A DNA stretch of 64,000 nucleotides from an uncultured Mycoplasmatales bacterium (lineage in GTDB: Bacteria; Bacillota_I; Bacilli_A; UBA3375). This document shows, piece after piece, positions 1-64,000 of this stretch; the stretch's first letter is position 1, and each line of letters begins with the position of its first letter. The position numbers were made by a program, and so were the translations under genes. Below the pieces are notes generated by a model, which worked only from the letters and a program-made list of their open reading frames with translations, was not told the origin of the DNA and did no database searches. The stretch lies in assembly GCA_937936465.1 (NCBI GenBank), contig CALDDH010000004.1:1-64000 (forward strand), given 5' to 3'.

Positions 1-99
1 GAATGGGTCAAGTGGTATAACAACGTACGTATACATACAAAAATCAATTATACTTCACCTGTATTATACCGAAAACAATATGAATTAAAAACAGCTTAA
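1..99 (+). mobile_element. IS3-family transposase (OrfB), C-terminal fragment cut by window edge
   Basis: The window opens inside a reading frame that reads EWVKWYNNVRIHTKINYTSP and continues about 12 residues to TAA at 97-99. The pattern of an aromatic-rich 'WYNN.RIH..INY.SP..Y' stretch is the usual C-terminus of IS3-group DDE transposases (the OrfB integrase core). Only 32 residues are visible, so whether the element is intact cannot be judged. About 20 bases after the stop, TTTTGTCACATTAAAAGTTG (115-134) may be the right terminal inverted repeat, but the left end lies outside the window, so this is only a suggestion. Confidence 0.72.
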
Positions 100-350
100 T
101 GATTAATAGAGTATTTTGTCACATTAAAAGTTGACAATCCAATAACTAAAGAAATAGATAAAAGAAAAAATAGATAAACTACAAATACTTGATGATATAA
201 TTAATAGGATATAATAAAATTGACTTTTTTAATAAGTATAAATGTTAAAATATAATTAAAACATTGGAGAAAATATGTTAAGAAGAAAAGATGTATTTGT
301 TCAGCTGAAATATGTCAAATGATATGTTATATTTAAGTATAGGAGAATAA
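100..350. other. Non-coding stretch between IS end and DUF3781 remnant
   Basis: No reading frame of useful length is present. A short frame beginning at 275 stops after about 15 codons and shows no recognisable motif. The stretch is AT-rich, with several weak TATAAT-like strings. It looks like decayed sequence next to the IS end. Confidence 0.4.
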
Positions 351-611
351 ATGAATAAACTATTAACTAATATTGATAAAGTAAGTACTACTGAGTTAGG
401 AAGTATTATAATAAGAGAAAATTTAAATATATAAGTTGAAGATGTTGTCTCTTTTTGTAAATTAGAAATCAGAAAAAGTAATAATATAATTAAACAAGCA
501 AAGAATTGGTATATTATTAGTGGGTCTAATATTATAACTGTTAATTGTAATAGTTATAATATTATTACAGCTCACAAAATTAATAAAAGTAGTATTTATA
601 AAAAATTATAG
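351..611 (+). pseudogene. DUF3781 family protein, interrupted by an in-frame TAA
   Basis: A ribosome-binding site (AGGAG, 341-345) precedes ATG at 351. The frame reads MNKLLTNIDKVSTTELGSII and then stops at TAA (432-434). The same frame continues at once with VEDVVSFCKLEIRKSNNIIK and later KNWYIISGSNIITVNCNSYN and IITAHK, ending at TAG 609-611. The pieces 'TTELG..', 'DVV.(F/W)CK' and 'KNWY...ITVN..SY.IITAHK' together match the small DUF3781 family, whose function is unknown. The total length (86 codons) is normal for the family, so a single nonsense change seems to have broken an otherwise intact gene. It lies beside a transposase end, so local decay is plausible. Confidence 0.72.
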
Positions 612-640
612 AAAAATAAAGACTTTAAGTCTTTATTTTT
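612..640. terminator. Bidirectional terminator, perfect 14-bp stem
   Basis: AAAAATAAAGACTT and AAGTCTTTATTTTT form a perfect 14-bp inverted repeat around a single T. There are T runs on both strands, so it can stop transcription from the DUF3781 remnant (plus) and from the convergent flavoprotein gene (minus). Confidence 0.8.
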
Positions 641-657
641 GATTTTATTGATGTTTG

Positions 658-1746
658 TTATTCAGTAGGAATAGAAGTGTTGATATATTGTCCACATGTA
701 TAACCTTCACTTAAGCATAATGCAATGTTAAAACCACCTGTATATGCATTAATATCTAGCACTTCACCAATAATATATAAGTTATCTTGAATCTTTGATT
801 TAAACGTTTTATTTTCAACTTCTTTGACCTTTATTCCACCATTAGTTAAGAATGCAGTATTGAATCCTTTTATATCTACAATATTTATATCAATATAACC
901 AGTTTCATTAAATATATCTTGCATTTTTTTTGGTATATGTTCACCTGGAATAACTCTTACTTTAACTTTTTTCTGATTATTTAATGCCTCTTTTATATGA
1001 TGTGATGACTTCAATGCTAAAGGGCCTGTAATTCCAAAGTGAGTAAATAACACATTGTTACCATCAAATTTATATTTTTTTTTCTGATTAATAAATACTT
1101 CTATTTGAGAATCAATTAAAGTGATACCTTGAAATGTTCTATCAGTAATAATTGAATCATTTGATATAAGGGGTGATTCAGCTGGAACTAAATCAGTTGT
1201 TTTATGGCCTAAATCACCTAGTAATCGATGTCCAATATCTTTTTGCGATAAATGAGGGTATGTAATTCCACCAGTTGCAAAAACAACTTCTGTTGCTTTA
1301 TATTGATCATTAATAATAAACTGATTATTTTCATGTATGATACTTTCAACTAAGTAATCTGTTTTAAAGTTAATATTATTACTTTTATGTATCTCACCAA
1401 TAAAGTAATTTATAATTGCTTGTGAAGTATTTTCTTCTGGAAAGATTCGGTTATTATCTTCTTCTTTAAGTTTGACATTATTTTTTTCAAAGAAATTGAT
1501 TAAATCTTGTGGAGGCATATTTTGAAATGTAGAATAAAGAAATTTATTGTTTTTCACAACGTTTTTTAAAAATGGTTCAATTTCTTTATTGTTAGTTACA
1601 TTACATCTTCCACCTCCAGATACTTTTATTTTCCCACCAAGTGTTGTGTTTGCTTCAAGTAAAAGAACTTTTTTATTTTTAATTTGGACACTACACATAA
1701 TTCCACTTGGACCTGATCCAATTATAATAACATCATATATTTGCAA
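658..1746 (-). CDS. HI0933/YhiN/BaiN-family FAD-dependent oxidoreductase
   Basis: A 362-residue flavoprotein. The N-terminal Rossmann motif DVIIIGSGPSG (about residues 5-15) binds FAD. GGKIKVSGGGRCNVTNN (about 37-53) is the signature of the HI0933/YhiN family, sometimes named aminoacetone oxidase-like or BaiN. FATGGITYPHLSQKDIGHRL in the middle and a C-terminal 'GEVLD..AYTGGFNI' FAD-contact segment also fit. It is slightly shorter than the usual ~400 residues. The start is TTG at 1746, with GGAGGA a few bases upstream; no ATG is better placed. Members reduce enone-type or small carbonyl substrates, but the substrate here cannot be told. It stands alone with its own promoter and a ~120-nt leader. 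Confidence 0.85.
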   Translation of the reverse strand: MQIYDVIIIGSGPSGIMCSVQIKNKKVLLLEANTTLGGKIKVSGGGRCNVTNNKEIEPFLKNVVKNNKFLYSTFQNMPPQDLINFFEKNNVKLKEEDNNRIFPEENTSQAIINYFIGEIHKSNNINFKTDYLVESIIHENNQFIINDQYKATEVVFATGGITYPHLSQKDIGHRLLGDLGHKTTDLVPAESPLISNDSIITDRTFQGITLIDSQIEVFINQKKKYKFDGNNVLFTHFGITGPLALKSSHHIKEALNNQKKVKVRVIPGEHIPKKMQDIFNETGYIDINIVDIKGFNTAFLTNGGIKVKEVENKTFKSKIQDNLYIIGEVLDINAYTGGFNIALCLSEGYTCGQYINTSIPTE

Positions 1747-1770
1747 TCTTCCTCCAAATCTCTAGAAAAT

Positions 1771-1799
1771 AAAAAAATATAAACATAAAGTTTATATTT
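1771..1799 (-). terminator. Terminator-like hairpin in the leader of the flavoprotein gene
   Basis: On the minus strand AAATATAAAC-TTTAT-GTTTATATTT forms a perfect 10-bp stem (1775-1784 with 1790-1799), followed by a T-rich tract. It lies between the promoter (1876-1904) and the TTG start at 1746, so it would act on nascent leader RNA. This suggests attenuation. Confidence 0.5.
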
Positions 1800-1875
1800 A
1801 AAAAATAATTTTTTCTTCACGAAAATAACATTTAAGATGTTTTGGCAATTTTCATGGAAAGTCGGCTCACCTATC

Positions 1876-1904
1876 ATTATATCATTAGTTAATACAAATA
1901 GCAA
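1876..1904 (-). promoter_or_regulatory. Sigma-A promoter with extended -10 for the minus-strand flavoprotein gene
   Basis: Read on the minus strand: TTGCTA (1904-1899), a 17-bp spacer, then TATAAT (1881-1876) preceded by TG-A (extended -10). The predicted transcript starts near 1869 and leaves a leader of about 120 nt before the TTG start. Confidence 0.75.
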
Positions 1905-1960
1905 TCTTTTTAATTAATATATTAATTTAACTGTACTGTCATATCTTTTTTATACGTGAT

Positions 1961-1998
1961 TATCTATTATAATTATTAATAATATAGTATAATAGATA
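1961..1998 (+). promoter_or_regulatory. 11-bp inverted repeat overlapping a TATAAT box upstream of the MBL hydrolase gene
   Basis: TATCTATTATA (1961-1971) and TATAATAGATA (1988-1998) are perfect inverted copies 16 bp apart. The right arm contains a consensus -10 (TATAAT, 1988-1993). A dimeric repressor binding both arms would cover the promoter. No clear -35 is seen. Apart from this and the minus-strand promoter and leader, 1747-2082 holds no gene that I can see. Confidence 0.45.
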
Positions 1999-2082
1999 AG
2001 TGTATTAATATTTAAATAAAAATAATACTGTAGTTGATTAAGTGATTTGTAAAATTATTTTATAAATAAAAAAGGAGAACAT

Positions 2083-2934
2083 ATGAAAGATAAATATTTA
2101 AACTGGTATAAAGTAGAAGAGCTAAATAAAAATAATTATGTTCTAGAAGAAACACATAGTTTACAACATAACACATGTTATTTTATTAAAGGTGAAAACA
2201 GAGCAATAGTTTTTGATTCGGGTTCTGGAGAAAATAAAGAAATTGATGGAACTAAAATTCAATATCAAATTGAGAAATTAAATCAAGAAAATATTCCTGT
2301 TACTTTATTATTATCACATTTTCATTTTGATCATACACAAAATGTTAAAGAATTTGATCACATTGCACTTCCTAAATTAAAAATGCTTGAAGATCGAATG
2401 GATGGAAATACATTTCATTTTGAAAAAAAAGATTTAGTACTTGGTAATAATCCAGAAAAAATGGAAGTAAATGAATGGTTTGAATTAAATCAAGATATAG
2501 ATTTAGGGGGTGTTATAATTGAGCTTATTCATGTTCCTGGGCATGCACCTGAATCAATTGCAATGATAGATAAAACAAATAAAAATGTATTTTTAGGTGA
2601 TTTAATATATAACTTTTCAATGTTAGTCTTAACAGAAGATTGGATAAAGGATTATAAAGAAAGTTTTGATTATCTTTTAACTAAAGTAGATGATAGTTAT
2701 AATTTTTATGGTTGTCATATGGAACCAAAAGTTGCATTTAAGAAAATATTAGATGCACAAATTTTATTAACACAAATGGTTGAAGGAATGGAACCAACTA
2801 AAAAAGATGTTCGTGTTGAGGCAATGAAATGGGATCAATATGTATATGGTGATGCTGAAGTTTTAATACTTAAGAAAATACCTAAAACTGTAAAGCTATT
2901 AGCAGATTTATGGGCACACTTCAACTTAAAATAA
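2083..2934 (+). CDS. Metallo-beta-lactamase-fold hydrolase
   Basis: A 283-residue MBL-fold enzyme. HFHFDH (residues 79-84) is the first metal motif, HVPGH (150-154) supplies the next histidine, the aspartate of FLGDL (about 173) is the bridging ligand, and GCHMEP (about 212) supplies the last histidine. The full metal set suggests an active dinuclear zinc (or iron) hydrolase. The substrate is not evident; glyoxalase II-like thioesters, lactones or phosphodiesters are all possible. AAGGAG sits just upstream of the ATG. It is monocistronic, with a candidate operator upstream and a terminator downstream. Confidence 0.82.
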   Translation: MKDKYLNWYKVEELNKNNYVLEETHSLQHNTCYFIKGENRAIVFDSGSGENKEIDGTKIQYQIEKLNQENIPVTLLLSHFHFDHTQNVKEFDHIALPKLKMLEDRMDGNTFHFEKKDLVLGNNPEKMEVNEWFELNQDIDLGGVIIELIHVPGHAPESIAMIDKTNKNVFLGDLIYNFSMLVLTEDWIKDYKESFDYLLTKVDDSYNFYGCHMEPKVAFKKILDAQILLTQMVEGMEPTKKDVRVEAMKWDQYVYGDAEVLILKKIPKTVKLLADLWAHFNLK

Positions 2935-2941
2935 TTAATTT

Positions 2942-2973
2942 AAAAAGTAAAGATTTTTTGATCTTTATTTTTT
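2942..2973 (+). terminator. Rho-independent terminator after the MBL hydrolase gene
   Basis: AAAGTAAAGAT (2944-2954) pairs with ATCTTTATTTT (2961-2971), with one G-U pair, around TTTTTG, followed by further Ts. Confidence 0.7.
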
Positions 2974-2999
2974 ATTTGTTTATGTTAATTTTTATTTAC

Positions 3000-3028
3000 T
3001 TGTATAGTATAGTTTCATCTGGTATACT
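3000..3028 (+). promoter_or_regulatory. Sigma-A promoter of ald
   Basis: TTGTAT (3000-3005), a 17-bp spacer, then TATACT (3023-3028). The 3' part, GTATACTCTA followed by TATAAA and GAGGAGG, closely resembles the bacteriocin promoter at 26599-26648. Confidence 0.7.
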
Positions 3029-3050
3029 CTAGTTATAAAGAGGAGGAAAG

Positions 3051-4130
3051 ATGAAAATTGGAGTATTAAGAGAAATCAAGAATAATGAAAACCGTGTTGG
3101 TATGACACCTGGTAATGTATCTGAATATGTTAGACAAGGACATAGTGTTATGATTCAGGAAAATATGGGTATAGGTAGTCATTTTACAGATCAAATGTAT
3201 ATTGATGCAGGTGCAAGTGTTGAAAAAGATCCTGCTATTGTTTGGAAAAATGAAATGATAGTTAAGGTAAAAGAACCACTAGAGCAAGAGTATAAGTATT
3301 TTTATGAAGGACAAATTATTTATACATACTTACACTTGGCAGCCGAAGAAGCTTTAACTAATGCTTTACTTGAAAATAAAGTAACAGCTGTAGCATATGA
3401 GACGGTGCAAATTGGAAGAACAACACCACTTTTAAGACCAATGAGTGAAGTTGCTGGTAGAAGAAGTATAACAATTGGAGCTCAATTTTTAGAAAAAATC
3501 AATGGTGGAAAAGGAATTTTATTAGGTGGAGTTCCAGGGGTGAGGCCAGCTAAAGTAACAGTAGTTGGTGGTGGAATTTCCGGATTTAATGCAGCACAAA
3601 TGGCAATTGGATTAGGTGCAGATGTCACAATTATTGAATTAAATGAAGATAGAATTCGTTATTTAAAAGAAATTTATAAAAATGAAATTAAAGTATTGAA
3701 ATCAAATTATGAAAATATTTATGATTCAGTGATTGCTAGTGATTTAGTAGTTTCTACAATTTTATTGCCAGGAGAAAAAGCACCAAAATTAGTAACTGAA
3801 GATATGGTTAAAAAGATGGGTAAAGGATCTGTGATTGTTGATATTTCAATTGATCAAGGTGGAAGTGTTGAAACAATTGATCGAATTACAACACATGATG
3901 ATCCTGTATTTGAAAAACATGGAGTTCTACACTATTCTGTTGCAAACATGCCAGGAGCAGTTCCACGTACATCAACAATGGCACTAACAAATGCAACAAC
4001 ACCATATGGAGTTTTATTAGCTAATTTGGGTATGGGTGCATTTGAAAAAAATTCTGAACTTAAATTAGGATTAAATACACATAATGGGAAAATAATTAAT
4101 GAAGCTGTCAAAAAAGTATATAATAAATAA
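3051..4130 (+). CDS. ald: Alanine dehydrogenase
   Basis: A 359-residue protein with family-normal length. It catalyses reversible NAD-dependent oxidative deamination of L-alanine to pyruvate. N-terminal MKIGVLREIKNNENRVGMTP carries the conserved arginine and pyruvate-site residues. YTYLHLAAEE (about 90-100) holds the catalytic histidine region. VTVVGGGISGFNAAQMAIGL (about 168-187) is the NAD-binding Rossmann loop, and VANMPGAVPRTST is the classic Ald signature near residue 300. The start is an ATG four bases after GGAGG. It is monocistronic, with its own promoter and terminator. In a fermentative cell it could make alanine from pyruvate or use alanine as a carbon source. Confidence 0.96.
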   Translation: MKIGVLREIKNNENRVGMTPGNVSEYVRQGHSVMIQENMGIGSHFTDQMYIDAGASVEKDPAIVWKNEMIVKVKEPLEQEYKYFYEGQIIYTYLHLAAEEALTNALLENKVTAVAYETVQIGRTTPLLRPMSEVAGRRSITIGAQFLEKINGGKGILLGGVPGVRPAKVTVVGGGISGFNAAQMAIGLGADVTIIELNEDRIRYLKEIYKNEIKVLKSNYENIYDSVIASDLVVSTILLPGEKAPKLVTEDMVKKMGKGSVIVDISIDQGGSVETIDRITTHDDPVFEKHGVLHYSVANMPGAVPRTSTMALTNATTPYGVLLANLGMGAFEKNSELKLGLNTHNGKIINEAVKKVYNK

Positions 4131-4146
4131 TATGAGTATATTAAAG

Positions 4147-4172
4147 AAAACTATTTTAAAATAGTTTTTTTT
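4147..4172 (+). terminator. Terminator after ald
   Basis: AAAACTATTTTAAAATAGTTTT is a perfect 22-base palindrome (4147-4168) followed by a run of Ts. Confidence 0.75.
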
Positions 4173-4200
4173 ATAAATATTTAATTTAATAGGAGAATTC

Positions 4201-5058
4201 ATGAATGAAATTAAATGTGATAAATATCAAATAAATATTAAAGTTTATCAACCTAAGGACAAAGCTTTAGCTGTTATTCAATTATTACATGGTGCAAGTG
4301 AACATATTGATCGTTATGATGACTTTGCTAATGTTTTAGCAAGTGAAGGTTTTTTAGTTGTGGGGTATAACCATCCTGGACATAAGGATAATAAACATTT
4401 AGATAATCGTATTCATTTTACTAAGGATCAAATGATTAATTATTCAATTAATGTTAATAAATATATTGTTGATAATTATTCTGATTTGCCAATCATTGGA
4501 TTTGGTCATTCAATGGGTAGCTTAATTCTTAGATATATTATTGCTAAGAAGTTAGTTAAATTTGATCATGTTATTTTGTGTGGAACAATTCAAAAAGATT
4601 ATTTAACTGCAAAATCAGCCTCACTTATGAACGTTCTATTACTAGGTCAAGATAATGATAAAGCAACTAAATTAAGTAATAGTTTGGCTTTTGAAAAGAG
4701 TGTTCAAGTGTTATCATACGATCAAGATAATATTAATTATTTTACAAGTGATAAGTATTGTGGAGAGTTATTTACGAAGTCTGGATTAAAAGCATTAATT
4801 GATATTTCACAATATGTTTGGTCTAATATTGGAATTAAAAATTTAGGTGTAAACATTGAATATTTACTAATTGCTGGGAGTGATGATTTATATAGCAAAG
4901 GTAATAAAGTCGTTAAGTTATCAAAAAAAATGGAAAAAAATAATTGTTTAGTTGAAGTTGAGATATTTGATCAGATGAAACATGAGATTTTAAATGAAAC
5001 AAATAAAGAAGAAGTTTATAATTTTATTATTAAATATTTAAAAAAATCTATTATTTAA
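4201..5058 (+). CDS. Alpha/beta hydrolase (monoacylglycerol lipase / serine aminopeptidase S33-like)
   Basis: A 285-residue alpha/beta-fold hydrolase. LLHGASEH (about 28-35) forms the oxyanion-hole region. GFGHSMGS (100-107) is the nucleophile elbow, with Ser104. LLIAGSDDLYS (about 224-234) carries the acid. QMKHEILNE near the C-terminus carries the catalytic histidine in the typical 'M.HEILNE' setting of lysophospholipase/monoglyceride lipases. No signal peptide is seen, so it is probably cytoplasmic and acts on lipid esters. AGGAG precedes ATG. It lies between the ald terminator and the glyA promoter. Confidence 0.82.
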   Translation: MNEIKCDKYQINIKVYQPKDKALAVIQLLHGASEHIDRYDDFANVLASEGFLVVGYNHPGHKDNKHLDNRIHFTKDQMINYSINVNKYIVDNYSDLPIIGFGHSMGSLILRYIIAKKLVKFDHVILCGTIQKDYLTAKSASLMNVLLLGQDNDKATKLSNSLAFEKSVQVLSYDQDNINYFTSDKYCGELFTKSGLKALIDISQYVWSNIGIKNLGVNIEYLLIAGSDDLYSKGNKVVKLSKKMEKNNCLVEVEIFDQMKHEILNETNKEEVYNFIIKYLKKSII

Positions 5059-5067
5059 AATGATTAT

Positions 5068-5076
5068 TGATATAAT
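5068..5076 (+). promoter_or_regulatory. Extended -10 promoter of glyA-deoC
   Basis: TGATATAAT, a TGn extended -10, lies 20 bases upstream of the glyA start. No good -35 is seen. Confidence 0.6.
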
Positions 5077-5096
5077 AAAAATGAATAGGAGAAAAC

Positions 5097-6251
5097 ATGA
5101 GAGATAAAATAATATTTGATTTAATTGAGCAAGAGAGTAATCGTCAAGATAATGATATTCAATTGATTGCCTCAGAAAACTATGTATCAGAGCAAGTTAT
5201 GGAAGCACAAGGTTCAATCTTAACTAATAAATATGCTGAAGGATACCCTGGTAAAAGATATTATGGGGGATGTGAAGTTATTGATGAGATTGAAGTTATT
5301 GCCCAAGAACGTTTTAAAAAATTATTTAAAACAGATTATCATGTAAATGTTCAACCTCACTCAGGTTCACAAGCTAATCAAGGTGTATTTAATTGTATAT
5401 TAAATCCTGGAGATAAAGTTTTAGGTATGTCACTTGACCACGGTGGACATTTAACACATGGACATGCACTTAGTCTAACAGGAAAATTATATGAAATTTC
5501 ATCTTATGTTACAGATGAAAATGGTGAATTAAATTATGATGAAATCCGTAAAATAGCAATCGATGTTAAACCAAAACTGATTATTTGTGGCGCAAGTGCA
5601 TTTTCATTAGAGATTGATTTTGAAAAATTTTCATTGATTGCAAAAGAAGTTGGAGCATATTTATTAGCAGATATTGCACACATTGCAGGTTTAGTTGCAA
5701 CTGGTAATCATATGAGTCCATTTGCTCATGTTGATTTTGTAACAACAACAACCCACAAGACACTTCGTGGACCAAGAGGTGGAGTTATTGCTTGTAAAGA
5801 AGAACATGCAAAATTATTAGATAGAAGTGTCTTTCCTGGAATTCAAGGGGGACCACTTGAACATGTAATTGGAGCAAAAGCAGTTGCTTTTTATGAAGCA
5901 TTATCTGATGATTTTAAAGTTTATCAAGATCAAGTAGTTGCAAACTGTAAAGCTTTTTGCAATCAATTCATTGAGCTTGGTTATACAATTATAAGTGGTA
6001 GAACTGAAAATCACTTGTTTTTAATAGATGTATTACAATCCGTTGGAGTTACAGGTAAAGATGCCGAAAATATTCTTGGTAAACATAATATAACAGTAAA
6101 TAAAAATAGTATTCCAAATGATACATTATCACCAGTTATTTCAAGCGGAATCCGATTAGGAACAGCAGCTATGACAACAAAAGGGTATAACGAAAGCGAT
6201 TTTATTTTACTTGCAAATAAAATTGATCAAATATTAAAAGAAAATAAATAA
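5097..6251 (+). CDS. glyA: Serine hydroxymethyltransferase
   Basis: A PLP enzyme converting serine and tetrahydrofolate to glycine and 5,10-methylene-THF. LIASENYVSE (about 23-32) and TNKYAEGYPGKRYYGG (about 43-58) are fold-type I SHMT signatures. TTTTHKTLRGPRGG holds the PLP lysine (K221). At 384 residues it is shorter than the usual 410-420, mostly at the C-terminus, but all catalytic blocks are present. The methylene-THF product feeds ThyA further downstream in the window, and glycine links to Tdh/Kbl. deoC follows after 9 bases, so the two are co-transcribed. Confidence 0.96.
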   Translation: MRDKIIFDLIEQESNRQDNDIQLIASENYVSEQVMEAQGSILTNKYAEGYPGKRYYGGCEVIDEIEVIAQERFKKLFKTDYHVNVQPHSGSQANQGVFNCILNPGDKVLGMSLDHGGHLTHGHALSLTGKLYEISSYVTDENGELNYDEIRKIAIDVKPKLIICGASAFSLEIDFEKFSLIAKEVGAYLLADIAHIAGLVATGNHMSPFAHVDFVTTTTHKTLRGPRGGVIACKEEHAKLLDRSVFPGIQGGPLEHVIGAKAVAFYEALSDDFKVYQDQVVANCKAFCNQFIELGYTIISGRTENHLFLIDVLQSVGVTGKDAENILGKHNITVNKNSIPNDTLSPVISSGIRLGTAAMTTKGYNESDFILLANKIDQILKENK

Positions 6252-6260
6252 GGAGATAAA

Positions 6261-6926
6261 ATGAATAATATTAATAAATACATTGATCATACAATTTTAA
6301 AAGCAGAAACAACTCAAAAACATATCGATCAAATAGTTAATGAAGCAATTGAATACGATTTTGCATCGGTTTGTGTTAATCCAACTTGGGTTAAATATGT
6401 TAGTAGTAAACTGATAGAAAGTAATGTTAAAACATGCACTGTAATCGGTTTTCCATTAGGAGCAAATACTTTAGAAACTAAAGTTTTTGAAGCTAAAAAT
6501 GCAATAGAAAATGGAGCAAGTGAAATTGATATGGTCATTAATATTGCTAACTTAAAAAATCAAGATCAAGTTAAGCTATTAGATGAAATAAATCAAGTTA
6601 AAGATAATATTGGAAATCATATTTTAAAAGTAATAGTTGAAACAGCTCTTTTAACAACAGGTGAAAAAGAATTTATTTGTAAAGTTGTTAAACAATCAAA
6701 CGCTGATTTTATAAAAACATCAACCGGCTTTTCAAGTTCTGGTGCAACTGTTGAAGATATTGTATTATTTAAAAAAATTGCTCAAGATCAACTTCAAATT
6801 AAAGCATCAGGGGGAGTAAGATCACTTGAAGATTTAGAAGTCATGGTAAATGCAGGTGCATCAAGAGTTGGAACAAGCGGAGGAGTTAATATTATGAAAA
6901 ACAAAAAAAATGAATCTGATTATTAA
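6261..6926 (+). CDS. deoC: Deoxyribose-phosphate aldolase
   Basis: A 221-residue class I aldolase that splits 2-deoxyribose-5-phosphate into acetaldehyde and glyceraldehyde-3-phosphate. FIKTSTGFSSSGAT carries the Schiff-base lysine K152. KASGGVRSLED contains the second conserved lysine, and VIGFPLGAN (about 61-69) is the typical DeoC segment. Length is normal. AAGGAG-like spacing from glyA indicates translation from the same mRNA. The role is salvage of deoxynucleosides into glycolysis. Pairing with glyA is unusual in pathway terms but is clear from the spacing. Confidence 0.95.
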   Translation: MNNINKYIDHTILKAETTQKHIDQIVNEAIEYDFASVCVNPTWVKYVSSKLIESNVKTCTVIGFPLGANTLETKVFEAKNAIENGASEIDMVINIANLKNQDQVKLLDEINQVKDNIGNHILKVIVETALLTTGEKEFICKVVKQSNADFIKTSTGFSSSGATVEDIVLFKKIAQDQLQIKASGGVRSLEDLEVMVNAGASRVGTSGGVNIMKNKKNESDY

Positions 6927-6953
6927 AATTAATTTTAAAATAGTTAATATTCT

Positions 6954-6962
6954 TGATATAAT
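6954..6962 (+). promoter_or_regulatory. Extended -10 promoter of ldh
   Basis: TGATATAAT lies 24 bases upstream of the ldh start, the same nonamer seen before glyA, the 46-kb membrane-protein gene and the ferredoxin reductase gene. Confidence 0.6.
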
Positions 6963-6985
6963 TTATTTTAAAAATAGGAGGATGC

Positions 6986-7924
6986 ATGAGAAAAGTAGTA
7001 ATCGTTGGTTGTGGTATGGTAGGAACAAGTTATGCATATTCATTAATTAATCAAAGTGTAGTTGAGGAATTAGTTTTAATTGATCAGAAATTTGAATATG
7101 CAGATGCTCAAGCAAAAGATTTACAACATGGAAATGTTTTTTTAGATAAACAAGCAAAAATTAAAGCAGGTAATTACTCTGACTGTAAAGATGCAGAAAT
7201 TGTATGTATAACAGCAGGTGCTGCTCAAAAAGATGGACAAAGTAGAATGGAATTAAATAAAGTTAATGCAAATATTATAAAACAAATTGTAACAAGTATT
7301 ATGGAATCAGGTTTTGAAGGTATTTTATTGATTGCAACTAATCCGGTAGATGTTATGACATATGTTGCTCAAAAAACATCTAAATTACCACATGGAAGAG
7401 TAATAGGAAGTGGAACAGCATTAGATTCAGCAAGGTTCAGACAAAATTTATCACTATACTTTGATATAAGTCCTAAACATATCCATGCAAGAATAATTGG
7501 TGAGCATGGTGATTCATCTCTTCCCTTATGGTCAAGTGCAACAATATCTTCAAAGTCAATTTTAGAGTTAGTAGAAGAAAATCCTGAAAAATATAATCTT
7601 GCTGACATTGAAAAATGTTTTACTGATGCTCAAAATGCTGCATATCCAATAATAAAAGCAAAAGGGTCAACATGTTATGGAATAGGTATCTCACTAACTA
7701 ATATTACAAAATCAATTATCTCAGATCAAAAATCAGTTTTAACTTTAAGTTCTTATTTAGATGGTAAGTATGGTTTATCTGATTTGTATATTCCTGTACC
7801 AGCATTAGTTGGTAGAGATGGTATAACAGATGTTTTAGAGTTAAATATCAATCAAGATGAAAAGAAAAAATTATATAAATCAGCAATAGAAATAAAAAAG
7901 GCAATAGCTGATTTGAATTTATAA
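6986..7924 (+). CDS. ldh: L-lactate dehydrogenase
   Basis: A 312-residue NAD-dependent LDH reducing pyruvate to L-lactate. VVIVGCGMVGTSYAYSL (4-20) is the nucleotide-binding loop. AGAAQKDGQSR (about 77-87) is the mobile substrate loop, with a glutamine where malate dehydrogenases have arginine, which supports lactate specificity. IIGEHGDSSLPLWS contains the catalytic histidine H174. Length is normal. The start is ATG four bases after GGAGG. It is monocistronic with a strong terminator and is a central fermentation enzyme here. Confidence 0.95.
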   Translation: MRKVVIVGCGMVGTSYAYSLINQSVVEELVLIDQKFEYADAQAKDLQHGNVFLDKQAKIKAGNYSDCKDAEIVCITAGAAQKDGQSRMELNKVNANIIKQIVTSIMESGFEGILLIATNPVDVMTYVAQKTSKLPHGRVIGSGTALDSARFRQNLSLYFDISPKHIHARIIGEHGDSSLPLWSSATISSKSILELVEENPEKYNLADIEKCFTDAQNAAYPIIKAKGSTCYGIGISLTNITKSIISDQKSVLTLSSYLDGKYGLSDLYIPVPALVGRDGITDVLELNINQDEKKKLYKSAIEIKKAIADLNL

Positions 7925-7931
7925 GTTAATT

Positions 7932-7972
7932 AAAATAAAACTAAGGAAAATGATTCTTTAGTTTTATTTTTT
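7932..7972 (+). terminator. Strong terminator after ldh
   Basis: AAAATAAAACTAA (7932-7944) pairs perfectly with TTAGTTTTATTTT (7958-7970), with extra GAA/TTC pairing inside and a trailing T run. Confidence 0.85.
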
Positions 7973-8016
7973 AAACAATAAAAATTATTATTTTATTAAA
8001 CTAAAATAAACTTTTT

Positions 8017-8025
8017 TGTTATAAT
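8017..8025 (+). promoter_or_regulatory. Extended -10 promoter of thyA-folA
   Basis: TGTTATAAT lies 32 bases before the thyA ATG. Confidence 0.6.
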
Positions 8026-8057
8026 AACATTAAGTATTTTTTCTTGAAAGGAAAATT

Positions 8058-8852
8058 ATGCAAACATATTTAAATATGATTGATTTTGTTTTGAAAAATG
8101 GTTCAATGAAAAAAGATCGTACTGGAACAGGGACTATATCAGTTTTTGGTTATCAAAATAGATACAATCTAAATGAAGGGTTTCCATTATTAACAACTAA
8201 GAAAGTACATTGGAAATCTGTTGTACATGAGTTGTTGTGGTTTATATCAGGTGATACTAATATAAAATATTTACAAGAGAATGGAGTCAGAATTTGGAAT
8301 GAGTGGGCAAAAGAAGATGGAGATTTAGGACCAGTCTATGGTAGCCAGTGGAGAAATTGGAATGGAAGTGATAAGAATGTTGATCAGTTAGCAAATTTAA
8401 TAGACGGTCTTAAAAATGATCCATATTCTCGTAGACATATAATTAGTGCTTGGAATGTTTCAGAAATTGATAAAATGGCTTTACCACCATGTCATACATT
8501 TATTCAATTTTATGTAAATGATAAAAAGGAATTATCATGTCAATTATACCAAAGAAGTGCAGATTTATTTTTGGGTGTTCCATTTAATATTGCATCATAT
8601 AGCTTACTTACAATGATGATTGCTCAAGTTTGTGGATTGAAAGTTGGTGATTTTGTACATACTTTTGGAGATTTACATATTTATTCGGATCATATCAATC
8701 AAGTTAATGAGCAATTATTAAGAAAGCCTAAAAAATTGCCAACTGTTAAACTAAATAAAGAGATTAAAGAAATTGAAGATTTTAGATTTGAAGATATTGA
8801 CTTAATTAATTATGACCCTGAACCATTAATAAAAGGTAAGGTTAGCGTATGA
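8058..8852 (+). CDS. thyA: Thymidylate synthase (ThyA type)
   Basis: A 264-residue enzyme methylating dUMP to dTMP with methylene-THF. RTGTGT (21-26) is the phosphate-binding loop, [11 protein letters not shown] holds the catalytic cysteine C145, and [20 protein letters not shown] is the dUMP-binding block. Length matches E. coli ThyA. It ends in TGA overlapping the folA ATG by 4 bases, which shows TGA is a stop here. Translational coupling to folA fits the need to recycle dihydrofolate made by ThyA. Confidence 0.97.
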
Positions 8853-9328
8853 TTTACATGATTTTAGCGATCGATAAAAACAAATTAATTGGTAATAGTC
8901 AAGGTAGGCATGGTCTACCTTGGAATTACCCTGAAGATTTAAAGTTTTTTAATCTTAAAACTAAAAATAAAATTTGTGTTATGGGTCGAAACACTTATGA
9001 GCAAATGGGAATGTCTTTAAAAAATAGAGAAACAATTATCTTGTCAAATGATCCAAATTATAAAGTAAAAAATATTAAGGTTATAAGTAAGATTGATAAA
9101 ATACTTGATATTGCAAAAAATAGTGATATATATATATGTGGTGGAGTAATGGTTTTTGAATCATTTAAACAGTATATAGATCAGATTTATGTAACTAGAA
9201 TTAATGAAACACATAGTGGTGATGTTTATTATAATTCTTTTAATTTAGATAGTTTTAATTTAATATCTGAATATTCAGGAGAAAATAAATTACTGATATT
9301 TCAAACTTGGGAGAGAAATGAAGATTAA
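8849..9328 (+). CDS. folA: Dihydrofolate reductase
   Basis: A 159-residue enzyme reducing dihydrofolate to THF with [25 protein letters not shown] (4-23) is the N-terminal strand and Met20-type loop. [12 protein letters not shown] contains the substrate-binding acid D30. [11 protein letters not shown] and [10 protein letters not shown] are the NADPH-binding segments. It overlaps thyA by 4 bases and the following peptidase gene by 11, so the three are co-translated. Family length is normal. Confidence 0.95.
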
Positions 9329-10577
9329 TATAAAGCAATTAGATGAAGAAATACAAAAAGTAGTTTTAGAAAATGGATTAACAGTATATATTCATAAGAA
9401 TAGTAAATTTAAAAATTTTTATGCAAATTATACATTGAAATATGGTTCGAATGATTTAAGTTATGCAATAAATAACATTGAACATAAAGATCCAGAAGGG
9501 ATTGCCCACTTTTTAGAACATTTGATGTTTGCAAAAGAAGATGGTGATTTTTTTGATGATTTTACAAAATTAGGTTCAGATGCAAATGCTTATACTAGTT
9601 TTGAGCAAACATCATATTTATTTTCAAGTAGTGATCAATTTAAAGAAAATTTAAAAATACTAATTGAAATGGTACAAACTTCTTACTTAACAAAGGAAAA
9701 AGTTGACAAAGAATTAGGTATAATCATTGAAGAAATTGAAATGTATTTACATAAACCAAATTATGTGATGACTTTTAATTTACTTAGAAATTTAATTGAT
9801 CAAACAAATTATCGAAATGATATAGCAGGTAGCATAGAAAGTATTAAACAAATAAATTCTGAGCAATTAAATAGAATATTTTCATTGTTTTACCACCCTA
9901 CTAATGCAACACTATTTATTTCAGGTCCAATAGAAAATGAAATTGTAGAATTTTTAGAATCTATTCAAATTATTAAAACTGATCAAGTCAAACACAAGGT
10001 TGAAAAGAAAATTGAAAGATTAAATGATTCCAGTATAAAAGAGGTAAACTTAGAAATAGATGGAATTGAGAATAATAAAATCCAAGTTGCATATAAATTT
10101 AACTTACCAAAAGATATTTCTGAAGAACTAGAAATGGAAGTAGCAATTGATTTATTTAGTGAGTATGTTAAGTCTAAAATAAATGAGCAATTTAATGATT
10201 TAATAGTTGAAGGTGAAATTAATAATTCACTTAAATCAGATTATTTAATTGGCCAAGATATTAATATAAGTTATTTTACAATGACAGCTGAAAAATGTTT
10301 AATACTTGATGATTATATTGAATCATGTTTTAAAGATATTGATCTTAATGATATTGAATTATTGAAGAGAAAAAAAATTGGTCGTGAAATAAAAGTTTTT
10401 GAAAATTCAAGAGATGTTGTTGAATTTGGATTAGATATTGTTACAAGAAATATTGATATTGATCAGTATTATGATGTACTTATGAATTTATCAGCAAGTA
10501 ATATTAAAGATATTCTGTTAGATCTACAAAATAAAAAAATAAAAGTTTTCCAAAAAACTTCTGGGAAAATGGTATAA
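9318..10577 (+). CDS. M16 family zinc peptidase (YmfH-like)
   Basis: A 419-residue M16B peptidase. HFLEH (64-68) is the inverted zinc motif HxxEH, and the acid cluster about 72 residues later (IIEEIEMY, about 137-143) supplies the third ligand, so it should be active. The second half is the non-catalytic M16 repeat. In Bacillales the ymfF-ymfH pair of M16 proteins sits just before ymfM (RodZ-like), pgsA and recA. Here only the HxxEH-bearing partner is present, followed by a RodZ-like gene and then recA. The upstream neighbour is folA, so this copy is joined to the thymidylate operon. The substrate is unknown; processing of small peptides is a guess. Confidence 0.85.
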   Translation: MKINIKQLDEEIQKVVLENGLTVYIHKNSKFKNFYANYTLKYGSNDLSYAINNIEHKDPEGIAHFLEHLMFAKEDGDFFDDFTKLGSDANAYTSFEQTSYLFSSSDQFKENLKILIEMVQTSYLTKEKVDKELGIIIEEIEMYLHKPNYVMTFNLLRNLIDQTNYRNDIAGSIESIKQINSEQLNRIFSLFYHPTNATLFISGPIENEIVEFLESIQIIKTDQVKHKVEKKIERLNDSSIKEVNLEIDGIENNKIQVAYKFNLPKDISEELEMEVAIDLFSEYVKSKINEQFNDLIVEGEINNSLKSDYLIGQDINISYFTMTAEKCLILDDYIESCFKDIDLNDIELLKRKKIGREIKVFENSRDVVEFGLDIVTRNIDIDQYYDVLMNLSASNIKDILLDLQNKKIKVFQKTSGKMV

Positions 10578-10578
10578 T
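10570..10578 (+). promoter_or_regulatory. Extended -10 promoter within the 3' end of the M16 gene
   Basis: TGGTATAAT overlaps the stop codon region of the peptidase gene, 30 bases before the RodZ-like gene. Confidence 0.5.
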
Positions 10579-10607
10579 ATTATATAAATTTATAGTTTAA
10601 GGATGAT

Positions 10608-11417
10608 ATGACAAAATTAATAGAGTTAGGTGAAAAATTAAAAGAAAGAAGAGAATTTAAAAATAAGACAATTGATGACTGTTCTAATGATTTGAAAGTA
10701 AAATCAAGTGACTTAAAAGTTTATGAATCTGGGGAAATAAACTTAAAACAAAAAAATATTTATAATCGTTTGATTATAAATAAGTACGCTAAATATTTGA
10801 ATTTAGATTTAGAAGAATTTAATGAGGTAATTAATGAAATCTATCCTAATGTTGCAACAGATAAAACAATTAATTTAACAAACAGTAATAAATCAAAAAA
10901 CTTTTCGTTTACAAACTCAATTGAAAAAAAGAAAAAAAAGAAAAAAATTCAAAGAGTAATTATGTATCTTATAAGTATAATTATAATTATTTTCATAATT
11001 ATACTAATGTATAATAATGTCAAAGAAAATTTTGACAAAGTAATTGATGGTCAAGACGAAGTAATTAATGAAAGTGAGTTAATGACATCAACTATTTTAA
11101 GACCAAGAGAACTAATTGAAAATGAACTTATATTTACTGAAAACATTGGTAGTGAGTATTACTATACTACACCAGGAAATGCCTATCAATTAGAAATTAA
11201 TTTTAGCGATAGTACATATGCTTTAATTATTGTTGATGGAGTTGTTGTAGCAGAAGATATATATGTAGCACAAGAACCGTATAAATTAGAAGTAGAAGAA
11301 GGTCAAGAAGTAAGTATTAAGATAGGTACAACAGAGAATGTTGAATTAATAATTGATGGTCAAGTTATAGAGTTTGAAGATGATACACCGACTGTTGCAA
11401 CTTTTATTATTCAATAA
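10608..11417 (+). CDS. RodZ/YmfM-like membrane protein with N-terminal HTH
   Basis: A 269-residue bitopic protein. Residues 1-75 are a Cro/CI-type HTH that starts LGEKLKERREFKNKTIDDC, the usual RodZ start. A lysine-rich stretch (about 105-115) precedes a single membrane span (about 116-136). The C-terminal half (about 180-268) is beta-rich and fits the RodZ C-terminal (DUF4115-type) domain. RodZ links MreB filaments to the wall-synthesis machinery. MreC and MreD genes occur at 33.9-35.3 kb, which supports a shape role. Its position before recA matches ymfM of Bacillus. Confidence 0.78.
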   Translation: MTKLIELGEKLKERREFKNKTIDDCSNDLKVKSSDLKVYESGEINLKQKNIYNRLIINKYAKYLNLDLEEFNEVINEIYPNVATDKTINLTNSNKSKNFSFTNSIEKKKKKKKIQRVIMYLISIIIIIFIIILMYNNVKENFDKVIDGQDEVINESELMTSTILRPRELIENELIFTENIGSEYYYTTPGNAYQLEINFSDSTYALIIVDGVVVAEDIYVAQEPYKLEVEEGQEVSIKIGTTENVELIIDGQVIEFEDDTPTVATFIIQ

Positions 11418-11429
11418 CAAAGGAGTCTT

Positions 11430-12011
11430 ATGAAAAAAAAAACAATAATTCAAATTATACTTCTTGCTATTTTAACTATTTTTGTATCAACATTAATTGT
11501 TAATGGTTATGGAATTAACTCACAGTATATATTAGGAAATAACATAAAGATGATTTTCGAAATTGATTTATTAATTGGAATATTATTAATTGTATTATTT
11601 TCTTTAAAACAAATAAATCAAAGTTATTTACTTTATATATCTAATCAAATAAATAAATCTTATGTAATTATATTTTTAATTAACTTTTTTTCTTCATTAC
11701 TAATTATTCTTGCAATGATTATAAGTTTGAAAATAAGTGCTATCATTGGTGTTATTATTTTATGTTTAGAAATACTAATTCCATTTACATACATTGTACT
11801 TAATCAAAATAGTAATGAACTTAATTATTCAGTTAAAATCTTAAAGTTAAAAGAATTGTTTTTATTTATTTTATTAGAATTATTAATTTTTAATAATATA
11901 CCTTTTGAAATATTTGGTTTATCAATCGATACAATTATTGCAATTGGGTATATAATATTTCTTTTTAATATAGCTTATAATAATTTTCATGTATTATTTA
12001 AAAAGATATAA
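11430..12011 (+). CDS. Unrecognised polytopic membrane protein (five to six spans)
   Basis: A 193-residue hydrophobic protein. Likely membrane segments lie near residues 7-27, 42-60, 78-97, 103-124, 142-160 and 168-188. I do not recognise it. It occupies the place where pgsA lies in Bacillus (between the RodZ-like gene and recA), but the CDP-alcohol phosphotransferase signature D-G-x2-A-R is absent, so it is not PgsA. AAGGAG precedes ATG. It lies 12 bases after the RodZ-like gene and is probably co-transcribed with it. Confidence 0.6.
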   Translation: MKKKTIIQIILLAILTIFVSTLIVNGYGINSQYILGNNIKMIFEIDLLIGILLIVLFSLKQINQSYLLYISNQINKSYVIIFLINFFSSLLIILAMIISLKISAIIGVIILCLEILIPFTYIVLNQNSNELNYSVKILKLKELFLFILLELLIFNNIPFEIFGLSIDTIIAIGYIIFLFNIAYNNFHVLFKKI

Positions 12012-12058
12012 GTGATTTTATTTAAAAATGAGAAGAATAAAAATAAGGAGGAATAAGA

Positions 12059-13045
12059 ATGAAAGATAAAAGAGAAGCATTAGAAACTGCACTTAAGAAT
12101 ATTAAGAAACAATATGGTGAGGAATCAATTATGATGATGGGTGATAAACCGCCTAAACAATTAGATGCAAGTTCATCTGGTTCATTATTATTAGATGATG
12201 CATTAGGTATTGGCGGTTACCCAAAAGGAAGGATTATTGAAATTTTTGGTCCTGAATCTTCTGGTAAAACAACACTTGCATTACATGCATTAGCTGAAGT
12301 GCAAAAAGCTGGAGGGGTTGCAGCAATTATTGATGCAGAAAATGCTTTGGATCCATACTATGCAAAAAATCTTGGTGTTCAAGTAGAAGATTTAATTATT
12401 TCACAACCTGATTCTGGTGAACAAGGTTTAGAGATAGCAGATACTCTAGTGAGGTCACAAGCTGTTAATATGATTGTTATTGATTCTGTTGCAGCTCTTG
12501 TTCCACAAGTCGAATTAAATGGTGAAATGTCAGATCAAACCATTGGAGTTCAGGCAAGATTAATGTCCAAAGCATTGAGGAAAATGGCAGGTGTAATTAA
12601 TCAATCTAATTGTATTGTAATTTTTATTAATCAATTAAGAGAAAAAGTTGGTGTTATGTTTGGTAACCCTGAAACGACAACAGGCGGAAGAGCATTGAAA
12701 TTTTATGCTTCAATTAGAATAGAAATTAGAAAATCAGAATTAATTAAAAATGGAACTGATATAGTTGGTTCAAAATCCAAAATAAAAGTTGTTAAAAACA
12801 AAGTTGCTCCACCGTTTAAACAAGCTGAAGTTGATATTATATATGGAACAGGTATTTCAAAAACAGGAGAAATAGTTGATTTAGCAACTGAAAAAAATAT
12901 TTTTAAAAAAGCTGGATCTTGGTATAGTTATAATGATGAAAAGATTGGTCAAGGTAGAGAAACAGTTAAGAAATTTTTATTAGAAAATAATGATATATAT
13001 GAAGAAGTTAAAAAGAAAATAAAAGATTTAATGAATGAAGGTTAA
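12059..13045 (+). CDS. recA: RecA recombinase
   Basis: A 328-residue recombinase, slightly shorter than usual because of a short C-terminal tail. GPESSGKTT (64-72) is Walker [16 protein letters not shown] is the Walker B region. [20 protein letters not shown] (L2 region) and [12 protein letters not shown] are standard RecA blocks. It drives homologous pairing and the SOS response. AAGGAGG lies seven bases before ATG. A terminator-like hairpin follows. Confidence 0.98.
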
Positions 13046-13069
13046 AATTTGATTTTAACTTTTTCTTTC
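13041..13069 (+). terminator. Terminator after recA
   Basis: GTTAAAAT-TTG-ATTTTAAC (13041-13059) followed by TTTTTCTTTCT. Confidence 0.65.
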
Positions 13070-13092
13070 TGTAAAATTAAAATGGAGATTAA

Positions 13093-14250
13093 ATGAAGAA
13101 AATATTAATAATGATGTTTTTACTATTAGCATTATTTAACTTTGCACATCCAGTAACACCAACTATGCTTGAAAGTAAAAATTCACCTGATTATTTATAT
13201 GGTTTATTATTTATGATGATGAGTGTGGGTACATTAGTAGCATCTCCGTTTTGGGGTGATAAAGTTGATAAATATGGAACAAAAAAATATTTTATTATAT
13301 CGCCAATTGGATACTTGGTCGGTCAAATTATTTTATTGTTAGCAACAGGAACACTTGTGATGCTATTTGCTAGGCTTATTTCTGGTTTTTTTGCATCTTG
13401 TGGGATAATTGCTGCTAATTCAAATATTAATTTAATAACATCTCCTAAACATAAAGCTCGTAATTTTGGGTATTTACTTGTTGCCTTTAATTTAGGAGGA
13501 ATTGTTGGGCAATTGATTTCAGGATTTGTTGGACACAATAATTATTATTATTCATTTTATGTTCAATTTATTGGATTAATAATCATTGCCTTTTTAATGT
13601 ATATATTCATGGACAATAGTTATCCGAGTAAAATATCAACAGAAAAATTAAAAATAAGTAAAATTTTTATGATTATTAATAAACAAAAAGTACTATATAT
13701 ATTTATATCAATGACAATATTAGCAACAATAAACGTCGCATTTTCTCGCTACATAATTTATTTCTTTGCAAATGAACTAGGTGCTGGGTCACTTGAAATA
13801 GGTTTTATAAATGCATATTATTCATCTATTGCTTTGATTGCTAATTTATTTTTAGTTAAGTATTTAGATAAAAAGTTTGATTTCTTTAAAGTATATAAGT
13901 TAAAATACATTGTTTTAATTATTAGTTTTATACTAATTATCAACTTTATCTTTTTAGATGTTAATCATTTAATAATTTTATTACTTATAACTATTTTATT
14001 TATAGTATTAGCAGTTAGTATATATAGACCATTCATTCAAAAATTTATTTTGAATAATACTTCAGAAAATCAAGGGCAAATGATGGGAATAATAAATTCA
14101 TTCAATTCACTTGGGATGATTCTTGGTAGTTTAACATTAAGTGTTGGTTATGAATTGTCTAAATATGCACCATTACTGTTAATTTTCACTTACACAATTA
14201 TCGGATTATTATTTACAATTTTAGCTAAAAAACAGTTTAATAATAAATAA
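13093..14250 (+). CDS. Major facilitator superfamily transporter
   Basis: A 385-residue protein with about 12 predicted membrane segments and no soluble domains. FWGDKVDKYGTKKYF (about 56-70) corresponds to the MFS loop 2-3 motif (G-x3-D-x2-G-x-K/R). ARLISGFFASCGIIAAN matches the motif in helices 4-5. The pattern resembles drug:H+ antiporters such as YfmO/TetA-like exporters, but the substrate cannot be read from sequence. It stands between the recA terminator and the promoter of the next gene. Confidence 0.8.
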   Translation: MKKILIMMFLLLALFNFAHPVTPTMLESKNSPDYLYGLLFMMMSVGTLVASPFWGDKVDKYGTKKYFIISPIGYLVGQIILLLATGTLVMLFARLISGFFASCGIIAANSNINLITSPKHKARNFGYLLVAFNLGGIVGQLISGFVGHNNYYYSFYVQFIGLIIIAFLMYIFMDNSYPSKISTEKLKISKIFMIINKQKVLYIFISMTILATINVAFSRYIIYFFANELGAGSLEIGFINAYYSSIALIANLFLVKYLDKKFDFFKVYKLKYIVLIISFILIINFIFLDVNHLIILLLITILFIVLAVSIYRPFIQKFILNNTSENQGQMMGIINSFNSLGMILGSLTLSVGYELSKYAPLLLIFTYTIIGLLFTILAKKQFNNK

Positions 14251-14262
14251 GTTAATTAAAAA

Positions 14263-14271
14263 TGTTATAAT
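14263..14271 (+). promoter_or_regulatory. Extended -10 promoter for the RDD-like/trmB operon
   Basis: TGTTATAAT lies 33 bases before the ATG at 14305. Confidence 0.55.
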
Positions 14272-14304
14272 ATATTTAAATAACTTAAATTAAGATGAGG
14301 TAAT

Positions 14305-14727
14305 ATGAATTTTATAGAAAATTTATTGGTTTATTTATCATTTTATATGTTAATGTTTATATTGACATTATCATTAACTTATATTAATTATCATTGCGAT
14401 AATTCTATTTATTTGTTAGTTGATATTTGGTTAATTATAATATTAATATTTAAAGATAATATATTTATTTACACATTTGTAGATAAAAAAAGAAAATATG
14501 AAAGTCAAATATTTAAAGAATTTAATTTAGGTTATTTTTATTCTAAATTCTCAATTTTAATAATTGATTTATTCATTTTAAAAGCCTTTTTATTAGGGTT
14601 TTATGAATTTATTTTTCTACTATTATTAATTGATTGTTTAACAAGAACATATTGTAACAACAAATCAATATATGATTTAATAACTTATACGAAATTAGTA
14701 AGGGAATTTGATGAGAACAAAATTTAA
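14305..14727 (+). CDS. Small RDD-like membrane protein
   Basis: A 140-residue protein with three to four membrane spans (about 8-28, 33-50, 76-96 and 98-112). The end, NNKSIYDLITYTKLV, resembles the C-terminal signature of RDD-domain proteins (HD..s.T.VV), whose function is mostly unknown. The typical N-terminal R-x3-D-D motif is not clear, so the family call is tentative. The gene overlaps trmB by 17 bases. Confidence 0.5.
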   Translation: MNFIENLLVYLSFYMLMFILTLSLTYINYHCDNSIYLLVDIWLIIILIFKDNIFIYTFVDKKRKYESQIFKEFNLGYFYSKFSILIIDLFILKAFLLGFYEFIFLLLLIDCLTRTYCNNKSIYDLITYTKLVREFDENKI

Positions 14728-15337
14728 GCCATGGGCAAAAGATTATATAAAAGAAAACAAGATATTTTTAAGTGATGAAATGATAATAAATAAACCTTTT
14801 AATAATGATAATCCAATTCATTTAGAATTAGGTATTGGAAAAGGAGATTTCTTAATTAAATTAGCTAAAAGTAATCCTAATATTAATTATATTGGTATTG
14901 AAGTTCAAGCAAGTACAATTGTAATGGCGGCTAAAAAAATCGAAGAAAAAGAAATTAAAAATTTAAAACTTTGGAATCAAGATGTCAGTAATTTAAGTAA
15001 GTATATTTTTTTGAAAAACAAAATCGAGATAATATATTTAAATTTTTCTGATCCATGGCCAAAGAATAAACACGCTAAAAGAAGATTAACATCAGATGTA
15101 TTTCTTCCTATTTATAATTATTTATTAATTGAAAATGGTAAATTAAAAATAAAAACTGATAATGATAAATTATTTGAATCAACAATTCTTAATTTATCAA
15201 AATTTAATTATTTAATTTTAGATGTTTCATTAGATTTGCATAGTACAAATAAGGAAAATATTATAACTGAATATGAAACTAAATTTTCACAGAAAGGTTT
15301 TAAAATAAAATACTTAGAAGCAAAGAAGAGAGTTTAA
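14711..15337 (+). CDS. trmB: tRNA (guanine-N7-)-methyltransferase
   Basis: A 208-residue SAM-dependent enzyme that makes m7G46 in tRNA. MRTKFKPWAKDYI is the usual TrmB N-terminus. LELGIGKGDFLIKLAK (about 36-51) is the SAM-binding motif. NFSDPWPKNKHAKRRL (about 115-130) is the defining TrmB motif. I take ATG 14711 as the start because AGGGA lies five bases upstream; a TTG three bases earlier would be too close to it. Length is normal. Confidence 0.93.
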   Translation: MRTKFKPWAKDYIKENKIFLSDEMIINKPFNNDNPIHLELGIGKGDFLIKLAKSNPNINYIGIEVQASTIVMAAKKIEEKEIKNLKLWNQDVSNLSKYIFLKNKIEIIYLNFSDPWPKNKHAKRRLTSDVFLPIYNYLLIENGKLKIKTDNDKLFESTILNLSKFNYLILDVSLDLHSTNKENIITEYETKFSQKGFKIKYLEAKKRV

Positions 15338-15338
15338 T

Positions 15339-15881
15339 ATGCTAATCTTAATTAATAAAGTGATGAAAATTGGAGTATCTGTTTCTTGTCTATTTTTTGT
15401 TTTTATTTTAATATATAATATATTTTATTTACATGGTGATAATAATAACCAAGTGATTGAAGAGCAAATTATTGAGATAATCAATTCAAAACCAATGACA
15501 ACAAACTATAAAATAAATGACACAGCATTTTATTTGCCAGATAATTTTAAAGATATTAGTAAAGAAAATCAAATTCTTTTTAGTGATGGGCAAATATATA
15601 TCAGTTTTTATAAAGGTTTAAATGCTTCAGTTCAAAAGGATTTAATTGAAAATATAAATAGGGAAAAACAACAAGTTAAAAATTTTTCTAGAAAAGACAA
15701 AAATCAACTTATTTATATGTACATGTGGGACTATGAAACAGATTCTAAGACAGGCGATTATTTACAAGTTTTATTTGGTATTAATGATAATTATATTACA
15801 GCTGTATTACCAAAAGAAAAGCAATACTATACTTTAGTCATTATCACTGAAATGTATAATTCAATCCAAGAAATACAATAA
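15339..15881 (+). CDS. Membrane-anchored protein of unknown function
   Basis: A 180-residue protein with one N-terminal hydrophobic span (about residues 9-31) and a predicted extracytoplasmic domain. No lipobox cysteine is positioned for lipidation, so it is likely a signal anchor. I do not recognise the domain. It starts two bases after trmB and is followed at 11 bases by ytpR, so it is part of the same operon. An alternative ATG lies eight codons downstream. Confidence 0.55.
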   Translation: MLILINKVMKIGVSVSCLFFVFILIYNIFYLHGDNNNQVIEEQIIEIINSKPMTTNYKINDTAFYLPDNFKDISKENQILFSDGQIYISFYKGLNASVQKDLIENINREKQQVKNFSRKDKNQLIYMYMWDYETDSKTGDYLQVLFGINDNYITAVLPKEKQYYTLVIITEMYNSIQEIQ

Positions 15882-15891
15882 AAGGAGTTTA

Positions 15892-16443
15892 ATGATAATT
15901 TCAACATATTATAATCAAGTTAATCAAGTATTATTATTAAGTAAGAATAATAAGCAAGTTACTCATTTTGATAAAGACAATAATTTAATTAAATTATATA
16001 ATAAAGCTGATTTAATTGGAATAAATATTTTAAACTTTAAAAAACCAGGTCAATTAGGATTATTAAATAGTAAAGAAATAGATAGAAAATACACTAGCTT
16101 ATTAACAGATAGAATTGAGAATCCATTGATTGTTGGTTATGTAAGTAAAATAGATGGTGTAGAAGGATCTAGTAAATTAAAAAAATGTCAAGTTAATATT
16201 GGAGATAAAGATCTTCAAATAATTTGTGGAGCAAATAATATTCAAAAAGATATAAAAGTTATTGTTGCTAAAGTTGGTTGTATTATGCCAAATGGAGTTG
16301 AAATTAAAAAATCTAAAGTACTTTCTGTTGAGTCAGATGGGATGATATGTTCATTAACTGAATTAGGACTGAGTCAAGAGAAAAATCAAGGTATTGCTGT
16401 TTTAGGTGAAACATATATTGTTGGGTCAGATTATATAAGTTAG
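15892..16443 (+). CDS. ytpR: YtpR-like tRNA-binding domain protein
   Basis: A 183-residue protein. The C-terminal ~105 residues form an EMAP/PheT-B1 type OB fold: LIVGYVSKIDGVEGSSKLKK, then IICGANNIQKDIKVIVAKVG and IMPNGVEIKKSKV..VESDGMICS, which is the order seen in the PheRS beta N-terminal domain and YtpR. The N-terminal ~80 residues match the extra domain of Bacillus YtpR. In Bacillus ytpR lies close to sftA and murC, and here murC follows directly, which supports the call. Confidence 0.88.
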   Translation: MIISTYYNQVNQVLLLSKNNKQVTHFDKDNNLIKLYNKADLIGINILNFKKPGQLGLLNSKEIDRKYTSLLTDRIENPLIVGYVSKIDGVEGSSKLKKCQVNIGDKDLQIICGANNIQKDIKVIVAKVGCIMPNGVEIKKSKVLSVESDGMICSLTELGLSQEKNQGIAVLGETYIVGSDYIS

Positions 16444-16450
16444 GAGAAAA

Positions 16451-17776
16451 ATGAATTATTTTTTATTAGGAATTAAAGGAAGTGGTATGTCAGCGTTAGC
16501 TTCTATATTATATGATTTAGATAATCATGTTACTGGAAGTGATGTTGAAGATTTTTTCTTTACAGAAAATCAATTAAATGAGAAGGATATTAAAGTCACA
16601 AATTTTGATATTAAACATATAAATCAAAAAATTCATGTGTTGATTTTAGGTAATGCTTTTTCAGATGAACATCCTCAAGTATTAGAAGCAAAAAAATTAA
16701 AGATTAAGGTAATGAGATATTTTGATTTTTTAAATGATTTTGCTAAAGATAAAAGATCAATTGCAATATCTGGAACAAATGGTAAAACGACAACAACAAG
16801 TTTAATAACTCAAATGCTTGGTGAAGACAAAATTAATTATTTAATTGGGGATGGTCAAGGGTCAGGTAAATTAAATAATGATAACTTTGTGTTTGAAGCA
16901 TGTGAATATAAAAATATTTTTTGGAACTATAAACCAGATATAAGTATCATTACAAATGTTGAAATGGATCATCCTGATTTTTTTAAAAATGAAAATGATG
17001 TTTTAAATTCATTTCAAAAATATATTGATTATGCTAAATTAGTTATTATAAATATTGATGATCGATTAAGTAATAAACTAAAACATAAGAATATAATTAG
17101 TGTAAGTCTACTTGATTCAAAAGCTGATTTATATATAAATATAACATCAAAGGATAAAGCTGGATTTACTTTTGAATTATTTTGGGAAAGTAATAAATTA
17201 GGTTATTATACTCTGCCATTTTTTGGTGATCATATGATTTATAATTCTTTATCTGCAATTGCCGTTGGTTTAATTCTCGATGAAAAAATTAATTACATTA
17301 TTAATAATTTAAAACAGTTCTCAGGTGCAAAAAGAAGATTTGAAATATTAACATTGAATCAGGAAAAAGAAATATATTTAATAGATGATTTTGCTCACCA
17401 CCCAACATCAATAGATTTAATAATTGATGCAATTAGACAAAAGTTTCCAACTAATCAATTTAAATTAACTGTAATTTTTCAACCACATACATTTTCCCGA
17501 ACAATTGAATTTATAGATGAATTTGCACAGTCATTATCTAAAGCAGATCATTTATATTTATCAGAAATATATGGATCTATTAGAGAAAAAAACAATAAAA
17601 TTAATATTGAAATTTTAAAAGAAAAAATTATTTTAAATGGATATAATAATTTAATTGATGATATAAATGATCTAGATCATATAAAAGATAATCATGTTAT
17701 TTGTTTGCTTGGTGCTGGAAATATTGATACATTGTATAAAGAAGATCTAATTAACTTATTTATGGAGGGTAAATGA
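16451..17776 (+). CDS. murC: UDP-N-acetylmuramate--L-alanine ligase
   Basis: A 441-residue Mur ligase that adds L-Ala to UDP-MurNAc. GIKGSGMSALA (7-17) is the MurC N-terminal loop, GTNGKTTTT (108-116) the P-loop, NVEMDHPDFF the middle-domain motif, and DDFAHHPTSID the MurC-specific C-terminal motif. It is normal in length. An Mpl-type recycling ligase is a less likely alternative. The enzyme implies peptidoglycan precursor synthesis, which matters because the rest of the window looks Mollicutes-like. The adjacent ytpR upstream matches the Bacillus order. Confidence 0.92.
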   Translation: MNYFLLGIKGSGMSALASILYDLDNHVTGSDVEDFFFTENQLNEKDIKVTNFDIKHINQKIHVLILGNAFSDEHPQVLEAKKLKIKVMRYFDFLNDFAKDKRSIAISGTNGKTTTTSLITQMLGEDKINYLIGDGQGSGKLNNDNFVFEACEYKNIFWNYKPDISIITNVEMDHPDFFKNENDVLNSFQKYIDYAKLVIINIDDRLSNKLKHKNIISVSLLDSKADLYINITSKDKAGFTFELFWESNKLGYYTLPFFGDHMIYNSLSAIAVGLILDEKINYIINNLKQFSGAKRRFEILTLNQEKEIYLIDDFAHHPTSIDLIIDAIRQKFPTNQFKLTVIFQPHTFSRTIEFIDEFAQSLSKADHLYLSEIYGSIREKNNKINIEILKEKIILNGYNNLIDDINDLDHIKDNHVICLLGAGNIDTLYKEDLINLFMEGK

Positions 17777-18702
17777 AAGAGAAAAAATTTTTAGAAGTAA
17801 GTAATTTATTAAAACAATTAGAAGATTATAAATTAGTTACAAATGATCAAACATTAAATAAAAAAATTCATACATTAGAGTTATATCGACCTGGTCTTAG
17901 TTTAATTAGTAATGAAAATAATTATGATTATGATAATGTACAAATTTGCGGTAATGCAGAAGTTAATTTTTTAAAAAAACAATCTAATATTCAACTTGAA
18001 ATGTTGCCAATATTAAATAAAATAATTCCATTAATTATTTTTACTAATGATTATATGCCAAGTCAAGAGTTTATTGATATAGCAAATAAAGAAAATATAC
18101 CAATATTAATTTCAAAGAAAAATTCAACTGCATGTATTAGTCAAATATATCATTTATTAAGATATGAACTAGCACCAACATTATCATATCATGGAGTACT
18201 TCTAAATATTTTAGGATTAGGTGTTATAATTAAAGGTAAATCTGGAATTGGTAAAAGTGAAGTAGCATTAGAACTTGTTAAATCTGGATTTAGTTTAGTT
18301 GCAGATGATTTAATAGAAATCAGACAAGTTGATAAAGATTTATTAATGGGTAGAGCACCTGAATTATTATCTAATAGAATAGAAATTAGAGGTATAGGAA
18401 TTATTAATATTCAAAAATTATATGGTATTGTTTCAGTTTTATCTGAAAATAAAATAGATTTAGTTATTGAATTAACTGATCCATCACACTCAGAGGATCG
18501 AATTGGTAATAAAATTTTATTTGAAAAAATTATTAATGTTGAAATTGATAAAGTATCGCTACCAGTTTATACAGGTAGATCATTATCATCATTAATTGAA
18601 ATAGCTGTTGCTAATTATAAGATGAAGAAATATTATAATTATGATGCAAGTAAAGAATTTATTAATGATTTAAATGAACTTATAAATGCAAAAAAAAAAT
18701 AG
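17773..18702 (+). CDS. hprK: HPr kinase/phosphorylase
   Basis: A 309-residue bifunctional enzyme that phosphorylates HPr at Ser46 and removes the phosphate. SYHGVLLNILGLGV holds the catalytic His140. GKSGIGKSE (155-163) is the P-loop. VADDLIEIRQVD and NRIEIRGIGIINIQKLYG are the HprK signature blocks. Length is family-typical. It overlaps murC by 4 bases and lies next to lgt, as in Bacillus and other Bacillota (hprK-lgt). It implies CcpA-type catabolite repression; a cre-like site occurs on the glp promoters at 62168. Confidence 0.96.
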   Translation: MKEKKFLEVSNLLKQLEDYKLVTNDQTLNKKIHTLELYRPGLSLISNENNYDYDNVQICGNAEVNFLKKQSNIQLEMLPILNKIIPLIIFTNDYMPSQEFIDIANKENIPILISKKNSTACISQIYHLLRYELAPTLSYHGVLLNILGLGVIIKGKSGIGKSEVALELVKSGFSLVADDLIEIRQVDKDLLMGRAPELLSNRIEIRGIGIINIQKLYGIVSVLSENKIDLVIELTDPSHSEDRIGNKILFEKIINVEIDKVSLPVYTGRSLSSLIEIAVANYKMKKYYNYDASKEFINDLNELINAKKK

Positions 18703-18712
18703 AGGTAAATAA

Positions 18713-19489
18713 ATGGATCCAATCCTAATTGATTTAGGTTTTATAGTAATTACATGGTATGCTTTTTTAATTGTTCTAGGAATGCTGATTGGTATTATAT
18801 TATTCTTTAAAGAAGCAAAAAAACACTATCTTGATTTAGAAGTTTTATATGATTTAGTTTTTTACACATTAATTTTTGGGATTGTTGGAGCTAGAATCTG
18901 GTATGTTATCTTTGCAATTGATGATTATATAGGTAAATTTTGGCAGGTTTTTGCAATTTGGAATGGTGGTCTTGCAATCCACGGAGGAATCATCGGAGGA
19001 TTGCTTACAATAATCTATTTTTCTCATAAATATAATTTGCATAAGTTATTAATTCTTGATTTAGCTGTCCCATCATTATTATTAGCTCAAAGTATCGGTA
19101 GGTGGGGTAATTTTATAAATCAAGAAGCACATGGTGGTCAAACAACATATGAATTTTTACATAATATATTACATTTACCACAATTTATTGTTCAAGGAAT
19201 GAATATAGATGGGATTTATTATCACCCAACTTTTCTATATGAATCTATATGGAATTTTATGGGCTTCTTAATTACATTGATATTGAGAAAAAAATTTAGA
19301 TATAATTATGGAATATTAACGGGTTTCTATTTAATATGGTATGGTACAATCAGATTTTTTATTGAACAAATGCGTACAGACGCCTTATTACTTGGTGAAA
19401 TTAAGGTGGCACAGCTTACGTCTCTTATAATGTTTATTGTAGGAATAATATTGTTAATTATAATTTATAAAAGGAGGAAAAATGAATGA
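18713..19489 (+). CDS. lgt: Prolipoprotein diacylglyceryl transferase
   Basis: A 258-residue integral membrane enzyme that transfers diacylglyceryl from phosphatidylglycerol to the lipobox cysteine. It has about seven spans. GGLAIHGGIIGG and GRWGNFINQEAHG are Lgt signatures containing the essential His and the Arg/Asn residues. YHPTFLYESIWN is the other conserved block. It overlaps plsX by 8 bases. Its presence means lipoproteins are made. Confidence 0.96.
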   Translation: MDPILIDLGFIVITWYAFLIVLGMLIGIILFFKEAKKHYLDLEVLYDLVFYTLIFGIVGARIWYVIFAIDDYIGKFWQVFAIWNGGLAIHGGIIGGLLTIIYFSHKYNLHKLLILDLAVPSLLLAQSIGRWGNFINQEAHGGQTTYEFLHNILHLPQFIVQGMNIDGIYYHPTFLYESIWNFMGFLITLILRKKFRYNYGILTGFYLIWYGTIRFFIEQMRTDALLLGEIKVAQLTSLIMFIVGIILLIIIYKRRKNE

Positions 19490-20501
19490 TTTAAAAATCG
19501 GAATTGATGCAATGGCAGGTGATTTGGGAACAAGTGAAATATGCCAAGGTGTCAGTGATTATTTAAGAGAATCAGAAACTAAAATTATATATATGTTTGG
19601 TGATTTACAATTAATGCAATTAGAAATCGATAAGCAAAAGCTTAATCCTAAATTGTTAGATAGATTAATATTAATAAAGACAACAGAAGTTATTTATTCA
19701 AATGAAGATCCTGCAATGGCAATTAAAAGAAAAAAAGACTCATCATTAGCAGTTGGTGTAAGGTATTTACAAGAAAATAAGATTGATGCTTTTATTTCAT
19801 CTGGTTCAACTGGTGCGCTTTTAGCTGCAGGAATATTTATATCTAAAAGAATACCTGGCATTTCAAGACCAGCCCTTGGTGGTCTTGTTCCATCAACTAA
19901 TAAAAAAGAACCAACTTTATTTTTAGATTTAGGAGCAAATATTGAAGCTAAAGTTGAGCACTTAGTACAGTATGGTCAAATGGGTAGTATTTTTATGGAA
20001 GAAAATTTTTCAATTGATAGACCAAAAGTCGCATTATTAAACATTGGAGTAGAGGAAAATAAAGGGAATACTATGTATAAAGAAGTCTATCAAGAGCTTG
20101 ATAAATTAAATAATATAAATTTTGTTGGAAACATTGAAGCTAAAGATGTTTTAAAAGCTGAAGTAGATGTTATTGTAATGGATGGATTTGCAGGTAATAT
20201 ACTACTTAAAAGTATTGAAGGAACAGTAAGTGTATTTACATCATCTTTAAAACAAATTTTTACAAAATCAATAATTAATAAATTAGCAGCTCTTATTGTA
20301 AAAGAAGATATTAGAAGTTTTAAAAAAACATTAGATTATAAAGAACTTGGTTGTACTCCATTATTTGGTGTTAATGATTTAATATTGAAAGCGCATGGTA
20401 GTTCTAATGCTTATGCATATAAAAATGCATTAAGTCAAGGATTTAAAATGATAGAAAATGATTTTATAACTAAAATTAAGAGGTTAAATGAAAATGAATA
20501 A
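19482..20501 (+). CDS. plsX: Phosphate acyltransferase PlsX
   Basis: A 339-residue enzyme converting acyl-ACP to acyl-phosphate, the first step of phosphatidic acid synthesis in this lineage. IGIDAMAGDLGT at the N-terminus, AFISSGSTGALLAAG and LLNIGVEENKGN are PlsX blocks. GGAGG lies four bases before ATG. Bacillus has plsX-fabD-fabG-acpP-rnc; here rnc follows directly, so the fatty-acid genes are not between them. Confidence 0.95.
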   Translation: MNDLKIGIDAMAGDLGTSEICQGVSDYLRESETKIIYMFGDLQLMQLEIDKQKLNPKLLDRLILIKTTEVIYSNEDPAMAIKRKKDSSLAVGVRYLQENKIDAFISSGSTGALLAAGIFISKRIPGISRPALGGLVPSTNKKEPTLFLDLGANIEAKVEHLVQYGQMGSIFMEENFSIDRPKVALLNIGVEENKGNTMYKEVYQELDKLNNINFVGNIEAKDVLKAEVDVIVMDGFAGNILLKSIEGTVSVFTSSLKQIFTKSIINKLAALIVKEDIRSFKKTLDYKELGCTPLFGVNDLILKAHGSSNAYAYKNALSQGFKMIENDFITKIKRLNENE

Positions 20502-21186
20502 TATATATTTAGATACATATAAAAATAATAAGTTTGAAGAAATTGAAAAAAAATATTCAATTAATTTTGAAGATAAAGAATTATTAGTAAAAGCTTTCAT
20601 TCATCCATCGTTTAATTTTGAAGTAAATAAAAACTATCAAAGGTTAGAGTTTCTAGGAGACTCAATTTTACAGATGGTTATTAGTGACTATATGTACAGA
20701 AATTATCCTAATGATAAAGAAGGTTTAATGAGTAAAGTAAGATCAACTTTAGTCTCTAAAGTTTCTTTATCATTAATAATTAAAAAAGAAGAATTAGAAG
20801 ATTATTTAATTGTTGGTAAATCTTTAGAATCTGAAACGAAACAGTTTAGTGATTCTTATATTGCAGATATTTATGAATCATTAATTGCAAGTATATATTT
20901 AGATAAAGGTTATAATAAAGCTGCTAAATTTATATATGAGACATTAATAACAAGGTGGGATGAATTATTACAAGAAGAACCAAATAAAGATTATAAAACA
21001 GAATTTCAAGAATTAGTTCAACAAAATGGAACAGTGAATATTAATTATGAAATAGAATCAGATAAAGATGGTTTTTTTGTTGGAGTTAAATTAGATGGTA
21101 TTAAAGTTGGTGAAGGAAATGGTAAAACTAAAAAAACAGCTGAACAACAAGCAGCAAGAGATGCACTAAATAAATTAGCCAATTAA
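20488..21186 (+). CDS. rnc: Ribonuclease III
   Basis: A 232-residue dsRNA endonuclease. QRLEFLGDSILQMVISDY is the RNase III signature with the catalytic Glu/Asp. IADIYESLIASIYLD is the second acidic block. The C-terminal ~70 residues form a dsRNA-binding domain (KTEFQELVQQNG ... KTKKTAEQQAARDAL). It overlaps plsX by 14 bases, and smc follows 8 bases later, the conserved Bacillota rnc-smc-ftsY order. Confidence 0.96.
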   Translation: MKMNNIYLDTYKNNKFEEIEKKYSINFEDKELLVKAFIHPSFNFEVNKNYQRLEFLGDSILQMVISDYMYRNYPNDKEGLMSKVRSTLVSKVSLSLIIKKEELEDYLIVGKSLESETKQFSDSYIADIYESLIASIYLDKGYNKAAKFIYETLITRWDELLQEEPNKDYKTEFQELVQQNGTVNINYEIESDKDGFFVGVKLDGIKVGEGNGKTKKTAEQQAARDALNKLAN

Positions 21187-21194
21187 GGGGAAAT

Positions 21195-24026
21195 ATGGAA
21201 TTAAAAAAATTGAAAATTTATGGATTTAAGTCATTTGCTAATAAAACTGTAATTTCTTTTGAAGATCCTTTTATTGGAATTGTAGGACCTAATGGATCTG
21301 GTAAAAGTAATATTATTGATGCAATTCGTTGGGTATTTGGTGAACAGAGTAATAAGTCACTTAGAGGGGAAAGTTCTACAGATGTTATTTTTGGTGGAAC
21401 ACAAACTAAAAGAAAACAAAACTTTGCTGAAGTTACAATTGTTTTTGATAATAGTGATAATTATTTAGAAATAGAGTTTTTAGAAGTTGAAGTAACAAGA
21501 AGACTTTATAGAAATGGTATTAGTGAATATTTAATTAATGGAGTTGAATCACGATTAAAAGATATAAATGATTTATTTTTAGATAAAGGAATTGGTAAAA
21601 ATTCTTTTTCAATTATATCACAAGGTAAGATTGAAGAAATATTATCAACTAATCAAGATCATCGAAGACAAATAATTGAAGAAACAGCTGGAATATTAAA
21701 GTATAAAAAAAGAAAAGAAAGCACTGTCAATAAACTTAAAAAAACAAGTGAAAATATTCATAGTGTTGATTTAATTATTGAGGAATTAAATAACACTTTA
21801 ATTCCATTAGAAAAACAGGCTAAAGATGCAATTAAATTTGAAAGAATTGATAAATTATTAAAACAAAAAGAAATTAGTTTCCTAGCTAATAGTATTCAAA
21901 ATGGATCAGATGAATATAAATATTTAAAAAAAGAACAAGAAGATTTAAATTTAAAAATAATTGATAATCAAAAAGTAATAAATAGTAATTTAGAAAATGA
22001 AAATATATGTTTAAATAATCAAAATAAATTACTAAATAAAATTGAAATAATTAGTTTAGAGATAATTGAAAAGCAAGAAAAATTAACGGATTTAAAAATA
22101 AATTTAAAAGTTCTTTATGAACGTGAATCAAATAATAATGATCATGACCGTGAATATTACTTAAAAAATAAAGTTTTAGAAAATAATAATCAATTAGATA
22201 AAAATATAAAAGAGTACAATGAATTGAAAATTAAATATGATTATTTAGTAAGTAAAATAGATTTAAAAAAAACTGATTATTTAAATGATCAAGACATTGT
22301 TTATAAATCAAAAGAAAAAATCAATGATCTTGAATTTGAAATCAATCAATTATCACTTCCTTATGCAACGAGAAAAATAATTGATGAAAATATTAAAGGA
22401 GTTATTAATACAGTTAGTAACTTGTTCACAACAGATAATAAATTCATGCAAGCAATCTCAATTGCAATAGGTGGAAAATTAAATAATATAATTGTTGAAA
22501 ATAAATACACTGCTCAAGTTGCTATTGATCATTTGAAAAAATATAAATTAGGAAGACAAACATTTTTACCAATTGATAGTATGAAGTCATATTATATTGA
22601 TCAATCTATTCTAAATAAATTAAAAGATCTTGATGGTTTTTACGGTAGTGGTATTGATTTAATTGAATATGATGATATGCATTCAAAAGTATTTGAAAAT
22701 TTACTTGGTAATATAATAATTGTAAAGGACTTGAAAATAGGTAATGAAATTGTTAAGAATATTACAAGGAAATATCCAATTATTACAATTGATGGAGATT
22801 TCTTAGCAACGTCTGGTTCATTATCAGGTGGTTTTCATAAAAAGAAAAATAAACTTATTTTGAAGTCAGAGTTAGAAAAATTTCAAAGTTTATTAAAAGA
22901 TCAAGAAAATAAATTCAATAAAAGTCAAAATGAATATAAATTATTATTAAATGAAATCAATGATTTGAGTCACCAATTGGAAAACATTAGTAAAAAAATT
23001 GAAACCGATGAATCTGAAAATAATATTCTTAAAATTGAATTATCAAAATTTAATAATGAATATGAACATTCTAATACTATTGAAGAAGAACTTGATCAAT
23101 TATCAAAGGAAATTAAAGTGCTTGAAAAGGATCAATTAGAATATAAATATGAGGCTGAAAAAAATAAAGAACAATTAGATAATATTCGCTTAAAAACAAA
23201 TGAATTTAATTATGAAAATAAATTAAATAATCACCAATTAAAAGATAATGAAATTAAATTAATCAAAATAGAATCAGATTTAAGTAATAATCAATTAATT
23301 TTAAGTGAAGAGTATTCATTAGGATTTGAACTTGCATTAGAAAAATCAGATAAAGATATTGATTTAGATAAATATAAAAAAGATATTAATGATTTAAAAA
23401 GAAAAATCAGAAATTTAGGTCCAGTAAACTTTTTAGCAGTCCAGGAATATAAGAGTGCTAACGATCGATATCAATTTATTAAAGAGCAATTAGATGACCT
23501 TTTAATATCTAAAAATAAATTAGAAGATGTAATTAATCGTTTAGACCAATATTTTAAAGAAAGTTTTAAGGCTGCATATATTCAGTTGAGATCAGAATTT
23601 CAAATTATCTTTAAAGAATTATTTGGTGGTGGTGAAGCTGATTTAATCTTAACTAATCCAGAAGACATGCTTACAACGGGAGTCGAGATAATTGCACAGC
23701 CTCCCGGTAAAAAACTTCAAACAATTTCATTATTATCAGGTGGAGAAAAAACTTTAACAGCAATTAGTTTGATTTTTTCAATTATTAGAATGAAGAAAGT
23801 ACCATTTGTTATATTGGATGAAGTAGATGCTGCTCTTGATGAAAGTAATGTAAAAAGATATGCTGAGTATATTAAGTTATTTAGTAGTAAAACACAATTT
23901 ATTGTTATAACACATAGACCAACAACAATGGAATGTATTGATTCTTTATATGGAGTTACAATGGAAGAAGAAGGGATATCAAGTTTAGTTAAAGTTAATT
24001 TGAAAGAAGGAGAAAATTATGTTTAA
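21195..24026 (+). CDS. smc: Chromosome condensation ATPase SMC (short-armed)
   Basis: A 943-residue SMC. The N-terminal head has GIVGPNGSGKSNI (Walker A, about 29-41) and ISQGKIEEIL. The C-terminal head has LLSGGEKTLTAISL (ABC signature) and FVILDEVDAALDESN (Walker B). The hinge runs roughly from residue 395 to 550, including GRQTFLPID. Both coiled-coil arms (about 170-395 and 555-770) are shorter than in the usual ~1,180-residue bacterial SMC. No frameshift or stop accounts for this: head, hinge and head are all complete. ScpA/ScpB partners are not in the window. Confidence 0.95.
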   Translation: MELKKLKIYGFKSFANKTVISFEDPFIGIVGPNGSGKSNIIDAIRWVFGEQSNKSLRGESSTDVIFGGTQTKRKQNFAEVTIVFDNSDNYLEIEFLEVEVTRRLYRNGISEYLINGVESRLKDINDLFLDKGIGKNSFSIISQGKIEEILSTNQDHRRQIIEETAGILKYKKRKESTVNKLKKTSENIHSVDLIIEELNNTLIPLEKQAKDAIKFERIDKLLKQKEISFLANSIQNGSDEYKYLKKEQEDLNLKIIDNQKVINSNLENENICLNNQNKLLNKIEIISLEIIEKQEKLTDLKINLKVLYERESNNNDHDREYYLKNKVLENNNQLDKNIKEYNELKIKYDYLVSKIDLKKTDYLNDQDIVYKSKEKINDLEFEINQLSLPYATRKIIDENIKGVINTVSNLFTTDNKFMQAISIAIGGKLNNIIVENKYTAQVAIDHLKKYKLGRQTFLPIDSMKSYYIDQSILNKLKDLDGFYGSGIDLIEYDDMHSKVFENLLGNIIIVKDLKIGNEIVKNITRKYPIITIDGDFLATSGSLSGGFHKKKNKLILKSELEKFQSLLKDQENKFNKSQNEYKLLLNEINDLSHQLENISKKIETDESENNILKIELSKFNNEYEHSNTIEEELDQLSKEIKVLEKDQLEYKYEAEKNKEQLDNIRLKTNEFNYENKLNNHQLKDNEIKLIKIESDLSNNQLILSEEYSLGFELALEKSDKDIDLDKYKKDINDLKRKIRNLGPVNFLAVQEYKSANDRYQFIKEQLDDLLISKNKLEDVINRLDQYFKESFKAAYIQLRSEFQIIFKELFGGGEADLILTNPEDMLTTGVEIIAQPPGKKLQTISLLSGGEKTLTAISLIFSIIRMKKVPFVILDEVDAALDESNVKRYAEYIKLFSSKTQFIVITHRPTTMECIDSLYGVTMEEEGISSLVKVNLKEGENYV

Positions 24027-24966
24027 TAGATTGAAAAATTCTTTAGAAGAAGTTAAGTTATATTATGGTAATGCAGTTGTCAAAACATTTACAGATTTTT
24101 CATTAGAAATAAATAAACTCTTGATTGATCGTGATTTTTTTGATGATCAATTTTTCGAAGATTTTGAAGAGAAATTAATTGAATTAGATATTGTTCCTAA
24201 TTTAGCTATTATATTAACTGAAAAATTACAAGTTAAAATTTATAATCAAAGAGTTTCAAAAGAAAAATTACAAGTAGCAATTTATGAAACTATTAATAAT
24301 ACTGTAAAATTGAAAAGTGATAAACTGACAGTGCAAGAAAAACAATTAAATGTTTGGTTAATTGTTGGAGTAAATGGTGTTGGTAAAACAACAACAATTT
24401 CTAAGTTAACAAATTTGAATTTAAAAGATAAACCATTGTTAGTGGCTGCTGATACATTTAGAGCAGGTGCAATTGAACAGTTGTCATTATGGTCAGAAAA
24501 ATTAGGTGTTGATATTATTAAAACATATAGTGGTCATGCTCCTAGTGCTGTTATATATAAAGCAATGGAAAAGTCAATTGAAGAAAAAAGAAAATTAGTT
24601 ATTTGTGATACAGCAGGAAGATTACATAATAAAAGCGATTTAATGAATGAACTTGCTAAAATACATCAAATTATTTATAAACAAACATCAAATGAAGTTA
24701 AGTTAAAAACTGTTTTAGTATTAGATGGTACAGCAGGTAAAAACACATTAGAACAAGCCAGAGTTTTTAATGAAATAACAGATTTAGATGGGGTTATTAT
24801 AACTAAATTAGATTCAGGTGGAAAAGCAGGAATGATAATTAACATCTCATATGAACTTAATTTACCTGTATATTATTTAACAACAGGTGAGAGTGTTGAT
24901 CAAATAAAAGAATTTGATACTACTAGTTATTTAGAAAGTTTATTTGGTAATCATGAAAATAGTTGA
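24019..24966 (+). CDS. ftsY: Signal recognition particle receptor FtsY
   Basis: A 315-residue SRP-type GTPase. The N domain covers about 1-100, then GVNGVGKTTTISKL (117-130) is G1, DTAGRLHNKSDLM is G3, and TKLDSGGKAGMII holds the G4/G5 region. The long acidic A domain of E. coli is absent, as in most Gram-positives. It overlaps smc by 8 bases and ylxM by 14. It docks SRP-bound ribosomes at the membrane together with Ffh, encoded 300 bases downstream. Confidence 0.97.
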   Translation: MFNRLKNSLEEVKLYYGNAVVKTFTDFSLEINKLLIDRDFFDDQFFEDFEEKLIELDIVPNLAIILTEKLQVKIYNQRVSKEKLQVAIYETINNTVKLKSDKLTVQEKQLNVWLIVGVNGVGKTTTISKLTNLNLKDKPLLVAADTFRAGAIEQLSLWSEKLGVDIIKTYSGHAPSAVIYKAMEKSIEEKRKLVICDTAGRLHNKSDLMNELAKIHQIIYKQTSNEVKLKTVLVLDGTAGKNTLEQARVFNEITDLDGVIITKLDSGGKAGMIINISYELNLPVYYLTTGESVDQIKEFDTTSYLESLFGNHENS

Positions 24967-25246
24967 TCGTATATACCTTAGTAAATTATTTGAAATATAC
25001 GGATTATTATTAACTGATAAACAAACTAAAATTTTTATGTTATACTATTATGAAGATTATTCGATTAATGAAATATCAAGTAAATTAAATATAACTAAAA
25101 ATGGAGTTTATAATGCACTTGAGACAATAAAAGATAAATTATTAAAGTATGAAAAAAAAATTAATGTTTTTGAAAATTATAATTATAATGTCCAATTATT
25201 AGAAAAAAAACAGATTGATTTAAAGATTATTAAAAAATTAAAGTAA
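24953..25246 (+). CDS. ylxM: YlxM-family SRP-associated HTH protein
   Basis: A 97-residue sigma-70 region-4-like HTH protein (UPF0122). LLLTDKQTKIFMLYYYEDYS and INEISSKLNITKNGVYNALE match the YlxM helix-turn-helix. The C-terminus is longer and lysine-rich. It lies between ftsY and ffh as in Bacillus, where YlxM modulates SRP. I chose ATG 24953; a TTG at 24944 is possible but has no ribosome-binding site. Confidence 0.88.
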   Translation: MKIVDRIYLSKLFEIYGLLLTDKQTKIFMLYYYEDYSINEISSKLNITKNGVYNALETIKDKLLKYEKKINVFENYNYNVQLLEKKQIDLKIIKKLK

Positions 25247-25264
25247 TAATTAAAAAGGAGTTTT

Positions 25265-26581
25265 ATGGCAATGATGGAAGGGTTTTCTGAAAAAATTCAA
25301 AGTAGTTTAAATAATATTTCAAAAAAATCTAAAATAAGTGATGAGGATATTAAGAAAACAATTAAAGAAATCAGATTAATATTACTTGAAGCAGATGTTA
25401 ATTACCAAGTAGCTAAAGAATTTTGTAAAATAATAGAAGCTAAAATAGTTAAAGATGATGTATTAAAAGGATTAAATCCTTCAGAGCAAATTATTAAAAT
25501 AGTTAAAGATCAAATGATTGAGTTATTGGATGGTAATAATAAACTTGATTTAAAAGCAACTGATATAATTTTAATGGTTGGTCTTCAAGGTAGTGGGAAA
25601 ACAACAACAACAGGTAAACTAGCTAATTTCTTAAGAAAAAAACAAAACTTTAAAAAACCACTTGTTGTTGCATGTGATGTGTATAGACCGGCTGCAATTG
25701 ATCAGTTAATAACAATTGCAAAACAATTAAGTATTGATATTTATTATGAAAAAGATAATCAAAATGTATTAGAAATTGTTAAGAATGCTAATGCACATGC
25801 AATTGAAAATAACAATGACTTAATAATTTTAGATACAGCTGGAAGAATGCATGTTGAAACTGAATTGATGGATGAAATTAAAGATATTCAAACTAAATTC
25901 AATCCAAAAGAAACACTTTTAGTGCTGGATGGGACAATTGGACAAATGGCTGTTGATATTACTAATCAATTTCAAGAGTATGTTAATATTTCTGGTTTGA
26001 TCTTTAGTAAAATGGATGGTGATACAAGAGGTGGTGGACTTTTTTCAGTTAAAAAAGCAACTGGTATAGATATTAAATTTCTTGGTATTTCTGAGAAGAT
26101 GGATGGACTTGAAGAATTTAATCCTGAAAGAATAGTTGGAAGAATTTTAGGAATGGGTGATGTATTAGGGTTAATTGAAAAAGCTGAAGAATTAAATACT
26201 GAAGAAACTGAAGCAATGGCAAATAAGATGCTTGAAGGTAAATTTGATTTAAATGACTTTTTAAAGCAAATTAAAATGTTAAATAAAATGGGTGGCTTAA
26301 AAAATATTATGCGAATGATTCCAGGAGCTAAAAAAATCGATTTATCGCAATTTGATGAAAAAGAAATTAATAAAATGAAAGCAATTATAGAAGCGATGAC
26401 AATTCAGGAAAGAACTAAACCATCTGTCTTGAACGGCTCAAGAAGACAAAGAATAGCTAAGGGTAGTGGTGTAAAAGTACAAGATGTCAATAAATTAATA
26501 AAAGGATATGAAAACAGCAAGAAAATGATGAAACAATTCAAAGGAATGGATCCAAATAAAATGATGAACATGTTAAAATAA
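25265..26581 (+). CDS. ffh: Signal recognition particle protein Ffh
   Basis: A 438-residue SRP54 homologue. N domain about 1-95, G domain with VGLQGSGKTTTTGKLA (about 102-117), DTAGRMHVETELM and FSKMDGDTRGGGLFSV. The M domain from about 300 contains SGVKVQDVNKLIKGY and many methionines for signal-sequence and 4.5S RNA binding. Family length is normal. In most Bacillota rpsP, rimM and trmD follow; here a bacteriocin locus follows instead. Confidence 0.97.
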   Translation: MAMMEGFSEKIQSSLNNISKKSKISDEDIKKTIKEIRLILLEADVNYQVAKEFCKIIEAKIVKDDVLKGLNPSEQIIKIVKDQMIELLDGNNKLDLKATDIILMVGLQGSGKTTTTGKLANFLRKKQNFKKPLVVACDVYRPAAIDQLITIAKQLSIDIYYEKDNQNVLEIVKNANAHAIENNNDLIILDTAGRMHVETELMDEIKDIQTKFNPKETLLVLDGTIGQMAVDITNQFQEYVNISGLIFSKMDGDTRGGGLFSVKKATGIDIKFLGISEKMDGLEEFNPERIVGRILGMGDVLGLIEKAEELNTEETEAMANKMLEGKFDLNDFLKQIKMLNKMGGLKNIMRMIPGAKKIDLSQFDEKEINKMKAIIEAMTIQERTKPSVLNGSRRQRIAKGSGVKVQDVNKLIKGYENSKKMMKQFKGMDPNKMMNMLK

Positions 26582-26598
26582 AGAAATATAATTTACAC

Positions 26599-26627
26599 TT
26601 GCATAAGCTATGATTAAGTAGTATACT
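26599..26627 (+). promoter_or_regulatory. Sigma-A promoter of the bacteriocin locus
   Basis: TTGCAT (26599-26604), a 17-bp spacer, TATACT (26622-26627). A near-perfect AGGAGG follows at 26643-26648. The element resembles the ald promoter (shared GTATACTCTA and following TATAAA). Confidence 0.75.
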
Positions 26628-26652
26628 CTAACTATAAACATGAGGAGGATAT

Positions 26653-27009
26653 ATAAAAAAAATTGTAATAGTCATTTTATTAATTGGAATTATATTTTCA
26701 TTATCAATTAGTAATTTAGGTGCTACAGAGAACAATACACCAAAAGCTGTATATTGGTCACCGGCAATAACAAAATATTCACACGGGGAATATTGGACAT
26801 ATGATTTAACACATGCTTCAGTATCAAGTTTCATTTCAAATGAATCATCATATGCTCAAGCAGGAGCGTATGTGGAAGTAGCCAGTGAAGATACAGCCGG
26901 TCATTTACAATTAACACACGATGAAAGTAATTCTGGAACTGCTTATACTTATGTTTCATATCAAGGCTATAATTCACGTGAATCATGGCAAAAAACTGAT
27001 GTTAATTAG
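26653..27009 (+). CDS. Lactococcin 972-like secreted bacteriocin precursor, apparent AUA start
   Basis: An open frame of 118 codons. The first residues are (M)KKIVIVILLIGIIFSLSISN, a standard signal peptide with probable cleavage near residue 24. The mature part has SHGEYWTYDL, SVSSFISNESSYAQAGAYVE and TAYTYVSYQGYNSRESW, which matches the lactococcin 972 pattern of an N-terminal 'G.W.Y', a 'S.Y' then 'A.AG.(W/Y)V/A.A' core and an aromatic C-terminus without cysteines. No ATG, GTG or TTG lies between the in-frame TGA at 26641 and the signal peptide. ATA at 26653 is four bases after AGGAGG, exactly the spacing used for ATG in ald, ldh and plsX. The following genes are the family's usual exporter/immunity partners. 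Lactococcin 972 itself blocks septum formation by binding lipid II. It may instead be a start-lost pseudogene, or an 8-A run may hide a frameshift from ATG 26640. Confidence 0.7.
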   Translation: MKKIVIVILLIGIIFSLSISNLGATENNTPKAVYWSPAITKYSHGEYWTYDLTHASVSSFISNESSYAQAGAYVEVASEDTAGHLQLTHDESNSGTAYTYVSYQGYNSRESWQKTDVN

Positions 27010-27036
27010 AATTCAAATATTTGAATTCTTTTTTTA
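27009..27036 (+). terminator. Perfect 20-base palindrome plus T run between bacteriocin and export genes
   Basis: GAATTCAAATATTTGAATTC (27009-27028) is followed by a run of Ts. It should end most transcripts after the peptide gene and let a fraction reach the membrane-protein and ABC genes. Confidence 0.85.
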
Positions 27037-27053
27037 TAAAAGAGAGGGATGAT

Positions 27054-28835
27054 ATGAAAGAAAAGATTATAATTATTATAACAATCTTATTTTTTTGTTT
27101 TTTAAGTTTCAATATTTTCAGACAACTTGAATTTAATATTAATTATCCTGATGAATCCTATAAAATCCAAGTAGAACAAAATATTGATGTTAATGCTGAG
27201 CAAGTGAAAACTTATTTAGAGGACAATCAAATGCTTATTTACAGGGAGCTTGAAAAAATTCCTTTTTTCTTAACTAATGCAGATCAGTTTAATAAAATGA
27301 TCTATCCTAAAGAAGAAAATATTTATGATTATATCGCACGTGAAGATAATGCTGGAGTTTATATTGTTGATATGAATAATGCATTAATTACTGTGGATCA
27401 ATTAGAAAGTGAGATTGAAAATAATTTTTCAGTTAACTTCAACGTAGGTGGGATAGTAGATCCCGGCTTTAATCAAATAATGCGCATAAAAACATTGTTA
27501 GTATACATTGGATTAATAATCTTATTAATCATGCAAATATTACTCAATATTAATAATAAGAAAAATGAGTTATTTATTAAATATGTTAATGGTTGGAACG
27601 AATCTAAAATAATCAAACAAGATGCAAAAAGATTATGTTATTTATTTTCAATCAGCTATATAATTTTCATGTTAATCTTGACAACCTATTATGGATATTT
27701 AACATACATATTATTACTTTTAATAATCTTTACATTACTGATTATTAACTTAGTTATTTATGTTTTAGTCTATATAGTGTATAAGGCTGATAGAAGAGCT
27801 ATTTTTAAAAATAAATTAAAGATTGGAAAACCTAAGATTATATTAACACAAGTAGTCACATTAGTGTTAACAGTAATTGTTGTGATCTTCAGTGTTAACA
27901 TGTTAATTACAAGTGTTTTAACAATATCATATACTACTAGAGATACAATAGGATTAAATAAAAATAAAGAAAGCTTAAATTCATATTTATATGCAACATC
28001 ACAATTAGATGTATTAACTGAAAAAGATTTAATTGAGTATAACAAGCAAATGCGAGAAATTGGTGCATTTGTGTTTGGTGTTTTAGAAAGTGATACATTT
28101 GGAAAGTATATATTAAGTGAATTAAATTATATTGACGACTTAATGCAAACAGATGTAGATATACCCGCTAATTCATTATTAGTGCCAATTGAAGATAAGG
28201 AAGAATTTGAAAAAGATTCACAAGGGTGCCTTGAATTTGATTGCACTAATCTAATTTACTATGAGCAAGACATTACAACATCAACTTTTGAACAAGGTTT
28301 TAGTACACTTGATAATCCAATTATCCAATTACAAGATGGTGGAACTTCAACATCATTTATTATACCTGGATACAGTGAAGATAATGGGAAAGAAGCAGAG
28401 GTTGATCAAATTGTAGCTAATACTGTGATGGATTCAAATTATAGTGGAGGATTGCAAGTTAAAACATATGATGATTTTAAAGCAATTAATCTTAGAGCAT
28501 TAATAAGTGATATTATGAGGTTAGTTGGATCGATTATCTTGATGTTTATATTGATTTATTTAATTAATAGTGTTTATATAAGAAGATATAATCAAATTAA
28601 TCAAGAAAAGATTTTTGCTTTAAAAGTCAATGGTTATAAGTTAAGAGCAATATATAAGGAAGTTTTAATCAATTATTTGATTTGTTATTTAATTAACATA
28701 TTAATTATTGTAACTTTTTCTCAAAGTATGACATTAGTTAAATTTATTATAATTTCAGTTACATATTTATTAGTTATTATAATTATTAATAATAATTTTA
28801 AAAGTTATTTAAAACTAATATATAAAAATAAATGA
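27054..28835 (+). CDS. Bacteriocin-associated integral membrane protein (lactococcin 972 group)
   Basis: A 593-residue protein. It has an N-terminal span (about 3-22), a ~130-residue outside domain, a membrane block (about 148-168, 195-240, 265-295), a second outside domain (about 295-475) and three C-terminal spans (about 490-590). This arrangement fits the 'bacteriocin-associated integral membrane (putative immunity)' family, DUF1430-like, that accompanies lactococcin 972 peptides, and it is organised like an FtsX/MacB-type permease. I chose ATG 27054 (GAGAGGG upstream) over an earlier in-frame TTG that lies in the terminator hairpin. It probably pairs with the ATPase encoded 9 bases downstream. 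Confidence 0.82.
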   Translation: MKEKIIIIITILFFCFLSFNIFRQLEFNINYPDESYKIQVEQNIDVNAEQVKTYLEDNQMLIYRELEKIPFFLTNADQFNKMIYPKEENIYDYIAREDNAGVYIVDMNNALITVDQLESEIENNFSVNFNVGGIVDPGFNQIMRIKTLLVYIGLIILLIMQILLNINNKKNELFIKYVNGWNESKIIKQDAKRLCYLFSISYIIFMLILTTYYGYLTYILLLLIIFTLLIINLVIYVLVYIVYKADRRAIFKNKLKIGKPKIILTQVVTLVLTVIVVIFSVNMLITSVLTISYTTRDTIGLNKNKESLNSYLYATSQLDVLTEKDLIEYNKQMREIGAFVFGVLESDTFGKYILSELNYIDDLMQTDVDIPANSLLVPIEDKEEFEKDSQGCLEFDCTNLIYYEQDITTSTFEQGFSTLDNPIIQLQDGGTSTSFIIPGYSEDNGKEAEVDQIVANTVMDSNYSGGLQVKTYDDFKAINLRALISDIMRLVGSIILMFILIYLINSVYIRRYNQINQEKIFALKVNGYKLRAIYKEVLINYLICYLINILIIVTFSQSMTLVKFIIISVTYLLVIIIINNNFKSYLKLIYKNK

Positions 28836-28844
28836 AGGAGATAA

Positions 28845-29516
28845 ATGCTTAAAATAGTTGATGGAAGTAAATCGTATGACCAAGTTGTATGGAAAAATGT
28901 AAATATAAATTTTGAAAAAAATAAAGTATACGTTATAAGTGGTGAAAGTGGATCAGGTAAAACAACTCTTTTAAACATATTAGCTAATTTTGAACAATTA
29001 GATGATGGTCAAGTTTTCTTGGGTGATCAGATTTATCAAAAGCCATTTAGTAATAATAAGTTATATCGAAAAGATATTTCAATTGTCTTTCAAGACTATG
29101 CATTAATAAATAATCAAACTGTGTTAGATAATTTATTAATAGCCTTAGAATATGTTAATCTAAGTAATAAAGAAAAAAAAGAACTAATTATTGAAGAATT
29201 AATAAAAATCGGTTTAGCTAATTTAGAAAATAAAAAAGTAGCAACTTTAAGTGGAGGTCAACGGCAAAGAGTTGGATTACTACGTGCTAAGATTAAACCT
29301 TCTAAAGTTATTTTATTAGATGAACCAACTGGGAATCTTGATCAAAAAAATGTTCAATTAATTAAAGACTTAATAACCGAGTTGGCAGTAGATCACACAA
29401 TAATAGTCATAACACATGATTTATCATATTTAGAAATTGCAGATTTTCATTTGGAAATAAAAGATCAATCAATTAACAATCAAAATATTGATATTAACAA
29501 TGAACCACTAAAATAA
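28845..29516 (+). CDS. ABC transporter ATP-binding protein, lactococcin 972 group exporter/immunity
   Basis: A 223-residue ABC ATPase of the LolD/MacB type. SGESGSGKTTLLNILANFEQ (about 31-50) is Walker A, VFQDYALI the Q-loop, ATLSGGQRQRVGLLRAKI the signature, and VILLDEPTGNLD Walker B. The H-loop is ITHDLS. It works with the preceding membrane protein. In the family this pair is thought to give immunity and/or export; which one cannot be told from sequence. AAGGAG precedes ATG. Confidence 0.9.
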   Translation: MLKIVDGSKSYDQVVWKNVNINFEKNKVYVISGESGSGKTTLLNILANFEQLDDGQVFLGDQIYQKPFSNNKLYRKDISIVFQDYALINNQTVLDNLLIALEYVNLSNKEKKELIIEELIKIGLANLENKKVATLSGGQRQRVGLLRAKIKPSKVILLDEPTGNLDQKNVQLIKDLITELAVDHTIIVITHDLSYLEIADFHLEIKDQSINNQNIDINNEPLK

Positions 29517-29585
29517 TAATTATATATCATACAAATAGTTATTTAAATAATTTTAATTAAATAATCAATTATTAAATTGAATATG

Positions 29586-29594
29586 TGTTATAAT
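29586..29594 (+). promoter_or_regulatory. Extended -10 promoter of rplS
   Basis: TGTTATAAT lies 64 bases before the rplS start, so rplS is transcribed independently of ffh and the bacteriocin genes. Confidence 0.6.
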
Positions 29595-29612
29595 ATATGA
29601 GTTAAATAAAAG

Positions 29613-29648
29613 TTTTCCTCTTACTATGTAGTAAAGAAAATGAACTAA
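29613..29648 (+). promoter_or_regulatory. Probable ribosomal protein L19 leader (autoregulatory RNA)
   Basis: TTTTC-CTC-TTACTA-TG-TAGTAA-A-GAAAA folds into a two-part hairpin just before the rplS ribosome-binding site and ends GTAAAGAAAATGAACT. Position and shape fit the L19 leader known upstream of rplS in Bacillota, where L19 represses its own translation. It is short, so a structure model would be needed to be sure. Confidence 0.5.
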
Positions 29649-29657
29649 GGAGAAAGA

Positions 29658-30005
29658 ATGAGAAATCAATTAATAGAATTAGTTACAAAAAATCAATTGA
29701 AAACAGATGTTGAACCATTTAAAGTTGGAGATACTGTTGCAGTTGGTGTTAAGATAGTAGAAGGTGAGAAATCAAGAATTCAAAAATTTGAAGGAGTTGT
29801 TATTTCTCAAAAGGGATCAGGTATTCAAATGAATGTTACTGTTCGTAAAATTTCAAATGGAATTGGAGTAGAAAGAACTTTCCCAGTTAACTCACCAAAC
29901 ATTACAGAAATTAAAGTTACAAGAAAAGGTAAAGTAAGACGTGCTAAATTATATTACTTACGTGAATTAAGTGGTAAATCAGCAAGAATTAAAGAAAGAA
30001 TATAA
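29658..30005 (+). CDS. rplS: 50S ribosomal protein L19
   Basis: A 115-residue ribosomal protein at the 30S-50S interface. [37 protein letters not shown] and [13 protein letters not shown] are invariant L19 blocks, and [20 protein letters not shown] is the C-terminus. It is transcribed alone, between its leader and a terminator. Confidence 0.98.
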
Positions 30006-30012
30006 AATAACT

Positions 30013-30038
30013 AACTGGTGCTTTTGCATCAGTTTTTT
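30013..30038 (+). terminator. Terminator after rplS
   Basis: AACTGGTGC-TTTT-GCATCAGTT (one G-U pair) followed by TTTT. Confidence 0.75.
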
Positions 30039-30059
30039 AATTTAAAAATTAAGTGAATA

Positions 30060-30068
30060 TGTTATAAT
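30060..30068 (+). promoter_or_regulatory. Extended -10 promoter of rbgA-rnhB
   Basis: TGTTATAAT lies 20 bases before the rbgA ATG. Confidence 0.6.
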
Positions 30069-30088
30069 TAACTAAAGGAAGGATATAA

Positions 30089-30943
30089 ATGGAAAAAGAA
30101 AATAATATTCAATGGTATCCAGGCCATATGTTCAAGGCCAAAAAAGAAATTATTGAAAAATTAAAAATAATTGATTTTGTTGTTGAAATCATTGATGCAA
30201 GAGTACCAAGGTCATCACATAATTTAATGCTTGATAGTATAACAGAAAACAAAGCAAAATTAATTGTTTTTAGTAAAATAGATTATATAAATGTTAAAAG
30301 TATTGAAAAATTTGAAAAAGATTATCATAATAATGGTTACAATACAATTAAAGTTAATTTAAAAAAAAGTCAAGAGAGACAAAAAGTATTAAATTATATC
30401 GATCAATTAACAATACCAATTAAAGAAAAATTTGCAAAAAAAGGAATCAATAAAACAATTAGAATTTTAATAGTTGGGATGCCTAATGTTGGAAAATCAA
30501 CATTTATAAATTTTCTTGTTAATAAGAAAAAGACAGCAATAGCTGATAGGCCAGGGGTCACAAAACAACAAATATGGATTAAATTAAGTCGTGATATAGA
30601 GTTACTTGATACACCAGGAGTATTAGTTCCAAAAATTCAAGATAAGATATATGGATACAATTTAGTTTTATGTTCGATTATTAAAGAGCAAATTGTAAAC
30701 CGTGAAGAAGTAGCTATTTATTTATTAGAATTTTTATTTGAAAGAAATTTTTGGGTTGTAAAAAAAAGATATAACTTAGACTATAATAACGCAGAATTTG
30801 ATGTTGAAGATCTTTATAATAAGATTGGTAAGAACATTGGGGCTTTATTGAAAAAAGGTGAAATTGACTATGATAGAGTTACAAATACAATTTTAAATGA
30901 TTATCGTGATAAGAAATTAGGTAATTTGGTTTTAGATGAGTAA
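30089..30943 (+). CDS. rbgA: Ribosome biogenesis GTPase RbgA (YlqF)
   Basis: A 284-residue circularly permuted GTPase needed for late 50S assembly. The order is G4-G1-G3: IVFSKIDY (about 64-71), then GMPNVGKSTFINFL (about 130-143), GVTKQQIWI and LLDTPGVLVP. IQWYPGHMFKAKKE at the N-terminus is the RbgA-specific motif. It overlaps rnhB by 8 bases, the same order as ylqF-rnhB in Bacillus. Confidence 0.96.
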   Translation: MEKENNIQWYPGHMFKAKKEIIEKLKIIDFVVEIIDARVPRSSHNLMLDSITENKAKLIVFSKIDYINVKSIEKFEKDYHNNGYNTIKVNLKKSQERQKVLNYIDQLTIPIKEKFAKKGINKTIRILIVGMPNVGKSTFINFLVNKKKTAIADRPGVTKQQIWIKLSRDIELLDTPGVLVPKIQDKIYGYNLVLCSIIKEQIVNREEVAIYLLEFLFERNFWVVKKRYNLDYNNAEFDVEDLYNKIGKNIGALLKKGEIDYDRVTNTILNDYRDKKLGNLVLDE

Positions 30944-31562
30944 AGATATTTCACAGTATAATCAGAAAAATAAATATGAAAAAAAATATTTAGATCAAGG
31001 TTACAAATATATTGCAGGTATAGATGAAGTTGGTCGAGGTCCACTGGCAGGGCGTGTATACTGTGCAGTTGTTATATTAAATCCTGATATACCAATATAT
31101 GGTTTGAAAGATTCAAAGAAATTATCTAAAATAAAAATTAATATACTACAGGAACAAATTAAAAAGAATTGTTTAGATTATGCTATTAGTTATTGTGAGG
31201 TTCAAACAATTGATAAAATTGGAATTAAAAATGCTGTTATATTAGCTATGAAAAAGGCAGTCAATAAATTGAAAATAAGGCCTAATATTGTATTAGTAGA
31301 TTATGAAAAAGTTGATTTTAATGAATTAGAAAGCATAGCAATAAAGCATGGTGATGATCTATCTAATTCAATTGCAGCTGCTTCGATTATTGCAAAATAT
31401 GAGCGAGATAAATATATGTTTAAAAAAAGTCTTAAATATCCTGAATATGGATTTGAAACAAATGTTGGATATGGAACTAAAAAGCATTTGGAAGCAATAA
31501 AAGTTCATGGACCAATCAAAAAACTTCATCGTTTTTCATTTAAACCAATGCGGGAGGAATAA
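30936..31562 (+). CDS. rnhB: Ribonuclease HII
   Basis: A 208-residue enzyme removing ribonucleotides and RNA primers from RNA:DNA hybrids. AGIDEVGRGPLAG holds the catalytic Asp-Glu, GLKDSKKLSK follows, and SIAAASIIAKYERDKYM is the third block. YPEYGFETNVGYGTKKHLEA is the C-terminal signature. Family length is normal. It is translationally coupled to rbgA. Confidence 0.96.
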   Translation: MSKDISQYNQKNKYEKKYLDQGYKYIAGIDEVGRGPLAGRVYCAVVILNPDIPIYGLKDSKKLSKIKINILQEQIKKNCLDYAISYCEVQTIDKIGIKNAVILAMKKAVNKLKIRPNIVLVDYEKVDFNELESIAIKHGDDLSNSIAAASIIAKYERDKYMFKKSLKYPEYGFETNVGYGTKKHLEAIKVHGPIKKLHRFSFKPMREE

Positions 31563-31563
31563 A

Positions 31564-32421
31564 GTGAAATATTTAATATCAATAATAATTATCTCAATAT
31601 TTATAATAATATTATTTACAACTGAGTATACACAAACAGAAATAGAAACAATGAAAATCTCAACAAATGAAATTGATAATATATCAATTGATGTTGAGAA
31701 ATTAGAAGTAAATATTGCAGCAACTGAACAAGATTATATTACGGTTGAACATATATTTAATCAAAAAAACCAAAAAAATATTAAGCTTTATTCAAATATA
31801 GATGATAAAACATTATATATTTCTGATTATATTGAAAGAGAAAAAAAAATAATTAGTCCAAAAGAAATTTTAAATATTTATATTCCTAAAAATTTTAGAC
31901 TAGATAATTTACATATTAATTTAAAATCTGGTAAAATTAAAGTTAATAATATTAATATAAATGATTTAATAATTACTACTAACCAGGCATCTATAAATCT
32001 TAATAACTTAAATGCAAAAAATATATCAATTTCTAATAATATTGGAAGCAATAAATTAACAAATTTAAAAACAGAGACACTTGCTGTTGGTGGCAATGAA
32101 ATGTATTTAGAAATCACTAATTTAATTGCTAAAAAGAATGTAATTAATGCAGAAGGTAGCAGTGAAATTCATTTGACAAATACAATTTCTGATATACTGA
32201 ATATTTATGCACCAAAAGGGAATTTGTTTTTAGAAGTTCAATCAAATTTAAATTATGAAATTTATACAAGTGAAATTATTGAAAGTAAATACTTTGAATA
32301 TAATAATAATAGTTATCGATATATTGGTGATGAAAAACTTAAAAGTTCGGAAATAATAAATATTAATCAAATTGATGAAGTTAATATAATAATGAATTCT
32401 AAGGAGACTAATGAAAAATGA
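31564..32421 (+). CDS. Membrane-anchored DUF4097-like beta-repeat protein
   Basis: A 285-residue protein from a GTG start at 31564, behind GGGAGG. One N-terminal anchor (about 3-21) is followed by an extracytoplasmic domain of repeated short beta-strands (alternating I/L/N patterns such as KIKVNNININDLIITTNQAS), typical of the right-handed helix in DUF4097/putative adhesin proteins. In Bacillota these often accompany membrane-stress regulators such as LiaG. It is followed with a 10-base overlap by a MarR-type regulator gene. Function is not known. Confidence 0.65.
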   Translation: MKYLISIIIISIFIIILFTTEYTQTEIETMKISTNEIDNISIDVEKLEVNIAATEQDYITVEHIFNQKNQKNIKLYSNIDDKTLYISDYIEREKKIISPKEILNIYIPKNFRLDNLHINLKSGKIKVNNININDLIITTNQASINLNNLNAKNISISNNIGSNKLTNLKTETLAVGGNEMYLEITNLIAKKNVINAEGSSEIHLTNTISDILNIYAPKGNLFLEVQSNLNYEIYTSEIIESKYFEYNNNSYRYIGDEKLKSSEIININQIDEVNIIMNSKETNEK

Positions 32422-32869
32422 ACTGATTGAAAACGAAAATATTAACGATCACTTTGTAGAAATTTTTAATTTAATCTTAGTTTTAGAAGAAAAATCATTG
32501 AAAAAAAAGGGAATTATTGGTTTATCATTAGTAGAAATTCATGTGATTGAAGCAGTTATTAAGCTTGGGTCAGAAGCAACAATGAAAACTGTAGCTAAAG
32601 AACTTAAGATATCATTAAGTAGTTTAAGTGTTTCAACAAATGTACTTATTAAAAAAGGCTATTTAATTAAAATACCATCTAAGTTAGATAAAAGGGTAAG
32701 GCATTTAAAAGAAACATCAAAAAGTTTAGAAATTAATAAGATACATGTTCAATGGCATAAGGAATTTGTTGATAATGCGTTAATTAATTTTGATAATGAA
32801 CAAAGAACAATATTACTAGGCTTATTAAAAAATTTAAATAATTATTTACAAATAAATCTTGATCAATAG
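32411..32869 (+). CDS. MarR-family transcriptional regulator
   Basis: A 152-residue winged-helix protein. The recognition part runs through ATMKTVAKELKISLSSLSVS and TNVLIKKGYLIKIPSKLDKR, with the wing basic residues KRVRHLKET. This layout is typical of MarR. A fatty-acid regulator of the FabT type is possible but not shown. It overlaps the upstream DUF4097-like gene and precedes rmuC by 12 bases, so it may control this operon. Confidence 0.78.
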   Translation: MKNELIENENINDHFVEIFNLILVLEEKSLKKKGIIGLSLVEIHVIEAVIKLGSEATMKTVAKELKISLSSLSVSTNVLIKKGYLIKIPSKLDKRVRHLKETSKSLEINKIHVQWHKEFVDNALINFDNEQRTILLGLLKNLNNYLQINLDQ

Positions 32870-32881
32870 TAGGGAGGTAAA

Positions 32882-33985
32882 TTGCAAAAAATTCTATATA
32901 TATTTTTATCAATTATTACAATTGGAATATTTAATTTTTATTTAAAGAAGTATAATGGTATAGATGATAAAAATAATCATTATACAAATGAATTAGATAG
33001 ATTAACACATAAGATTGAAAATCAATTTATAAATCAAAATATGGTTTATCAACAGAATATTGATAGTTTAACACAAAATTTAGATGTTAAATTATCATCA
33101 CAAAACATTAAAAGTAATCAAGATTTAAGATTTTTAATCAATGAATTAGAAAATAAAGTTGCATCATCACAAAAACTTAATAATGAACAAATAAAAGAAG
33201 TTATTAGTAAAATGGCATATATAAATTCTTCACAAGAGCAATTAATTAAATTAGGTGATAGTGTTGAGAAATTAGAGAAGACTTTATCTGATAAAAAATC
33301 TCGTGGATATTTTGGAGAAATTCAATTAAATAATATATTTGAAAGTATATTTGGCAAAGATAACTCAGCTATTTTTGAAAAGCAATACATATTAAGTAAT
33401 AATAAGCAAGTTGATATGATATTACATACACCAAAGCCACTTGGTAGTATATGTATTGATTCAAAATTCCCTTTAGAAAACTATTTAGAAATGATCAATG
33501 TTGATAATAATAGTGAAACTAAATTATCAGCTCAAAGAAAATTTAAAAGTGATATAAAGAAACACATTAATGATATTGCAGAAAAATATATAATTAACAA
33601 TGAAACTGCAACACAAGCAATTATGTTTATCCCATCTGAAGCAATATTTTCAGAAATAAATTTAAATAATCAGGATTTAATATTATATTCATATAAAAAA
33701 AATATACTGATTGCCTCCCCAACAACATTAATAGGTATCTTAAATGTCATTCAAATTATTATCAAAGATATTCATATGGCAGAAAATGTAATTGAAATAC
33801 AAGAACAACTAAGTCAATTAAAAGATGAATTTATAAGGTATGATAAAAGATGGAATAATTTTCAAAAACACTTAGATAATTTATATACAGATGCAAAAGA
33901 TATAACTGTTACTAGCAAAAAAATTACAAATAAATTTATCCAGATTGAAGCAGGAGAAAAAAGAGGTAAAGATGAAGAAGATTAG
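32882..33985 (+). CDS. rmuC: RmuC-family DNA recombination protein
   Basis: A 367-residue protein with an N-terminal membrane span (about 3-18), a coiled coil (about 30-135) and the RmuC nuclease-like domain (about 137-330), including RGYFGEIQLNNIFE and ICIDSKFPLENYLEM with the PD-(D/E)xK-like D-S-K and QAIMFIPSEAIFSEI. RmuC limits inversions between short repeats. The start is TTG, four bases after GGGAGG-type SD. It overlaps mreC by 14 bases. Confidence 0.85.
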   Translation: MQKILYIFLSIITIGIFNFYLKKYNGIDDKNNHYTNELDRLTHKIENQFINQNMVYQQNIDSLTQNLDVKLSSQNIKSNQDLRFLINELENKVASSQKLNNEQIKEVISKMAYINSSQEQLIKLGDSVEKLEKTLSDKKSRGYFGEIQLNNIFESIFGKDNSAIFEKQYILSNNKQVDMILHTPKPLGSICIDSKFPLENYLEMINVDNNSETKLSAQRKFKSDIKKHINDIAEKYIINNETATQAIMFIPSEAIFSEINLNNQDLILYSYKKNILIASPTTLIGILNVIQIIIKDIHMAENVIEIQEQLSQLKDEFIRYDKRWNNFQKHLDNLYTDAKDITVTSKKITNKFIQIEAGEKRGKDEED

Positions 33986-34778
33986 AAATATACTATTATT
34001 ATTATTATTATTATTAGTAACATTAAATATAATATTATTGATACCTGGTTTTAAGAGTAGCATATATAATGTCTCTAATTTCTTTAATCAAATAATCCAC
34101 AATATAGAAAGTACAATAAGTAATAGTTTAGGTTTTTTAGCAGATCAAAAAAAACTAGTTGAAAATAACAATCAATTAGTAAATAAAAATCAAAGTTTAG
34201 AAGATAATAATACATTTTTAACTAATCAAATTAATGAACTTGAAAATAAAAATAAAGAGTTAGAGTCTCAACTTGAACTTGAACAAATAAATCATGATTA
34301 TGAGTATATTAATGCTGAAATAATTCAAAGGAATATTGAGTCATGGAATAAAGAAGTAACAATTAACAAAGGAACTAATGATGGAGTTAAAGAAGGTGAT
34401 GGAGTTTTATATAAAGGTATATTATTTGGATTTGTATCTGATGTGGAAAAAACTTATTCACATGTCACCTTAATAACTGATCCTAATTTAAGTCAAAAGT
34501 TACCAGTCTCTTCATCAGGAGCTAAAAGTACTCAAGGATTTTTAAAAGAATATAATGAAAATACTAATACATTTATCTTTGAACCACTAAGTATTGAAAA
34601 TAGTATTGAGATTGGTGATTTAATTTTAACAAATGAATATACAAAAAAAATAATTAGTGGAATTGAAATTGGAATAGTAACAAATATTGAAGGGGAAGGG
34701 GCTAATCAAAAAATTTTTGTAGAACCAACAGAAAATTCACAAAATGCTGATTATGTAACGGTAATTACAAATGGATAA
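33972..34778 (+). CDS. mreC: Rod shape-determining protein MreC
   Basis: A 268-residue bitopic protein. It has a short basic N-terminus, a span (about 7-24), a coiled coil (about 55-115) and the MreC double beta-barrel: AEIIQRNIESWNKEVTINKG, then GVKEGDGVLYKGILFGFVSD and VTLITDPNLSQKLPVS. It scaffolds the elongation complex. I chose ATG 33972 because AGAGGT lies just upstream; the longer frame start has no ribosome-binding site. mreD follows with an 8-base overlap. Confidence 0.92.
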   Translation: MKKIRNILLLLLLLLVTLNIILLIPGFKSSIYNVSNFFNQIIHNIESTISNSLGFLADQKKLVENNNQLVNKNQSLEDNNTFLTNQINELENKNKELESQLELEQINHDYEYINAEIIQRNIESWNKEVTINKGTNDGVKEGDGVLYKGILFGFVSDVEKTYSHVTLITDPNLSQKLPVSSSGAKSTQGFLKEYNENTNTFIFEPLSIENSIEIGDLILTNEYTKKIISGIEIGIVTNIEGEGANQKIFVEPTENSQNADYVTVITNG

Positions 34779-35322
34779 TATTATAAGTAAAGATATTACT
34801 AAAGTTTTGTTTGTAGGTATAATATTAATTTTGATTCAGCAATTTATTGGATTATATTTTAACTTTTTATTTATTAATAATATCAATTTTGTATTAATTA
34901 TTATGTTTATATTTTATAAATCGCAAGTTCTAGAAAATTCTGATATAAATGAAAAAGAATTTAAACAAGAATTATTTATAGTGGCTATATTAGGTTTTAT
35001 TTATGGTGTATTAAAAAATCAGTATGTTGGCTTTTATACAATTATTTTTTTAATTATACCAATTATAATTAAAATAAAGAATAAATATAATATAATATTA
35101 ATTGGACAATTATTTATGGTGTTGTTATATTTTTCATTATTAATTTATGGACCCTTATTATTTGATTATTTATTTTATAATTTAAATAATACAACTAATT
35201 TAATGGATTTGATTAATCAAAAATTTAGTTATATGATTATCAATAGTTTAATAACATGGTTTTTACTAATTTTATCAAGCAAGAAAAAAAGAAAAAAAGA
35301 TAATTTATTTTTAAGGAGATAA
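34771..35322 (+). CDS. mreD: Rod shape-determining protein MreD
   Basis: A 183-residue hydrophobic protein with five to six membrane spans. Sequence similarity in MreD is low, but its size, topology, the GFIYGVLKNQYVGFYTIIFL stretch (the usual 'G...D......G...' region) and its place directly after mreC support the call. It ends in a basic tail. MreB is not in the window. Confidence 0.8.
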   Translation: MDNIISKDITKVLFVGIILILIQQFIGLYFNFLFINNINFVLIIMFIFYKSQVLENSDINEKEFKQELFIVAILGFIYGVLKNQYVGFYTIIFLIIPIIIKIKNKYNIILIGQLFMVLLYFSLLIYGPLLFDYLFYNLNNTTNLMDLINQKFSYMIINSLITWFLLILSSKKKRKKDNLFLRR

Positions 35323-35553
35323 ATGGAAATTATATATTGTATGAAATGTCATCAGAAAAGACGATTCAAAGCATATGAGGATGTTGTAAAAGATATTAAG
35401 GATAATACAGGTGCACAAATTGTTGAAAGTCAATGTGTTAGTTTTTGTGGTCCAGGTGGTAAGAATCATTTTTGTGTTATTGATGATCAGCTAGTAGTTG
35501 ATCAAGATTATCAAGAGTTCATTAAAAAACTTAAGTTCAAGGGGGATAAATGA
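35323..35553 (+). CDS. Small cysteine-rich protein, possibly metal-binding
   Basis: A 76-residue protein with cysteines at 6, 9, 38, 42 and 51. The pattern C-x2-C ... C-x3-C with CVSFCGPGG recalls small thioredoxin-like [2Fe-2S] or DUF1450 (YuzB-like) proteins, but I cannot assign it firmly. AAGGAG precedes ATG. It starts one base after mreD, and its end overlaps the HD-hydrolase start by 4 bases, so it is co-expressed with both. Confidence 0.6.
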   Translation: MEIIYCMKCHQKRRFKAYEDVVKDIKDNTGAQIVESQCVSFCGPGGKNHFCVIDDQLVVDQDYQEFIKKLKFKGDK

Positions 35554-36686
35554 CAATAAGAGATACCATTCATCAAAATATTGAAATTAGTGATCAAAAG
35601 GTTATTGATTTAATTAGAACTTCTGAATTTCAAAGATTAAAAAGAATAAAACAACTAGGACTTTCTCATTTTATATTCCCAACAGCTGAACATTCAAGGT
35701 ATGTTCACAGTATTGGAGTATATCATTTGTCAACAATTTTTATCAAAGAATTAGAATATAAAACAAATGTATTTTTTAATCAATTAGAAAAAAAAGCATT
35801 TCAAATAGCTTGTTTATTACATGATTTAGGTCATGGACCATTTTCACATGCAGCGGAAGACTTCTTTAAATATAATCACGAAGATTATACAATAAAGATT
35901 ATTAAAGATAAAAACTCTCAAATCAATCAAGTATTAGATGATCAAGATTTAATTGATCAGGTTATTTTATTTATTGAGAAAAAGCATCATAATAAAATTC
36001 TTGTCTCTTTATTATCTTCAACAATTGATATTGATAGAATTGATTATTTAAATCGTGATTGTTATCAAACAGGTGTTGATTATGGGAAAATTGATTTATT
36101 AAGAATATTAAGCATTATCGATATTCATGATAATAAGATTGTCTTTTTAGAAAAAGGAATCCATACACTTGAAGATTTTTTATTAAGTAGATATCACATG
36201 TTTTCGCAAGTTTATTTAAATAAAAAATCTCTTGGCTATGAAGCCCTTGTGCAAACAATTCTATTACACATTAAATATTTAATTGATAATAGCTATAAGT
36301 TTTCAACAAACATTGATGTATTATTACCTTTTTATAAAGCTAATATAAATTGTAAAGATTTTTTAAAGTTAGAAGATTATTCATTATATAATTTATTTTT
36401 ACTATTGTTTGAAAATGAAAGTAATAGTAAACTAATTAATTTACTAGATGCATTTTTAAACTATAAAGAGTTAGAAATTAATAATCAGAAAGATGATTAT
36501 TTTTATAAAACAGAAAAAAATTCAAAAGCAGTCTATAATAAAAATGAACCAATTTGGATTAAAACAAAAACAGGTGAAATTAAAAAACTTGAAGAACTAT
36601 CTAAAATAGCTTTATTTTTACAAACAGAATTAAGTATTGAAAATGATGAAATGACATTTTCAATAAAAAAGTCAAATCATGTATAA
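35550..36686 (+). CDS. HD-domain phosphohydrolase (YwfO/dGTPase-like)
   Basis: A 378-residue HD protein. FPTAEHSRYVHSIGV (first His), LLHDLGHGPFSHAAE (HD motif and following His) and STIDIDRIDYLNRD (last Asp) give the full metal set. The same arrangement is found in Bacillus YwfO, a broad dNTP triphosphohydrolase. The C-terminal half is a helical region typical of this subfamily. The next genes, a DUF1934 protein, argS and rpoE, match the Bacillus ywiB-argS-rpoE neighbourhood. Confidence 0.83.
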   Translation: MTIRDTIHQNIEISDQKVIDLIRTSEFQRLKRIKQLGLSHFIFPTAEHSRYVHSIGVYHLSTIFIKELEYKTNVFFNQLEKKAFQIACLLHDLGHGPFSHAAEDFFKYNHEDYTIKIIKDKNSQINQVLDDQDLIDQVILFIEKKHHNKILVSLLSSTIDIDRIDYLNRDCYQTGVDYGKIDLLRILSIIDIHDNKIVFLEKGIHTLEDFLLSRYHMFSQVYLNKKSLGYEALVQTILLHIKYLIDNSYKFSTNIDVLLPFYKANINCKDFLKLEDYSLYNLFLLLFENESNSKLINLLDAFLNYKELEINNQKDDYFYKTEKNSKAVYNKNEPIWIKTKTGEIKKLEELSKIALFLQTELSIENDEMTFSIKKSNHV

Positions 36687-37068
36687 GGCTAAAATTACTG
36701 AAGTTATTTTTGAAAATAATCAAGAAAAAGCATCAAATAAAATTTGTAAAGTAAATGATAATACAATCTATTACAAAGATAAAAACACCAATTATGAAAT
36801 AGAATTTTCAAAAGAAAAGTGTGTCATTAAATCAACAGGAAGTGTAGAATATATAATTTATCATCAATTAGGATTAAAGTATAAATTTAAGTATAAAACG
36901 AAAATGTCTGGTATTGAATTATCTTTAGACACTTTCATAGAAAATGTGTGTTATAATTTAGAGGAAGATTCTAAGTCTATAAATATCTATTTAGAATATA
37001 TTCGTGAAGATTTAGAAAAGGTTAAAATTAATTATAAGGTGGATAAAAATGCAGTTATTAAAAATTAA
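36679..37068 (+). CDS. DUF1934 (YwiB-like) beta-barrel protein
   Basis: A 129-residue, mostly beta protein. YKTKMSGIELSLDTFIENVC and the C-terminal LEYIREDLEKVKINYKV fit DUF1934/YwiB, a calycin-like fold of unknown function. Conservation of gene order (ywiB directly before argS) supports the call. It overlaps the HD gene by 8 bases and argS by 20. Confidence 0.75.
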   Translation: MYKAKITEVIFENNQEKASNKICKVNDNTIYYKDKNTNYEIEFSKEKCVIKSTGSVEYIIYHQLGLKYKFKYKTKMSGIELSLDTFIENVCYNLEEDSKSINIYLEYIREDLEKVKINYKVDKNAVIKN

Positions 37069-38671
37069 AAATCAAATAGATATTGAAATAAAAAACATCT
37101 TAAGTAATAAATATAATATTGATAAAAAAACAATTGTTTTTGAAAATCCAAAGGAAATACAAAATGGAAATCTTTCAACAAATATTGCATTACAATTAAC
37201 TCGTGACTTAAAACAAAATCCAATTATAATTGCAGAAGCAATTGCTTCTGAAATACAGATAAGTGAATATATATCAGAAGTTAAAGTAGCTAAACCAGGT
37301 TTTATTAATATTTATTTTTCTGATAGTTACTTTAAAATGTTAATTGAAGAAGTAGATATTAATTATGGGTCATTTAAAAGGAAAGATCAGAAAAAATATT
37401 TAATTGAGTATATCTCAGCTAATCCGACTGGTGACTTGCATTTAGGTCACTTAAGAAATGCAGTGTATGGAAATGCATTAGTTAATTTAATGAAAAAAGC
37501 AGGCTATAACGTTGGAACTGAATATTATTTAAATGATGCTGGCGCGCAAATGAATAATCTGGGTTTATCAGCTAGATACTTCTATCTATTACTTTGCAAT
37601 CAAGAAGTTGATTTTCCTGAAGATGGATATCGTGGAAAAGATATTGAAAGTATTGGTAAAATGATATTTGATGAATTTAATAATCAGAAAAAAGATGAAA
37701 GTATTGATTTCTTTATTGAATACTCATACAAAATTAATTTAGAAAATATTAAAAGTATTTTAGAAGATATAAATATTAGAATTGATTCTTGGGTTAGTGA
37801 AAAAGAATTATTTAAAAATGATATTGTTAAAGATACATTGCAAATATTAGAAGATAGTAATGATTTGTATGAAAAAGATGGTGCACTTTGGTTAAGAACA
37901 AGTAAATATTTAGATGAAAAAGATCGGGTACTTAAAAAATCAACAGGTGAATATACATATTTTACAGCAGATGTTGCTTATCACATTGAAAAATATAAAA
38001 AAGGTTTTACAAATTTAATAAATATTTGGGGGGCTGATCACCATGGATATATTCCAAGAATAAAATCTTCAATTTTTTCAATGGGTCAAGATCCTGATAC
38101 ATTAGAAATACCAATCATTCAAATGGTTAACTTATTAGAAGATAGTAAAACTTTGAAAATGTCTAAGCGAGCTGGAACAAGTGTAACTATTAAAAGATTA
38201 TTAAGTGAGATAGATAAAGATGTAATAAAATATTTCTTTGTTATGAGATCACCTGATACTAAATTAGATTTTGATATCTCTTTAGCAAAGGAGCAAAGTG
38301 TTAATAATCCAATATATTATATAAATTATGCTTATGTACGTATCAATAGTATATTAAATAAAGCTTTAGAGTTTGAATACAAAAGTAAATTAAATAATCA
38401 ATATTTTACTGAGATAGAAAAAAATATTATTAATTTAATTAGTACATATCCTGAGCTGATAGTTGAAAGTGCTAATAAGAGATTACCACATATCATTGCT
38501 AATTTTTTATATAATTTAGCTTCATTGTTCCATAAGTATTATGATCAAGAAAAAGTATTTACAGATAACCCTATTATTGTAGAAAAGAAATTGTATTTAT
38601 TAGAAAAAATATCAATCATATTCCAAGATGGTTTAAATATACTTGGAATTAAATTAAAAAATAAAATGTGA
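37049..38671 (+). CDS. argS: Arginyl-tRNA synthetase
   Basis: A 540-residue class I synthetase. The N-terminal Arg-N domain covers about 1-85. ISANPTGDLHLGHLRNAVYG holds the HIGH-type motif, and LKMSKRAGTSVTI the KMSKS-type loop. The C-terminal DALR domain has NPIYYINYAYVRINSIL. Length is in the normal range. It ends in TGA. AAGGTGG lies eight bases before ATG. rpoE follows, as in Bacillus. Confidence 0.97.
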   Translation: MQLLKIKNQIDIEIKNILSNKYNIDKKTIVFENPKEIQNGNLSTNIALQLTRDLKQNPIIIAEAIASEIQISEYISEVKVAKPGFINIYFSDSYFKMLIEEVDINYGSFKRKDQKKYLIEYISANPTGDLHLGHLRNAVYGNALVNLMKKAGYNVGTEYYLNDAGAQMNNLGLSARYFYLLLCNQEVDFPEDGYRGKDIESIGKMIFDEFNNQKKDESIDFFIEYSYKINLENIKSILEDINIRIDSWVSEKELFKNDIVKDTLQILEDSNDLYEKDGALWLRTSKYLDEKDRVLKKSTGEYTYFTADVAYHIEKYKKGFTNLINIWGADHHGYIPRIKSSIFSMGQDPDTLEIPIIQMVNLLEDSKTLKMSKRAGTSVTIKRLLSEIDKDVIKYFFVMRSPDTKLDFDISLAKEQSVNNPIYYINYAYVRINSILNKALEFEYKSKLNNQYFTEIEKNIINLISTYPELIVESANKRLPHIIANFLYNLASLFHKYYDQEKVFTDNPIIVEKKLYLLEKISIIFQDGLNILGIKLKNKM

Positions 38672-38682
38672 AAAGAGAAAAT

Positions 38683-39060
38683 ATGCAAACAATTAGTATA
38701 AAAGATTTATTAATCAAAGAAATTAAAGGAAATGAAACAGGTGTTGTTTTAGAAGATATTATTAGTAAAATTGATTTTCAAGAGTATGGTTTCAAATCAG
38801 AAAATCAATTTTTAGGTACAGTATTATCTGATTTGATGATTGATGGTAGATTCTTCTTAATCGATGGGAAATGGGATTTGAAAGCTAAATATCAATCAAA
38901 TATAATCAGAAAACATCGTTCTATTAAATCTTTAGAAAAAATCGAAGAATTGCCGATAGATGTAATTGAGGAAAAAGAAATCACAAATACACAAGAAGTT
39001 GCAACTAGTGATTCATTAGAACAATTTTTAGGTGATCAATTTTTGGATGAAGATGAGTAA
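38683..39060 (+). CDS. rpoE: DNA-directed RNA polymerase delta subunit
   Basis: A 125-residue RpoE. The N-terminal HARE-HTH domain (about 5-75) includes DIISKIDFQEYGFKSENQFL, LSDLMIDGRFFLIDGKWDL. A short acidic C-terminal tail (IEEKE..., ending FLDEDE) is much shorter than the long acidic tail of Bacillus. Delta speeds RNA polymerase recycling in Gram-positives. ATG 38683 is preferred; a GTG at 38668 overlapping the argS stop is an alternative. Confidence 0.85.
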   Translation: MQTISIKDLLIKEIKGNETGVVLEDIISKIDFQEYGFKSENQFLGTVLSDLMIDGRFFLIDGKWDLKAKYQSNIIRKHRSIKSLEKIEELPIDVIEEKEITNTQEVATSDSLEQFLGDQFLDEDE

Positions 39061-39568
39061 AATAAACATTGTTTTATTTCAACCAGAAATCCCACAAAAC
39101 ACTGCAAATATTATGAGAACTGCAGTTGCAACAGATAGTAATTTACATTTAATAAAACCATATGGTTTTGATTTAAAAGAAAAAAAAAAAATAATAAAAC
39201 GTAGTTCAACTAATTATATTGATGATGTCATTTTATTTGAACATGAAAGTTTTAATTCTTTTATCGCAGATAAAAAACCAAAAAATATTTATTTTTTATC
39301 AAGGTATGGTAAAAAACCATATTCTGAAATTGATATTAATCAAAAAGATGACCAAGAAATATATATTGTATTCGGAAAAGAAAGTAGTGGAATTGATTTA
39401 GAAATATTAAAAAAATATGAAACCTCATTGTTTCGTATACCAATGGTAAAAGAAATGAGATCACTTAACTTATCAAATTGTGTTGCAATTTGTGTTTATG
39501 ATTTATTAAGAAAAGATAATTTTTTAAATTTATCATTAATAGAAACTCAGAAAAAAGATTATTTATAA
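39053..39568 (+). CDS. trmL: tRNA (cytidine(34)-2'-O)-methyltransferase
   Basis: A 171-residue SPOUT methyltransferase. NIVLFQPEIPQNTANIMRTA at the N-terminus, YIVFGKESSGID and RIPMVKEMRSLNLSNCVAI are the TrmL knot motifs. It modifies the wobble base of tRNA-Leu. I place the start at ATG 39053, matching the family N-terminus; the longer frame adds residues without a ribosome-binding site. It overlaps the rpoE end by 8 bases. Confidence 0.92.
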   Translation: MSKINIVLFQPEIPQNTANIMRTAVATDSNLHLIKPYGFDLKEKKKIIKRSSTNYIDDVILFEHESFNSFIADKKPKNIYFLSRYGKKPYSEIDINQKDDQEIYIVFGKESSGIDLEILKKYETSLFRIPMVKEMRSLNLSNCVAICVYDLLRKDNFLNLSLIETQKKDYL

Positions 39569-39580
39569 AAAGGAGAATCG

Positions 39581-40888
39581 ATGTTTGCAACAAGTGAAGT
39601 TATTCCCTCCCTCTATGTAGTAAATATACAATACTCAACAATACTTTTAATAAGTATTTTTATTATTATATTATTAATATTAAGTGCGATAAATTCTGGT
39701 TTAGAAATGGCCTTAGCATCAGTTAATCGAATAAGGATTAAGACTAAAGCTGAAAATGGAGAAAAAAAATCTAAAAAAGTATTAAAATTAATTGAAAACT
39801 ATGACAATACAACAACGACAATTATTGTTTTTAATAATATTGTTAACATTCTTTTAGCAACAGTGTCATCAGCATTCTTTATTAGTTTGTATCCAAAATA
39901 TGGAGTTATTATTTCAACAATAGTAATGACTTTATTAATATTAATCTTTGGAGAAATAATTCCAAAAATTTATGGTAAACAAAATTCAGAAAAAATGTTA
40001 AATATATTTATTGGTTTTCTAAATTTATCAATTAAAATATTGAAACCTGTTGTTTATTTGTTTTTGCTTTTTAATAATTCAGTTCAAAAAAAATTAAAAA
40101 ATGATGTTGATGAAAATGATGAACAAAATGAAGTTGAAGATGAAATTTTAACAATCATCCAAGAGAGCGAAGATGAAGGTAAGATGGATGAGGATTATAG
40201 TGAATTAATACGTAATGCAGTAGAATTTAATGAAATTAGAGTAGAAGAAATTTTAACAGCAAGAGATAAGATGGTATTAATTGATATTGAAACAAGCAAT
40301 GAAGAAATTTTAAAGATATTGAAAGAAGGTAGGTTTTCAAGAGTTCCAATATATGAAGACATATCAGATAATATAATTGGTGTTTTATATGTTAGAGATT
40401 TCTATCATTATTATACTGAAAATAAAGACATTGAAATAAGACAAATTTTAAGACAAGCCTCGTTTGTACCAGATAGTTTAAAAATTTCAAAATTATTAGT
40501 ACAACTTCAACAAAATCATAATCATATGAGTTTAGTTGTTGATGAAAGAGGTACAGTACAAGGACTTGTGACAATTGAAGATATCATTGAAGAATTAGTT
40601 GGTGAAATATGGGATGAACATGATGATATTGAATTAGATATCATTAAACTAGCAGATAATAAATTTGAAATTCTATCTAATTGTTCAATTAATGATTTTA
40701 ATGAATATTTTTCTGTGAAAGATATTGAAGCAGAAACAGATGAAATGACTATCTCAGGGTATCTTCTTGAAATGGCTGAAAGAATACCAAATAAAGGCGA
40801 TTTATTTGAGGATGATCACTTTAAATATACAATTGTTGAAGTTTCTGGTAAAAAAATCGAAAAAATAATTGTTCAATTAAAAAATTAA
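39581..40888 (+). CDS. CNNM/CorC-family membrane protein with CBS pair
   Basis: A 435-residue protein. The N-terminal CNNM transmembrane domain (about 18-180, four spans) contains SAINSGLEMALASVNR and FGEIIPKIYGKQNSE, followed by a CBS pair (about 215-345; EEILTARDKMVLIDIE, LVVDERGTVQGLVTIEDII) and a CorC/HlyC C-terminal domain (about 355-435). The family (YhdP/YqhB, often labelled hemolysin C) exports Mg2+ or related cations. AAGGAG precedes ATG. pnp follows 16 bases later. Confidence 0.9.
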   Translation: MFATSEVIPSLYVVNIQYSTILLISIFIIILLILSAINSGLEMALASVNRIRIKTKAENGEKKSKKVLKLIENYDNTTTTIIVFNNIVNILLATVSSAFFISLYPKYGVIISTIVMTLLILIFGEIIPKIYGKQNSEKMLNIFIGFLNLSIKILKPVVYLFLLFNNSVQKKLKNDVDENDEQNEVEDEILTIIQESEDEGKMDEDYSELIRNAVEFNEIRVEEILTARDKMVLIDIETSNEEILKILKEGRFSRVPIYEDISDNIIGVLYVRDFYHYYTENKDIEIRQILRQASFVPDSLKISKLLVQLQQNHNHMSLVVDERGTVQGLVTIEDIIEELVGEIWDEHDDIELDIIKLADNKFEILSNCSINDFNEYFSVKDIEAETDEMTISGYLLEMAERIPNKGDLFEDDHFKYTIVEVSGKKIEKIIVQLKN

Positions 40889-40904
40889 ATAAAAAGGATA
40901 ATAT

Positions 40905-42983
40905 ATGGCAGAATTTAAAATGGATATAGCTAATCGAAAATTTTCAATCGAAACAAATAAATTTGCTAAACAAGCAGATGGAAGTGTTATGGTTAAATAT
41001 GGTGATACGTATATACTTGCAACAGCTGTAGTTTCTAAAAAGGAGTCTACTGCTGATTTTTTTCCTTTAACAATTAATTATGAAGAAAAATTATATGCAA
41101 TGGGTAAAATACCTGGTAATTATAATAGAAGAGAAGCTAAACCTAGTGAAAATGCCACTTTAGCAGCTCGACTAATTGATCGTCCTATTAGACCAATGTT
41201 TCCAGAAAAATTTAATCAAGAATTACAAGTATATACATCTGTTATGAGTCTTGATAAAGATTGTGAGCCTGAAGTAACAGCTATAAATGCTGCATCAATT
41301 GCTTTGTCATTAGCAAGTAATATCCCTTTCTTAGGGCCAATCGGTGCTGTTAATGTTGGTTTGATTAACGGTAAACTTATTATTAATCCAACTGTCTTAG
41401 AAAAGTCTGAAAGTGATTTAGAATTAAGATTGGCGGGGACAAAGACTGAAATTACAATGGTTGAAGCAAAAGCAAATCAATTATCTGAAGAACAAATTAT
41501 TGAAGCAATTATGTTTGGACATAAAGAAATTAAAAAAATTGTTGAATTTCAGATAGAAGTAAAAAAAAGTTTAGGGATTAATACAATAGAATACAAAGTG
41601 ATTGATGAACCAATTGAAATACAAATTAAAGAACAAATTATTGAAAACTATGGTAAAGATATATTAAGATATTTACAAATACCTAATAAACAAGAAAAAA
41701 ATAATGCACTAGATTTATTATTAGAAGAATCTATGTTGAATTTATTGATTGAAGAAGAGAATCAATCAAAATTTAAAATTATATATAATGAAGTAATTAA
41801 AGATAAATTTAGATATTTAATTACAAATGAGAAACTTAGACCAGATGGACGAAAATTAGATGAAATAAGATCACTTGATTCAATCATTAATTTGCTTCCA
41901 AGAGTACATGGAAGTGCATTATTTACAAGGGGAGAAACTCAAGCTTTAGCAACTGTAACATTAGGTCAAAAATCTGATTTACAAAAATTAGATAATTTAG
42001 AGTTACAAACAGAAAAAACATTTATGTTACATTATAACTTTCCTGCATTTTCTGTTGGAGAAACAAGACGCGTCTCTCCTCCAAATAGAAGAGAAATAGG
42101 TCATGGTAATTTAGCTGAGAAAGCATTGTTTTCAGTTATGCCAAGCTATGAAAAGTTTCCATATACAACAAGAATTGTGTCTGAAATACTAGAGTCAAAT
42201 GGATCATCCTCACAAGCATCAATTTGTGCAGGTTCTTTAGCACTAATGCAAGCAGGTGTTCCAATTGAAAATCATGTTGCAGGTATTGCAATGGGTTTAA
42301 TTAAAGAAGATAAAAATTATTCGATTTTAACTGATATTCAAGGTTTAGAAGATCATTTAGGTGATATGGACTTCAAAGTGGCTGGGACAAAAGACGGAAT
42401 ATGTACTATACAAATGGACATTAAAATATCTGGTATTAGCAATCAAATCTTAGTTGAAGGGTTAGAGGAAGCTAGAAAAGCAAGGCTAGAAATACTAAAA
42501 CACATGGAACAAATAATTGACAAACCAAGAGAAATACTAAGTGAATATGCTCCTAAATCAATATCGTTTATAATTGACCCAAATAAAATTAGAGTTGTTA
42601 TTGGTAAAAATGGTGATATGATTAATAAAATAATTGAAAAAACAAATGTTAAAATTGATATTGAAGATTCGGGTAATGTTTATATTTACTCTGAAAATAT
42701 GGAAATGATATTAGAAGCTAAAGAAATTATTTTAAAATTAGTTAAAGAATATAAAATTAATGAAAGATATATTGGAACAGTTAAAAGAATTGAAGCATAT
42801 GGAGCATTCCTAAACTTTGATGGGGATAATGAAGTATTAATTCATATTTCTAAATTATCTGAACAAAGAATTGAAAAAGTTGAAGATGTAGTCAGCTTAG
42901 GACAAGAGATTGATTTTATTATTGTTGATAAAGATAAAAGCGGTAAAATGAAAGGGAAAGTAGTACAGAAGGAGCAAAAATGA
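40905..42983 (+). CDS. pnp: Polyribonucleotide nucleotidyltransferase (PNPase)
   Basis: A 692-residue 3'-5' exoribonuclease. It has two RNase PH domains (first with GKIPGNYNRREAKPSENATL, second with RPDGRKLDEIRSL and ETRRVSPPNRREIGHGNLAE), a KH domain (IIDPNKIRVVIGKNGDMINK) and an S1 domain (TVKRIEAYGAFLNFDGDNEV). Length is normal. Its last codons overlap mutL by 4 bases. Confidence 0.98.
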   Translation: MAEFKMDIANRKFSIETNKFAKQADGSVMVKYGDTYILATAVVSKKESTADFFPLTINYEEKLYAMGKIPGNYNRREAKPSENATLAARLIDRPIRPMFPEKFNQELQVYTSVMSLDKDCEPEVTAINAASIALSLASNIPFLGPIGAVNVGLINGKLIINPTVLEKSESDLELRLAGTKTEITMVEAKANQLSEEQIIEAIMFGHKEIKKIVEFQIEVKKSLGINTIEYKVIDEPIEIQIKEQIIENYGKDILRYLQIPNKQEKNNALDLLLEESMLNLLIEEENQSKFKIIYNEVIKDKFRYLITNEKLRPDGRKLDEIRSLDSIINLLPRVHGSALFTRGETQALATVTLGQKSDLQKLDNLELQTEKTFMLHYNFPAFSVGETRRVSPPNRREIGHGNLAEKALFSVMPSYEKFPYTTRIVSEILESNGSSSQASICAGSLALMQAGVPIENHVAGIAMGLIKEDKNYSILTDIQGLEDHLGDMDFKVAGTKDGICTIQMDIKISGISNQILVEGLEEARKARLEILKHMEQIIDKPREILSEYAPKSISFIIDPNKIRVVIGKNGDMINKIIEKTNVKIDIEDSGNVYIYSENMEMILEAKEIILKLVKEYKINERYIGTVKRIEAYGAFLNFDGDNEVLIHISKLSEQRIEKVEDVVSLGQEIDFIIVDKDKSGKMKGKVVQKEQK

Positions 42984-44743
42984 GTCAAATAAGAGTAATG
43001 AAAGATGTTTTAGCCAATAAAATAGCTGCAGGGGAAATCATTGAAAGACCAATGTCTGTTGTTAAAGAATTAGTTGAAAATGCAATTGATGCTGAATCTA
43101 AAGTAATTAATATTAAATTAAAATCTTCAGGTTTAGAGTCAATTGTTGTTATTGATGATGGAAATGGAATGGTTCTTGATGATTTAGAACTTTGTATTAA
43201 AAGACATGCAACAAGTAAATTATTTGATGATAGAGATTTATTTAGTATTTCTACACTAGGGTTTAGAGGTGAAGCAATACCTTCAATTTATTCTGTATCA
43301 AAGATGCAAATTACAAGTTCAATTGATGGTAACACTGCTAATAAATTAATTAAAATTGATGATGATAAATATAAAATTGAAGAAGCATCAGCTAATAAAG
43401 GTACAAAAATAGTAGTTAATAATTTATTTTATAATACACCGGTTAGATATAAACACTTATCAAATCCATTTTATGAACTTTCAATTATTGTTAACTATAT
43501 TAATAAAGTAAGTTTAATTAATAATGATATTTCATTTAAGTTAATTAATGATGATAATACATTAATTCATACATTTGGAGACTCCAATATAAAAAGTATT
43601 TTTTCTAATCAATATAATCCAACATTGTCTAATAATATGCTTGAAATAAATATGGATAATGAGCACTTTAAACTAAAGATAATAACTTCATCACCTATAG
43701 ATACTCGAAGTCGGAAAAATCATATTACAATAAGTGTTAATAAAAGATTAGTTAGAAACTATGAGATAGAAAATCAAATTATTCAGGCCTATGATAAGTT
43801 TTTACATACAAATCAATTTCCAATTACATTTATTGAAATTAGTGTTAATTATAATTTAATTGATGTTAATATTCATCCAACTAAACAACAAGTTAAAATA
43901 TCATTATTAGATGAATTATTAATAATCATCAATAAAGAAATAAAACAATCACTCTCTAATGTTTCATACATTTCAAAGCCACAGATAAATGATAAAGTAT
44001 ATAAAAATAATAATAGTTTCTCAATTAATAATTTAAGTGTATTTGAAAAAAATAATAATAAAAAAAATTATTCAGATAGTTTATTTGATTCAGTTCAAAG
44101 TGTTGATGATCAAAATTTAACTCAAGTAATTACTAAAAATAATAGCTTAATTAATAATCATATTGAGGAATTAGATTTTTTATCAAGTTTACATAATACA
44201 TATTTATTATTTCAAAGTCAAAATGGACTTTATTTAGTTGATCAACATGCAGCACAAGAGAGAATTAAATATGAACAATATTATGAAAAATATAAAAACA
44301 AAACTTTTATTTATCAACAATTATTATTACCTATTATCATCGAACTAACAACTCAAGAACAATTACTTTTCACAAAAAAACATCAAGAATTAGAGTGTTT
44401 TGGTATAAAAGTTGAAAGTTTTGGAATTAATACATATAAAGTATTAGAAATTGATTCATGGATGAGTAACAGAGATAATATTGAAGATGATATCATAGAT
44501 TTAATTCATTTAATAATTGAAAATAAAAAACATGACTTTGCTAGCTTTTATGAAGAAGTAGCAATTATGATGGCATGTAAAAAATCAATCAAAGCAAATC
44601 ACTTCTTAGATAAACTAGAAGCTGATGATTTGATTAAGCAATTAAGAAAATGTAATCAACCTTTTACATGCCCTCATGGTAGACCTATCTTTGTGAATAT
44701 AACAATTAAAGAAATTGAAAAAATGTTTAAAAGGACTTTTTAA
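42980..44743 (+). CDS. mutL: DNA mismatch repair protein MutL, endonuclease-type
   Basis: A 587-residue GHKL ATPase. VLANKIAAGEIIERPMSVVK and ELVENAIDAES, DDGNGM and LGFRGEAIPSI are the ATP-binding motifs. The C-terminal domain has DQHAAQERIKYE (endonuclease metal motif DQHA-x2-E-x4-E), MACKKSIKA and CPHGRP. All three are needed for nicking, so this is a nicking MutL as in Bacillus, not the non-nicking E. coli type. The linker (about 330-400) is asparagine/serine-rich. MutS is not in the window. Confidence 0.96.
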   Translation: MSQIRVMKDVLANKIAAGEIIERPMSVVKELVENAIDAESKVINIKLKSSGLESIVVIDDGNGMVLDDLELCIKRHATSKLFDDRDLFSISTLGFRGEAIPSIYSVSKMQITSSIDGNTANKLIKIDDDKYKIEEASANKGTKIVVNNLFYNTPVRYKHLSNPFYELSIIVNYINKVSLINNDISFKLINDDNTLIHTFGDSNIKSIFSNQYNPTLSNNMLEINMDNEHFKLKIITSSPIDTRSRKNHITISVNKRLVRNYEIENQIIQAYDKFLHTNQFPITFIEISVNYNLIDVNIHPTKQQVKISLLDELLIIINKEIKQSLSNVSYISKPQINDKVYKNNNSFSINNLSVFEKNNNKKNYSDSLFDSVQSVDDQNLTQVITKNNSLINNHIEELDFLSSLHNTYLLFQSQNGLYLVDQHAAQERIKYEQYYEKYKNKTFIYQQLLLPIIIELTTQEQLLFTKKHQELECFGIKVESFGINTYKVLEIDSWMSNRDNIEDDIIDLIHLIIENKKHDFASFYEEVAIMMACKKSIKANHFLDKLEADDLIKQLRKCNQPFTCPHGRPIFVNITIKEIEKMFKRTF

Positions 44744-45591
44744 TGAATGATTTAAGAAATTATAATGTAATTGCTGTTGTGGGTGCTACATGCACTGGTA
44801 AAAGTGAATATGCAATTAACTTAGCCAAACAATTAGATGCTGAGATTATTAATGGAGATTCTGTTCAAGTTTACAAAGATTTAAATATTGGTAGTGCTAA
44901 AATAACTTTTGATCAAATGCGTGGGATAAAACATCATCTTTTAGATTTTAAAAATCCAGATGAACAATATACTGTTGCTGACTTTCAAAAAGATTGTCGA
45001 GCAAAAATAAAAGAAATTAATCAAAGAAAAAAAATTGCGATCATTGTTGGAGGAACAGGCTTATATATTAAAGCTGTATTGTATAATTATAATTTTACAA
45101 AAGGCTATAAAAGTGATTTTTTAAATGATTTAAATGAAATTCAAATTAGAGAATTGTTTTTAAAAAAATATCCTAATCAACAAAATAATATTGAATTAAA
45201 TAATCCCTCAAGATTAAAAAATTATTTAATTAAATTAGAAAATAATATTCCTTTTGAAAGTGATGGAAATGAATTATTTTATAATAATAGCCATGTAATT
45301 GGTTTATACATGGATCGTGAAATACTTTATAATAAAATTAATTATCGTGTTGATAAAATGTTTGAATTAGGACTTATAAACGAAGTTAAGCAGTTCAATT
45401 CAAAATGGCCATCACAAAGAGCAATTGGTTATAAAGAAATCCATTTGTTGCTTAATTTACAATTAACTGAAAATGATGCTAATGAATTAATCAAAAAAAA
45501 AACAAGGAATTTTGCAAAAAAGCAAATAACTTGGTTTAACAATAAAATGGATGTTCATTGGTATGATATATTGGAGGGCAAATGGCGATAA
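44743..45591 (+). CDS. miaA: tRNA dimethylallyltransferase
   Basis: A 282-residue prenyltransferase adding a dimethylallyl group to A37. VGATCTGKSEYAINLAKQL is the P-loop, EIINGDSVQVYKDLNIGSAK the substrate-pocket motif, and VGGTGLYIKAVLYNYNF and KTRNFAKKQITWFN are family blocks. The P-loop has CTGKS where most have SGKT/S, a minor variant. mutL-miaA order is common in bacteria. It overlaps the ynzC-like gene by 10 bases. Confidence 0.95.
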   Translation: MNDLRNYNVIAVVGATCTGKSEYAINLAKQLDAEIINGDSVQVYKDLNIGSAKITFDQMRGIKHHLLDFKNPDEQYTVADFQKDCRAKIKEINQRKKIAIIVGGTGLYIKAVLYNYNFTKGYKSDFLNDLNEIQIRELFLKKYPNQQNNIELNNPSRLKNYLIKLENNIPFESDGNELFYNNSHVIGLYMDREILYNKINYRVDKMFELGLINEVKQFNSKWPSQRAIGYKEIHLLLNLQLTENDANELIKKKTRNFAKKQITWFNNKMDVHWYDILEGKWR

Positions 45592-45914
45592 ATCAAAAAT
45601 TAATAAATAAAATTAATAAATATGCAAAACTTAAAAAAGAACGTATGTTAACTGATGTAGAACGTAAAGAACAATCTGAATTAAGAAAGTTGTATTTAGA
45701 TCAATTTAAAAGTAATTTAAAAAATACATTAAATGATGTTTCCATAGTTGATAAATTAATAATTAAAGATAAGACTGAAAATGAATTGATACAATTATTT
45801 GTTAATGATAATAGTATTTTACAAATTAAAAAAATAAATAAAAGTCAATATGAATTAACATATGATACAAAACTTACAACAGAAAAAAAAATTTTAAAAA
45901 AAATAAATAATTAG
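45582..45914 (+). CDS. DUF896 (YnzC-like) protein with C-terminal extension
   Basis: A 110-residue protein. Residues 1-58 (LINKINKYAKLKKERMLTDV, ERKEQSELRKLYLDQFKSNL, KNTLNDVSIVD) match the two-helix DUF896 domain of Bacillus YnzC. About 50 further residues are not part of that domain and I do not recognise them. GGAGGG lies shortly before ATG. It is the last gene of the pnp-mutL-miaA run. Confidence 0.82.
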   Translation: MAINQKLINKINKYAKLKKERMLTDVERKEQSELRKLYLDQFKSNLKNTLNDVSIVDKLIIKDKTENELIQLFVNDNSILQIKKINKSQYELTYDTKLTTEKKILKKINN

Positions 45915-45942
45915 TATATCATAACTTATTATATGATATAAT
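45915..45942 (+). promoter_or_regulatory. Extended -10 promoter inside a 9-bp inverted repeat
   Basis: TATATCATA (45915-45923) and TATGATATA (45932-45940) are perfect inverted copies. The right arm merges into the extended -10 TGATATAAT (45934-45942). The repeat could be an operator for the next two membrane-protein genes. No T run follows, so it is not a terminator. Confidence 0.5.
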
Positions 45943-46022
45943 AATAAAGAGATGAAAATAATGCTTGATAAGTTTTTAAAAATATAATGTAAAGTTGTTT
46001 AGTTTTATCGGGAGGATTTAAT

Positions 46023-46460
46023 ATGGAAAAAAGATCATATGATCAATGCAATCAAAATAATATTAATATAAAAACAAGTGATGACATTGATAAAATCATT
46101 GAAAAATTAGCTGATAAAAATATTCAGGAAAAAGAAAATGTTTCTAATAATAATGTTATGAAACCTGATCAATTATTTTCTATAATTGATAATATCGATG
46201 ATAATAAAATATCAAATGAAAACAAAGTTGTAAACTTAGACCATATTGATGATAATAATTTTACAAAAACTGAAAATTTAAAATCTTATCAAAAAGACAT
46301 TGATACTGAAATTGGATTAGGTCATAAAGAAATAAAAGAAATGGAAAGCGAAGTAATTGTAAAAAGCAATAACATAATATTTAATGTTTTTAAATATATC
46401 TTAATATTACTTTTACTTGGATCATCATTATTACTATTATATATTATATTGATAGTTTAA
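46023..46460 (+). CDS. Tail-anchored protein of unknown function
   Basis: A 145-residue protein. The first ~115 residues are polar and Asn/Asp/Lys-rich with no clear domain, and the last ~25 (about 120-144) are a single hydrophobic span. That is tail-anchored topology with the N-terminus inside. I do not recognise it. It has GGGAGG before the ATG and lies 13 bases from the next gene, which also encodes a single-span protein with the opposite layout, so the two may form a pair. Confidence 0.55.
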   Translation: MEKRSYDQCNQNNINIKTSDDIDKIIEKLADKNIQEKENVSNNNVMKPDQLFSIIDNIDDNKISNENKVVNLDHIDDNNFTKTENLKSYQKDIDTEIGLGHKEIKEMESEVIVKSNNIIFNVFKYILILLLLGSSLLLLYIILIV

Positions 46461-46473
46461 AAAGAGGAGAAAT

Positions 46474-46851
46474 ATGAATAAATTTAATGCTTTTATGTAT
46501 ATTTTAGTTTTACTAACAATTTTATTATTTTCTTTTTTAATTTTTAGTAAATTAAATTATAAAATTAAAGATGGAGATACTGTTGGTATTGAAATTACAG
46601 CTCTTGATGGAGATGTTGAAGTATTTGATCCACCAAGAAGCGAAACAATTATAATGGGACAGACAAATCCAGATTATTTAAAAGAAGAAGACTTAATGAA
46701 TAAAAAAGAAGGAGATCAAATCTCTTTTGAGTATAAATTTAATGAAGAGTTGATTGTTAGTGAAGAACAAACAATTGAAAAGGGTACAGAAGTTTCCGCA
46801 ACAGCAACCATTATTTCGATTGATCCAATGGTTGAGACTGAAGAAGAATAA
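46474..46851 (+). CDS. Membrane-anchored protein with possible FKBP-like outside domain
   Basis: A 125-residue protein with an N-terminal span (about 5-27) and an acidic outside domain. The stretch IKDGDTVGIEITALDGDVEV, followed by FDPPRSETIIMGQTN, recalls the 'GD.V.I.Y....DG..FD' start of FKBP-type prolyl isomerases, but the catalytic core is not complete and the similarity is weak. No lipobox is present. It is co-transcribed with the tail-anchored gene upstream and ends at a terminator. Confidence 0.55.
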   Translation: MNKFNAFMYILVLLTILLFSFLIFSKLNYKIKDGDTVGIEITALDGDVEVFDPPRSETIIMGQTNPDYLKEEDLMNKKEGDQISFEYKFNEELIVSEEQTIEKGTEVSATATIISIDPMVETEEE

Positions 46852-46865
46852 TATTCTTGTTATTT

Positions 46866-46892
46866 AAAGCACTACTTTGATAGTGCTTTTAT
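46866..46892 (+). terminator. Terminator after the small membrane-protein pair
   Basis: AAAGCACTA (46866-46874) pairs perfectly with TAGTGCTTT (46881-46889), followed by T. Confidence 0.75.
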
Positions 46893-46907
46893 ATATGAAA
46901 GGCCTTT

Positions 46908-47462
46908 ATGAATTTTTACAAACAATATGCCTATAAATCAAATGGATTCTTTCATCGTTTTTGGCAAGAAGCATTATTATTAGCAGAAACCAAAGATTAC
47001 TTAATAACAGCGACACCTAAATCTACAAGAGTTGTTGAATCAACTAATTATATATGGAATACACAAGAATTAGCAATTAATTATTTTTCAAAGAATCATT
47101 GGTTTAATATTATTATTATGTTTAAGAAAGAGGAGTTAATATATTATTGTAATATGGCTTCGCCATGTTTATTTGAGCTTAATTCAATAAAATATATTGA
47201 TTATGACATTGATTTAAAATATTATTCAAAAAGTAAAAGAATTATAGTTTTAGATTTAGAAGAATTTAAAATCAATAAAATAAAATATAATTATAATCCA
47301 ATAATTATTAAAAAATTAGAAGATGAATTGATAATATTAAAGGAATGGGTTAAATATGAAATCGGGCCATTTTCAAAAGATTTTATATTGAAGTATTATC
47401 ATATTTATTTAAAAATGAATGGAGATAATAATGAATCAAAAAATAGTTCTCTTATTAACTAA
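46908..47462 (+). CDS. DUF402 nucleoside tri/diphosphatase (NtdP-like)
   Basis: A 184-residue protein of the FomD/YgaC (DUF402) family. YKSNGFFHRFWQEALLL, KNHWFNIIIMFKKEELIYYC, NMASPCLFE and IKYIDYDIDLKYY form the conserved beta-barrel with the metal-binding acids. Staphylococcal and Bacillus relatives hydrolyse nucleoside tri- and diphosphates. Length is typical. The gene overlaps tex by 32 bases. GAAAGG lies before the ATG. Confidence 0.88.
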   Translation: MNFYKQYAYKSNGFFHRFWQEALLLAETKDYLITATPKSTRVVESTNYIWNTQELAINYFSKNHWFNIIIMFKKEELIYYCNMASPCLFELNSIKYIDYDIDLKYYSKSKRIIVLDLEEFKINKIKYNYNPIIIKKLEDELIILKEWVKYEIGPFSKDFILKYYHIYLKMNGDNNESKNSSLIN

Positions 47463-49593
47463 AGATTTAAAATTAGTTGAATATCAAGTTTTAAATGTAT
47501 TAAAACTATTAGAAGACGGTGCTACAGTTCCGTTTATTGCTCGTTATAGAAAAGAATTAACGAACAGTTTAGATGAAGAAATAATTCGTGAAATTGATAA
47601 AACATATACTTATTATAATAATCTAGAAAATAGAAAAGAAGAAGTAATTAGATTGATTGATGAAAAAGGTTTATTAACAGATAAATTAAGACATCAAATT
47701 TCTGATGCACAGAAATTACAAAAAGTGGAAGATTTATATTTACCTTATAAAGAGAAGAAAAAAACTAAAGCAACGGATGCAATAAAAAATGGTTTGGAAC
47801 CACTAGCATTATTAATAGAAAATGGTCATTATAATAAAAGTCAATTGTTTATTGAAGCATCTAATTTTATTAATGAAAACATTAAAACAGAAGAAGAAGC
47901 AATTACTGGTGCATGTTATATAATTGCTGAAAAAATAAGTGAAGTTTTATTATATAGAGAAAAAATTAGAAAATTATTTTTTAAAGAAAGTATAACATAT
48001 GTAAAAACAACTGAGAAAAAGAAATTACTTGATGTAAATAAAAAATATGAAATCTATTATGACTTTGTTCAAAAAACTAATAAATTGCCAAGCTATCGTA
48101 TTCTTGCATTTAATCGTGGAGAAAAACAAAAAATTCTGAATGTAAAAATAAAGATTGAAAATGAACCTGTAATTGAATATATATTTAAGAAAGAAAATAT
48201 TAATAATAGTAACTATTGTTCAGAATTAATAAAATCTAGTATTGTTGATAGTTTAGAACGCCTTATTTTACCTTCTATGGAAAGAGAAAGACGTTCAACT
48301 TTGACTACTAAAGCTGAAAATGAAGCAATTGAATTATTTTCTAATAATTTGGAAGCATTATTATTACAACCAAAATTAAAAAATAAAATTATTTTAGGTG
48401 TTGATCCTGCTTTTAGAACAGGATGTAAATTAGCTGTAATTGATGAACTTGGAAAAGTTTTAAATATTGATGTTATATATCCACATCCAAATAATCAAAA
48501 AAATGAAAACCTTAAAATTAATAATGATTTAGCATTTAATAAAATTAAGTTAATGATTGAGAAGTTTAATATAAATCAAATTGTAATAGGAAACGGAACT
48601 GCTTCAAGAGAAACAGAAAGATTTTTAAAGAAATATATTAATGATATTCCAATATATATTGTATCTGAATCAGGTGCATCAGTGTACTCGGCCTCTGTAA
48701 TTGCAAAAGAAGAGTTCCCTAATTTAGAAGTAGAAAAAAGAAGTGCTATTTCAATTGCTAGAAGAACATTAGATCCGATGGCTGAATTAGTTAAAATTGA
48801 CCCTAAAGCAATTGGTGTTGGTCAATATCAACATGATGTTAATCAAAAAATATTAGCAGATAATTTAGATTTTATTATGATTAAAAACATTAATAAAATT
48901 GGTGTTAATTTAAATACATCATCAGCTTATTTATTGAATTATGTATCTGGTCTTGATAAGACTATTTCTAAAAACATCATAGAATATCGCGAAGAATTTG
49001 GAGAATTTAAATCAAGGTCTGAATTAAAAAAAGTCAAACGACTTGGACCAAAAGCATTTGAACAGTCAGCAGGGTTTTTAGTAATCGAAAATTCAAAAAA
49101 TAAATTAGATATGACATTTATTCATCCAGAAAAATATGGATTGTCAAAAAAAATTATAAGTTATTTAAATTTAAAAGTTGATAATATTGGTGATTATAAC
49201 TTTACTAAAAAAATTCAAGGTGCTAATATTGATAATATTACTAATCATTTTCAAATTGAAAAAATAATTATTGAAGATATATTATTAGCTTTAGCATCAC
49301 CATTAAATGACATTCGTGATGATTATCATTCAATAGAATTTGAAAGCAGTATTAATTCCATTGAAAATTTAACTGAAAATATGAAAGTAAAAGGTCAAGT
49401 TAGAAATATTGTTCAATTTGGAGCCTTTGTTGATATCGGTATAAAACAAGATGCATTAATACACATTTCAAAAATTTCAAATACTTATGTTAATGAAGTA
49501 AAAAATCATTTAAAGATTGGAGATATATTAAATTTTTCAGTTATAAGTATTGATTTAGAAAAGGGAAAAGTTCAATTATCTCTAAAGGAGTAA
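47431..49593 (+). CDS. tex: Tex-family RNA-binding transcription accessory protein
   Basis: A 720-residue protein. The N-terminal Tex helical domain (LLEDGATVPFIARYRKELT, about 26-44) is followed by an RNase H-like YqgF domain (ILGVDPAFRTGCKLAVIDEL), helix-hairpin-helix motifs (KKVKRLGPKAFEQSAGFL) and a C-terminal S1 domain (VKGQVRNIVQFGAFVDIGIK). It is slightly shorter than the ~770 usual. The start is ATG 47431 behind GGAGA. The role is in transcription and RNA processing, still poorly defined. Confidence 0.94.
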   Translation: MNQKIVLLLTKDLKLVEYQVLNVLKLLEDGATVPFIARYRKELTNSLDEEIIREIDKTYTYYNNLENRKEEVIRLIDEKGLLTDKLRHQISDAQKLQKVEDLYLPYKEKKKTKATDAIKNGLEPLALLIENGHYNKSQLFIEASNFINENIKTEEEAITGACYIIAEKISEVLLYREKIRKLFFKESITYVKTTEKKKLLDVNKKYEIYYDFVQKTNKLPSYRILAFNRGEKQKILNVKIKIENEPVIEYIFKKENINNSNYCSELIKSSIVDSLERLILPSMERERRSTLTTKAENEAIELFSNNLEALLLQPKLKNKIILGVDPAFRTGCKLAVIDELGKVLNIDVIYPHPNNQKNENLKINNDLAFNKIKLMIEKFNINQIVIGNGTASRETERFLKKYINDIPIYIVSESGASVYSASVIAKEEFPNLEVEKRSAISIARRTLDPMAELVKIDPKAIGVGQYQHDVNQKILADNLDFIMIKNINKIGVNLNTSSAYLLNYVSGLDKTISKNIIEYREEFGEFKSRSELKKVKRLGPKAFEQSAGFLVIENSKNKLDMTFIHPEKYGLSKKIISYLNLKVDNIGDYNFTKKIQGANIDNITNHFQIEKIIIEDILLALASPLNDIRDDYHSIEFESSINSIENLTENMKVKGQVRNIVQFGAFVDIGIKQDALIHISKISNTYVNEVKNHLKIGDILNFSVISIDLEKGKVQLSLKE

Positions 49594-49594
49594 G

Positions 49595-50665
49595 ATGTAT
49601 ATAATGACTAAAAAAGTTATAATTGTTTCAATTGTTATTTTCATAACATTTAGTAGTATAATATTGAGTCAACGAGAAAAATTAAACTTACAACAATTAG
49701 ATATTGCAATTGTTTCACCTGAAAGCAAAGGCTATGAAACAAGCTATATGAATACATTGACTACTGATTTAAATCAAATTATTTTAGATTATAATAGTGA
49801 AAATATAAATAATTTAGATCCTGATGCATTTACATCAGCAAGTTCTAGTGTGTACCAAGTTAATAAAGAGAATGAAATTAAAATGCAATTACAAACTATT
49901 ATTAATGATAATGAAATGATTATTTTATTTTCTGATGTATATAATAAATATTTAGAAAATTTTATTGTTAAAAATCCACAAAAAAAGTTTGTACTTGTAT
50001 ATAATTCATCTGAATTTGAATATCCAAATGTTGATTATATTAATATAAATTTAGATGAAATTTTAAATGAGTATAAAGATGATATATTGAATTTAACAAA
50101 TACAAAAAAAATTATATATATTGATTCAATTGCAAACATAGGTAATAGTAATGCACAAAAAGAAATATTTGATTCTATTTTTGCTGATGAACTAGAAATT
50201 GAGTATATAATTTTAAGTGATATCGATAATAATACTGAATTAATTAATGAGTTAAGTAATTTATATGAAGATGGATATGATTTGATTATATCATTTTCTA
50301 AATATAACCAAAAAGCTGTTATTGATTCTGTTAATTCATATAATGAACAAATTAATTTAGAATTAAATTCAATAAGTGTTGAAAATGAAGAAAGTAGTTT
50401 AACAAATCAAACTTCTGAAGATACAATATCCGAAGACAATGATGAAATCAATAATCAAGAAGAAAGTAACTTGAATTTGGTATATGCAATTGTTTTTGGA
50501 GAAGTTCAAGAAACAACTGAAATAGAAAGTGAAAATTATATAATATTTGAAGAAGATTATTATGATATATTAGATACTATTCTTAATGATTATATTAATA
50601 ATAAAATGTCATACCATGAATATCAAATAAATAATTTTGAGTTAAGTAATAAAGTTAATATATGA
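49595..50665 (+). CDS. Secreted or membrane-anchored protein, BMP/periplasmic-binding-like
   Basis: A 356-residue protein with an N-terminal hydrophobic segment (about 6-24), no lipobox cysteine, and a large outside domain. The alternation of strands such as MIILFSDVYNKYL, PQKKFVLVYNSS and LNLVYAIVFGE around residues 100-300 resembles Med/BMP-type (basic membrane protein) binding folds, but similarity is weak. A Glu/Asn/Ser-rich insertion lies at about 245-295. AAGGAG precedes ATG one base after tex. A role in ligand sensing is only a guess. Confidence 0.5.
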   Translation: MYIMTKKVIIVSIVIFITFSSIILSQREKLNLQQLDIAIVSPESKGYETSYMNTLTTDLNQIILDYNSENINNLDPDAFTSASSSVYQVNKENEIKMQLQTIINDNEMIILFSDVYNKYLENFIVKNPQKKFVLVYNSSEFEYPNVDYININLDEILNEYKDDILNLTNTKKIIYIDSIANIGNSNAQKEIFDSIFADELEIEYIILSDIDNNTELINELSNLYEDGYDLIISFSKYNQKAVIDSVNSYNEQINLELNSISVENEESSLTNQTSEDTISEDNDEINNQEESNLNLVYAIVFGEVQETTEIESENYIIFEEDYYDILDTILNDYINNKMSYHEYQINNFELSNKVNI

Positions 50666-50671
50666 TATAAT
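50663..50671 (+). promoter_or_regulatory. Extended -10 promoter of the ferredoxin reductase operon
   Basis: TGATATAAT lies 26 bases before the ATG at 50698. Confidence 0.6.
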
Positions 50672-50697
50672 ATTAATAGTAATGTATAAGGAGGAAG

Positions 50698-51672
50698 ATG
50701 AAAAAAGATATAGCTATAATTGGAGCAGGACCAGCTGGTTTATTTGCATCTTTTTATTGTGGTATTAGAGGTTTAAATTCAACTATTATTGATGCATTAG
50801 ATACTCCAGGTGGAAGGTTAACTGCATTATATCCAGAAAAATATATATATGATGTAGCGGGGTTCCCTAAGATCAAAGCAAATAATTTAGTTAATAATTT
50901 AACTGAACAATTAGATAGATTTAGGGATATAACTGATTGGAAATTATCACAAAATGTAATAGACTTAAAAAAAAATGATGATGGCTTTATAATCAAAACA
51001 AATAAAGAAAAAATTGAAGCAAAGTCTATCATAATTGCTGCAGGGACAGGAGCATTTAAAGCAAGAAAATTAGGTTTAGAGCATGAAGAGACTGCAAATA
51101 ATATCTATTATTCAGTAAAAAATATAGATAAATTTAAAAATAAAAAAGTTGCAATTTTTGGTGGAGGTGATTCAGCTCTTGATTGGGCATTAATGCTTGA
51201 AGAAGTAGCTGATGAAGTACATATAATTCATAGACGAAATGAATTTAGAGCACACCAACATTCAATTGATAATTTAAAAAAATCAACAGTCCAAATACAT
51301 ACACCATTTAAGCCAAAAGAATTAATATCAGAAAATAATCAAATAACTTCTTTAGTACTGGAATCTAAAGAAGTTGAAAAGAAGATTGAAATTGATGATA
51401 TTATTGTTAATTATGGTTTTGTTGCTAATTTAGGTAGTATTGAGAAATGGGGACTAAATATTGAAAAAGGTAAAATCATTGTAAATAGTCAACAACAAAC
51501 TAATATAGATGGGATACATGCAATTGGTGATATATGTAATTATCCTGGAAAAACAGAATTAATAGTAAGTGGATTTGGAGAAGGACCAACAGCTGTTTCA
51601 AGTTGTTTTAAATATATTTATCCAGGGTCAGAAATTGCAACTATCCATTCTTCGTCACTAATAAAGGAGTAA
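50698..51672 (+). CDS. Ferredoxin--NADP+ reductase (TrxB-like, YumC type)
   Basis: A 324-residue flavoprotein. IAIIGAGPAGLFASFYCGIR (5-24) binds FAD and VAIFGGGDSALDWALMLEEV (about 152-171) binds NADP(H). The redox CxxC of thioredoxin reductase is missing, and the end 'GDICNYPGKTELIVSGFGEGP' fits the type 2 ferredoxin/flavodoxin reductase family. GGAGG lies three bases before ATG. The nfu gene follows one base later, suggesting a link to iron-sulfur assembly or its electron supply. Confidence 0.88.
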   Translation: MKKDIAIIGAGPAGLFASFYCGIRGLNSTIIDALDTPGGRLTALYPEKYIYDVAGFPKIKANNLVNNLTEQLDRFRDITDWKLSQNVIDLKKNDDGFIIKTNKEKIEAKSIIIAAGTGAFKARKLGLEHEETANNIYYSVKNIDKFKNKKVAIFGGGDSALDWALMLEEVADEVHIIHRRNEFRAHQHSIDNLKKSTVQIHTPFKPKELISENNQITSLVLESKEVEKKIEIDDIIVNYGFVANLGSIEKWGLNIEKGKIIVNSQQQTNIDGIHAIGDICNYPGKTELIVSGFGEGPTAVSSCFKYIYPGSEIATIHSSSLIKE

Positions 51673-51673
51673 G

Positions 51674-51928
51674 ATGAAAAATAAAGAAGAACAAATAAAA
51701 ATGATAAAAGAAGTATTAGATTTAATTAGACCATACATACAAAGTGATGGTGGAGACGTTGAATTTATAGACATTAATGATGAAGGAATTGTTGAAATAA
51801 AATTATTAGGAGCTTGTGTTGGTTGTGGATTATCAGATGTTACTGTTACAAATGGTATTGAACAAGCATTGCTAGAAGAAGTACCAGGTGTTATTGGTGT
51901 GCATCTTAATCAAGATAATTGGCTTTAA
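51674..51928 (+). CDS. nfu: NifU C-terminal domain iron-sulfur scaffold (Nfu)
   Basis: An 84-residue single-domain protein. LDLIRPYIQSDGGDVEFIDI and EIKLLGACVGCGLSDVTVTN contain the CxxC that binds a transferable [4Fe-4S] cluster. The length fits stand-alone Nfu such as Bacillus YutI. It is coupled to the reductase gene upstream. Confidence 0.93.
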   Translation: MKNKEEQIKMIKEVLDLIRPYIQSDGGDVEFIDINDEGIVEIKLLGACVGCGLSDVTVTNGIEQALLEEVPGVIGVHLNQDNWL

Positions 51929-51937
51929 TTAAAAAAT

Positions 51938-52567
51938 ATGAAAACAATTAAAATTAATGAATGGAATTTAGAATTACCTAATCATTTATTTGAATTAATT
52001 AATGATAATTCAGAAAATATTATACCAGAAAAAGATAAAGTATTTAATATTTTTAAATTAATTAAAGCTCAAGATGTTAAAGTTGTATTCTTAGGACAGG
52101 ATCCATATCCTAAAAAAGGTGATGCTAATGGTATTGCCTTTTCTGTTGATAGAAATTATAACTTACCAGCAAGTTTAAGAAATCTATATAAAGAATTAGA
52201 TAGTGATCTTAATATAAAAAGAACAGATGGAGATTTAAGTAATTTAGTCAGCCAAGGAGTATTCTTTTTAAATACAATATTAACTGTTGAAGTCGGCAAA
52301 CCAAAGAGTCATAAATCTTTAGGTTGGGAAGAAATAACATCAAAAATAGTTAAAGATATATCAATTAAAAATAAGATAATTTTTGTATTATTAGGTAAGC
52401 AGGCTCAAAAATATATTAATATTATTGATTCAAAATCAATTATTATTTGTGCTCCACATCCATCACCACTATCAGCTTATCGTGGTTTTTTTGGTAGTAA
52501 AATATTTAGTAAAATTAATCAAATATTGTTAGAAAATAATCAGAAAATTATTGATTGGAGTAAGTAA
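51938..52567 (+). CDS. ung: Uracil-DNA glycosylase
   Basis: A 209-residue family 1 UDG. VFLGQDPYPKKGDANGIAFS carries the catalytic D55 and the water-activating region. FFLNTILTVE follows, and CAPHPSPLSAYRGFFGSKIF is the leucine-loop block with the catalytic His. It removes uracil from DNA. It follows nfu after 9 bases without a clear ribosome-binding site, so coupled translation is likely. Confidence 0.96.
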   Translation: MKTIKINEWNLELPNHLFELINDNSENIIPEKDKVFNIFKLIKAQDVKVVFLGQDPYPKKGDANGIAFSVDRNYNLPASLRNLYKELDSDLNIKRTDGDLSNLVSQGVFFLNTILTVEVGKPKSHKSLGWEEITSKIVKDISIKNKIIFVLLGKQAQKYINIIDSKSIIICAPHPSPLSAYRGFFGSKIFSKINQILLENNQKIIDWSK

Positions 52568-52575
52568 AAAGACTA

Positions 52576-52604
52576 TTGACATAGTGTAAATTATATATTA
52601 TAAT
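52576..52604 (+). promoter_or_regulatory. Full-consensus sigma-A promoter of htpG
   Basis: TTGACA (52576-52581), a 17-bp spacer, TATAAT (52599-52604). It is the best promoter match in the window. No CIRCE element is seen around it. Confidence 0.85.
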
Positions 52605-52634
52605 AAATTTAAAATAAATTAAATAGGAGATAAA

Positions 52635-54512
52635 ATGAGTAAAAAAAAATTTAAAGCAGAATCAAAACAGTTATTGGAATTAATGATTCATTCAATTTAT
52701 TCAAACAAAGATGTTTTTATAAGGGAGTTAATATCAAATAGTTCAGATGCATTAGATAAAAGACACTTTTCATCACTGACAAATGAGCAATACAAATATG
52801 AAAAATTAGAAATATCTATTGAAATTGATCAAGATAAAAGAACATTATCTATAATTGATAATGGTATTGGAATGAATAAAAGAGAATTAGATGATAATCT
52901 TGGAACAATTGCAAATTCTGGAACTAAGAAATTTATGGAATCAATTAAATCAAATGATGAAAAGATTAATCTAGAAACAATTGGTCAATTTGGAGTTGGA
53001 TTTTATGCAAGTTTCATTGTAGCAAATAAAGTTGAAGTTACTACTAAAAAGCCAAATGACATTGGTTATATTTGGACAAGTGATGGAATTGAAAATTATT
53101 CAATTGAAGAATCACCAGTAGAAACTAATGGAACTAAAATTACATTGTTTTTACGTGAAGACCAAGAATTTGATCATTTATTACAATCAAATGAAATTCA
53201 AACATTAATTAAAAAATATTCAAATTATATTAAATATCCAATTAAAATGGAAATTGATAATCAAATAGATAAATTAGATGAAGAAGGTAATCCTATTGAA
53301 GGTGAATTTGAAACTGTTCAAGAAATTCAAGTTATCAATAGTCAAAAAGCTATTTGGAAAAAGAAAAAACAAAACATTAAAAAAGAAGAATATAATGATT
53401 TCTATAAAAATAATTACTTTGACATCCAAGATCCTTTATTTACTTTCCATGCACAAGTTGAAGGTAAACAAAACTATGACTTGTTAATTTATATACCTGC
53501 TGAAAAAGAAATGGATTTTTATGTACCTGATTACCAAAAAGGATTAGATTTATACTCAAAAGGAGTATTAATTGAGAAAAATGTAGACTATCTATTAGAT
53601 GATTCATTTGGTTTTATTCGTGGATTAGTTGATAGTTCTGATTTGAATTTAAATATTTCAAGAGAAATGTTACAAAAAGATGAAACAGTTACAAAATTAA
53701 AAGAATTAATTGAAGCTAGGATTAAAAAAGATTTACTAAAAAAATTAAAAAAAGACCGTGAAAAATATAATCAATTTTTTACTAAATATGGACCTCAATT
53801 AATTTATGGTATTTACAATAACTATGGTAGTAAAAAAGAACTTTTCCAAGATTTAGTTCAATTTAAAACATCAAAGAATCATGAATATGTAACACTTAAT
53901 GAATACATTGAAAATAATCCAGAAAATAAATTTATCTATTATGTATCAGGTAAATCAATTGAGGATATTAATAAAATGCCTATTATGGAAAAAATATCTG
54001 ATTCAAATGATGAAATATTATATTTTACAAATGATATTGATGAATTTGCAATTCAAGTTCTTAATAATTATAAAGATAAAACATTCAAATCAATTACTGA
54101 AGAAGACTTTTCAAGTGATGAAGAAAAAGATGAAATTAATAATCAAACAAAAGATAATCAAGAATTCCTAGATAAAGCAAGTAAAATAGTTGATGGTATT
54201 AAAGAAGTTAAACTAACAAATAAATTAACAACAACAGCTTTCACTCTAAAGGCTGATGGTCCTGTCTCATTAGAAATGGAAAAAGTATTATTAAAAAATC
54301 CAGATAGCGGTTATCAAAAAACAGATAAGATTTTAGAACTTAATGTTAACCATGATTTATTTACAACTTTAAAAGAAATTGAAGATCAAGATAAGTTAAA
54401 ATTATCATTAACCACAATTTATAATATGGCATTAATATCTGAGGGATTAGATCCGATTAATCCAATTGATTTAAAAGAAAACATTGTTAATTTAATTATT
54501 AATAATAAATAG
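52635..54512 (+). CDS. htpG: Molecular chaperone HtpG (Hsp90)
   Basis: A 625-residue Hsp90. SIYSNKDVFIRELISNSSDA (N-terminal ATP site), DNGIGMNKREL and TIGQFGVGFYASFIVANKVE are the GHKL motifs. The middle domain contains GFIRGLVDSSDLNLNISREM with the catalytic Arg region. The C-terminal dimerisation domain ends about residue 620. Length is normal. It is monocistronic under a consensus promoter. Confidence 0.97.
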   Translation: MSKKKFKAESKQLLELMIHSIYSNKDVFIRELISNSSDALDKRHFSSLTNEQYKYEKLEISIEIDQDKRTLSIIDNGIGMNKRELDDNLGTIANSGTKKFMESIKSNDEKINLETIGQFGVGFYASFIVANKVEVTTKKPNDIGYIWTSDGIENYSIEESPVETNGTKITLFLREDQEFDHLLQSNEIQTLIKKYSNYIKYPIKMEIDNQIDKLDEEGNPIEGEFETVQEIQVINSQKAIWKKKKQNIKKEEYNDFYKNNYFDIQDPLFTFHAQVEGKQNYDLLIYIPAEKEMDFYVPDYQKGLDLYSKGVLIEKNVDYLLDDSFGFIRGLVDSSDLNLNISREMLQKDETVTKLKELIEARIKKDLLKKLKKDREKYNQFFTKYGPQLIYGIYNNYGSKKELFQDLVQFKTSKNHEYVTLNEYIENNPENKFIYYVSGKSIEDINKMPIMEKISDSNDEILYFTNDIDEFAIQVLNNYKDKTFKSITEEDFSSDEEKDEINNQTKDNQEFLDKASKIVDGIKEVKLTNKLTTTAFTLKADGPVSLEMEKVLLKNPDSGYQKTDKILELNVNHDLFTTLKEIEDQDKLKLSLTTIYNMALISEGLDPINPIDLKENIVNLIINNK

Positions 54513-54530
54513 TATTTATGTGGTATAATT

Positions 54531-54539
54531 TTATTGTAA
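54531..54539 (+). promoter_or_regulatory. Extended -10 promoter of fba
   Basis: TGGTATAAT lies 15 bases before the fba ATG region. Confidence 0.55.
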
Positions 54540-54554
54540 TAGAAAAGGAGTACT

Positions 54555-55406
54555 ATGTTAGTATCAATGAAAGAAATGTTAAATAAAGCAAAATCAGAAA
54601 AGTATGCTGTTGGTCAATTCAACATTAATAATCTTGAATGGACACAAGCTGTTTTAGAAGCATCAGAAGATTTACAATCACCAGTAATATTAGGAGTAAG
54701 TGAAGGAGCTGCTAAGTATATGGGTGGATTTAAAGTTGTAACTGCAATGGTTAATTCTTTAATCGAAGAAAAATCAATTACAGTGCCTGTTGCTATTCAT
54801 TTAGATCACGGAACTAGTTTTGAAAGTTGTAAAAAAGCAATTGATTCAGGATTCACATCTGTAATGATTGATGGATCACATCATACTATTGATGAAAATA
54901 TTGAATTAACTAAAAAAGTTGTTGAATATGCTCATCCTTTAGGTATATCAGTTGAAGCTGAAGTAGGAACAGTTGGTGGAGAAGAAGATGGAATAATTGG
55001 TGGAATTAACTATGCTAATCCAAATGATTGTTTAAGAATGGTTAAAGAGTCTAATATTGATGCTTTAGCTGCTGCTTTAGGTTCAGTTCATGGTGAATAT
55101 GCTGGAGAGCCAAAATTAGGTTTTGCAGAAATGGAAGTTATAAGTAATATGACAAATGCACCATTAGTTTTACATGGTGGAAGTGGAATTCCAAATCACC
55201 AAATTAAAAAGGCAATTAAATTAGGTCATTCTAAAATTAATGTAAATACAGAATGTCAAATTGAATGGACAAAAGCTGTAAGAGAAACTTTAAATACAAA
55301 TGATGTAGTTTATGATCCAAGAAAAGTCATTGGACCAGGTAAAGTTGCAATTATTAAAGTTGTAAGTAATAAAATCATAGAATTCGGATCAAATAATAAA
55401 GCATAA
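54555..55406 (+). CDS. fba: Class II fructose-1,6-bisphosphate aldolase
   Basis: A 283-residue zinc aldolase splitting FBP into DHAP and glyceraldehyde-3-phosphate. [14 protein letters not shown] has the catalytic Asp84 and zinc ligand His85. [32 protein letters not shown] and [18 protein letters not shown] hold the other ligands and the phosphate site. Tagatose-bisphosphate aldolase is related, but the sequence fits FbaA of Bacillota. It is a central glycolytic enzyme, monocistronic with a strong terminator. Confidence 0.94.
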
Positions 55407-55438
55407 TTATATAAAAATTAAATAAAATACTATAGAAG

Positions 55439-55484
55439 CATACTACTATTGAAAATTAAATTTCAAGTAAGTAGTATGTTTTTT
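55439..55484 (+). terminator. Large hairpin terminator between fba and tdh
   Basis: CATACTACT (55439-55447) pairs with AGTAGTATG (55470-55478), with an inner TTGAAA/TTTCAA stem and a T run after it. Confidence 0.8.
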
Positions 55485-55511
55485 GTTATTAACTATTAAG
55501 AGAGGGTAGAT

Positions 55512-56573
55512 ATGAAAGCAATTGTTAAAACAAAAGAAAGCAAAGGTTTTGAATGGAAAGATGTAGTTGAGCCCAATATAACAAAACCAGATCAAGTTAA
55601 AATTAAAACACTTAAGAGTTCTGTTTGTGGTACAGATTATCATATATATAAATGGGATGAATGGTCTCAGTCACAGGTAAGAATTCCACATATTAATGGT
55701 CATGAGGTTTTAGCAGAAATAGTTGAGGTGGGAGATCAAGTTAAAGGATTTAAAGTGGGAGAAGTAATTGCATGTGAAACGCATATTTACTGCTCAACAT
55801 GTTATCAATGTCGAACAGGTAATGCTCATGTTTGTGAAAATATGTCAATTTTGGGTGTTCATCAAGATGGAATATGGGCTGAATTTCAAGTTGTACCCCA
55901 AAACATCTTATGGAAACTTGATGGAATTGAACATCGTTATGCTGCAATAATGGAACCGCTTGGTAATGCAATCCATACTTTATCATATTCTGAAGTAAGA
56001 GGACGTCATGTTCTGATTATTGGTGCAGGACCAATCGGTATAATGGCAGCATATGTTGCATATATTTCAGGTGCGGCTACAGTAACAGTTTCAGAAGTTA
56101 ATCAATATAGAATTGATATGTTATCAAAGTTTGATATTAATATTAATATCATAAATCCAATTAAAATTAATTTAGAAAGTGAAATAATGAAAATAACTGA
56201 TTCACATGGAATTGATGTAATGTGTGAAATGTCAGGTAATGATAAGGCATTAAGGCAAGGTTTAAATATCATGACTAGTGCTGGAGATGTAAATATATTA
56301 GCTCTTTATCCTAAATCAATGATTGAATTACCTATTAATGATTTAGTATTTAAAAATCTAAAATTTCAATTTGTAACAGGCAGAAAATTATTCGATACTT
56401 GGTCCGTTGCAAGTCAATGGTTAAAGCAAGGAAGATTAACTTCAAAGAATTTAAATAATATATTAACACATGTTTTTAAGGCTGAAGATTTTGAAGATGT
56501 ATTTAAAATTATGGAAGAAAATAAATGTGGAAAAATAGTTTTAGATTTTACATATTTAAATAAAAAAAATTAA
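55512..56573 (+). CDS. tdh: L-threonine 3-dehydrogenase
   Basis: A 353-residue zinc-dependent medium-chain dehydrogenase. SSVCGTDYHIYKWDEWSQ contains catalytic-zinc Cys39. GHEVLAEIVEVGDQV contains His64-Glu65. C94, C97, C100 and C108 bind the structural zinc. HVLIIGAGPIGIMAAYVAYI is the NAD loop. CGTDYHIYKWDEWSQ is specific to Tdh among this family. It oxidises threonine to 2-amino-3-oxobutyrate, which Kbl, encoded 8 bases downstream, cleaves. Confidence 0.93.
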   Translation: MKAIVKTKESKGFEWKDVVEPNITKPDQVKIKTLKSSVCGTDYHIYKWDEWSQSQVRIPHINGHEVLAEIVEVGDQVKGFKVGEVIACETHIYCSTCYQCRTGNAHVCENMSILGVHQDGIWAEFQVVPQNILWKLDGIEHRYAAIMEPLGNAIHTLSYSEVRGRHVLIIGAGPIGIMAAYVAYISGAATVTVSEVNQYRIDMLSKFDININIINPIKINLESEIMKITDSHGIDVMCEMSGNDKALRQGLNIMTSAGDVNILALYPKSMIELPINDLVFKNLKFQFVTGRKLFDTWSVASQWLKQGRLTSKNLNNILTHVFKAEDFEDVFKIMEENKCGKIVLDFTYLNKKN

Positions 56574-56581
56574 GGAGAACT

Positions 56582-57775
56582 ATGTTTAATGATATATTAA
56601 CAATGAGAATAAATGAAGAGTTAGATAAATCAAAGAAAAAACAAGTATATAATAATATCAAAACAATACAGAGTCCACAAGGAAGATATATAACTATTAA
56701 TAACCAAAAATTTTTAAATTTATGTTCAAATAATTATTTAGGTTTAGCAAATGATAAAGATATAATTAAGTCAGCAATCGAAAGTATTAGTAAATATGGA
56801 ATTGGTAATGGGGCTGTAAGATCAATTTCAGGAACAATGCAAATTCACCTAGATTTTGAAAGTAGATTAGCCCATTTTAAAGGGGTTCAAGATGTTTTAG
56901 TTGTTCAGTCAGGTTATCAAGCAAATGTTACATTATTACCTACCATAATTAGTGATAATGATTGTATTATCAGTGATGAATTAAATCATGCTTCAATTAT
57001 TGATGCGATAAAATTATCTAAAGGGAAAAAATATATTTATAAACATAAAGATATAGATGATTTAGAAAAACAAATTAAAATAGCAGAAGAAGAAATTGAA
57101 GGTATTAAATTAATTATTACAGATGGAGTTTTTTCAATGGATGGTGATATTGCTGATTTAAAGGAAATAGTTAAATTGAAAAAAAAATATGCAAATATAT
57201 ACATTGCTGTAGATGATGCCCATGGAGAAGGGGTTCTTGGTAAACATGGAAGAGGATTAGTAGATCATTTATCTGTTCAAAATGATATAGATTTTGAAAT
57301 TGGGACATTATCAAAGGCATTTGGGATAGCCGGTGGATTTATTGGTGGTAAAAAAGAAGTAATTGATTACCTTAGACAAAGATCTAGACCATTTTTATTT
57401 TCAACTGGTTTAGATATTGCAATGTGTGGAGCGGGAATTAAAGCAATTGATATTTTAGAAGGTAATGATGATTTAATTAATAAATTATGGATGAATACTA
57501 TTTATTTTCAAAAAAAATTAATTGATTTAGGTTTTGATTTAGGTAATACTCAAACACCAATTACACCAATAATTACTAAAAGTGAATCAAAGGCGACAAT
57601 CATGAGTCAAAAACTATTTGAACAAAATATTTTAGTGTCACCAATTATCTATCCAACTGTACCAAAAAATACGGGGAGAATTAGATTAATGATTTCTGCT
57701 AAGCATACAAAAAAAGATTTAGATAATGCAATTGAAATAATAACAAAAATCGGGCAAGAATTAGAGTTAATCTAA
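56582..57775 (+). CDS. kbl: Glycine C-acetyltransferase (2-amino-3-oxobutyrate CoA ligase)
   Basis: A 397-residue PLP enzyme of the alpha-oxoamine synthase family. LCSNNYLGLAND, GAVRSISGTMQIHLDFESRL, VDDAHGEGVLGKHGRG and IGTLSKAFGIAGGFIGGKKE (PLP lysine) are the family blocks. Related BioF/HemA/SPT enzymes share them, but the tdh-kbl pairing points to Kbl, giving glycine and acetyl-CoA. Together with GlyA this connects threonine to one-carbon units. Confidence 0.93.
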   Translation: MFNDILTMRINEELDKSKKKQVYNNIKTIQSPQGRYITINNQKFLNLCSNNYLGLANDKDIIKSAIESISKYGIGNGAVRSISGTMQIHLDFESRLAHFKGVQDVLVVQSGYQANVTLLPTIISDNDCIISDELNHASIIDAIKLSKGKKYIYKHKDIDDLEKQIKIAEEEIEGIKLIITDGVFSMDGDIADLKEIVKLKKKYANIYIAVDDAHGEGVLGKHGRGLVDHLSVQNDIDFEIGTLSKAFGIAGGFIGGKKEVIDYLRQRSRPFLFSTGLDIAMCGAGIKAIDILEGNDDLINKLWMNTIYFQKKLIDLGFDLGNTQTPITPIITKSESKATIMSQKLFEQNILVSPIIYPTVPKNTGRIRLMISAKHTKKDLDNAIEIITKIGQELELI

Positions 57776-58073
57776 ATAATAAAATCAAAAACATTCTGTG
57801 GTCAAAAAAGTGAATATTTTTTCTACAAATAAAGATTCATATGGAATAATTGATAGAATACTTTAAATATATAAATATCAATGTGAAATACTTGGTATTT
57901 ATATAATGTTTCAACAATTTTAAATAAGTTAAATATTTATGTTTTTTTTTTTTAAGTATAACTTGACAAGTCAATATTTTATGTTAAAATTATTTGTAGT
58001 TTATTGATTTACTATTTTATATTTGTGAGACATAAGAGAGAAACATACAAAAATAATATTTTAAGGGAGAAAT
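57776..58073 (+). other. Intergenic stretch with no gene; poly-T tract and promoter
   Basis: About 300 bases without a credible reading frame. It holds a small AAATAC-TTG-GTATTT hairpin (57886-57900), a run of 12 T (about 57942-57953) just upstream of the promoter at 57963, and a ~75-nt leader for the next gene. Confidence 0.5.
57963..57990 (+). promoter_or_regulatory. Strong sigma-A promoter upstream of the 456-residue membrane protein
   Basis: TTGACA (57963-57968), a 16-bp spacer, TAAAAT (57985-57990) with TGn before it. The T12 tract 10 bases upstream could act like an UP element. Confidence 0.7.
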
Positions 58074-59444
58074 ATGTATGGAGAATTATTATTAATAATA
58101 ACATTAGGATTCATTGTATTTATGATAGGTCACTTAGCTTTAAATTATGTAGTTGGAATATCTAAAGAATTAAATATATTAATTGGTATCTCATTATATT
58201 TGATTATTTTCATAGTTAGTGTAATTTTTGTAGGTGAAATATTATTATCATTAGCATTAATTTTAAATATTTCAACAGTTTTATTTTCAGTAATTTTTAT
58301 AGGAATAAAAACATATGATAAGTATAAAAATAATGATTTAAAAAACATGGAATCTTATCAGCAATTAGTTATATTTAGTTTATCTTTAATATCATTAATA
58401 ATTTATTTAATACTAATCAGTTCTTTACGTAGTATTAGAAGTATTATTGTAATAATTCCTTTGATTGGATATATAGTTACCATTACATTCTTAATAGCAG
58501 TATCAATTTTTGTAATATTATTAGTTTATTTATTAATTCATAAAGAAGAAAAAGAAGTTATATTAGATGAAGTGAGTAATGCATTTAAAAAAACAAAAGA
58601 AATTATACTCAAACCATTTCATTTAATAATAATAATATTTATAGTCACTGTATTAACAGCTATTATCATATATACTACTTTTTTTAATTATACTGAAATA
58701 GATGCTCAAGCAAATAGTGGAATTATTTATGATCATAATAATACTCAAGCCACATTAGAATATGTTAGTACATGGGATGAAAATGTAGATGTGGAAGTAC
58801 TAAATGAATACGGTTATACAGAAAAAGATTATAATTCTAAGATATCACCAATATATGATGTTGAAATGACTTCTACTATACAAAACTTAAATTTAGAACC
58901 TGTCATATCTCCTGTTGGAGATGTTTATAATAATGGAGATATAGTTGAAATAACATTACAATATGATAAAGAGTATGCCAAAGAAGAAAAAATTAAAGTA
59001 CTTAACAGTAGTTGGGAAATTAAAATTGATGGTTTATATGAAAATATAATTACTGAAGATATAACAAGCGATAAGATTGAAATACTAGACAACAAAATTC
59101 AAGATGAGATACCAAATCAAAATGAACGATACTATAATGATGAGAATATAAATAACTTAAATATTGAATTGGTTGGAGTCTTTAATGGTGTAAGAAAATC
59201 AAGTTATGAAGGAAATGAAGTATCTAGTGGTTTAACTATGCATTATGATGTTAAATATGATGAACAATTTCTTGGTGATTCAAGAGAAGAAAAGGCAGTT
59301 GTAACAGTTGAAATACCTGGATATAAACAAAATAAGGAATATGTATTGGAAAATCCTGATAAGGAAATATCAATGGTGATATCAGAATATTCAGATGAGA
59401 CATTAGAAAGTATAGGAGATGGATTAGGAAAAAACCTATTATAA
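58074..59444 (+). CDS. Unrecognised membrane protein with large extracytoplasmic C-terminal domain
   Basis: A 456-residue protein. About six membrane spans lie in residues 3-205 (near 3-24, 33-52, 56-78, 100-118, 124-155 and 182-205), then ~250 residues outside the cell. The outside part is beta-rich, and NNGDIVEITLQYDKEYAKEE followed by IKVLNSSWEIKIDGL recalls the 'NGD.V.VT..Y......GI.......YTV.GL' modules found in TcaA/YvbJ-type cell-surface proteins. It is monocistronic, with a strong promoter, a long leader and a strong terminator. I cannot give a function. Confidence 0.6.
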   Translation: MYGELLLIITLGFIVFMIGHLALNYVVGISKELNILIGISLYLIIFIVSVIFVGEILLSLALILNISTVLFSVIFIGIKTYDKYKNNDLKNMESYQQLVIFSLSLISLIIYLILISSLRSIRSIIVIIPLIGYIVTITFLIAVSIFVILLVYLLIHKEEKEVILDEVSNAFKKTKEIILKPFHLIIIIFIVTVLTAIIIYTTFFNYTEIDAQANSGIIYDHNNTQATLEYVSTWDENVDVEVLNEYGYTEKDYNSKISPIYDVEMTSTIQNLNLEPVISPVGDVYNNGDIVEITLQYDKEYAKEEKIKVLNSSWEIKIDGLYENIITEDITSDKIEILDNKIQDEIPNQNERYYNDENINNLNIELVGVFNGVRKSSYEGNEVSSGLTMHYDVKYDEQFLGDSREEKAVVTVEIPGYKQNKEYVLENPDKEISMVISEYSDETLESIGDGLGKNLL

Positions 59445-59509
59445 TGATATATATAATTAGATATAATAATTATCTTATGATATATATAATTAGATATAAT
59501 AATTATCTT
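59444..59509. repeat. Two exact tandem copies of a 33-bp unit
   Basis: The unit beginning ATGATATATATAATTAGATA occurs at 59444-59476 and again at 59477-59509 with no differences visible. It sits between the stop codon of the membrane-protein gene and its terminator hairpin. Each unit contains TATAAT-like strings. Confidence 0.85.
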
Positions 59510-59544
59510 AAGAAAAGAAAGTTCAATAAACTTTCTTTTCTTTA
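59510..59544 (+). terminator. Terminator, perfect 14-bp stem
   Basis: AAGAAAAGAAAGTT (59510-59523), loop CAATA, AACTTTCTTTTCTT (59529-59542), then T. Confidence 0.85.
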
Positions 59545-59618
59545 TTGATTAATAAATTAAGTGTGAATTAATATAACTACCGATAATAAATATTATGATT
59601 AATTTGTAGATAGACATA

Positions 59619-59642
59619 TAAAAGACTACTTTATAGTAGTCT
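59619..59642 (-). terminator. Terminator for the minus-strand glycerol dehydrogenase transcript
   Basis: AGACTACT-ATAA-AGTAGTCT on the minus strand is followed by TTTA. It lies just after the 13-codon ORF and marks the likely end of the minus-strand unit. Confidence 0.65.
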
Positions 59643-59656
59643 AGTCATAAAAGCTT

Positions 59657-59698
59657 CTATTTTAAGAAACTGTCAGGACCCCAGTGAAAAGTCATCAT
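59657..59698 (-). CDS. 13-codon ORF with strong ribosome-binding site
   Basis: Read on the minus strand, AAAAGGAGGAA (59715-59705) is followed at 8 bases by ATG and a 13-residue frame MMTFHWGPDSFLK ending in TAG. The Shine-Dalgarno is as good as any in the window. It lies between the end of the flavin oxidoreductase gene (59790) and a terminator on the same strand. No known leader-peptide target gene follows it, so it would be a free micro-peptide or the remnant of a longer gene. I do not recognise the sequence. Confidence 0.45.
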   Translation of the reverse strand: MMTFHWGPDSFLK

Positions 59699-59764
59699 AA
59701 TTTGTTCCTCCTTTTATAAACTTATATTATTAAACCCTCAATGAGACTATAGCATATATATTCA

Positions 59765-59798
59765 TTAATTTAGGAAAAAATTTTTCGCCCTAAATTAA
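59765..59798 (-). other. 10-bp inverted repeat at the 3' end of the oxidoreductase gene
   Basis: TTAATTTAGG (59765-59774) and CCTAAATTAA (59789-59798) form a stem spanning the stop codon. No T run follows on the minus strand, so it may be an RNA-stabilising hairpin and not a terminator. Confidence 0.45.
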
Positions 59799-60710
59799 AT
59801 TGTTATTTAAATCTTTTATTATAGCTTTTGAACACAATTTAGAATTTTTAATTGACTGTTTAAAAGATGATTCTGGTTCATAACAGTCTCCTACCATATA
59901 TAACCCTCTGTAACTTGTTTCATAAGTATTATTTAGTATAATTTTGTTTGTTACCTTGTTTTTATCTATTTTTATATTATTAATAACCAAATTTACATTA
60001 GGCATAAAACCAACAGAAATTACTAATGCATTCCCATCAATAATTACTTTATTTTGATTACTATCTTCAATAATAATCTTTTCTAATTTATTTCGATTTT
60101 TTATATCAATTATTTTATATCCATAATACTGCAAAATATTTTGGGATTTAAAATAATAAAATATATCTTTATTTATTTCTTCATTACTTATAATTGCTTT
60201 GATATTAATTCCATTTTCAATCATTGTTCTTGCAAATTGTAATGATATTTCATTGGCCCCTAATATAATTATTTCAGAGCCAATTTTCTTATTATATTTA
60301 TTAAAGTATTCAAGACTTTTTAAAGCAGTATGTACGCCTTGTGGCCTTTGTCCTGGTAGATTTATTTTTCCAGCTGTTTTTTCAAATGAACCTGTTGCCA
60401 TTAAAATTATTTTTGATGTAATTATCTTTTCCTCATAAATATTTCTATAAACAATTTTTTTTTCTTCTAATATATCTAATACCAAAGTATTTTTTAGATA
60501 TTCAATTTTATATTTAATAAATTGATCTTTTAATTGTTCTAAATAACTGTGGTCCTCAAATGGTAATTCTAATTTATTTAAAATCCCACCAAATTGATTG
60601 CTTGCTTCAAGTAATAATATATTATTAAAACCATTTTTTTTCAATTCAATTGCATTAAGTAAACCAGTAATCCCACCACCAATTATTATTACATCAAATT
60701 TTTTTTGCAT
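59790..60710 (-). CDS. NAD(P)/FAD-dependent oxidoreductase, partner subunit of glycerol-3-phosphate dehydrogenase
   Basis: A 306-residue two-domain flavoprotein. DVIIIGGGITGLLNAIELKK (6-25) binds FAD. EIIILGANEISLQFARTMIE (about 145-164) is the second Rossmann loop, though it has GANEIS where GxGxxG is usual, so NAD(P) binding may be altered. VGDCYEPESSFKQS is the C-terminal FAD motif. In Clostridia and relatives, COG0446 genes of this type follow a GlpA/LhgO-like gene, often with a third small DUF1667 gene, forming a glycerol-3-phosphate dehydrogenase complex. No DUF1667 gene is seen here. AAGGAG lies before the ATG. Confidence 0.8.
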   Translation of the reverse strand: MQKKFDVIIIGGGITGLLNAIELKKNGFNNILLLEASNQFGGILNKLELPFEDHSYLEQLKDQFIKYKIEYLKNTLVLDILEEKKIVYRNIYEEKIITSKIILMATGSFEKTAGKINLPGQRPQGVHTALKSLEYFNKYNKKIGSEIIILGANEISLQFARTMIENGINIKAIISNEEINKDIFYYFKSQNILQYYGYKIIDIKNRNKLEKIIIEDSNQNKVIIDGNALVISVGFMPNVNLVINNIKIDKNKVTNKIILNNTYETSYRGLYMVGDCYEPESSFKQSIKNSKLCSKAIIKDLNNNLI

Positions 60711-60725
60711 ATTTGACTCCTTATT

Positions 60726-62126
60726 TTAACTTAATATACTACTATCTTCATATAAAACATTTTCCAATCTTATATCTAATTGTTCACTTATAATTCTAAT
60801 AACTTCATGTTCACAAAAGCCACCTTGACAAACACCAGTTAACGGCCTAACTCTTAACTTCACACCTTTGACAGTTCTAGCACCACTATCAATACTATTT
60901 ATTATTTCTTGTTCTGAAACTTTTTCACATTGACAAATCATTTTACCATATTTATAATTTTCAATAATTTTTTTATTTCTTTCTTCTATACTTAATGAGT
61001 TTATATTAGTAATTATCTTTCTTCCTTTTTTATAATTTTCATTAATATTAATTGTTTGTTTCTCTTTGATTATATTTAAAACATATTTAGCAATTGCAAC
61101 TGATGAACTTAAACCGGGAGAATCAATACCAGCAACATTAATGAAATTTTTAACAAATTTACTTTCCTCAATAATGAAATCACGATTTTTCTCAGTTGAT
61201 CTAATCCCGCTAAACACTCTTATCACGCGGTTTAAAGGTAAATTTTGTACATTATTTTGTGATGATTCAATTATTTTATTTAAGTTTATATTTGATGTGC
61301 TATTTTGATCTTTATTATCAATAAAATTAGCATCAGGACCGATAATATAATTACCATGGACTGTTGGTACAATTAAAATACCTTTTCCTTTTTCACTATT
61401 TACTGGGTAAATAACACGATTCATATAATCAAATCCGTTATCAGTAATTAAATATTCACCTTTACGAGGTAATATTTCAAAATCAACAATATCAGATACA
61501 AGTTTATATATTTCATCTACATGAACACCAGTTGCATTAATTATCAACTTACCATCAATTTTCTGACTGTCACTATAGATTGTAAAACTATTGTGCTGAT
61601 TACTTATCTTATTTACTTTAAAATTTTTTCTAATATCTACATTATTTATTGTTAAATTTTCAACCATAGCATACATTAGTTCGCCTGGATATATTATTTT
61701 TGTTGTAGGAAGAGATAAAACTTTAATTATATTAGGATCTAAATTAGGTTCCATTTTTTTAGCATCTTTATATGATAAAATTTGAAAAGGTATTTTTCTT
61801 TTTTTACATTTCTCAACTTCTTCTTCTATTTTGATTATATCTTCACTTGTTTTAGCACATATAAAGCCACCTGTTTTTAGTAATGAAACACCTAAATCAT
61901 TACATACTTCTTCAATTAATTTATTACCTTCAATATTTAATTTAGCTTTCAATGTTCCATCTTTTGGATCACAACCAGCATGAATTATTCCACTATTGGC
62001 CATTGATTGAACAAGTCCTAACTCAGAATGTTGCTCAAGTATTGAAATATTTAAATTGTATTTTGCCAATTCATATGCAATGGATAAACCAATAACACCA
62101 CCACCGATTATTATAATGTCTTTAAT
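60726..62126 (-). CDS. FAD-dependent glycerol-3-phosphate dehydrogenase with BFD-type [2Fe-2S] domain, apparent AUU start
   Basis: A 466-residue GlpA/LhgO-type dehydrogenase. Taken from ATT at 62126-62124 the protein begins (M)KDIIIIGGGVIGLSIAYELA, restoring the essential FAD-binding loop. The next in-frame standard start is a TTG at 62069, which would delete that loop. GGGAGG lies four bases before the ATT, the spacing used with ATG elsewhere in this genome. SGIIHAGCDPKDGTLKAKLN is the LhgO/GlpA flavin segment. MICQCEKVSEQEI (about 400) and LTGVCQGGFCEHEV (about 430) supply four cysteines of a bacterioferritin-associated-ferredoxin-like [2Fe-2S] site. It would oxidise glycerol-3-phosphate from GlpK to DHAP. 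It is divergent from glpF-glpK. Confidence 0.85.
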   Translation of the reverse strand: MKDIIIIGGGVIGLSIAYELAKYNLNISILEQHSELGLVQSMANSGIIHAGCDPKDGTLKAKLNIEGNKLIEEVCNDLGVSLLKTGGFICAKTSEDIIKIEEEVEKCKKRKIPFQILSYKDAKKMEPNLDPNIIKVLSLPTTKIIYPGELMYAMVENLTINNVDIRKNFKVNKISNQHNSFTIYSDSQKIDGKLIINATGVHVDEIYKLVSDIVDFEILPRKGEYLITDNGFDYMNRVIYPVNSEKGKGILIVPTVHGNYIIGPDANFIDNKDQNSTSNINLNKIIESSQNNVQNLPLNRVIRVFSGIRSTEKNRDFIIEESKFVKNFINVAGIDSPGLSSSVAIAKYVLNIIKEKQTININENYKKGRKIITNINSLSIEERNKKIIENYKYGKMICQCEKVSEQEIINSIDSGARTVKGVKLRVRPLTGVCQGGFCEHEVIRIISEQLDIRLENVLYEDSSILS

Positions 62127-62154
62127 AAATCCTCCCCCCCTCTAATACACTTAT

Positions 62155-62182
62155 ATTATAACACAAGAGAAAACGTTTGCAA
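62155..62182 (-). promoter_or_regulatory. Promoter of the minus-strand dehydrogenase operon
   Basis: On the minus strand: TTGCAA (62182-62177), 16-bp spacer, TATAAT (62160-62155) with TGT before it (extended -10). The -35 is the same palindromic hexamer used by glpF. Confidence 0.75.
62168..62181. promoter_or_regulatory. CcpA-type catabolite-responsive element (cre)
   Basis: AGAAAACGTTTGCA differs from the cre consensus TGWNANCGNTNWCA at two positions and keeps the central CG and flanking AAA/TTT. It overlaps the shared -35 hexamer, so binding would block both divergent promoters. hprK is encoded at 17.8 kb; ccpA is not in the window. Confidence 0.65.
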
Positions 62183-62204
62183 TATATTTTTTAAAGTGTA
62201 TAAT
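62177..62204 (+). promoter_or_regulatory. Promoter of glpF-glpK
   Basis: TTGCAA (62177-62182), 16-bp spacer, TATAAT (62199-62204). AAAGGAGG and the glpF ATG follow. Confidence 0.8.
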
Positions 62205-62226
62205 ACATTTATAAAGGAGGATACAA

Positions 62227-64000
<1,774 letters not shown>

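Follow-up and report, generated by a model that had tools for sequence, protein, structure and literature searches.

Between ffh (25265-26581) and rplS (29658-30005) of the window, by which we mean the whole 64,000-nt stretch of DNA analysed, lies a three-gene cassette with all genes on the plus strand and the following features.

26599..26627, plus strand: promoter-like site TTGCAT-N17-TATACT, a consensus match only, 17 nt past the ffh stop
26643..26648, plus strand: ribosome-binding site AGGAGG, 4 nt ahead of the start codon
26653..27010, plus strand: secreted peptide gene of 118 codons, signal peptide at about residues 1-24, no Cys, opening with ATA
27008..27035, plus strand: AT-rich hairpin AGAATTCAAATATTTGAATTCT, then a T run, between the peptide gene and that of the membrane protein
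27054..28835, plus strand: membrane protein gene, ATG 27054 to TGA 28835, 593 aa with 8 predicted transmembrane (TM) segments
28845..29516, plus strand: ABC ATPase gene, 223 aa with Walker A, signature and Walker B motifs

The original prediction had placed a peptide, a membrane protein and an ATPase in this order between ffh and rplS; the coordinates of the three genes hold, and the position is borne out by NCBIfam equivalogs, which back the identities of ffh, rplS and ylqF/rbgA. Promoter-like sites in this AT-rich stretch are not more frequent than in shuffles. For the hairpin at 27008..27035, the centroid structure has a 9-bp stem, with an MFE of -8.7 kcal/mol and a modest z of -1.9, and together with its T run it is a possible weak terminator or attenuator between the peptide and transporter genes.

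Comparison of the ffh-rplS interval among related genomes showed that it is filled by rpsP-khpA-rimM-trmD in class member G112, the same interval that the cassette occupies in the host. In the nearest relative (G001) ffh sits in a different context, and hence replacement and rearrangement are indistinguishable as origins of the present arrangement. Transposition into the ffh-rplS gap was also considered and set aside as unprovable, given the differing ffh context in G001 and the lack of an IS next to the window cassette. IS transposase genes (L007:1-964 and L055:6346-7775) do adjoin other lactococcin-972-type cassettes, in the host genome and in G013, which is consistent with mobility. The Ffh gene of the nearest relative (L061; G001:C78:5933-7237) carries an in-frame TAA, which probably reflects either a broken gene or an error of assembly. 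We found no rpsP (ribosomal protein S16, PF00886) in the host assembly (987 kb, 25 contigs, 87% complete), while the nearest relative has one, and the missing gene may simply lie in absent sequence.

The 593-aa protein consists of one TM segment, ∼125 outside residues, four TM segments, ∼205 outside residues and three TM segments, and the same 8-TM layout with two ectodomains is found in membrane proteins of lactococcin 972 loci. TIGR01654, proposed as a check of this protein, did not match it; permeases at confirmed loci of the host genome also stay under the cut-off of that model (25-120 of 189 bits). In profile comparison with hhalign, the protein matched a profile of eight membrane proteins from true lactococcin 972 loci with a probability of 95% and an E-value of 3.5e-8, colinearly over columns 1-584, and with the paralogue at C2 added the match reached 3.8e-12. 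Among the controls, the best of six block shuffles gave 0.011 and FtsX 0.018, a fused ABC-permease likewise stayed far below, and reversed and unrelated membrane proteins did not align. The sequence alone gave weak partial matches only among the 395 class genomes, and no relatives among genome contigs and plasmids. A low-confidence model (pLDDT 48) had as its top five Foldseek neighbours BceB, 5xu1_M, YbbP and MacB twice, with E-values of 3e-3 at best and low TM-scores; 5xu1_M is a MacB-like pneumococcal permease. By profile-level homology, we presume the 593-aa protein to be a lactococcin-972-type immunity permease.

The ATPase carries GESGSGKTT as Walker A, LSGGQ as signature and VILLDEP as Walker B. 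Its best NCBIfam family is L_ocin_972_ABC (TIGR03608) with 189.5 bits, 45 bits ahead of FtsE (144.4 bits), so that the proposed L_ocin_972 type stands as the closest family but falls short of the curated cut-off of 254.85. It is 44% identical to the ATPase of the C3 locus in the same genome, which bears a PF09683 peptide. Both the ABC and the permease trees are poorly resolved and the locus could not be placed in them; the window and C2 pair with support of 93/89, flagged as a possible long-branch join. That the ABC tree does not separate the window ATPase from FtsE, and that TIGR01654 passes over the membrane protein, would suit a pair forming some unrelated envelope transporter, of the lipoprotein or FtsEX-like kind, with the small ORF as a mere neighbour. 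We regard this as improbable, since the full-length match to lactococcin 972 permeases lies far above those of FtsX, the fused ABC-permease and shuffles, and the order peptide-permease-ATPase recurs at several host loci.

Direct reading of the sequence confirmed the predicted signal-peptide-bearing, cysteine-free small protein, with a K-K-hydrophobic signal peptide, but its frame has no standard start codon. In a simulated order-2 Markov sequence of 2 Mb with matching composition, open frames of at least 118 codons turned up about once per Mb, so that 0.0005 of them would be expected in the interval; chance does not account for the 118-aa ORF. Its family is another matter. The lactococcin 972 residue pattern ascribed to it lies within shuffle noise: in hhalign against the lactococcin 972 family the mature peptide scored 12.1 versus 16.7 for the best shuffle, and its best single comparison with the family gave 16.2 versus null maxima up to 19.3. 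PF09683 did not match at E<=10 and the peptide was absent from the genome-wide matches of this model; NCBIfam models gave no match, and it escaped a profile built on eight confirmed lactococcin 972 members of the host genome and the class. A likeness of the full-length peptide to that of C3 (hhalign E 1e-4) was discarded, because the signal peptide accounts for it and nothing remains once this is removed. An ARC6-like_IMS match in Pfam (E 0.017, below cut-off) with an echo in the PDB (E 0.9) was taken as chance, and no relatives of the peptide turned up in genome contigs and plasmids. Structure prediction by AlphaFold2 from the single sequence, which had been suggested for this peptide, gave a mean pLDDT of 39.4, too low to inform on a beta-sandwich fold. 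Small size, a Sec signal and lack of cysteine are all found in the window peptide, but they do not discriminate because several confirmed members here contain Cys. As far as sequence comparison goes, the window peptide is not fileable as a member of the lactococcin 972 family. The lack of an HMM match for the 118-residue peptide had been named beforehand as the refuting outcome, and with no PF09683 match and a mature part no better than shuffles the peptide part of the original prediction falls; judged by these homologies, only the transporter half deserves the lactococcin-972 label.

Similar cassettes are found elsewhere in the host genome. Three host peptides, at C3, C9 and C17, score over the PF09683 cut-off and lie beside such transporters, and for the C3 peptide there is a match to 2lgn, the solved chain of lactococcin 972; at C17 the peptide gene comes after the ATPase. 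Two further peptides, at C1 and C9:24 kb, go unrecognised by Pfam and lie ahead of such transporters. With the window locus, the host has at least seven cassettes, of which six are peptide-bearing and one is a transporter pair without a peptide. This last pair (L012:429-2802; G000:C2) is related to that of the window, has recN 33 bp upstream and is possibly orphan immunity. Another cassette (L005:5276-8181; G000:C9, 5.3-8.2 kb) pairs an intact PF09683 peptide with a membrane gene that a TGA interrupts. Of the 395 class genomes, five have PF09683, the host alone more than once; the cassette profile was found in 23 of 395, with scoring limited to three candidates per genome. An adjacent small signal-bearing peptide was present at 18 of the 30 cassette loci read, and 11 of these 18 peptides, among them that of the window, fail to reach the PF09683 cut-off; the 30 loci were counted by eye from mechanical ORF lists, and the figures are approximate. 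It is the peptide that varies among cassettes.

We consider it probable that the locus is a divergent lactococcin-972-type bacteriocin cassette, encoding a secreted antibacterial peptide and an ABC immunity transporter of BceAB/MacB type. Toxicity, target and immunity mechanism are inferred. The first gene would yield a small protein that is exported by Sec and acts outside the cell, most likely on the envelope of neighbouring bacteria; by analogy with the lactococcin 972 family, lipid II may be its target. The second and third genes would form one ABC transporter, in which two copies of the ATPase drive an 8-TM permease that appears to consist of two MacB/FtsX-like halves fused together and has two extracellular domains. 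Such a transporter would most likely guard the producer by dislodging the peptide from its target at the cell surface, in the way BceAB deals with bacitracin. Target protection is favoured over export because the peptide has its own Sec signal.

The cassette resembles the lactococcin 972 operon (lcn972-orf2-orf3; PF09683/TIGR01654/TIGR03608) in its secreted Cys-free leading peptide, its gene order on one strand, its large permease with two transmembrane blocks and its LolD-like ATPase. It differs in that the peptide is not PF09683, the permease is undetected by TIGR01654, the ATPase is below the TIGR03608 cut-off, the peptide frame opens with ATA and a hairpin separates the peptide and permease genes. 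In Lactococcus lactis, orf2-orf3 are putative immunity genes and the cluster aids plasmid maintenance through killing of segregants (PMC4055356). For no Lcn972 system has a function of the transporter pair yet been demonstrated (PMC11796350). Streptococcin B, encoded by scbABC, is likewise a toxin-permease-ATPase three-gene operon with Sec export of the peptide; Sec is the presumed exit of Lcn972-type peptides, and streptococcin B needs no exporter of its own, leaving the cell without ComAB or BlpAB (PMC11796350). ScbA is a recognised Lcn972 member under competence control, whereas such regulation was not seen for the window cassette.

Type VII ABC transporters such as BceAB and YsaDCB share with the window pair a single fused permease with an extracellular domain and an ATPase, together with target protection in the lipid II cycle as the proposed mode of action, and BceAB transporters appear to work by target protection (PMC7038271). 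The Bce-like YsaDCB confers fivefold resistance to Lcn972 and bacitracin, although for Lcn972 the authors suspected an indirect route (PMC7438565). YsaD is a secreted lactococcal peptide encoded with ysaCB, in the same operon, and tunes signalling (PMC7438565). A secreted peptide co-encoded with a Bce-like transporter thus has a precedent, and the window peptide might similarly not be a toxin but assist, or signal for, a detoxification transporter of Bce-like type, a reading in keeping with BceB and MacB-like permeases as top structural neighbours and with a peptide that lacks toxin-family similarity. This seems to us rather unlikely: no two-component system or histidine kinase partner was found near the window locus, the permease has two extracellular domains and 8 TM segments, its closest profile is that of permeases beside confirmed Lcn972 peptides, and the peptides next to such cassettes show the hypervariability that one expects of toxins.

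The peptide frame has no ATG, GTG or TTG start, so that an ordinary ORF list omits the gene; its first codon, at 26653, is ATA, followed by AAA AAA ATT. In alignment, seven other genes for secreted peptides in the host genome have ATG where this one has ATA, and at loci C3 and C9b the same AGGAGG occurs with the same 4-nt spacing. Slippage of the frame from ATG 26640 across an A8 run was rejected, since the Shine–Dalgarno sequence would then be translated and ATA 26653 matches the sister starts exactly. With ATA in place of ATG, the window peptide is weakly translated, silenced or mis-assembled; owing to this start codon it is probably little translated or silenced, and this copy of the cassette may now serve mainly for immunity. 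A serious alternative for this copy, though we hold it less probable than the main reading, is that the toxin gene has decayed or been silenced, ATG having turned into ATA, and that the transporter pair survives as immunity against toxin-making relatives. Besides the alignment of ATA with the sister ATG codons, decay is seen in this genome in the orphan pair at C2 and the C9 membrane gene broken by TGA, and D39-like pneumococci keep an scb locus without a functional bacteriocin (PMC11796350), as the host may with the window cassette. Against decay, the 118-codon frame is otherwise intact, as are the ribosome-binding site and its spacing, AUA can initiate translation at low level, and one assembly error would look identical.

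Beyond the single locus, we tentatively suggest, at odds that we put below even, that the lactococcin-972 pair is a general immunity module with a freely swapped toxin slot, of which the window peptide would be one of several new types, possibly with new folds. If so, the small host genome would hold an arsenal of seven such modules. Peptides beside the transporter pair in the sampled class are mostly missed by the Pfam model, so that a search for unknown secreted bacteriocins is better begun from the pair than from the peptide family, and gene callers also miss the window peptide because of its ATA start. The seven divergent pairs in one genome, intact, orphaned and broken, are a natural set for specificity tests. 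The original prediction was right on the type and position of the locus, to which the start codon and the genome-wide set of cassettes are added here.

Several other features accompany these cassettes. A 390-bp duplication (L005:8134-8518 and 12469-12858; G000:C9), 90% identical, covers the last part of a DHFR/RibD-like gene, then a promoter, an RBS and the start of two different secreted-peptide genes, which suggests reuse of leader and promoter with a new peptide behind. A CRISPR-like array of five 36-nt repeats, GTTTTAGTCCCCTTCGTTTTTGGGGTCATCTATATC, with ∼30-nt spacers (L010:10573-10877; G000:C9 ∼24.57-24.88 kb) lies directly upstream of a lactococcin-972-type cassette. In two such cassettes a signal peptidase I gene is immediately 3′ of the ATPase (L010:6914-7363, G000:C9; L052:2942-3367, G001:C207). 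Secreted proteins of 121 and 141 aa, unknown to Pfam, lie beside other ABC exporters, namely a fused ABC-permease and an ABC-2 set (L013:4928-7465, G000:C4 ∼132.9-135.5 kb; L005:8662-12519, G000:C9).

The host had been said to keep murC and mreCD. MurC is over its cut-off, and genes for MurF and Ddl and FtsW/RodA-like genes are present; the MreC-like gene has support below its cut-off, and for mreD there was no NCBIfam match at 1e-15. The sole match to the MraY/WecA superfamily (PF00953) in the 87% complete assembly has a WecA/TagO-like score, not that of MraY, and with 13% of the genome absent from the assembly we predict that the lipid II pathway is likely complete. TGA terminates 9 of the 55 ORFs of the window, and the host is thus not on genetic code 4. 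Further along the window, downstream of rnhB, a DUF4097 toastrack protein is followed by a MarR-type regulator (31507-32869).
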